Virus record (IMG/VR): IMGVR_UViG_3300050821_020018
Location: 1 to 20,612 of that record
Source of the DNA: a virus
DNA: 20,612 nt
Reading direction: 5' to 3' (one strand)
This document shows, in pieces, positions 1-20,612 of this stretch (position 1 is the first letter of the stretch; the number at the start of each line of letters is the position of its first letter). Position numbers and translations under genes: made by a program. The notes below the pieces were generated by a model. That model did not search any database, was not told the DNA's origin, and saw only the letters and a list, made by a program, of their open reading frames with translations.

Positions 1-981
1 AATACCTTTTTACATAATTATGGAACCCAGAATACCTTCCTTGGTCAAGCAGCCGGCAATCAAACTCTTACTACTGCTGATGCGATAGGAAATACAGGAA
101 TTGGAGCTGAGGTTCTTGAGCATTTGACCACAGGGCTCTACAATACTTCAACGGGCGATCTTAGCATGATGAATACAACGTCCGGCAGTAGAAACTGTTG
201 CTATGGAGCAGAATCTTTAGAAGCATTGACAAGTGGTAATTATAACTGCACTCTTGGATTTGCTAATTTACAATTCTTGACGACAGGATCGTTAAATCTA
301 GCCCTTGGACCTACCGCAGGTGCTAATTATACTGGAGATGAGAGTAGTAATATTCTGCTCTCGAATGCGGGAGTAAATGGAGAAGATGAGACCATTAGAA
401 TTGGAACACAAGGACTTCAAATTGAAACCTATGTGGCAGGAATCTATGGGGCTTCAGTCGGAACAACCAATGCTCCTGTATTTGTAGATAATGCGGGCAA
501 ATTGGGAACGGTTGGAGGAGGAACTCCTTCAGGAGCCCAAGCCTTTATGGCTTATCAGAACGGTAACTATAGCAATGCTGGAAGTATAAATTATAATTTA
601 GGAACTTCAGTAGTATTAGCCATTATCTATGATGATGGGGGAAATGTTTATGTAGGGTCCGGAGCTGGAGCTCCAGCTACATTTACCGCTCCCATAACAG
701 GAAGATATTTATTAAATGTAACCTTTACTTTGAATAATTCTGGAGCTACAGCACGGTTTGTTACTACTATAACTACAACAGCAAGAACATATCTTGATAA
801 TTTCATAATATCTAATTCATCAGGGATAGGAGTAGCATTTGGATGTCACCAAACTGTGGTTATCGCCGATATGAGTGCCGGAGATACTGCTACTTATAAT
901 GTTCAACTCAATGGCAATAACATCTTAGGTGGAACCGCGTCTAATCCCCTAACTTATATAAGTGGTTATCTAATACAATAA
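1..981 (+). CDS. Tail fibre / receptor-binding protein, 5' partial
   Basis: The reading frame is open from base 1, so the gene begins before the window; 326 codons are visible and the first internal ATG is at 124. The N-terminal half is made of degenerate units of about 24 residues of the type 'NT..G..A...LTTG..N...G', a YadA-head-like or self-trimerising fibre repeat. A conserved linker follows (IRIGTQGLQIETYVAGIYG). The last 130 residues are rich in beta strands (TFTAPITGRYLLNVTFTL and later strands) and resemble a C1q/TNF-like jelly-roll head, as found at fibre tips. The likely role is a trimeric fibre that contacts the host surface. A good Shine-Dalgarno immediately after its stop serves the next gene, so the two are probably cotranscribed. 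The fibre assignment is inference from repeat architecture and the jelly-roll tip. Confidence 0.75.
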   Translation, partial: NTFLHNYGTQNTFLGQAAGNQTLTTADAIGNTGIGAEVLEHLTTGLYNTSTGDLSMMNTTSGSRNCCYGAESLEALTSGNYNCTLGFANLQFLTTGSLNLALGPTAGANYTGDESSNILLSNAGVNGEDETIRIGTQGLQIETYVAGIYGASVGTTNAPVFVDNAGKLGTVGGGTPSGAQAFMAYQNGNYSNAGSINYNLGTSVVLAIIYDDGGNVYVGSGAGAPATFTAPITGRYLLNVTFTLNNSGATARFVTTITTTARTYLDNFIISNSSGIGVAFGCHQTVVIADMSAGDTATYNVQLNGNNILGGTASNPLTYISGYLIQ

Positions 982-991
982 AGGAGAAACT

Positions 992-1306
992 ATGAAAATT
1001 TTAGTTGATAACAAATTAATTCTTGAACTCAATGAAACACAAAAGAAAGTAATCAAAGACGAGATTCATGAAGATATCTTTGAAGAGGATATGAAGCGGC
1101 GTCTTTCTTGGGTTCTTACGCACAAATACAATGAAGTATTTAAGAAACTTAAACAGGAATGGGATCCTAAATTAGAGGCTAATGGCATCAAAATGATCCC
1201 TACTGACAAAGATGAATATGCTAAGTTAGTGTTCTCGCAACCTGATTATAAATCAAAGGATCAACGGACTGAGTCTGATATAAAGCTGAAAACAAAAGCT
1301 CCGTAG
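992..1306 (+). CDS. Small fibre-associated hypothetical protein
   Basis: This 104-residue protein is charged, mostly helical and has no signal peptide. It begins 10 bases after the fibre stop with AGGAG placed 6 bases before ATG, so it is the second gene of the fibre operon. The N-terminus (MKILVDNKLILELNETQKK) followed by alternating Lys/Glu helices resembles the small proteins often found directly downstream of phage fibre genes. It could be a fibre chaperone or a small virion component, but no catalytic motif is visible. The C-terminus is rich in Lys, Asp and Ser and probably disordered. The function is unknown; the gene itself is secure from its ribosome-binding site and spacing. Confidence 0.7.
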   Translation: MKILVDNKLILELNETQKKVIKDEIHEDIFEEDMKRRLSWVLTHKYNEVFKKLKQEWDPKLEANGIKMIPTDKDEYAKLVFSQPDYKSKDQRTESDIKLKTKAP

Positions 1307-1331
1307 CTTCATTACATCCCCTTTTTTTGTA

Positions 1332-1362
1332 CCACGGTAGAAGTAACCATCTCTTACCGTGG
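1332..1362. repeat. Inverted repeat between convergent genes
   Basis: CCACGGTA at 1332-1339 pairs with TACCGTGG at 1355-1362, with extra A-G/C-T pairs inside. It lies between the end of the + fibre operon and the end of the - early block. No clean T-run follows on either strand, so it is a stable hairpin rather than a textbook terminator. It may assist the next hairpin or protect mRNA ends. Confidence 0.5.
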
Positions 1363-1373
1363 ATTTAAAGCAG

Positions 1374-1401
1374 GCCTCGTCTACTACTAGAAGAGGCTTT
1401 T
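1374..1401 (+). terminator. Probable intrinsic terminator of fibre operon
   Basis: GCCTC (1374-1378) pairs with GAGGC (1393-1397) and is followed by TTTT and a further T-rich stretch on the + strand. The stem is short, and the hairpin overlaps the stop codon of the convergent gene ending at 1387. Position and orientation fit termination of the fibre operon. Confidence 0.5.
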
Positions 1402-1584
1402 ACAATTTTTATCTTTAGTGAATCCAAATGATATCCATACAGGCTTAGATTCCTGTGAACTACACTGCTTATAGATCTTGAATCGAGAATCTTTCATAAC
1501 GAATATTTCAGTACCAAAGTCAGCATGATCCCATTTATTGGGTCTTCCATAACGGAATCTTCTTTCTCGTGAAATTTCATTCAT
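1387..1584 (-). CDS. Small hypothetical protein
   Basis: This 65-residue basic protein has an Arg-rich N-terminus (ERRFRYGRPNKWDHADFG) and ends in a Lys-rich stretch. It has no signal peptide or membrane segment. ATG is preceded by AGGAG that overlaps the TAA/TAG end of the upstream small membrane gene, so it is the last gene of the leftward early operon. I recognise no family. Its end runs into the hairpin shared with the convergent fibre operon. Confidence 0.5.
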   Translation of the reverse strand: MNEISRERRFRYGRPNKWDHADFGTEIFVMKDSRFKIYKQCSSQESKPVWISFGFTKDKNCKSLF

Positions 1585-1593
1585 CGATATCTC

Positions 1594-1722
1594 CTAATTA
1601 TAGAAAATTCCCATGATAACTATGATTATTACAAATGAAAAAACTATAAGAACTGGAAGAACAACAAAAAGAAGTCCATATCTCCATAGTAAATTCAATA
1701 ATAATTCACCTATTTCATTCAT
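1594..1722 (-). CDS. 42-residue single-span membrane protein
   Basis: The frame on the - strand starts at 1722 and stops at 1594. Its ATG overlaps the TGA of the Erf-like gene (ATGA), indicating translational coupling. The peptide starts MNEIGELLLNLLWRYG and then carries about 22 uninterrupted hydrophobic residues (VLPVLIVFSFVIIIVIMGIF), one transmembrane helix. It is too short for an ordinary holin and lacks a lipobox. It could be a holin-like, regulatory or accessory membrane peptide. The four-base overlap upstream and the Shine-Dalgarno for the next gene at its 3' end support reality. Confidence 0.55.
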   Translation of the reverse strand: MNEIGELLLNLLWRYGLLFVVLPVLIVFSFVIIIVIMGIFYN

Positions 1723-2462
1723 TTTATCCCATTTCTTAGATTCTTTATTTCTCTAATCCTATTCATAGCTGTCTGGAACTTAGATTTAGGCATATCGGCA
1801 ATAGATTGTATTTTCAATCCATCCAAAACCATCTCACCAATATCAGGATAGCCTTGTAACTCATACTGAGCCTCATCAAGCTGTTCCTTGGTTATAGTCT
1901 CATAGGATTGTTCTTTAGGATTATACTTCGTATTCAAAGCCACTCCCTTGGAGGCAACTTCTCGTTGATCATGAACTGCAAGTTCACCATCATCATCTTC
2001 ATCCCCCGTTACAACACCGATAAGGGCAGCAAGGGAATATCTCTTTAAGAAAGTTATATAACTTCCTAAGGCCTGAATATCAGGTTTAGCAGGAACAATT
2101 CTCATGCGAGATTCAATCCACTGCCCAGATGAATGCCCCAGAATAGTATGAAGAATATTCTGTCCATCATCATTGGGAAGAATCTGTTGTATAACAGATA
2201 GGTTATTTTTAGCCAATGGCCCTCGGCAAGCTTTAACGATTTCAGCAAGATCCGCATAGCGAGACTTAAAGAAGGGATTTACAGCACTTAGGCTCGCCGT
2301 TCTTATCTCAGACTGAGCTTTAGCCAGGGCAGAGAAAAGTTCGTTTAAATCGGCTGATTTATTCGGAATTGAAGGCCTGTTCTTTTCTTCTTTGTAAGAC
2401 TCTACTTTTTCAGAGAGTTCTTTAATTGAATCGAGTATTCGTAAAAGTTCAATTGATTCCAT
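1719..2462 (-). CDS. erf: Erf-family single-strand DNA annealing protein
   Basis: This 247-residue protein matches the ERF superfamily of phage recombinases, which anneal complementary single strands during recombination and genome circularisation. Visible hallmarks run from about residue 44 to 157: LAKAQSEI, the segment NPFFKSRYADLAEIVKACRG, HSSGQWI, then QALGSYITFLKRYSLAALIG and the acidic TGDEDDDG. A short N-terminal coiled coil precedes the core, and a Lys-rich C-terminal tail follows. The length is typical. It sits in a leftward early operon with a YqaJ-tail-like gene, the usual neighbourhood of annealing proteins with an exonuclease, although no complete exonuclease is seen here. Its stop overlaps the next start. 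Confidence 0.9.
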   Translation of the reverse strand: MESIELLRILDSIKELSEKVESYKEEKNRPSIPNKSADLNELFSALAKAQSEIRTASLSAVNPFFKSRYADLAEIVKACRGPLAKNNLSVIQQILPNDDGQNILHTILGHSSGQWIESRMRIVPAKPDIQALGSYITFLKRYSLAALIGVVTGDEDDDGELAVHDQREVASKGVALNTKYNPKEQSYETITKEQLDEAQYELQGYPDIGEMVLDGLKIQSIADMPKSKFQTAMNRIREIKNLRNGIK

Positions 2463-2736
2463 CTTTATCCTTTAATACTATTTCTTTCCAACCATCAACA
2501 CTTTGTATAAATAAAGCCAATGGTGCTGTAATATCATATTGCATAGTTTTGGTTTTTATCCATACTACGCCTGGTGGTGCTTTATCTTCTATGGTCGGAG
2601 TTCTAATGCTTATAATTGTACGATATTTTAAACATAGGCATTTATCTTCACACAACCAATTATTAATAAAAACTATGGAAAATATGATAATAATAATTGA
2701 TGCCATCCATCCAATAAGTATTAGAACTTCACTCAT
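2449..2736 (-). CDS. Small membrane-anchored hypothetical protein
   Basis: I prefer the internal ATG at 2736 (MSEVLILIGWMASIIIIIFS) over the earlier ATG at 2754. It is preceded by GGGGGA and overlaps the upstream stop by only 8 bases. The product has 95 residues: one N-terminal transmembrane helix, then a Cys-containing linker, then a probably cytoplasmic beta-rich segment ending WKEIVLKDKDGIN. The gene overlaps the Erf start by 14 bases, so the two are coupled. No family is recognised. Confidence 0.6.
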   Translation of the reverse strand: MSEVLILIGWMASIIIIIFSIVFINNWLCEDKCLCLKYRTIISIRTPTIEDKAPPGVVWIKTKTMQYDITAPLALFIQSVDGWKEIVLKDKDGIN

Positions 2737-3031
2737 ACTTATCCCCCATTTCAATTACAGATTTCTTTGCATTCTCTCTCGAAACTGCCTTCAACTTCTC
2801 TTTCACATATAAAACTTCTTGAGAAAGTTGATAGATAGTCTTTTTGAGAGTTTCGTGTTCTTCTTTTAAGCGTAACGTAATGTGTTCATTTAAGTTATTT
2901 ATTTCCATAAAGCATTTAAGGTTAGTATTACAATCCTTTCCAACCTGTTTTATCATAATGCACACTCTTATACAGCCTACTACTACAATACAAGTTTGAA
3001 TAACGCTAAAAATTTGATTTATTTCCATCAT
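2729..3031 (-). CDS. Membrane-anchored coiled-coil protein
   Basis: This 100-residue protein has an N-terminal hydrophobic helix (IFSVIQTCIVVVGCIRVCIM). A long charged coiled coil follows from about residue 45 to 90, with heptads around LKEEHETLKKTIYQLSQEV. The start follows GAGG and overlaps the TGA of the tiny upstream ORF. Spanin, anti-host or scaffold-like roles are possible, but nothing in the sequence decides. Cys residues cluster in and next to the membrane helix (C14, C20, C24). Confidence 0.55.
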   Translation of the reverse strand: MMEINQIFSVIQTCIVVVGCIRVCIMIKQVGKDCNTNLKCFMEINNLNEHITLRLKEEHETLKKTIYQLSQEVLYVKEKLKAVSRENAKKSVIEMGDKYE

Positions 3032-3087
3032 TCATCATCCTCTTCGTTATCAATAAGCCATAGTAATATGAATAGCCAGTTAATCAT
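3028..3087 (-). CDS. 19-residue hydrophobic micro-ORF
   Basis: ATG at 3087 lies 1 base after the upstream stop, with AAGGA before it. It encodes MINWLFILLWLIDNEEDDE and ends in TGA overlapping the next ATG. The peptide is a very short hydrophobic helix with an acidic tail. It may be a real micropeptide or only a coupling device that delivers ribosomes to the next gene. Confidence 0.3.
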   Translation of the reverse strand: MINWLFILLWLIDNEEDDE

Positions 3088-3088
3088 T

Positions 3089-3433
3089 CTAATCCTTTAT
3101 CTTAAACAACTTCCAAACCAACGTATCCTCTTTTCTATACTTCTCTAGATTAACTTTAGCAAGCTGAGGAATCGCCATATAGTCTACATTGCCTTGTCTG
3201 GTTGTGGCTTCATAGATATATTTTCCTCCCATAGCACTCTTATAATCTGAGAGTATCTTCAATTCCTGGCTCAATTCCTTCTCAATCTTCTCATATTCTT
3301 TAAGCACCTTCTTTATCTCATAAAGCTTCTTAGCGATTTTAAGCCATTCCTTGTTCTCGCTACGGGGAACGCATTCAGAGACAGCAGAGTTGAGAACAGA
3401 AGAGACAGTAGATTGTATGGTTACTGATTTCAT
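3089..3433 (-). CDS. YqaJ-tail-like protein (no nuclease domain)
   Basis: This 114-residue protein has a central coiled coil (residues 25-65, KKLYEIKKVLKEYEKIEKEL). Its C-terminus (GNVDYMAIPQLAKVNLEKYR then a Trp-Lys ending) closely resembles the C-terminal tail of YqaJ/lambda-exonuclease-family proteins in many phages, where 'GNVDY..IP.L..V.L..YRK' is common. The nuclease domain normally upstream is absent. The protein is therefore either a free-standing tail domain, perhaps a partner bridging an exonuclease to the Erf-type annealer three genes downstream, or a remnant. The start has AAAGGA about 7 bases upstream. The family link is from recollection of the motif, not a search. Confidence 0.55.
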   Translation of the reverse strand: MKSVTIQSTVSSVLNSAVSECVPRSENKEWLKIAKKLYEIKKVLKEYEKIEKELSQELKILSDYKSAMGGKYIYEATTRQGNVDYMAIPQLAKVNLEKYRKEDTLVWKLFKIKD

Positions 3434-3473
3434 AGTATCCTTTATTTGACCTTCACGGGTTAATTATTTGTTG

Positions 3474-3501
3474 GGGAATGTGTGTAGCATTCCCTTTTTT
3501 T
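3474..3501 (+). terminator. Intrinsic-terminator-shaped hairpin facing + strand
   Basis: GGGAATG (3474-3480), a 7-base loop, then CATTCCC (3488-3494) and TTTTTTT on the + strand. The surrounding genes are on the - strand, where the hairpin precedes an A-rich run and is not followed by T. It would stop only antisense transcription. It could also be a 5' leader stem for the downstream leftward genes. Confidence 0.55.
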
Positions 3502-3512
3502 ATGTTGCTATT

Positions 3513-3740
3513 TTAATATTTTTCTAATTCCATAAAAAAATATATCTGTTTTTCAATATCTCCGAGTATCAAATTTAATGTTTCTATTATCTCTTCTAGA
3601 TTTTCGGTGGAACTTTGTTCAGCTTTCCCCTGATCTATAAAGTAATTTATCGTATCCAGAACAGTACAAGTAATTTCATGTTGCTTCCTGAGAAACTTTA
3701 ATTGTGATTCGGTTATTTCTTTTAATTTATTAACATCCAT
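3513..3740 (-). CDS. Small coiled-coil protein, first gene of leftward operon
   Basis: This 75-residue helical protein (MDVNKLKEITESQLKFLRKQ at the start) has amphipathic heptads throughout and an aromatic C-terminus (IYFFMELEKY). ATG is preceded by AGGAG with 8 bases spacing. It is the promoter-proximal gene of the early - block, directly under the divergent promoter region. First-position small genes in such operons are often regulators, but no DNA-binding motif is visible. The function is unknown. Confidence 0.6.
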   Translation of the reverse strand: MDVNKLKEITESQLKFLRKQHEITCTVLDTINYFIDQGKAEQSSTENLEEIIETLNLILGDIEKQIYFFMELEKY

Positions 3741-3757
3741 TTTGGTTACTCCTGCTA

Positions 3758-3785
3758 TTGATATTTAACTATATAATGATATAAT
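3758..3785 (+). promoter_or_regulatory. Sigma70-type promoter for the Cro-like gene
   Basis: TTGATA (3758-3763), 16-base spacer, TATAAT (3780-3785) on the + strand. The start point would be near 3792, about 35 bases before the gene at 3826. Only the -35 departs from consensus. Confidence 0.6.
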
Positions 3786-3809
3786 AACATATATAAAACT
3801 AAATTGCAA
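3781..3809 (-). promoter_or_regulatory. Sigma70-type promoter for the leftward early operon
   Basis: Read on the - strand: TTGCAA (3809-3804), 17-base spacer, TATTAT (3786-3781). Its -10 box overlaps the -10 box of the rightward promoter almost base for base. The two promoters should therefore exclude each other, a simple genetic switch layout. Confidence 0.5.
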
Positions 3810-3825
3810 TACATAAAGGATAGAA

Positions 3826-4056
3826 ATGAACTATTTAGCCAAGACTGTAAAATATGATCAAGATCAATTGAGAGAAAAGATAAAAGTTATAATGATGGAC
3901 AAAGAAATGAGCGTGGGGGAACTTTCTAGAATTATAAGAATATCAGCCCTTACCTTAAAAACTTTCTTAAATGAAGAAACTACCCTGAAATACGTAACTT
4001 TTATCAAGATTTATAAGTATATTATTGCCTATGAAGACCTAAATGGTGAGAAATAA
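3826..4056 (+). CDS. Small Cro/XRE-like helix-turn-helix regulator
   Basis: This 76-residue protein carries a helix-turn-helix around residues 26-52 (MSVGELSRIIRISALTLKTF, with a following turn and helix). The spacing resembles XRE/Cro-type binding domains. It is transcribed divergently from the early operon, and AAAGGA precedes ATG by about 8 bases. Position, size and the overlapping promoters suggest it represses the leftward promoter, its own promoter, or both. No obvious matching operator pair was found in the promoter region itself. Inverted repeats occur downstream of the gene. The regulator role is inferred. Confidence 0.6.
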   Translation: MNYLAKTVKYDQDQLREKIKVIMMDKEMSVGELSRIIRISALTLKTFLNEETTLKYVTFIKIYKYIIAYEDLNGEK

Positions 4057-4295
4057 CTTGAAATTTATGGTGGAATAATTACTTTGGATAAGTGCTCACT
4101 TGTTGTGAGTGCCATCATACAGCAAAAAAAACAGTATGATTTAAATTGAAATTAAAAAAGTTAAGAGCTGTAGAGAGATTTTCATCTATTTACAACTCTT
4201 ATAAACTTTTTTTGATTAACATTTGTTAACCATATTCGTTTAAAATTATCAGCTACCAGGCGTCTTTTTAAACAAATACACACGAAAACAAGAAT
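4057..4295. other. Non-coding region with several inverted repeats
   Basis: The 239 bases between the regulator and the replication-type gene hold four inverted repeats: CTCAC/GTGAG near 4095-4109, ATCATAC/GTATGAT at 4114-4120 and 4134-4140 around an A8 loop, AAGAGcTGTA/TACAaCTCTT at 4163-4172 and 4191-4200 followed by a T7 run, and ATTAAC/GTTAAC around 4215-4230. The AT-rich composition and position before a winged-helix replication-like gene fit an operator, terminator or origin region. No iteron series is visible and I could not settle on a promoter. Confidence 0.4.
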
Positions 4296-5318
4296 ATGCC
4301 ATTCAAACCGATAAGTCAACAAAAAACACTCAAAATAAAGCAGCCAAGCGCTGAATTACTTAGTAATCCGGTAGATTTCATTAGAAATCTTTCTTCTCTC
4401 AAAATAGATACTATAAACACCCTTGATTTTTTTGATAACAAATATGAGACTGTTACCGTTAGCCAAACTAAAATTGCTAAGTGCTCAGGGAGAAAAAGCA
4501 GATCCCGTAGTAACGTAGCATTGAAATCTTTAGAACGAGAGGGTCTTATTACCATGAAGTATAGGCACAGGTATACTTCCGTATACTCTTTATCACCAAT
4601 TCTTAAAAGTCCAATTGTTCGGTTCCATCTTTCTGATATTATTCCTAATTTCCGCAATGTTATCTTCGCTACCATCTTTGGGGCATTCGCTGCTTCCAGC
4701 GCCCAAAACAACAACGAGGGAACACCATATAAAAAAGGATATAAGGAATTTAAATCCATAGGGGGTAAAATGACCACAAAAAACCCTAAAGTTGAATTAA
4801 TTTCTCCCGTTATAAAAAATATTACGTGTCTTGACCTCACAAAAGAGGGGGAAGCAGATCTAACTCGGTTCTGTGATGAGGCAATTCTATATGCTGAAGA
4901 TAGATTTCCCCATAAACAGGAAATAAGAAACAGGTATTCTTACTTTTGTAGTCTTGCCCATCAATGGCATCAGATACATAATGTTCCGGTGGATTACACG
5001 TACTGCAATCGTTTAAAATTCTCCTATGCTATCCCTACTGGCGCTAAGATGTTGAGGACGAATAAATCTAAAAAAGATTTTAAGAATTCAACCCGTGACA
5101 AAATGTCACGGACTCAAAAAACAACCGTAACGAACTATTATCCTGATCACACCACTAAGATCACGGTTAAAAGCAAAACAATCAAAGAGATAAAAGAAAA
5201 AGAAGCTGAAAGGGAAAGGCGCTATCAAGAATCAATCTCTTCGATAAAGCCTCGTAAGATATTCTATGAATCTACTCCCCAATCAGAAGAGTTTCTTAAA
5301 ATGCTAGGATTGAAATGA
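4296..5318 (+). CDS. Winged-helix DNA-binding protein, possible replication initiator
   Basis: The 340-residue protein has a winged helix at about residues 40-100: VSQTKIAKCSGRKSRSRSN forms a recognition-helix region, then LKSLEREGLI and a basic wing (MKYRHRYTSVYSL). This layout is seen in plasmid and phage replication initiators and replisome organisers. The middle (180-240) is helical with aromatic and Cys residues. The C-terminal third is very basic and ends in a Glu/Lys coiled segment. The start has only a weak ribosome-binding site (GAAAACAAGAA). It is the first gene of the rightward block and overlaps the RusA-like gene by 4 bases (ATGA). The replication role is inferred from fold and position; a transcriptional regulator is the alternative. 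Confidence 0.5.
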   Translation: MPFKPISQQKTLKIKQPSAELLSNPVDFIRNLSSLKIDTINTLDFFDNKYETVTVSQTKIAKCSGRKSRSRSNVALKSLEREGLITMKYRHRYTSVYSLSPILKSPIVRFHLSDIIPNFRNVIFATIFGAFAASSAQNNNEGTPYKKGYKEFKSIGGKMTTKNPKVELISPVIKNITCLDLTKEGEADLTRFCDEAILYAEDRFPHKQEIRNRYSYFCSLAHQWHQIHNVPVDYTYCNRLKFSYAIPTGAKMLRTNKSKKDFKNSTRDKMSRTQKTTVTNYYPDHTTKITVKSKTIKEIKEKEAERERRYQESISSIKPRKIFYESTPQSEEFLKMLGLK

Positions 5319-5779
5319 AGGCTCTAGAATTTATATACCAAGAATCCCCTCAGTTGAAAGAAATGTCTTTTCCCGCCCCTAAGATCATCTATACAATTAT
5401 AGGCACTCCTGCGCCCTATATTCGTTGCTATGAGGGCCAAAAGGGATGGGATATGCAAAAGCAACATAGGCTCCATGCCGAAAACTCTCTCCTTGGCCAG
5501 CGTGATACTCGACCTCTCTTAAAGGGAATGTTACATTTAGATATAGATTTCTATTTTGAGCCCAAAAAAGTTCCTGGTAGTACTAAAAGATATCTTAGGA
5601 ATGGACTTGAAGGACATCCCTGCGGCTTAAAGCCTCAGTTATTTAACTTAGTTAACTTTATAGAAGTTGTGGGTCCCGATGTTCTTTGGACTAAGGATAG
5701 TAGCATTACTTCTTTAAGGATACGAAAAATATATGACAAAAAACCACGAACTGAAATATCTATTATGGAGTTAAAATAG
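5315..5779 (+). CDS. RusA-like resolvase homologue with altered active site
   Basis: This 154-residue protein follows the RusA Holliday-junction resolvase pattern: an early 'I.GTPAP..R' strand (28-37), a central LDIDFYF strand (75-81), then GLKPQLFNLVNFIEVVG (104-120), LWTKDSSI (124-131) and the closing strands KKPRTEISIMEL. RusA needs a D-x-D in the 'DLDNL.K' segment and a further D at 'DD..I'. Here those positions read Q108-L-F110 and K127-D128, and the usual Lys is N114, so only the last Asp survives. RusA normally resolves branched intermediates before packaging. This copy may bind junctions without cutting, or the residues may be replaced elsewhere. It overlaps its neighbours by 4 bases and 1 base, in an operon. 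Confidence 0.6.
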   Translation: MKALEFIYQESPQLKEMSFPAPKIIYTIIGTPAPYIRCYEGQKGWDMQKQHRLHAENSLLGQRDTRPLLKGMLHLDIDFYFEPKKVPGSTKRYLRNGLEGHPCGLKPQLFNLVNFIEVVGPDVLWTKDSSITSLRIRKIYDKKPRTEISIMELK

Positions 5780-6270
5780 TGGCTAAAACAAAGCATTCTA
5801 GCTCATACAAAGAGAAATCTCCTATAAAAACCTTTCGTGATTCTGCTGAATTTTATTCAAATAGAGTTAGACCAGTTTCCGATGCATTTTTAGAAAAGAC
5901 AGCTGATTATGTAAAAGAATGGTCATCGAGAGAAGACTCATTTACGTTCAATCAATTCTTTGTAGAAACCGGAATAACGGATAGTGATTACAATGAATGG
6001 AAAGAAAAAAACGAAAAGCTTAAAAGAGAGCATAAGTTTGCCTTGATGCGATTAGCTTCTCGTAGAGAAATTGGTGCTATTAAGAATCAATTAAATACCC
6101 AGATGATAACTTTTGCTATGCCTATGTATGACCCTCAATGGGAAAAAGAAACGGTAAGAAGAAGTAATCTAACCAAGCAAGAGAATGCCGCCGGGGCAAC
6201 TCAAACACAGTTTGTTTTGGTAGATAAGATTCCTGATTCATCGTTAGTTAAGCCCAAGGAAGAAGAATGA
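5779..6270 (+). CDS. Probable terminase small subunit
   Basis: The 163-residue product starts at GTG (5779), with GGAG about 9 bases upstream. The upstream stop shares one base. Residues 40-95 look like a helical DNA-binding region (FTFNQFFVETGITDSDYNEW) followed by a basic helix (RLASRREIGAIKNQLNTQM). The tail is acidic-basic and disordered. The size, fold and location about 1.3 kb before the large terminase fit the small subunit, which recognises the packaging site and activates the motor. There is no decisive motif, so the call rests on context and helical layout. Confidence 0.55.
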   Translation: MAKTKHSSSYKEKSPIKTFRDSAEFYSNRVRPVSDAFLEKTADYVKEWSSREDSFTFNQFFVETGITDSDYNEWKEKNEKLKREHKFALMRLASRREIGAIKNQLNTQMITFAMPMYDPQWEKETVRRSNLTKQENAAGATQTQFVLVDKIPDSSLVKPKEEE

Positions 6271-6446
6271 TTACCGATGAAGAAATAGAAAATGAGCTTA
6301 AAAGATTAAAAGTAGTTAGTGATGATTTCTGGCGGAACGGTGAAATAGATCACAGATTTGATATGTCTCAAGAAGAATTTGACGCATTAATCTGGAGGCC
6401 TGATAGGCCATTTGGTAAAAAAACTAAACCTAAGGAAGAAGAATGA
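6267..6446 (+). CDS. Small acidic hypothetical protein
   Basis: This 59-residue ORF starts MITDEEIENELKRLKVVSDD and ends KPKEEE. Its ATG overlaps the upstream TGA (ATGA), and its TGA overlaps the next ATG. The last 15 bases (AAGGAAGAAGAATGA) are identical to the end of the preceding gene, so each copy supplies both a KEEE tail and a Shine-Dalgarno for the next gene. The function is unknown. Confidence 0.55.
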   Translation: MITDEEIENELKRLKVVSDDFWRNGEIDHRFDMSQEEFDALIWRPDRPFGKKTKPKEEE

Positions 6447-6700
6447 GTGATAAAAAACTTACTCCTGAAATGACCATTGAAGAATCAATCTTATTTCTTT
6501 CAAAAAGATTAGATAATATAGAAAGATGCAATAAACATACGTGCTCTCTCAACGATATTAACAAGGAAGTTATAGGAAATTACATTCTTGCTCAAATACA
6601 GCAAGATATAGATGAGCAAAATAAGTTCGCTGCCTTTAAGATAAATTATATTTATGAAAAATGGATGGAGCTTGATCAGAAATTGAAGGAAATAGGATGA
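6443..6700 (+). CDS. Small helical hypothetical protein
   Basis: This 85-residue protein is helical and acidic, with a coiled-coil-like start (IEESILFLSKRLDNIERCNK) and end (WMELDQKLKEIG). There is one Cys-His cluster (CNKHTC, 33-38), without enough ligands for a clear zinc site. It is translationally coupled through ATGA on both sides in the run of small genes before the terminase. No family is recognised. Confidence 0.6.
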   Translation: MSDKKLTPEMTIEESILFLSKRLDNIERCNKHTCSLNDINKEVIGNYILAQIQQDIDEQNKFAAFKINYIYEKWMELDQKLKEIG

Positions 6701-6864
6701 GAACACAGGAAGAATTAAATCTTTTAGAAGATATTATTAGATCTATAGCTAAGAAAAAAGGGATTTCTGTTTCTGATTACTTTTATGATTTAGATAAGAC
6801 CCATCCTCAAAAAGTATCTATTCAAGACACTATCGATGCCATAGTAGATAAGGAAATACAATGA
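6697..6864 (+). CDS. Small hypothetical protein
   Basis: This 55-residue ORF (MRTQEELNLLEDIIRSIAKK at the start) has ATG overlapping the upstream TGA and its own TGA overlapping the next ATG. AGGA sits 8 bases upstream of ATG. A predicted helix is followed by a Tyr-rich turn (SVSDYFYDLDKTHPQK). The function is unknown; the overlap pattern supports the gene. Confidence 0.45.
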   Translation: MRTQEELNLLEDIIRSIAKKKGISVSDYFYDLDKTHPQKVSIQDTIDAIVDKEIQ

Positions 6865-6962
6865 CACATCTAGAAATAGTTAAACTCGTATTACAGATAG
6901 CCCATGTTGGTATAAGCCTTCTTATCTTATGGGAGTTTAAAGTAGCAAATGAGAAGAAGTAG
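6861..6962 (+). CDS. 33-residue membrane peptide
   Basis: ATG overlaps the preceding TGA and follows AAGGAAATACA. The peptide holds one hydrophobic helix (LVLQIAHVGISLLILWEF) and a basic end (NEKK). It overlaps the next gene by 14 bases. It may be a small membrane effector or a coupling ORF. Confidence 0.4.
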   Translation: MTHLEIVKLVLQIAHVGISLLILWEFKVANEKK

Positions 6963-7245
6963 GATCCCGGGCACTTTTATTTCTGCAGATATTCATACTC
7001 CCGAGAAGGATCTCATGGTCTTTTATGATCCAGAAGAAGATGAATCATGGATTCCCTTTCATGATTTCTATCCCTTAGTAACACTTCATGATTGTCCTGA
7101 GATTCAAAAGATCATTCTATGGAATGATGGCAATCCCTTTGCTCCTTTAAGCTGGGTTAAGTACTGTGAAGAAGAATATCCAGAGATAACCAAAATGCTT
7201 GATGATATTCATCGAGAGATAAGAAGGGCAAGTGAAGATGCATGA
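6949..7245 (+). CDS. Hypothetical protein (98 aa)
   Basis: The protein is acidic and aromatic, with beta strands around FISADIHTPEKDLMVFYDP and a helical C-terminus (EEYPEITKMLDDIHREIRR). Its ATG lies in the end of the membrane peptide gene and it overlaps the next gene, so it belongs to the coupled run before the terminase. No signal peptide or known motif is visible. The Trp/Tyr/Pro-rich middle (WIPFHDFYPLVTLHDCPEIQ) suggests a compact globular fold. Confidence 0.6.
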   Translation: MRRSRIPGTFISADIHTPEKDLMVFYDPEEDESWIPFHDFYPLVTLHDCPEIQKIILWNDGNPFAPLSWVKYCEEEYPEITKMLDDIHREIRRASEDA

Positions 7246-7543
7246 AATAGATACTTCTGATTTTATTATTCATAGAGGTCTAAAAAGTGACAGTGAAGAA
7301 TGGCTCTTTGATCCTAAAACTTCTGAGCTTTATGTATGGGCTAAGAACCCTCCAGAAGATAAAAGCTTTACGGTAGAGAAAAATGGTAAATATTATCTTC
7401 ATGAGAATGTTATCTTAAACCATATTCCTGAAAATAGTGCCGAAATTTTCAAATTCTTTCGTGAATATACAAGAAAGATATTAATCGATCGTTTTGGAGA
7501 TAGTGAAAAAGTAGATGAATTCATTCCTAAAGCATCTTCCTGA
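7238..7543 (+). CDS. Hypothetical protein before terminase
   Basis: I take ATG at 7238 (MHEIDTSDFIIHRG) rather than the in-frame GTG at 7232, because AAGG lies about 10 bases before the ATG and only about 4 before the GTG. The product has 101 residues, is acidic, and has a strand-rich first half (EEWLFDPKTSELYVWAKN) and a helical end (FKFFREYTRKILIDRFGDSE). Its TGA shares one base with the terminase ATG, so terminase translation is probably coupled to it. No family is recognised. Confidence 0.6.
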   Translation: MHEIDTSDFIIHRGLKSDSEEWLFDPKTSELYVWAKNPPEDKSFTVEKNGKYYLHENVILNHIPENSAEIFKFFREYTRKILIDRFGDSEKVDEFIPKASS

Positions 7544-8889
7544 TGAATATAGAATCAGTAATTCATCTCAACAAATTCAAGCCTAGAGAATACCAAATTC
7601 CAATAATGGATGCTCTTATCAACAAAGGCTATAAACGTATCTTGGCAATCCTTCCTCGTCGTGCTGGCAAGGATCTGACTGCCTTTAACATATGCATTCG
7701 TGAATGCTTACGTAAGCCTATGGTTATCTTTTATGTATTTCCTACCTATTCACAAGCAAAGAAAGTAATTTGGGATTCAATAACAACCGATGGCCTCAGA
7801 ATCCTCGATTATATTCCTGATGAGATAGTCCACGGTAAAAACTCACAGGAGATGAAAATTAGATTCAAAAATGGATCTCTATTACAACTTGTGGGTTCGG
7901 ATTCCTATGATTCTCTCCTTGGAACGAATCCACAAGGTATTGTATTCTCTGAATATGCCTTACAAGATCCAAGAGCATATCAATACTTACGCCCCATTCT
8001 TACCGTTAATGATGGTTGGGCAATCTTTATATCAACTCCACGCGGAAAGAATCACCTCTATGAGCTTTATGAGATAGCTCGCAACTCTCCTGATTGGTTC
8101 TGTTATAAACTTACCGTTGATGACACTCAGCACGTCAGTGCAGCGAGATTGGCTAAAGAACGTGAAGTTATGAGCGAGGATCTTATTCAGCAGGAATACT
8201 ACACTTCATTTAATATGGGTATAGAAGGATCCTATTATGCTAAATATATAGATAAGATGCGCATTAAGGGACAAATAGGACAGGTTCCCTGGGAATCTGC
8301 ATTCAAAGTTAATACCGCATGGGATCTTGGTGTAAGAGATTCAACTTCTATTATCTTCTTTCAGACTATTGGACAAACCGTTCGTATCATCGACTATTAC
8401 GAGAACAGCAAAGAAGGCCTTGAGCATTATATTCAGATTCTAGAATCCAAAGATTATTCCTATGGAAGGCATATAGCTCCTCATGATATAAAAGTTCGTG
8501 AGTTTGGTTCGGGTATTACTCGAATAGAGAAGGCTCGCCAATTGGGAATCAAGTTCACCGTTTCTGAAGATATATCCATTGTAGATGGCATTGAAGCTGT
8601 TCGTTCTGCTTTAAGTAAAGTTTGGATTGATGAAGTTAAAGCCAAAGGACTTATAGACTGTCTAGAGAACTATCGTGCTGAGTTTGATATAAAGCGTGAA
8701 GTTTACAATAGCAAACCACTTCACAATTGGGCTTCGCATGGAGCAGATTGTATGAGATATCTCTGTATTTCATTGCCTAAAGTTAGAGATGGAATGACTG
8801 GTGAGGATATAGATCGCAGATATAATGAAGCTCTGTATGGATCAAGTTCTAGAATGCCAGCAATATTCAGAGATGATAATGAGTTTTGA
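7543..8889 (+). CDS. terL: Terminase large subunit (packaging ATPase-nuclease)
   Basis: This 448-residue protein is the DNA-packaging motor, which docks on the portal, translocates DNA with ATP and cuts the concatemer. The ATPase domain shows a Walker A of the terminase type, LPRRAGKD (37-44, K43). The acidic strand GIVFSEYA (132-139, E137) is in the Walker B/catalytic Glu position, and ISTPRG (163-168) is the coupling motif. The nuclease domain starts AWDLGVRDSTS (D261, D266) and includes RIIDYY (D285) and the final HGADCMRYL (D403), as expected for the RNase-H-like fold with three acidic metal ligands. Length and domain order are normal. Its ATG shares a base with the preceding TGA. Confidence 0.95.
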   Translation: MNIESVIHLNKFKPREYQIPIMDALINKGYKRILAILPRRAGKDLTAFNICIRECLRKPMVIFYVFPTYSQAKKVIWDSITTDGLRILDYIPDEIVHGKNSQEMKIRFKNGSLLQLVGSDSYDSLLGTNPQGIVFSEYALQDPRAYQYLRPILTVNDGWAIFISTPRGKNHLYELYEIARNSPDWFCYKLTVDDTQHVSAARLAKEREVMSEDLIQQEYYTSFNMGIEGSYYAKYIDKMRIKGQIGQVPWESAFKVNTAWDLGVRDSTSIIFFQTIGQTVRIIDYYENSKEGLEHYIQILESKDYSYGRHIAPHDIKVREFGSGITRIEKARQLGIKFTVSEDISIVDGIEAVRSALSKVWIDEVKAKGLIDCLENYRAEFDIKREVYNSKPLHNWASHGADCMRYLCISLPKVRDGMTGEDIDRRYNEALYGSSSRMPAIFRDDNEF

Positions 8890-9107
8890 TAGTAAATAAA
8901 AAACCCCTGCAGCACTAAACAGGGGAAAAAATATAGGAAAAAGGAGATAGATTTGTAAGATTTGTATTAAGTTACATCTTTGTTAGATAATCATCAAACT
9001 TTTTTAATAAACCAGATCCTTTCTATATATCCTTTCAAATAAAATTTGCAAATCCATAGCAGCATACCGTAGTATCTTTCTTAAAGTAACCTCTTACAAG
9101 GAGAGCT
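8890..9107. other. Intergenic region, terminase to portal
   Basis: The 218 bases hold the hairpin at 8904-8925, then an AAGGAG (8942-8947) that is not followed by a usable ATG. An AT-rich stretch follows, with AAGGAG directly before the portal ATG. A late promoter is expected here, but I could not find a convincing -35/-10 pair. No ORF or RNA gene is seen. Confidence 0.4.
8898..8931 (-). terminator. Intrinsic-terminator-shaped hairpin facing - strand
   Basis: CCCCTG (8904-8909) pairs with CAGGGG (8920-8925), with six A on both sides of the + strand. It can terminate only leftward transcription (T6 on the - strand at 8903-8898). It lies just after the + strand terminase gene, where a rightward terminator would be expected. 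Confidence 0.5.
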
Positions 9108-11126
9108 ATGATATTTCCCGAACTTGGCCCGCAATATTATAATGAACGCGACCGTCCAATGCTTTCTAGAATGGAAGCATTTTACGCAGAAGCTATAACA
9201 ATCAATCAGACTTTCTGGTCTGAAGCAGATACAGATACTCGCTTTGCAGAAGGCGATCAATCTCTTTTTAATGAACAATACGGAAACCTTCCGGCTGGAA
9301 GGCGCAAGCAGTTCAATTTCAATAGAATTCGCCGAATCATTAACATGATTGATGGTCAACAACGTAATAATCGCAAGTCAACAATCGTTGTTCCTATTGA
9401 GAATGGTGACACTATAACAGCAGATCAATTTACTAAAGTTCTTTTATGGTTGAACCAGAAAGAAGGAATCTTAGAAACGATATCCGACTCGTTTCATGGC
9501 GCTCTTGTGTCAGGAATGAATCTTCTTCAGGTCTGGGTTGATTATAGATCAGATCCAATATCTGGGGATATTAAATTAGATAATTGTGCCTATAATAGCT
9601 TTCTTATTGATCCTTTTTTCAGAAAGCATGATCTCTCAGATTGTAATGGGATATGGAAACGTTCTTTCCTGACCAAACGTGAAGTTATATCTTTAATGCC
9701 ATCGCAAACAGAACTTATTCTTGGTCTTTATGGCAATGATTCAGGAACTGGCCGTGATGGTAAGTTCCAGTTTATGCCAGAGTCTTATGGCTATTCACTC
9801 AAAAATTTATTAACCTACGATGAATTTTACTATCGTGATTTTAGAATGCAGGATATGTTGGTCGACACTGAGACTGGCGAGACTATGGAATGGAAGAGTG
9901 AGAATGATGAACGCCTTAAAGAATTCCTTAAAATATATCCCCAAGTTACGGTCATTAAGCAAGATATTCCTACAGTGCGTCTTGCCATCGTTATCCAAGG
10001 AAAAGTTTTTTATGATGGTCCGAATCCTATTGGAATTGACAATTATCCTTTTGTACCTGTCTTTGCTTATTATAACCCTCAAATGCCATATTTTCCCTAT
10101 CGTTGCCAATCGGTGGTTCGTGGCCTGAGGGATTCACAATTCCTCTATAACCGTAGAAAAGTAATCGAACTTGATATCCTTGAAAGCCAAATTAACTCAG
10201 GATGGAAATACAAAGAGAATGCTCTGGTTAATCCTAAGGATGTATTCTTAGCAGGACAAGGCCGTGGCCTGGCTCTTAAAGAAGAAGCTCAGATGACTGA
10301 TGTTGAGCAAATACAAGCTCCACAGATTCCACCATCAATGTTTCAGCTTTCAGAGATGTTAGGTAAAGAGATACAAGAGATATCAGGTATCAATGAAGAG
10401 AATCTTGGATCGGCTACTGATGATAAGGCTGGGATCTTAGCAATGCTTCGACAAGGATCAGGACTCAAAACCCTACAGATCCTTTTTGATCAGTTAGATC
10501 GATCTCAAAAGATGCTCGGTAAGATTATGATAGATATCATTCAAGCTAACTTTACTCCTGGTAAGATACAAAAGATTATTCAAGATCAACCTTCTCCTCA
10601 ATTCTATAATAAAGCATTCGGTAAATATGATGCTGCAGTAGAAGAAGGACTTAATACAACAACACAGAGACAAATGCAGTTCGCACAGCTCTTACAACTG
10701 CGAGAGCTTGGAGTTCCTATACCGGACGAGTCTCTTATTGAATCATCGACCCTTCAAGAGAAAAATAAGCTCATCCAAGCTCTCCAGCAACAAAAGCAGC
10801 AAATGCAGCAACAACAACAAATGCAATTGGAAGCTCAGCTTAAAGAGCAAGAAGCGCGCACTAACTTGGCTCATGCCCGAGCTCAGGCAGATCAAGGGCT
10901 TGGCGTTGAACGCTTAAGTAGAGTCCAAGAGAATCAAGCATTAGCAGTGGAGAGAAGGGCGGCAGCAGTTCGTGATGAAGAGACTGGACTCCTCAATCTT
11001 GTTAAGGCCCTCAAAGAAATAGATACGGTTGATCTAGAACATGTTGAAAAACTGATGGCTCTTTCTGGTATAATTAAACAACAGGCACAACAGAATGAAC
11101 CAAAAGTAGAACAAACAAGTAGTTAG
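9108..11126 (+). CDS. Portal protein (P22/N4-type)
   Basis: The 672-residue protein forms the dodecameric ring through which DNA enters and leaves the capsid. The N-terminal and central region fits P22/N4-like portals: residues 10-80 include RKQFNFNRIRRIINMIDGQQ, the conserved 'NRI.RIIN...G..R.NR' segment. Later come SDSFHGALVSGMNLLQVWVD, FLIDPFFRKHDLSDCNGIW, and PFVPVFAYYNPQMPYFPYRC with the downstream SVVRGLRDSQFLYNRRK. From about 555 to 620 the protein is a Gln-rich helical barrel or crown (CAG/CAA runs), then a charged coiled coil. The length is normal. The start has AAGGAG 8 bases upstream. The last codons (TSS, stop) are duplicated at the end of the next gene within a 26-base direct repeat. 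Confidence 0.9.
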   Translation: MIFPELGPQYYNERDRPMLSRMEAFYAEAITINQTFWSEADTDTRFAEGDQSLFNEQYGNLPAGRRKQFNFNRIRRIINMIDGQQRNNRKSTIVVPIENGDTITADQFTKVLLWLNQKEGILETISDSFHGALVSGMNLLQVWVDYRSDPISGDIKLDNCAYNSFLIDPFFRKHDLSDCNGIWKRSFLTKREVISLMPSQTELILGLYGNDSGTGRDGKFQFMPESYGYSLKNLLTYDEFYYRDFRMQDMLVDTETGETMEWKSENDERLKEFLKIYPQVTVIKQDIPTVRLAIVIQGKVFYDGPNPIGIDNYPFVPVFAYYNPQMPYFPYRCQSVVRGLRDSQFLYNRRKVIELDILESQINSGWKYKENALVNPKDVFLAGQGRGLALKEEAQMTDVEQIQAPQIPPSMFQLSEMLGKEIQEISGINEENLGSATDDKAGILAMLRQGSGLKTLQILFDQLDRSQKMLGKIMIDIIQANFTPGKIQKIIQDQPSPQFYNKAFGKYDAAVEEGLNTTTQRQMQFAQLLQLRELGVPIPDESLIESSTLQEKNKLIQALQQQKQQMQQQQQMQLEAQLKEQEARTNLAHARAQADQGLGVERLSRVQENQALAVERRAAAVRDEETGLLNLVKALKEIDTVDLEHVEKLMALSGIIKQQAQQNEPKVEQTSS

Positions 11127-11143
11127 AGGAATATTTTAACCTT
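11118..11143 (+). repeat. 26-base direct repeat, copy 1
   Basis: It begins AGTAGTTAGAGGAATA and ends TTAACCTT. It spans the portal stop codon and the following leader. An identical copy lies at 11511-11536 and spans the stop of the next gene. Confidence 0.85.
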
Positions 11144-11162
11144 ATTTAAGAACAAGGCAGCC

Positions 11163-11519
11163 ATGATTAAAGAAGAATTTAAAATTACCCAATCTATGTG
11201 GGATAAAATGTCTGAAGAAGAAAAAGTATCAGAATTTAAAAATGTAGCTAAAGAAAATAACAACACTATTAATAATTTAATGGCGAATAAAGAAAAAATA
11301 ATTAAAAAATGTTGTTCTGATCCGATCTATTACTCCAAATTTTCTATTATTTTTGAACAATTGGTAGAAAAAGCCAATAGTATAAAAGAAATTAATCGGT
11401 TTAAGTTTGAAGATAAGGATTCTGAAGAGGCTGTTGCTCTGCTTTATTCTTTAAGAAATGAAATTTACGAAAAAAGAAAAACCGCACAACAAGATCAGGA
11501 AGTACCTGTCAGTAGTTAG
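11163..11519 (+). CDS. Inserted small helical protein
   Basis: This 118-residue, Lys/Glu/Asn-rich helical protein (FKITQSMWDKMSEEEKVSEF near the start) has no known motif. It lies between two identical 26-base repeats, and its end (AQQDQE..PVSS) echoes the portal end (AQQNEP..QTSS). It therefore looks like a cassette inserted after the portal, with its tail borrowed from a portal-type C-terminus. The start follows a weak ribosome-binding site (AAGGCAGCC). Its base composition is more AT-rich than the portal, consistent with separate origin. The function is unknown. Confidence 0.6.
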   Translation: MIKEEFKITQSMWDKMSEEEKVSEFKNVAKENNNTINNLMANKEKIIKKCCSDPIYYSKFSIIFEQLVEKANSIKEINRFKFEDKDSEEAVALLYSLRNEIYEKRKTAQQDQEVPVSS

Positions 11520-11536
11520 AGGAATATTTTAACCTT
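11511..11536 (+). repeat. 26-base direct repeat, copy 2
   Basis: Identical to 11118-11143. It covers the stop codon of the inserted gene and the beginning of the leader of the next one. Confidence 0.85.
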
Positions 11537-11569
11537 GAGCACAAGCTCAATTTCTACGAAAGGCCTACA

Positions 11570-11893
11570 ATGGCAATAAGATACCATCAAACAAATAAAG
11601 ATCGCATGCATGAACGACGCGGTGAAGAAAGATCGATGCATCGCATGGCTTCAATGCACGGTGAATATGCTGGTGCAGAACCACGCAGACGTCAGGAAAT
11701 GGAAGATGCTGGCATGATCCATGAAGATCACTCTAAGATCGCTAATCTTCCTCAAGAAGTTATGATTAAGTCCTATCCTTATGCAGGAGCTAAAATGCCT
11801 GATGGATTGGATGATACTATTCGTGGTGTTGATATGCAAATGGATTATGATAATTCCAAGCGTAAAGAACACTTTTATCCCAAGAAGGTTTAA
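11570..11893 (+). CDS. Small late protein, paralogue of the 12636 gene
   Basis: The 107-residue protein has a basic, Met/Arg/His-rich N-terminus (DRMHERRGEERSMHRMASMH), then a core 'EPRRRQEMEDAGMIHEDHSK' and 'NLPQEVMIKSYPYAG'. The same core pattern (PRR..E..DAGM..ED.S...NL.......YP) recurs in the protein at 12636-12929, so the two are paralogues. ATG follows GAAAGG about 8 bases upstream. Its location between portal and scaffold suggests a minor virion or head-assembly component. The exact role is unknown. Confidence 0.6.
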   Translation: MAIRYHQTNKDRMHERRGEERSMHRMASMHGEYAGAEPRRRQEMEDAGMIHEDHSKIANLPQEVMIKSYPYAGAKMPDGLDDTIRGVDMQMDYDNSKRKEHFYPKKV

Positions 11894-11974
11894 GTTGTTA
11901 GAAGTTTTTAAATTGTTTTTTATAACAATATAAAGTAGGCTTGTGTCATAGATAATCATTATTATGAGGAATGT

Positions 11975-12502
11975 ATGGCACAAGGAAAACTTCTAGATTG
12001 TTTAATAATAAGTAATGGAATTGAACATAAAATAACAACCAAGCATCCTGTTTATAGATTGAGGTATACGATTTTGACTCGATGTTATAATGCGGCCAAA
12101 AGAGATTTTCCTTATTATCAAGGCAGAGGAATAAAGGTTTTCGGTGAATGGATAGTTGATCAAAATTCTTTCTTCCAATGGTGTTTTGATAATGGATGGT
12201 CCCAGGGATTAGCATTAGACAGAAAGGATCCTGATAAAGATTATACGCCAGAAAATTGTCAATTTATTTCTAAAAAAAATAATTTAGAAAAAATGCATCA
12301 ACAAAGAGAGTTGATCGGAGAAACTGCTCCTCATGCAATCCTTAAGGAAAAACAAGTTTTAGAAATAAAAAAATTGCTTAATATGGGAGTTACCTGTGTT
12401 AGGATAGCAAGAGACTTTGGAGTATCCAAGGGCGCAATTTCAATGATAAAGAGAGGTGCTAACTGGAAACATTTAATAGAGGAGACAGAATGCCATCAAT
12501 GA
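11975..12502 (+). CDS. Freestanding HNH-type homing endonuclease
   Basis: The 175-residue protein carries the phage His-Me-finger endonuclease pattern: RLRYTILTRCYNAAKRDFPY, YYQGRGIKVFGEW (47-59), FFQWCFDNGW, LALDRKDPDKDYTPENC (79-95), then NN. The C-terminus (120-168) is a helix-turn-helix for target binding (LNMGVTCVRIARDFGVSKGA). Such genes cut intron-less or gene-less alleles and spread by repair. It sits in its own transcription-ready slot with GAGGA before ATG. It separates two paralogous late genes, consistent with insertion. It belongs to the same class as the endonuclease at 17708-18373, but lacks the zinc-ribbon repeats of that protein. Confidence 0.8.
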   Translation: MAQGKLLDCLIISNGIEHKITTKHPVYRLRYTILTRCYNAAKRDFPYYQGRGIKVFGEWIVDQNSFFQWCFDNGWSQGLALDRKDPDKDYTPENCQFISKKNNLEKMHQQRELIGETAPHAILKEKQVLEIKKLLNMGVTCVRIARDFGVSKGAISMIKRGANWKHLIEETECHQ

Positions 12503-12639
12503 TAAGAATACAAGGTAAACCAAAGAAGATTGCTTACGCAATTCTGGGTAAGCCTGCCAATATGAGTGAGAAATATACTCCGCTCCAATCCAAAATTAAT
12601 AAGCGATTAATATGGGAAGAAACCATAAAGGTGAGATGA
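12490..12639 (+). CDS. Small basic protein overlapping endonuclease end
   Basis: This 49-residue ORF (MPSMIRIQGKPKKIAYAILG at the start) has GGAGA before ATG. It overlaps the end of the endonuclease by 13 bases, and its TGA overlaps the ATGATG of the next gene. The double coupling supports expression. It is basic with one Trp, and no family is recognised. Confidence 0.4.
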   Translation: MPSMIRIQGKPKKIAYAILGKPANMSEKYTPLQSKINKRLIWEETIKVR

Positions 12640-12929
12640 TGAAAAAAGGTGTAGGAAAAGCGCTAAGTCGCAAGCAATCAAGAGAGACTGATAAAGACAT
12701 GCAATCAATGGAGCGTGCTCAAAGTCAGGATAAATTACTCCGTGTTCGTGATATGAGAAGCAAGTTCTTTGGTGGGATAGATCCACGACGAAAATGGGAA
12801 GTAGCAGATGCTGGTATGGTTCAAGAAGATCAATCGGCTATGTCCAATCTTTCTATGGATTTTGTGCATACTGAATATCCCACATTCTCTTTTTATTCTA
12901 ATCCTTATAGCGATGATACGGTGGACTGA
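12636..12929 (+). CDS. Small late protein, paralogue of the 11570 gene
   Basis: The start at 12636 is preferred over ATG at 12612. It follows AAGGTGAG directly and overlaps the upstream TGA, giving a 97-residue product (MMKKGVGKALSRKQSRETDK). The core DPRRKWEVADAGMVQEDQSA plus NLSMDFVHTEYP matches the paralogue at 11570-11893. The N-terminal region is very basic, the C-terminus aromatic and acidic. The two paralogues bracket the homing endonuclease. A minor head component is likely from position only. Confidence 0.6.
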   Translation: MMKKGVGKALSRKQSRETDKDMQSMERAQSQDKLLRVRDMRSKFFGGIDPRRKWEVADAGMVQEDQSAMSNLSMDFVHTEYPTFSFYSNPYSDDTVD

Positions 12930-13216
12930 TGAAGAAGAAAATAACTATTGCAAAAGGTGTTAAGGTTGCTAAGGGCGCTGAAGAGAAGATGCGCAAGAAG
13001 AAGGGTTCGTCTAACGCAGGGAAATACAAGGATGTCGCTCCTAAATCCTTTGCAGGAAAATCAGGAGGCGCCTCCAAGTTTAGTTTTCCTATTAACACTC
13101 TTGCTCGAGCTAGAAACGCCTTGGCGAGAGCCCATTTTGCTCCCGATCCGTCAGGAATACGGGCAGCTGTATATAGAAAGTATCCAGAGCTTAAAATAAA
13201 AAAGGAGAACCGATGA
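12929..13216 (+). CDS. Lys-rich basic protein, DUF6582-like end
   Basis: This 95-residue protein has a poly-Lys N-terminus (MKKKITIAKGVKVAKG). Its C-terminal half (FSFPINTLARARNALARAHF and VYRKYPEL) resembles the 'YPI....HARNALARV......V..KYP' pattern of phage head-associated DUF6582-type segments. Such segments are often attached to prohead or capsid proteins and here stand alone. Its ATG overlaps the upstream TGA by one base. DNA binding or capsid lining is possible because of the charge. Family assignment is from pattern memory. Confidence 0.55.
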   Translation: MKKKITIAKGVKVAKGAEEKMRKKKGSSNAGKYKDVAPKSFAGKSGGASKFSFPINTLARARNALARAHFAPDPSGIRAAVYRKYPELKIKKENR

Positions 13217-13263
13217 AAACAATGTGTAAGAAATGTGGCAAAAAACATTCAGGAAAGTGCTAG
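13213..13263 (+). CDS. 16-residue zinc-knuckle-like micropeptide
   Basis: It encodes MKTMCKKCGKKHSGKC. The C-x2-C-x3-H-x3-C spacing resembles a zinc knuckle. AAAGGAG lies 6 bases upstream, and ATG overlaps the upstream TGA. The peptide is far below usual gene length, but the strong ribosome-binding site and complete ligand set argue against chance. Confidence 0.4.
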   Translation: MKTMCKKCGKKHSGKC

Positions 13264-13266
13264 CTC

Positions 13267-13461
13267 ATGGCTAAGAAAAAAAAGACTAAAGTACAAAAGA
13301 AGATTAAAAAAGTCATGAAAGAATTCAAAGAAAAAAAACTCCATAGCGGAAGTAAGGAGGGCCCTGAAGTAACGAATCCTAAACAAGCGATTGCGATAGC
13401 TCTATCTGAATCGCGAAAATTAGGTAAGAAAAAAACAAAGGTGAAAAAGAAAAAGAAATAA
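13267..13461 (+). CDS. DUF6496-like small basic protein
   Basis: This 64-residue, extremely basic protein has Lys runs at both ends. The middle KKVMKEFKEKKLHSGSKEGP and NPKQAIAIALSESRKLGKKK match the pattern of the DUF6496 phage family ('KVM.EFK.G.LHSGSK.G..V....QAIAIALSEA'). It starts 3 bases after the zinc-knuckle peptide, in the late operon. Histone-like DNA binding in the capsid is plausible from the charge; the family has no proven role that I know of. Confidence 0.7.
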   Translation: MAKKKKTKVQKKIKKVMKEFKEKKLHSGSKEGPEVTNPKQAIAIALSESRKLGKKKTKVKKKKK

Positions 13462-13477
13462 CTTTTTGGAGATTACT

Positions 13478-14029
13478 ATGAGAAAGCTTTTACTTTTAAG
13501 CATACTTTTCAGTTCTTATGTTTATGGTGGACCTACGGTATGGGATACAACAAAAGACGCTGCAGAAGCAACGGCAGAAGGAGTCTTTGAGACGATAACC
13601 AGCAAAAGCTTCTGGAAATCAACAATTACCTCAACAGCAGCTTTCAATTCGAGATTTTTTTTTCCCGGTGATAGTGGGAGCTTCAGTATGTCTTCTCTTT
13701 TTGGGAATACTACGCTTCGCTGTTGTTTGCTCGGTGGTTTTACTGGTACGGTACTTAATAGATCGCTTCCATCCCGATTCAAAACAAACAGTACCTTTCA
13801 AGTGATCCTTGAGCATCCTTTTATAACAGGCATCTTTACTCATGCAGCATGGGTAACTGGCAAGACCTATTGGAACTCCTGTCATAGTTCCATGAAAGAT
13901 AATCCATCAGTATGGCTTTTAGGACTTACTGGTAGTCTGTTGGGATATGCATGGATTATGAAGAAGATGAAGAGACCGCCTGTCAATCCTTTAGGACGAG
14001 CTTCAGATTACGAAGATAAAAGAACCTAA
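13478..14029 (+). CDS. Secreted/membrane late protein
   Basis: The ATG at 13478 (SD TTGGAG) is preferred over an in-frame TTG at 13466. The 183-residue product begins with a clear Sec signal peptide (MRKLLLLSILFSSYVYG). An amphipathic stretch (WDTTKDAAEATAEGVFETIT) follows, then several moderately hydrophobic segments (LRCCLLGGFTGTVLN, FITGIFTHAAWVTG, WLLGLTGSLLGYAWIMKKMK). The result would be an exported protein with two to three membrane-interacting helices and a basic cytoplasmic-type end. It is followed by an intrinsic terminator. It could be an ejection or envelope-interacting protein. No family is recognised. Confidence 0.6.
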   Translation: MRKLLLLSILFSSYVYGGPTVWDTTKDAAEATAEGVFETITSKSFWKSTITSTAAFNSRFFFPGDSGSFSMSSLFGNTTLRCCLLGGFTGTVLNRSLPSRFKTNSTFQVILEHPFITGIFTHAAWVTGKTYWNSCHSSMKDNPSVWLLGLTGSLLGYAWIMKKMKRPPVNPLGRASDYEDKRT

Positions 14030-14040
14030 GACATTTACTC

Positions 14041-14086
14041 GGTTTAAATTCCTTACTATTATGGTGGGGAATTTAAACCTTCTTTT
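14041..14086 (+). terminator. Perfect 12-bp hairpin with T-rich tail
   Basis: GGTTTAAATTCC (14041-14052) is repeated as its exact reverse complement at 14068-14079 and is followed by TTCTTTT. It lies between two rightward late genes and so probably attenuates or ends transcription after the secreted protein gene. Confidence 0.65.
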
Positions 14087-14096
14087 AAGGAATCGT

Positions 14097-14342
14097 ATGG
14101 ACTTGGATATTTTGACAATCGTGGTGGTAACAATCTGTTTGGTTTCTGTTATAGTTTCTCTTTTCTTCTATCGACAATACGTAAAGAAATTTGATGTTAC
14201 AACTCCTCGACCTATACTCACTCATGACGGAAACATAATGTCCTTGAACCAATATAAGACGGTGAGAAAGACCGCCATGAAAAAAAAAAGAGCTAGTCCT
14301 CTTACTAAAACAGTTAATGCGAGCCAGGATATTACAAAATAA
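14097..14342 (+). CDS. Single-span membrane protein
   Basis: The start at 14097 is chosen because AAGGAA precedes it and the earlier ATG at 14061 lies inside the terminator hairpin. The 81-residue product has an N-terminal transmembrane helix (LTIVVVTICLVSVIVSLFFY). A basic tail follows (KTVRKTAMKKKRASPLTK), probably in the cytoplasm. It lies among other exported late proteins. The function is unknown. Confidence 0.6.
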   Translation: MDLDILTIVVVTICLVSVIVSLFFYRQYVKKFDVTTPRPILTHDGNIMSLNQYKTVRKTAMKKKRASPLTKTVNASQDITK

Positions 14343-14360
14343 AGAACTAGGAGTTTGAGT

Positions 14361-14612
14361 ATGTTAAAGATTGTAATAATGTTCCTATTCCTTTCCTGCT
14401 ATGGCATGGATAATGATAAAGTTACAAGAACCCTCGCTCTAGCAAAAATAGATGCTGTATCAGCAATATTTGTTAAAGACTGTGAAGATATGCATCAACC
14501 CTTACCTTATACCCTTATTGTAATTAAAAAACATTATTTGAGTATTTATGAATCAAAAAAGAACTATTGGGGATATCTCCCAAGAACTCCTCCAGAAGAA
14601 TCCGGAAAGTAG
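14361..14612 (+). CDS. Small exported protein
   Basis: ATG at 14361, with AGGAG seven bases upstream, is preferred over TTG at 14355. The product (83 residues) begins MLKIVIMFLFLSCYGMDNDK, a short signal peptide with a Cys after FLS, so lipoprotein processing is possible but the lipobox is poor. The mature part is mixed helix with a conserved-looking YTLIVIKKHYLSIYESKK. Its end overlaps the start of the next gene by 65 bases. The function is unknown. Confidence 0.55.
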   Translation: MLKIVIMFLFLSCYGMDNDKVTRTLALAKIDAVSAIFVKDCEDMHQPLPYTLIVIKKHYLSIYESKKNYWGYLPRTPPEESGK

Positions 14613-15030
14613 AGATCCTATAGAGCTGCAACGTGAGATGCAAAAAGATTACATGAATCATCTCATTAATTGCGCGGAAGAGCATAGAAAAATATTCCCT
14701 GGAACCTTCTATATTCTCGTCCTTACTAAGAATGAACGCCTTATGCCTAATGTATTCAGGAATTACTTCTATGGAAGGCAATCCTGTCCTACTCCTGATT
14801 ACGATCAATCAGTATTTGTTTACAATCATGAGTTAGAACGCATAGAATACTTATGGACTATACCATCTAAAGATACCTGCATTCACTTTAAGAATAATAT
14901 TCTACAAATTGCAGAATCTGAGCGTGGCCTACTCAAGTTTATTCTTGAATTTTCAGATGGGTCTTTATTTAAATTGGCTAAGAAACTCAATGGGGAACAG
15001 GAAAATTCTCCTGAATTAGAAAGGAAATAA
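14548..15030 (+). CDS. Late protein of unknown function before scaffold
   Basis: The 160-residue protein has a helical, polar N-terminus, then a compact domain (GTFYILVLTKNERLMPNVFR, DQSVFVYNHELERIEYLWTI, CIHFKNNILQIAESERGLLK). The strong aromatic/Pro pattern (PDYDQSVFVYN) looks like a conserved structural phage protein. The 65-base overlap with the upstream gene is long. An internal ATG at residue 31 (14638, just after CGTGAG) is an alternative start. Its stop is coupled to the scaffold ATG (TAATG). It probably belongs to head assembly because of its place next to the scaffold. Confidence 0.6.
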   Translation: MNQKRTIGDISQELLQKNPESRDPIELQREMQKDYMNHLINCAEEHRKIFPGTFYILVLTKNERLMPNVFRNYFYGRQSCPTPDYDQSVFVYNHELERIEYLWTIPSKDTCIHFKNNILQIAESERGLLKFILEFSDGSLFKLAKKLNGEQENSPELERK

Positions 15031-15953
15031 TGTCAGAATTCGCAACCATTTTTGATGCTGTTAAAAATATAGATGATGCTCAAGCTCGAGCTGAAGCAAC
15101 GAAGGTAACCGGTGCTACGGATGCAGAAAAGATCTATAAGAAACCATTATCTAACAAACAAGCAACCGCTGATATAGCCCAAATAAAAGAAGAACCAGAA
15201 CTTCCCAGTCAAGAAGAGACTGAAGTCGTCGACGAAATGTCGACAACTGAAACAGAAGAATCAAATGTCGACAAAGTGGAGACGGTTGAACAATCTCCCG
15301 AAGAAATAACAAGAGCTGAAGTTCGTCAACGCATTAAAACTGGTATGAAAGCCAATGAAATAGAAAATATGCGTAACCTTCGTGAGAAAGCTGAGCGTGC
15401 TGAACGTGAACGTGATGAACTAAAACGAGCTCTCCAAGAAGCACAAAGTAGAACTCCTGAAGAAGAAATAACCCTCGCTCCTGATGATCTTGCTGAAGGC
15501 AAGCACCTCACAAAAGTTCAACAAAAGATTCGTAACTTAGAGAATAAACTGCAAGAATATGAACAAAGATCCCATTTAAACATTGCTGAAGCACGTATTA
15601 AGGCAAAGCATCCTGACTTTGATTCCGTTGTTTCTCGTGAGAATATAGAGGTCTTATCAGCTATGTATCCTGAGTTAGCACAAACCTTGATGCATTCTCA
15701 AGATATTTATACACAAGGCGTATCGGCCTATACTCTTATTAAGAAGCTTGGTATACATAAAGATCAATCTTACGAGGCTGAAAAACAATTAGCACATAAG
15801 AATTCCTTGAAGCCTAAATCATTGGCAAGCCTCTCCCCTCAACAAGGAGAAAGTCCTCTTTCACATGCCAATGCTTTTGCTGGTGGATTAACTGAAGACT
15901 TAAAGAAACAGTTATATAAAGAGATGGTAGATGCTTCTAAAAGAAATGGTTAA
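15030..15953 (+). CDS. Probable scaffolding protein
   Basis: The 307-residue protein has an acidic, disordered N-terminal half, then a strong coiled coil at about 108-180 (NLREKAERAERERDELKRAL), then a helical part (AEARIKAKHPDFDSVVSREN) and a basic C-terminus. Internal scaffolds of P22/N4-type phages have this acidic/coiled layout and precede the major capsid gene. They fill the procapsid and are released or cleaved at maturation. Here the capsid gene is displaced 2.6 kb downstream by an antisense block. Three GTCGAC sites occur within about 50 bases of the acidic region (15227-15273). Confidence 0.7.
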   Translation: MSEFATIFDAVKNIDDAQARAEATKVTGATDAEKIYKKPLSNKQATADIAQIKEEPELPSQEETEVVDEMSTTETEESNVDKVETVEQSPEEITRAEVRQRIKTGMKANEIENMRNLREKAERAERERDELKRALQEAQSRTPEEEITLAPDDLAEGKHLTKVQQKIRNLENKLQEYEQRSHLNIAEARIKAKHPDFDSVVSRENIEVLSAMYPELAQTLMHSQDIYTQGVSAYTLIKKLGIHKDQSYEAEKQLAHKNSLKPKSLASLSPQQGESPLSHANAFAGGLTEDLKKQLYKEMVDASKRNG

Positions 15954-15967
15954 AACACATCTCCGGA

Positions 15968-15993
15968 CCCATGCTGGACCTCTCTGGCATGGG
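15968..15993 (+). promoter_or_regulatory. 7-bp hairpin after scaffold gene
   Basis: CCCATGC (15968-15974) pairs with GCATGGG (15987-15993) around a 12-base loop. No T-run follows. It may be a processing or stability element, or an operator over the adjacent promoter candidate. Confidence 0.35.
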
Positions 15994-16004
15994 GATGCTA
16001 TACT
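15975..16004 (+). promoter_or_regulatory. Candidate extended -10 promoter
   Basis: TGCTATACT (-10 TATACT at 15999-16004 with an upstream TG) has a weak TGGACC at 15975-15980, 18 bases upstream. It would drive the secreted protein gene at 16049. Confidence 0.35.
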
Positions 16005-16048
16005 GGCACCGATATATATCTAACCCCCTACCACAAGAAGGAGTCTCC

Positions 16049-16396
16049 ATGAAAAAATTACTGTTATTATCGCTGCTGCTTTGCTGCTCACAAGCCAAGC
16101 CCATCACCTCTGTTGCTGAACAGAAATCTATGATAAATTTCCTGGCAATTCATGCCCTTTCAGCCACAGCAGGTTATATAGGCCTCAATTTAATTGCACG
16201 AGGCCTATTTCTTGCTCTTAACATTCCCTATCCCTTTGATAAAAATATCGTTATCTCATGCAAACAAGATGAAGATGCCGAATATGTTGCTCTTAATAGA
16301 CAAAAAGGTGGTCTTGTATCAGTTTTTGGAGCAGTTATGCTCGCAGCGGGAATTTTTGGTATAAAATATTCTTTTGAGAATGCTCTGAGAACGTAA
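16049..16396 (+). CDS. Exported small membrane protein
   Basis: The ATG at 16049 has AAGGAG upstream and gives a textbook signal peptide (MKKLLLLSLLLCCSQAKP), so the longer frame from 15971 is rejected. The product has 115 residues with two further hydrophobic segments (ALSATAGYIGLNLIARGLF and GLVSVFGAVMLAAGIFGIKY) separated by an acidic loop containing one Cys. It is probably an envelope protein. It stands alone between a promoter candidate and a strong terminator. It resembles the 13478 protein in style but not clearly in sequence. Confidence 0.65.
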   Translation: MKKLLLLSLLLCCSQAKPITSVAEQKSMINFLAIHALSATAGYIGLNLIARGLFLALNIPYPFDKNIVISCKQDEDAEYVALNRQKGGLVSVFGAVMLAAGIFGIKYSFENALRT

Positions 16397-16440
16397 GAAT
16401 CTGATAATGTCTCTTGTTGCGAAGCTTGGGTTTTGTAACA

Positions 16441-16474
16441 AAAAAAAGGCTCCTTTTAACGGGAGCCTTTTTTT
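16441..16474. terminator. Bidirectional intrinsic terminator
   Basis: GGCTCC (16448-16453) and GGAGCC (16462-16467) form the stem, with A7 before and T7 after. It lies between the rightward gene ending at 16396 and the leftward gene ending at 16514, so it can serve both. Confidence 0.85.
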
Positions 16475-16513
16475 GTTGTCCAAAATCCGGTTAGGAAAAA
16501 GGATATGATGTTT

Positions 16514-16666
16514 TTAATCTCTACCGGTAGTAATGTAATCGGTGCTACTAATAGAGCTCGTATCAACAGAAGATGAACTATCACTGTCGCTTGTTGTTGT
16601 TGTTTCCATAGAGAACACTTGAAGAGATAAAACTAAAGCTGGTATTAATAATGTATATTTGAACAT
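16514..16666 (-). CDS. 50-residue secreted Ser/Thr-rich peptide
   Basis: ATG at 16666 follows AAAGGAAG. The peptide begins with a signal sequence (MFKYTLLIPALVLSLQVFSM). It continues as a low-complexity Thr/Ser/Asp tail (TTTTSDSDSSSSVDTSSISS). After cleavage the mature part would be about 30 residues, acidic and disordered. It is the last gene of the leftward block and ends next to the bidirectional terminator. No family is recognised. Confidence 0.6.
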   Translation of the reverse strand: MFKYTLLIPALVLSLQVFSMETTTTSDSDSSSSVDTSSISSTDYITTGRD

Positions 16667-16718
16667 AGTTCTTCCTTTGGATTAGATTAGTACTACAGAT
16701 TCTAATTATTAAGTTATT

Positions 16719-16952
16719 TCATTTCGATGGTTTGGTCAAGGAATCTTCTGGAAGAGGCGGAAGTGTTAAATAATAATCAAATTTATCTTGATTATGCCAG
16801 CCATCAGAATCATGAGGAGCTTCAACATAATAATCTTTCCCATTAACGGGATCATAATAAGTTATAAAAAGGTCTTTACCAATTAATACTAGGAATCTTT
16901 CTTTTTCTTCTTTATTTAGTTTAGTTTTAGGCGTTACCTTTATCCATTCCAT
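16719..16952 (-). CDS. DUF551-like small protein (divergent)
   Basis: The 77-residue protein starts MEWIKVTPKTKLNKEE and ends with a 'YYLTLPPLPED' segment. DUF551 proteins begin 'WI.V.D.LP' and end 'HWMPLPEPP', so this looks like a divergent member and a paralogue of the protein at 17200-17433. Start is from AGGA a few bases upstream, immediately after the small exported gene. The function of DUF551 is unknown; it is common in phages and prophages. Confidence 0.55.
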   Translation of the reverse strand: MEWIKVTPKTKLNKEEKERFLVLIGKDLFITYYDPVNGKDYYVEAPHDSDGWHNQDKFDYYLTLPPLPEDSLTKPSK

Positions 16953-16962
16953 GCTAATCCTA

Positions 16963-17166
16963 TTATTTATATTTTTCTATCATAGCTGCTAATGCAATCG
17001 CATTGGCTGAGGGAATAACCTGTGTTGAAACAATGGGAATGGGTCTTATGGTTTGATCAAGACGCCATACTCTCTGTGTTCTTATTGTTTTTTTAGAGTA
17101 GACGCGTTGTGGTTGCATCGCTTGTGCTGTTACGGGAATAAGAAGAAATAAGAAATATTTAATCAT
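16963..17166 (-). CDS. Small exported protein
   Basis: The 67-residue product has a signal peptide (MIKYFLFLLIPVTAQAM) with a good A-x-A cleavage site. A basic mature part follows (RVYSKKTIRTQRVWRLDQTI) and a short helix at the end. AAGGA lies 8 bases before ATG. It sits between the two DUF551-like genes in the leftward block. The function is unknown. Confidence 0.6.
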   Translation of the reverse strand: MIKYFLFLLIPVTAQAMQPQRVYSKKTIRTQRVWRLDQTIRPIPIVSTQVIPSANAIALAAMIEKYK

Positions 17167-17199
17167 AGTGTTCCTTTTTATGGTTTGCCTTTGGTTGGA

Positions 17200-17433
17200 T
17201 CAAGGATATTCTGGCAATGGCATCCAATGCGTAAACTCTTTAATGAATCGATAGTTATTTCTATTGAGAGTATTATCTTTGATTACAAAAAAAGTATCCT
17301 TACTTATATGGTTACAATTGCAATAAGAGATTATATGTATGCCTTTATAGTAACCACCCATATCAACCGATCTATATGCCAAAACCTCGACATTAGGTTC
17401 AGGTAATCTATCTTTTACGCTTATCCATTCCAT
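17200..17433 (-). CDS. DUF551 family protein
   Basis: The 77-residue protein matches the DUF551 pattern well: MEWISVKDRLPEPNVEVLAY at the start and FTHWMPLPEYP at the end, with a Cys/His-containing middle (ISYCNCNHISK). Its ATG overlaps the TAA of the upstream coiled-coil gene by one base. DUF551 proteins are small, phage-associated and of unknown function. The second, divergent copy at 16719-16952 suggests duplication within this block. Confidence 0.8.
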   Translation of the reverse strand: MEWISVKDRLPEPNVEVLAYRSVDMGGYYKGIHIISYCNCNHISKDTFFVIKDNTLNRNNYRFIKEFTHWMPLPEYP

Positions 17434-17615
17434 TATGTTTTACTCAACTTTTCTAAAACAGGTTCAAGTTTATCCATAATCATATGATTCTCTAAGATAG
17501 CAATTCTTTTATGGAGAGTATCAATTTCTTTCTTAAGAGTTTCAACTTCATCATCAAGGCGATGCATATTACCGTTGAGGCTCATTATGTCTGGTATTAG
17601 GGATTGGGGATTCAT
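17433..17615 (-). CDS. Short coiled-coil protein
   Basis: The 60-residue protein is almost entirely one coiled coil (LDDEVETLKKEIDTLHKRIA then ILENHMIMDKLEPVLEKL). AAAGGA precedes ATG. It overlaps the upstream exported-peptide ORF and is coupled to the DUF551 gene downstream. It probably oligomerises. No function is evident. Confidence 0.6.
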   Translation of the reverse strand: MNPQSLIPDIMSLNGNMHRLDDEVETLKKEIDTLHKRIAILENHMIMDKLEPVLEKLSKT

Positions 17616-17700
17616 ATTTTATTTCCTTTTCATAATAATAGGCTTGCGAGAAGCATATAAGAGTTGCGGTAAGGAATGCTTTTATGAGGAATGTTTCCAT
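17569..17700 (-). CDS. 43-residue exported peptide
   Basis: ATG at 17700 follows AGGA by 6 bases. The frame encodes a signal-like start (METFLIKAFLTATLICFSQA) and a short polar mature part beginning YYYEKEIKYE. It overlaps the coiled-coil gene by 47 bases in another frame. The signal peptide and spacing support it; the short length limits certainty. Confidence 0.5.
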   Translation of the reverse strand: METFLIKAFLTATLICFSQAYYYEKEIKYESPIPNTRHNEPQR

Positions 17701-17707
17701 TATTTTC

Positions 17708-18373
17708 CTATTTCTTTAAATTCCAAACCACCGGTCTTTTTCTTCTGTTATTGGAATTTTCTTTGGGAGTAACCCATCTACAATTACCAGGTTCATAATT
17801 ACCATTATTATCTATTCTATCTATTTGGTAACCCTTTGGCTTCTCGCCCATATCCTCAAAGAAACTCTTAAAGGTAAGCCATCGTTCACATATTTTTATA
17901 CCACGACCACCATATGATTTATAGTTATGATTATCTTCGTCAAGACAGCGAGCTTTCATCGTCTGCCATGTATAATATGTTGGAGTGCCTTCCATACCAT
18001 GTATTTTTACATTACATACTTGGCATGATTTAGGCCTTCTTATTTTCATTCTAGAAGTAGACATAGTCAGTTCTTTGCCACATTCACATTTGCATATGAT
18101 GGTTCTTTGTTGTGCTTTGGTGGGAATTCCTTCACTAATAACGGTCCATTTACCGAATTTTTTACCTATGTATTCTTTTGGGTCTATATATAAGTCTTTA
18201 TCTCTACATTCTCTACATCTAGTAGATCGACCATGTTTTAAATCGGTCGCCCGTACAGGTTTAACGGCGCCACATTCACATTCACATTCATAATATTTGA
18301 ATACTGTTGCTCTATTTTGTTCTATATATACTTGCTCCAAAACAGTCCAACTCCCATATTTTTGTCCTACCAT
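17708..18373 (-). CDS. HNH-type endonuclease with two zinc-ribbon repeats
   Basis: The 221-residue protein has two N-terminal repeats, residues 1-57 and 68-120. Each starts with a 'G..YG.WTV' strand and carries C-x-C-x-C then a C-x2-C (C30/C32/C34 with C53/C56; C94/C96/C98 with C117/C120), probable zinc-binding DNA-recognition modules. The nuclease part (126-211) shows YYTWQTMKARCLDEDNHNYK, YGGRGIKICERWLTF, YQIDRIDNNGNYEPGNCRW and ENSNNRR, the His-Me-finger phage endonuclease pattern. AAGGA precedes ATG. It lies antisense and directly upstream of the intron-split capsid gene, so it may be a mobile gene that spreads this locus. It is not inside a recognisable intron. Confidence 0.8.
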   Translation of the reverse strand: MVGQKYGSWTVLEQVYIEQNRATVFKYYECECECGAVKPVRATDLKHGRSTRCRECRDKDLYIDPKEYIGKKFGKWTVISEGIPTKAQQRTIICKCECGKELTMSTSRMKIRRPKSCQVCNVKIHGMEGTPTYYTWQTMKARCLDEDNHNYKSYGGRGIKICERWLTFKSFFEDMGEKPKGYQIDRIDNNGNYEPGNCRWVTPKENSNNRRKRPVVWNLKK

Positions 18374-18569
18374 TGCATTTCCTTGTTGTTATGGGTTATT
18401 ATATTTGTGCGTAAGAAGAGTCGCTCCTTCACTTTGAAATTCGGCGTAGCAGATCTCGCCAATCTAAAGACGTACTGCATTGCTAGTATAGGATCAACTA
18501 TATTACATGTAGAATGGATTCTCGTCAAATGCCTGTAGAATTCAATCTTTTTACAGAAAGAGTTGACAA
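18374..18569. other. Divergent intergenic region before capsid gene
   Basis: The 196 bases separate the leftward endonuclease from the rightward capsid gene. A TATAAT on the - strand (around 18395) may serve the endonuclease, but its -35 is poor. No convincing capsid promoter could be fixed. AGAAAGAG before 18570 is the likely capsid ribosome-binding site. Confidence 0.35.
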
Positions 18570-20612
18570 ATGGCAATAACCACGACCGGGACACTCCCAA
18601 GTCCTGTCCAACAGTCATTTTCTTACAAGCTTCTCTCAGTTCCCGTGCCTATTTGTAATTATTGGGCACTTTAAACCTTCTCTAATTGACTTGGAAACCT
18701 AAAGCAAATTGCCAAGGTGACAAGGCGGAAGCGAAAGCACCGTGAACGACTTAACGAGAGGGGCTCCTAAAAGAGCATGCGAAAGTCTGGACTCTGATCG
18801 AAAGACAGAGAGGGAGATTCGAAGAAGTTTCCCCGCCAAATAGAAAAGCTTCATAAATATTTGGTCAAAATAAGTAACAGATAGTGAATATGATCCACAA
18901 AATACCGGCAATGCGTAAGAATTTACCACGTAACGGTGGTAATACTTTACGTATGCGTAGGTATAACGCTCTTAACACAGCGATGGTTCCTTTAGGGAAT
19001 TCTGGAGTAACGCCACCACCACAAAACTTAACTGCGATCGATATCGATGCTAAAGTTTCGTTTTACGGTAAATGTGCCGTAATAGTTTAACGTCAAGACA
19101 TATGTAACGTTAAACGAGCAGGTTGATAAATAGTGATCTTTGAAATTCTTGGTTTTGTAAGCAGATAGCCTGCTTTAAATCAGCCCTGATTGAGGTGGAA
19201 GCGCTAACGTAAAGACGAGCGTGACACTGCGCAAGGGTTTAATAGTAATAAATTACGTTCCTAATTTATTTATTTCTTTTATTTTTTTATAGAGTAGTCG
19301 ACGAACTTCTTGAACTTCAAATGTTACTAGCCATCCATCTTTTTTTGTATGCATAAAATCAATAATAATTTGGGCGTGTTGTTTCTTGATAATCATATAA
19401 GGTAAGCATTCTTGAAGAAGTTTAGAAGCATTAAATGAGTATATACGCCACTGATAACATTGCTTTCTTCCTTTAATAAGTTTTCTTTTATGAACTTTCC
19501 CACCAAACTTTGATTCAAGCCAGTTCATAAGATCTAATGAAGTGTTAACAATTATTATCCTTATTGAATAGTAGTCTGTCTTTCTATCATCTTTTATTGG
19601 ATTCTGAATATCAATAGCTAATGATCCTTCACCATCAATAATTGCAGCTAAGTAAACTATATCATCATGTGTATTCATATTATCCTTAATTCATATATTC
19701 AAGCGTACCATAAATACTATTAAATGTCTAGCGTAAGAGACTTAGGCGGGTAGACACCGAAAGGTGAAGCGAAAGTCCAATCTTTATGGAGACATAAAGA
19801 GAGAGGAATAACAAGATTCTCCGCCACTTGAGTGGTCATAAAAGTAATAGAATTGTACCTTACAAAATCAAGACCCTAAAAAGAATGGGGTCTATAAACT
19901 TTCTCTGATTGACTTGGAAGCCTACGGCATAAGCTAAGGTGACAGGGGCGAAGGATTTTTTAAAGGATGTTCATGATAACGCGAGTTAAGATTTCTCATT
20001 TCATTCATAAGTTTAAGACGCTCTTCGGTAATTTCTGGAGAAAGTCTTTTATTGCCAATGTTTTTGGCGGTGAGTCTATATTTAATCATAACTTTGCATT
20101 GTTTTCTTTTTATTACGAGATAACAAAGAACTTTTGGAAGCAAATAATCCAACATTGGACCAGTTGCTTGCCAAGTATAAACTGGACGAGTGAATTTTTT
20201 CTTACTAGTCCATCTGTATCTCGAATCTTTAGATCCACCGAAAAAGTCTTCAAGCCATACTATGAGTGGTTCATCACAGCTTGTTATTTTAAGCATGCTA
20301 TGCCATTGAAGTCCATTTCCATATTTGCCTTGCTTTACATGGCCAATATAGAAACAGCCTTCTCCGTCAATAAGTCCTGCAAGATAAGCAATCATCCACT
20401 GATCATGATTGGTATGAAATTTGACTATTTTTCCCATGAATTTCCTTTCGTTTATAATAGTATAATACTAAACGAACAAAAAATCCACGCTGAACGACTA
20501 AGTGAGAAAGCCCATATTCTGGGATGCGATAGTCTGACCTCCAATGGAAACATGGAGAAGATGGGCCGAAGAGCCTGTCTCGCCTAGAAATAGGTCGTAA
20601 AAGTAACAGAAT
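18570..20612 (+). CDS. Major capsid protein, N4-gp56 family, split by group I introns (3' partial)
   Basis: Exons join(18570-18650, 18887-19069, 19098-19123, 19856-19877, continuing past 20612) give 104 continuous codons. Exon 1 encodes MAITTTGTLPSPVQQSFSYK and ends LLSVPVP. Exon 2 begins NMIHKIPAMRKNLPRNGG and ends DIDAKVSFYG. The 26-nt exon gives TYVTLNEQV with the 22-nt exon completing the Val codon and adding TLQNQDP. The order 'FYG-T-Y-V...NEQV-TLQNQDP' matches N4-gp56-type capsid N-termini as I know them. All joins keep frame and all lie after U in a P1 helix with the next intron. The gene encodes the shell subunit. The remainder lies beyond the window. Without splicing, translation would stop within intron 1 after 34 codons. 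Confidence 0.85.
18651..18886 (+). mobile_element. Group I intron A in capsid gene, ORF-less
   Basis: This 236-base intron follows exon end GTGCCT (18645-18650), which pairs with the guide GGGCAC (18664-18669) in P1, with U18650.G18664 at the splice site. The intron ends in G18886. P10 is possible between TATT (18660-18663) and exon AATA (18887-18890). The core shows ATTGACTTGGAAACCT, GAACGACTTAACGAGAG, and GCGAAAGTCTGG (18779-18790), the J8/7-P7 (S element) region. It has no open frame and is a compact ribozyme. Its core is similar to that of intron C. Confidence 0.85.
19070..19097 (+). other. 28-nt coreless intron-like insert in capsid gene
   Basis: Removing 19070-19097 joins FYG to TYVTLNEQV in frame. 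The exon end TTACGGT (19063-19069) pairs with GCCGTAA (19076-19082), with U19069.G19076. ATGT (19072-19075), directly before that G, pairs with the downstream exon start ACAT (19098-19101), the P10 geometry. The insert ends in G19097. It shifts the frame and brings an in-frame TAA (19088-19090). It has every boundary signal of a group I intron but no room for a core. Confidence 0.75.
19124..19855 (+). mobile_element. Group I intron B with antisense homing gene
   Basis: This 732-base intron follows exon AGCAGGT (19117-19123), which pairs with the guide GCCTGCT (19168-19174), U19123.G19168. It ends at G19855, joining GT to T and so completing a Val codon. The 5' core half (19175-19252) includes TTGAGGTGGAAGCGC. 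The 3' half (19679-19855) includes GCGAAAGTCC (19769-19778), the S-element region. The open frame between them is on the - strand. AAGCAG/CTGCTT (19159-19175) can form a hairpin that competes with P1. Confidence 0.8.
19253..19678 (-). CDS. LAGLIDADG homing endonuclease (intron B)
   Basis: The 141-residue protein has a single motif, YLAAIIDGEGSL (9-20; catalytic Asp at 15), followed by the usual alpha-beta layout (YYSIRIIIVNTSLDLMNWL, then KFGGKVHKR, CYQWRIYSF, and YMIIKKQHAQIIIDF). Single-motif members work as homodimers that cleave the intron-less allele. The gene has its own AAGGA before ATG and is transcribed opposite to the capsid gene, so it cannot be translated from the capsid transcript. 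It needs its own promoter, not clearly seen. It fills the loop between the two intron core halves without entering them. Confidence 0.9.
   Translation of the reverse strand: MNTHDDIVYLAAIIDGEGSLAIDIQNPIKDDRKTDYYSIRIIIVNTSLDLMNWLESKFGGKVHKRKLIKGRKQCYQWRIYSFNASKLLQECLPYMIIKKQHAQIIIDFMHTKKDGWLVTFEVQEVRRLLYKKIKEINKLGT
19878..20612 (+). mobile_element. Group I intron C with antisense homing gene, 3' partial
   Basis: The exon end AGACCCT (19871-19877) pairs with GGGGTCT (19887-19893) in P1 with U19877.G19887. The 5' core (CTCTGATTGACTTGGAAGCC) is nearly identical to that of intron A. The 3' core shows TGAACGACTAAGTGAGA (20491-20507) and GCGATAGTCTGA (20526-20537). The end AAAAGTAACAGAAT at the window edge matches the last bases of introns A and B, so the 3' splice site should lie within a few bases beyond 20612. 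Confidence 0.85.
19934..20437 (-). CDS. LAGLIDADG homing endonuclease (intron C)
   Basis: The 167-residue protein shows one motif, YLAGLIDGEGCFYIGH (18-33; catalytic Asp at 24). Then come MLKITSCDEPLIVWLEDFFG, YTWQATGPMLDYLLPKVLCY and LVIKRKQCKVMIKYRLTAKN, typical of single-motif homodimeric enzymes. AAAGGA precedes ATG. The gene is antisense to the capsid gene. Its 3' end, including the TAG, lies in the 5' intron core (19934-19975), so coding sequence has spread over ribozyme sequence. It is only distantly similar to the intron B enzyme. Confidence 0.9.
   Translation of the reverse strand: MGKIVKFHTNHDQWMIAYLAGLIDGEGCFYIGHVKQGKYGNGLQWHSMLKITSCDEPLIVWLEDFFGGSKDSRYRWTSKKKFTRPVYTWQATGPMLDYLLPKVLCYLVIKRKQCKVMIKYRLTAKNIGNKRLSPEITEERLKLMNEMRNLNSRYHEHPLKNPSPLSP

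Follow-up and report, generated by a model that had tools for sequence, protein, structure and literature searches.

The 28-nt insert that interrupts the major-capsid gene of a 20.6-kb linear IMG/VR virus record (the window, that is, the whole stretch of 20,612 nt analysed here) is very probably a non-autonomous, coreless group I mini-intron, with one core, that of the following intron B, serving two introns. This reading builds on direct observations, namely the sequence of the insert, its pairings and their covariation, the geometry of these pairings, the co-occurrence with a second intron and the selection on the coding sequence.

The window encodes a GpA-type terminase and a P22-like portal, and its 3' end falls within the capsid gene (PHROG 1357, assigned via an intronless relative), which is interrupted by several group I-type introns. 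The exon borders (Table 1) were set by alignment to intronless relatives, which are at most 92% identical over the first 104 residues. The contig ends with AAAAGTAACAGAAT (20593-20612), a motif found repeatedly at the 3' ends of the introns; the assembly may therefore have been interrupted by an intron repeat. Just 5' of the capsid gene, an open reading frame (ORF) for an HNH endonuclease (PHROG 374; 17708-18373, minus strand) may be free-standing or may belong to another mobile element. At 11570-12929, a 175-aa ORF is flanked by two small genes sharing similar motifs (RRRQEMEDAGM and RRKWEVADAGM), an arrangement that looks as if an insertion had occurred beside a duplicated gene. Phage tRNA genes are present in the capsid-bearing stretch of two relatives (L111, 5233-5306; L164, 8059-8132); the window has none. 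The capsid genes L002-L218 form a hot spot of group I-type introns, with at least 15 insertion sites and up to five introns per gene, and many of these introns hold antisense homing-endonuclease ORFs.

Table 1. Exons, introns and pairing elements of the capsid gene (positions in the window)
Feature	Position	Strand	Basis or remark
Capsid exon 1, codons 1-27	18570-18650	+	Alignment to intronless relatives
Intron A, full-length group I-type	18651-18886	+	U5'/G3' ends
Intron A pairings, P1 GUGCCU:GGGCAC and P10 UAUU:AAUA		+	By-eye reading
Capsid exon 2, codons 28-88, FYG at the end	18887-19069	+	Intronless relatives
P1, 5' strand UACGGU, end of the 5' exon	19064-19069	+	Covaries, UAC:GUA to UAU:AUA
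Putative coreless mini-intron, 28 nt	19070-19097	+	67 distinct homologues
P10 guide strand AUGU (partner ACAU, 19098-19101)	19072-19075	+	Variable pair covaries
P1, 3' strand, internal guide GCCGUA	19076-19081	+	P1 covariation across the family
Linker, 3 nt, J1/2 equivalent	19082-19084	+	Fixed register across the family
P2, 5' strand (guide) GUUUAACGU	19085-19093	+	Covariation and register
Capsid exon 3, 26 nt, TYVTLNEQ and GT	19098-19123	+	Intronless relatives
P2, 3' strand within the exon, ACGUUAAAC	19107-19115	+	Covariation and register
Intron B 8-bp P1, 5' strand GAGCAGGU, abuts P2 in the place of P2.1	19116-19123	+	
Intron B, full-length group I-type, proposed source of the shared core	19124-19855	+	Partial Rfam group I match, 19671-19799
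Intron B P1, 3' strand, internal guide GCCUGCUU	19168-19175	+	
Antisense homing-endonuclease-like ORF within intron B	19253-19678	-	PHROG 5046
Capsid exon 4, 22 nt	19856-19877	+	Intronless relatives
Intron C, up to the window end	19878-20612	+	Antisense LAGLIDADG ORF inside (19934-20437)

The first-pass annotation had proposed that the insert breaks the capsid frame, that its exact removal restores a join consistent with the family, and that its ends follow group I rules, and the alignments bore this out. The insert causes a frameshift and brings in a TAA stop at 19088-19090, and its removal yields the join FYG-TYVTLNEQV found in the family. The end of exon 2 pairs with the insert to form P1 with U19069.G19076 located at the 5' splice site; the seventh pair counted earlier is 19063-19082. 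P10 connects the insert with the first four nucleotides of exon 3, and the last base of the insert is G19097, followed after the 26-nt exon by intron B. The absence of a ribozyme core was likewise confirmed: P1, P10, linker, guide and tail use up all 28 nt, and the core that group I introns have of their own (P3-P9, with the guanosine-binding site in P7) is missing.

In four relatives, found via the endonuclease of intron C, this very codon is interrupted by an insert of 35-37 nt. For a wider search, viral contigs were scanned for exon 3 sequences without the preceding glycine codon and then subjected to spliced alignment. Altogether, mini-inserts of 28-59 nt at codon 88 were found in 90 capsid genes, which fall into 68 clusters at 95% DNA identity, or 60 at 85%, and contain 67 distinct insert/exon sequences. 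A scan of bacterial genomes yielded a single true case, a contig of an independently assembled MAG (L204) with a 37-nt insert identical to that of an IMG/VR contig (L089) in an otherwise diverged gene; the four remaining matches were unrelated. No credible case of a coreless insert was found in the TerL, portal and scaffold genes of the retrieved loci.

The splice-site signals are conserved throughout this family. In all 67 distinct sequences a U precedes the insert, a G terminates it and the insert cannot be read through, with an internal stop in 63 of them. The sequence just 5' of the insert is always UA(C/U)GGU, and codon 88 is GGU in 90 of 90 carriers, but in only 23 of 103 genes without the insert. 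The U.G pair at the splice-site end of P1 is invariant (67/67), and P1 is complete in every sequence, with one compensatory change: the standard form is UACGGU:GCCGUA, three sequences have UAUGGU:GCCAUA and one has GCUGUA as the 3' strand. The P10 pair at the wobble base of the threonine codon is G-C in 46 sequences, A-U in 10, U-A in six and C-G in five, without a single violation among the 67. This variation is covariation at a synonymous position, and the recurrence of the insert together with the covarying pairs at codon 88 far exceeds chance.

An additional helix, absent from the first-pass annotation, pairs a guide within the insert with the downstream exon. Across the family, a guide of about 9 nt begins 3 nt past P1, and its exon partner ends 8 nt before the 5' splice site of the next full intron. 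This spacing holds at four intron positions, that is, after codons 96.2, 104.2 and 116.2 with 8 nt, and in a lone case at 104.0 with 9 nt. The paired fraction over eight positions in this register is 93% for the 96.2 class (n = 45), 97% for 104.2 (n = 16) and 100% for 116.2 (n = 5). Alternative registers are mostly 20-60% paired, except for overlapping sub-registers of the same helix. The helix had been noted in two classes and was then predicted for the third, and the prediction held. By eye, some 10 of the 45 guides in the largest class need a mismatch or a one-base bulge in order to pair.

In 43 sequences from the largest class, the structure as a whole is 95% paired, compared with 34-44% when the strands are slid; double changes in the guide helix by itself number 91, versus 33 in shuffles and 11-24 in slid alignments. 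Guides form 8.13 of 9 pairs with their own exon and 6.28 with the exons of other phages in the class, and none of 20,000 permutations was as good. The guides of the 104.2 class form 8.6 of 9 pairs at their own position, but 3.1 of 9 where the 96.2 class would pair in that exon. Taken by itself, the 116.2 class lacks a permutation signal within the class, because its guides and partners are nearly invariant. RNAalifold recovers P1 and the guide helix unaided, and the fold of the window places P1, the guide helix and the P1 of intron B in immediate succession (z = -2.3). The distance of the guide partner to the insert's own 3' splice site varies from about 7 to 70 nt. The guide fits its own exon best and fails at the positions of other classes, which argues that the helix serves the next intron, and not the 3' splice site of the insert.

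A full intron follows the mini-insert in 72 of 72 testable genes (71 automatic calls, and L204 by eye). Genes without the insert have a full intron at those sites in 26 of 97 cases, a rate that is inflated by the way in which some of them were found. Full introns at those sites exist without a mini-insert; the converse was not seen. The P1 of the next intron has 8 bp in every codon-88 case, and therefore the guide helix directly abuts it. At Rfam's own thresholds, the window gave no match; at loose thresholds, intron B has a weak group I match of 21 bits, under the 50-bit cut-off, and the compact introns of relatives also score low. The group I identity proposed for intron B rests on its P1 and P10, its U and G ends, the partial model matches and the homology to the intron of L172 described below. 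A search with the intron B ORF retrieved no relatives, and the matches in isolated phages, two to intron A and one to intron C, were uninformative; one such record, ctn9Y15, has a different capsid. In one relative (L106), an Rfam alignment spans the mini-intron, the exon and the next intron and places the first helix on P1; it was not counted as support. The P1 loop of intron B (19124-19175) also holds CUUGGUUUUGUAAG, complementary to UUACAAAAUCAAG in exon 4 (19856-19877), which would be an unusually long P10-like pairing to the 3' exon, and it carries a conserved UCUUUGAAAUU stretch.

One relative, L172, has a single 333-nt intron at codon 88 that matches the Rfam group I model with 71.9 bits (locus 2222-2481, minus strand). 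The 5' part of this intron contains, in order, a P1 of the same sequence, UCU, a P2 (GCUUA:UAAGC), a P2.1 (ACAGG:CCUGU) and the core, and the P2.1 loop holds AUAGUUCUUUGAAAUU, a 16-nt stretch that several relatives have in the P1 loop of their intron B. Apparently, this intron is the unsplit form of the mini-intron plus intron B, as the single example of that layout. By comparison with it, the linker of the mini-intron would correspond to J1/2 and the P1 of intron B to P2.1, while P2 would be formed by the guide as its 5' strand and the exon partner as its 3' strand. Full-length introns with the same P1 are present at codon 88 in L111, L139, L142 and L172, and thus the mini-intron plausibly arose via loss or displacement of the core.

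The coding sequence 3' of the insert is intact and under purifying selection. Among 58 full-length spliced genes with mini-inserts there are no stops, and pN/pS is 0.14 upstream and 0.18 downstream of the insert, comparable to the values in genes without it. The distribution of identities points to mobility. L140, which has the mini-intron and intron C, and L079, which has neither, are 93-100% identical, but codons 81-104 are at 81-83%, and identical mini-introns occur in genes that are only 75% alike. From the comparisons L140/L079, L089/L204 and L145/L181, the mini-intron, the exon and the next intron appear to be transferred together, as a single cassette.

From conservation and anatomy we infer that the insert is spliced, that the core of intron B is used and in which order the events proceed. 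The mini-intron contains only P1, the P10 guide strand, a 3-nt linker resembling J1/2 and one half of P2, its 5' strand. The other half, the 3' strand, would be provided by the downstream exon, and the abutting P1 of intron B would replace P2.1 and lead to the core of intron B. In effect, this would be a group I intron that has its 3' splice site ahead of the core, within the loop of P2. In the proposed pathway, P2 forms and hangs the P1 of the mini-intron by 3 nt at the junction with the intron B core, where it would dock instead of the P1 of intron B and react with the bound guanosine. The core would then excise the 28 nt by two G-dependent transesterifications, via P10 and G19097. The guide would depart with the mini-intron and P2 would be lost, whereupon the P1 of intron B, now free, could dock and intron B be spliced. 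The order of splicing would thus be set by the removal of the mini-intron itself, which destroys the guide helix and frees the P1 of intron B. Because it has no core of its own, the mini-intron falls outside the group I introns in the strict sense, although it would work like one.

Even smaller inserts were found at codon 118, where spliced alignment without a minimum intron length revealed 4-5 nt (UACG, UAUG, UUCG or UAAUG) in eleven contigs of eight lineages. The carriers include L022, L043, L055, L108, L206, L207, L211 and L212; a U precedes the frame-breaking insert, and every carrier has a full intron at codon 144. In this case the guide sits in the exon: GCGGAG pairs with CUCCGU of the 5' exon and abuts the P1 strand UUAACGGU of the codon-144 intron. 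All carriers have the exon spelling GGCGGAGUUAACGGU; among 116 insert-free genes, two contain its GGCGGAG part. All 14 carrier rows show an 8-bp P1 in the codon-144 intron, compared with 6-7 bp in all 10 codon-144 introns that lack a micro-insert. P10 would comprise merely 2-3 bp, and covariation is lower than at codon 88 because codon choice leaves scant freedom. Other phages have full-length introns at codon 118. Inserts of 4 and of 5 nt give different net frame changes, so that one frameshift signal cannot account for both. These inserts are candidate micro-introns that would follow the same logic as the mini-introns at codon 88.

The first-pass annotation had listed three explanations for the insert, and the one in which a coreless intron is spliced by the core of its neighbour is strongly supported by the covarying P1 and P10, the guide helix and the obligatory downstream intron. 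The other two are disfavoured. Loss of the middle of an intron during assembly, by collapse of a full intron, might have been suspected from the several similar introns in the gene and from the contig that terminates inside one of them, but its probability is negligible: the insert recurs in about 90 contigs from many metagenomes and in the independent MAG, and several inserts are identical. Assembly error is excluded for the insert family. A relic of a deletion is conceivable, since four phages have a full-length intron with the same P1 at codon 88, but a dead relic in a non-functional capsid gene is extremely improbable, given that three helices are kept by compensatory changes in divergent lineages and that the downstream coding sequence is selected as in insert-free genes and devoid of stops. 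A relic that is tolerated through recoding, as had been suggested, does not explain why compensatory changes keep the pairings and why the terminal G is invariant, and the partner pattern is unfit for a ribosome jump.

Recoding of the T4 gene 60 type, in which the insert would be kept in the mRNA and hairpins would drive take-off at GGU and landing before ACN, is highly improbable on the same grounds and on others. The internal stops, the hairpin on the take-off side and the short length do resemble bypass gaps, but a matched landing codon is absent, as the insert ends in AAG, UUG, AUG, UAG and other triplets, never in GGN. Bypassing also leaves unexplained why P10 covaries with a synonymous wobble base, why the guide partner tracks the next intron over three distances and why a downstream intron is present in all testable genes; at codon 118, opposite frame changes would be needed for inserts of 4 and of 5 nt. 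It is also very unlikely that the insert is a minimal group I intron able to splice on its own, without its neighbour, as is reported for small introns of Phialophora, which likewise have P1, P10 and a pairing between the middle of the intron and the 3' exon, and one of which was reported to splice in vitro, according to the accessible text of that report (PMC3160393). However, 28 nt leave no space for P7 or another guanosine-binding site, and self-sufficiency is impossible for versions of 4-5 nt. Self-sufficient introns would be expected to occur without a downstream intron, but none was found, and the place of the exon partner is constant with respect to the next intron, but not to the 3' splice site at the end of the insert.

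Taken together, a coreless mini-intron served by the core of intron B is the preferred reading. We consider it likely that, more generally, phage group I cores act as cis splicing machines that remove upstream introns of 28-59 nt, and even of 4-5 nt, in a fixed order, before themselves. A full-text search of the open-licence literature retrieved no description of group I core sharing. Splicing signals would be embedded in the capsid coding sequence, and one core would serve two introns, with one 3' splice site upstream of the core. Core sharing becomes testable on one short transcript, and a route opens up for the shrinkage of introns to 28, perhaps 4, nucleotides. If the reading is correct for codon 118, the micro-introns would be the shortest introns known. 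For gene finders, a word of caution is warranted: "frameshifts" in phage capsid genes may be introns.

The mini-introns share with phage group I introns (T4 td and nrdB, Twort, SPO1, and the capsid intron of mycobacteriophage LittleE, PMC3706429) the U.G pair in P1, P10 and the terminal G, as well as the P2/P2.1 layout and antisense homing-endonuclease ORFs, which here reside in the neighbouring introns. Unlike these introns, they lack a P3-P9 core, their 3' splice site precedes the core that they appear to use, and P2 is partly coding exon. The small introns in the SSU rRNA of Phialophora are 63-75 nt long, contain P7 and end with U; the accessible text describes them as active alone with a long exon and reports no adjacent intron (PMC3160393). 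As far as that text allows a comparison, both groups are tiny and have P1, P10 and a helix that joins the intron to the 3' exon, whereas in our family P7 is absent, the terminal base is always G, a full intron always follows and the helix spacing is fixed (PMC3160393). In the exon-skipping neighbouring introns of Twort orf142 and SIOphi, too, two close group I introns interact within one phage gene, but each of them has a core and exons are skipped, whereas here one intron is coreless and no exon is lost (PMC11878797).

The bypass of T4 gene 60 and the mitochondrial byp elements also involve a short frame-breaking gap and a hairpin in a coding sequence; in the capsid genes, however, there are no matched take-off and landing codons, and group I signals and an intron-linked pairing are present instead. 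The closest conceptual analogue is the relation of spliceosomal to group II introns, in which coreless introns likewise obtain catalysis from outside, but here the chemistry would be that of group I, the core would act in cis from the adjacent intron, and it would serve one partner rather than being a general machine. The prevailing view derives spliceosomal introns from self-splicing ancestors that lost catalytic parts and then relied on an outside core. To our knowledge, no comparable loss-of-core step is known for group I introns. If the present reading is true, the mini-introns would represent the group I counterpart of this step from self-splicing to core dependence, taken in dozens of phage lineages.
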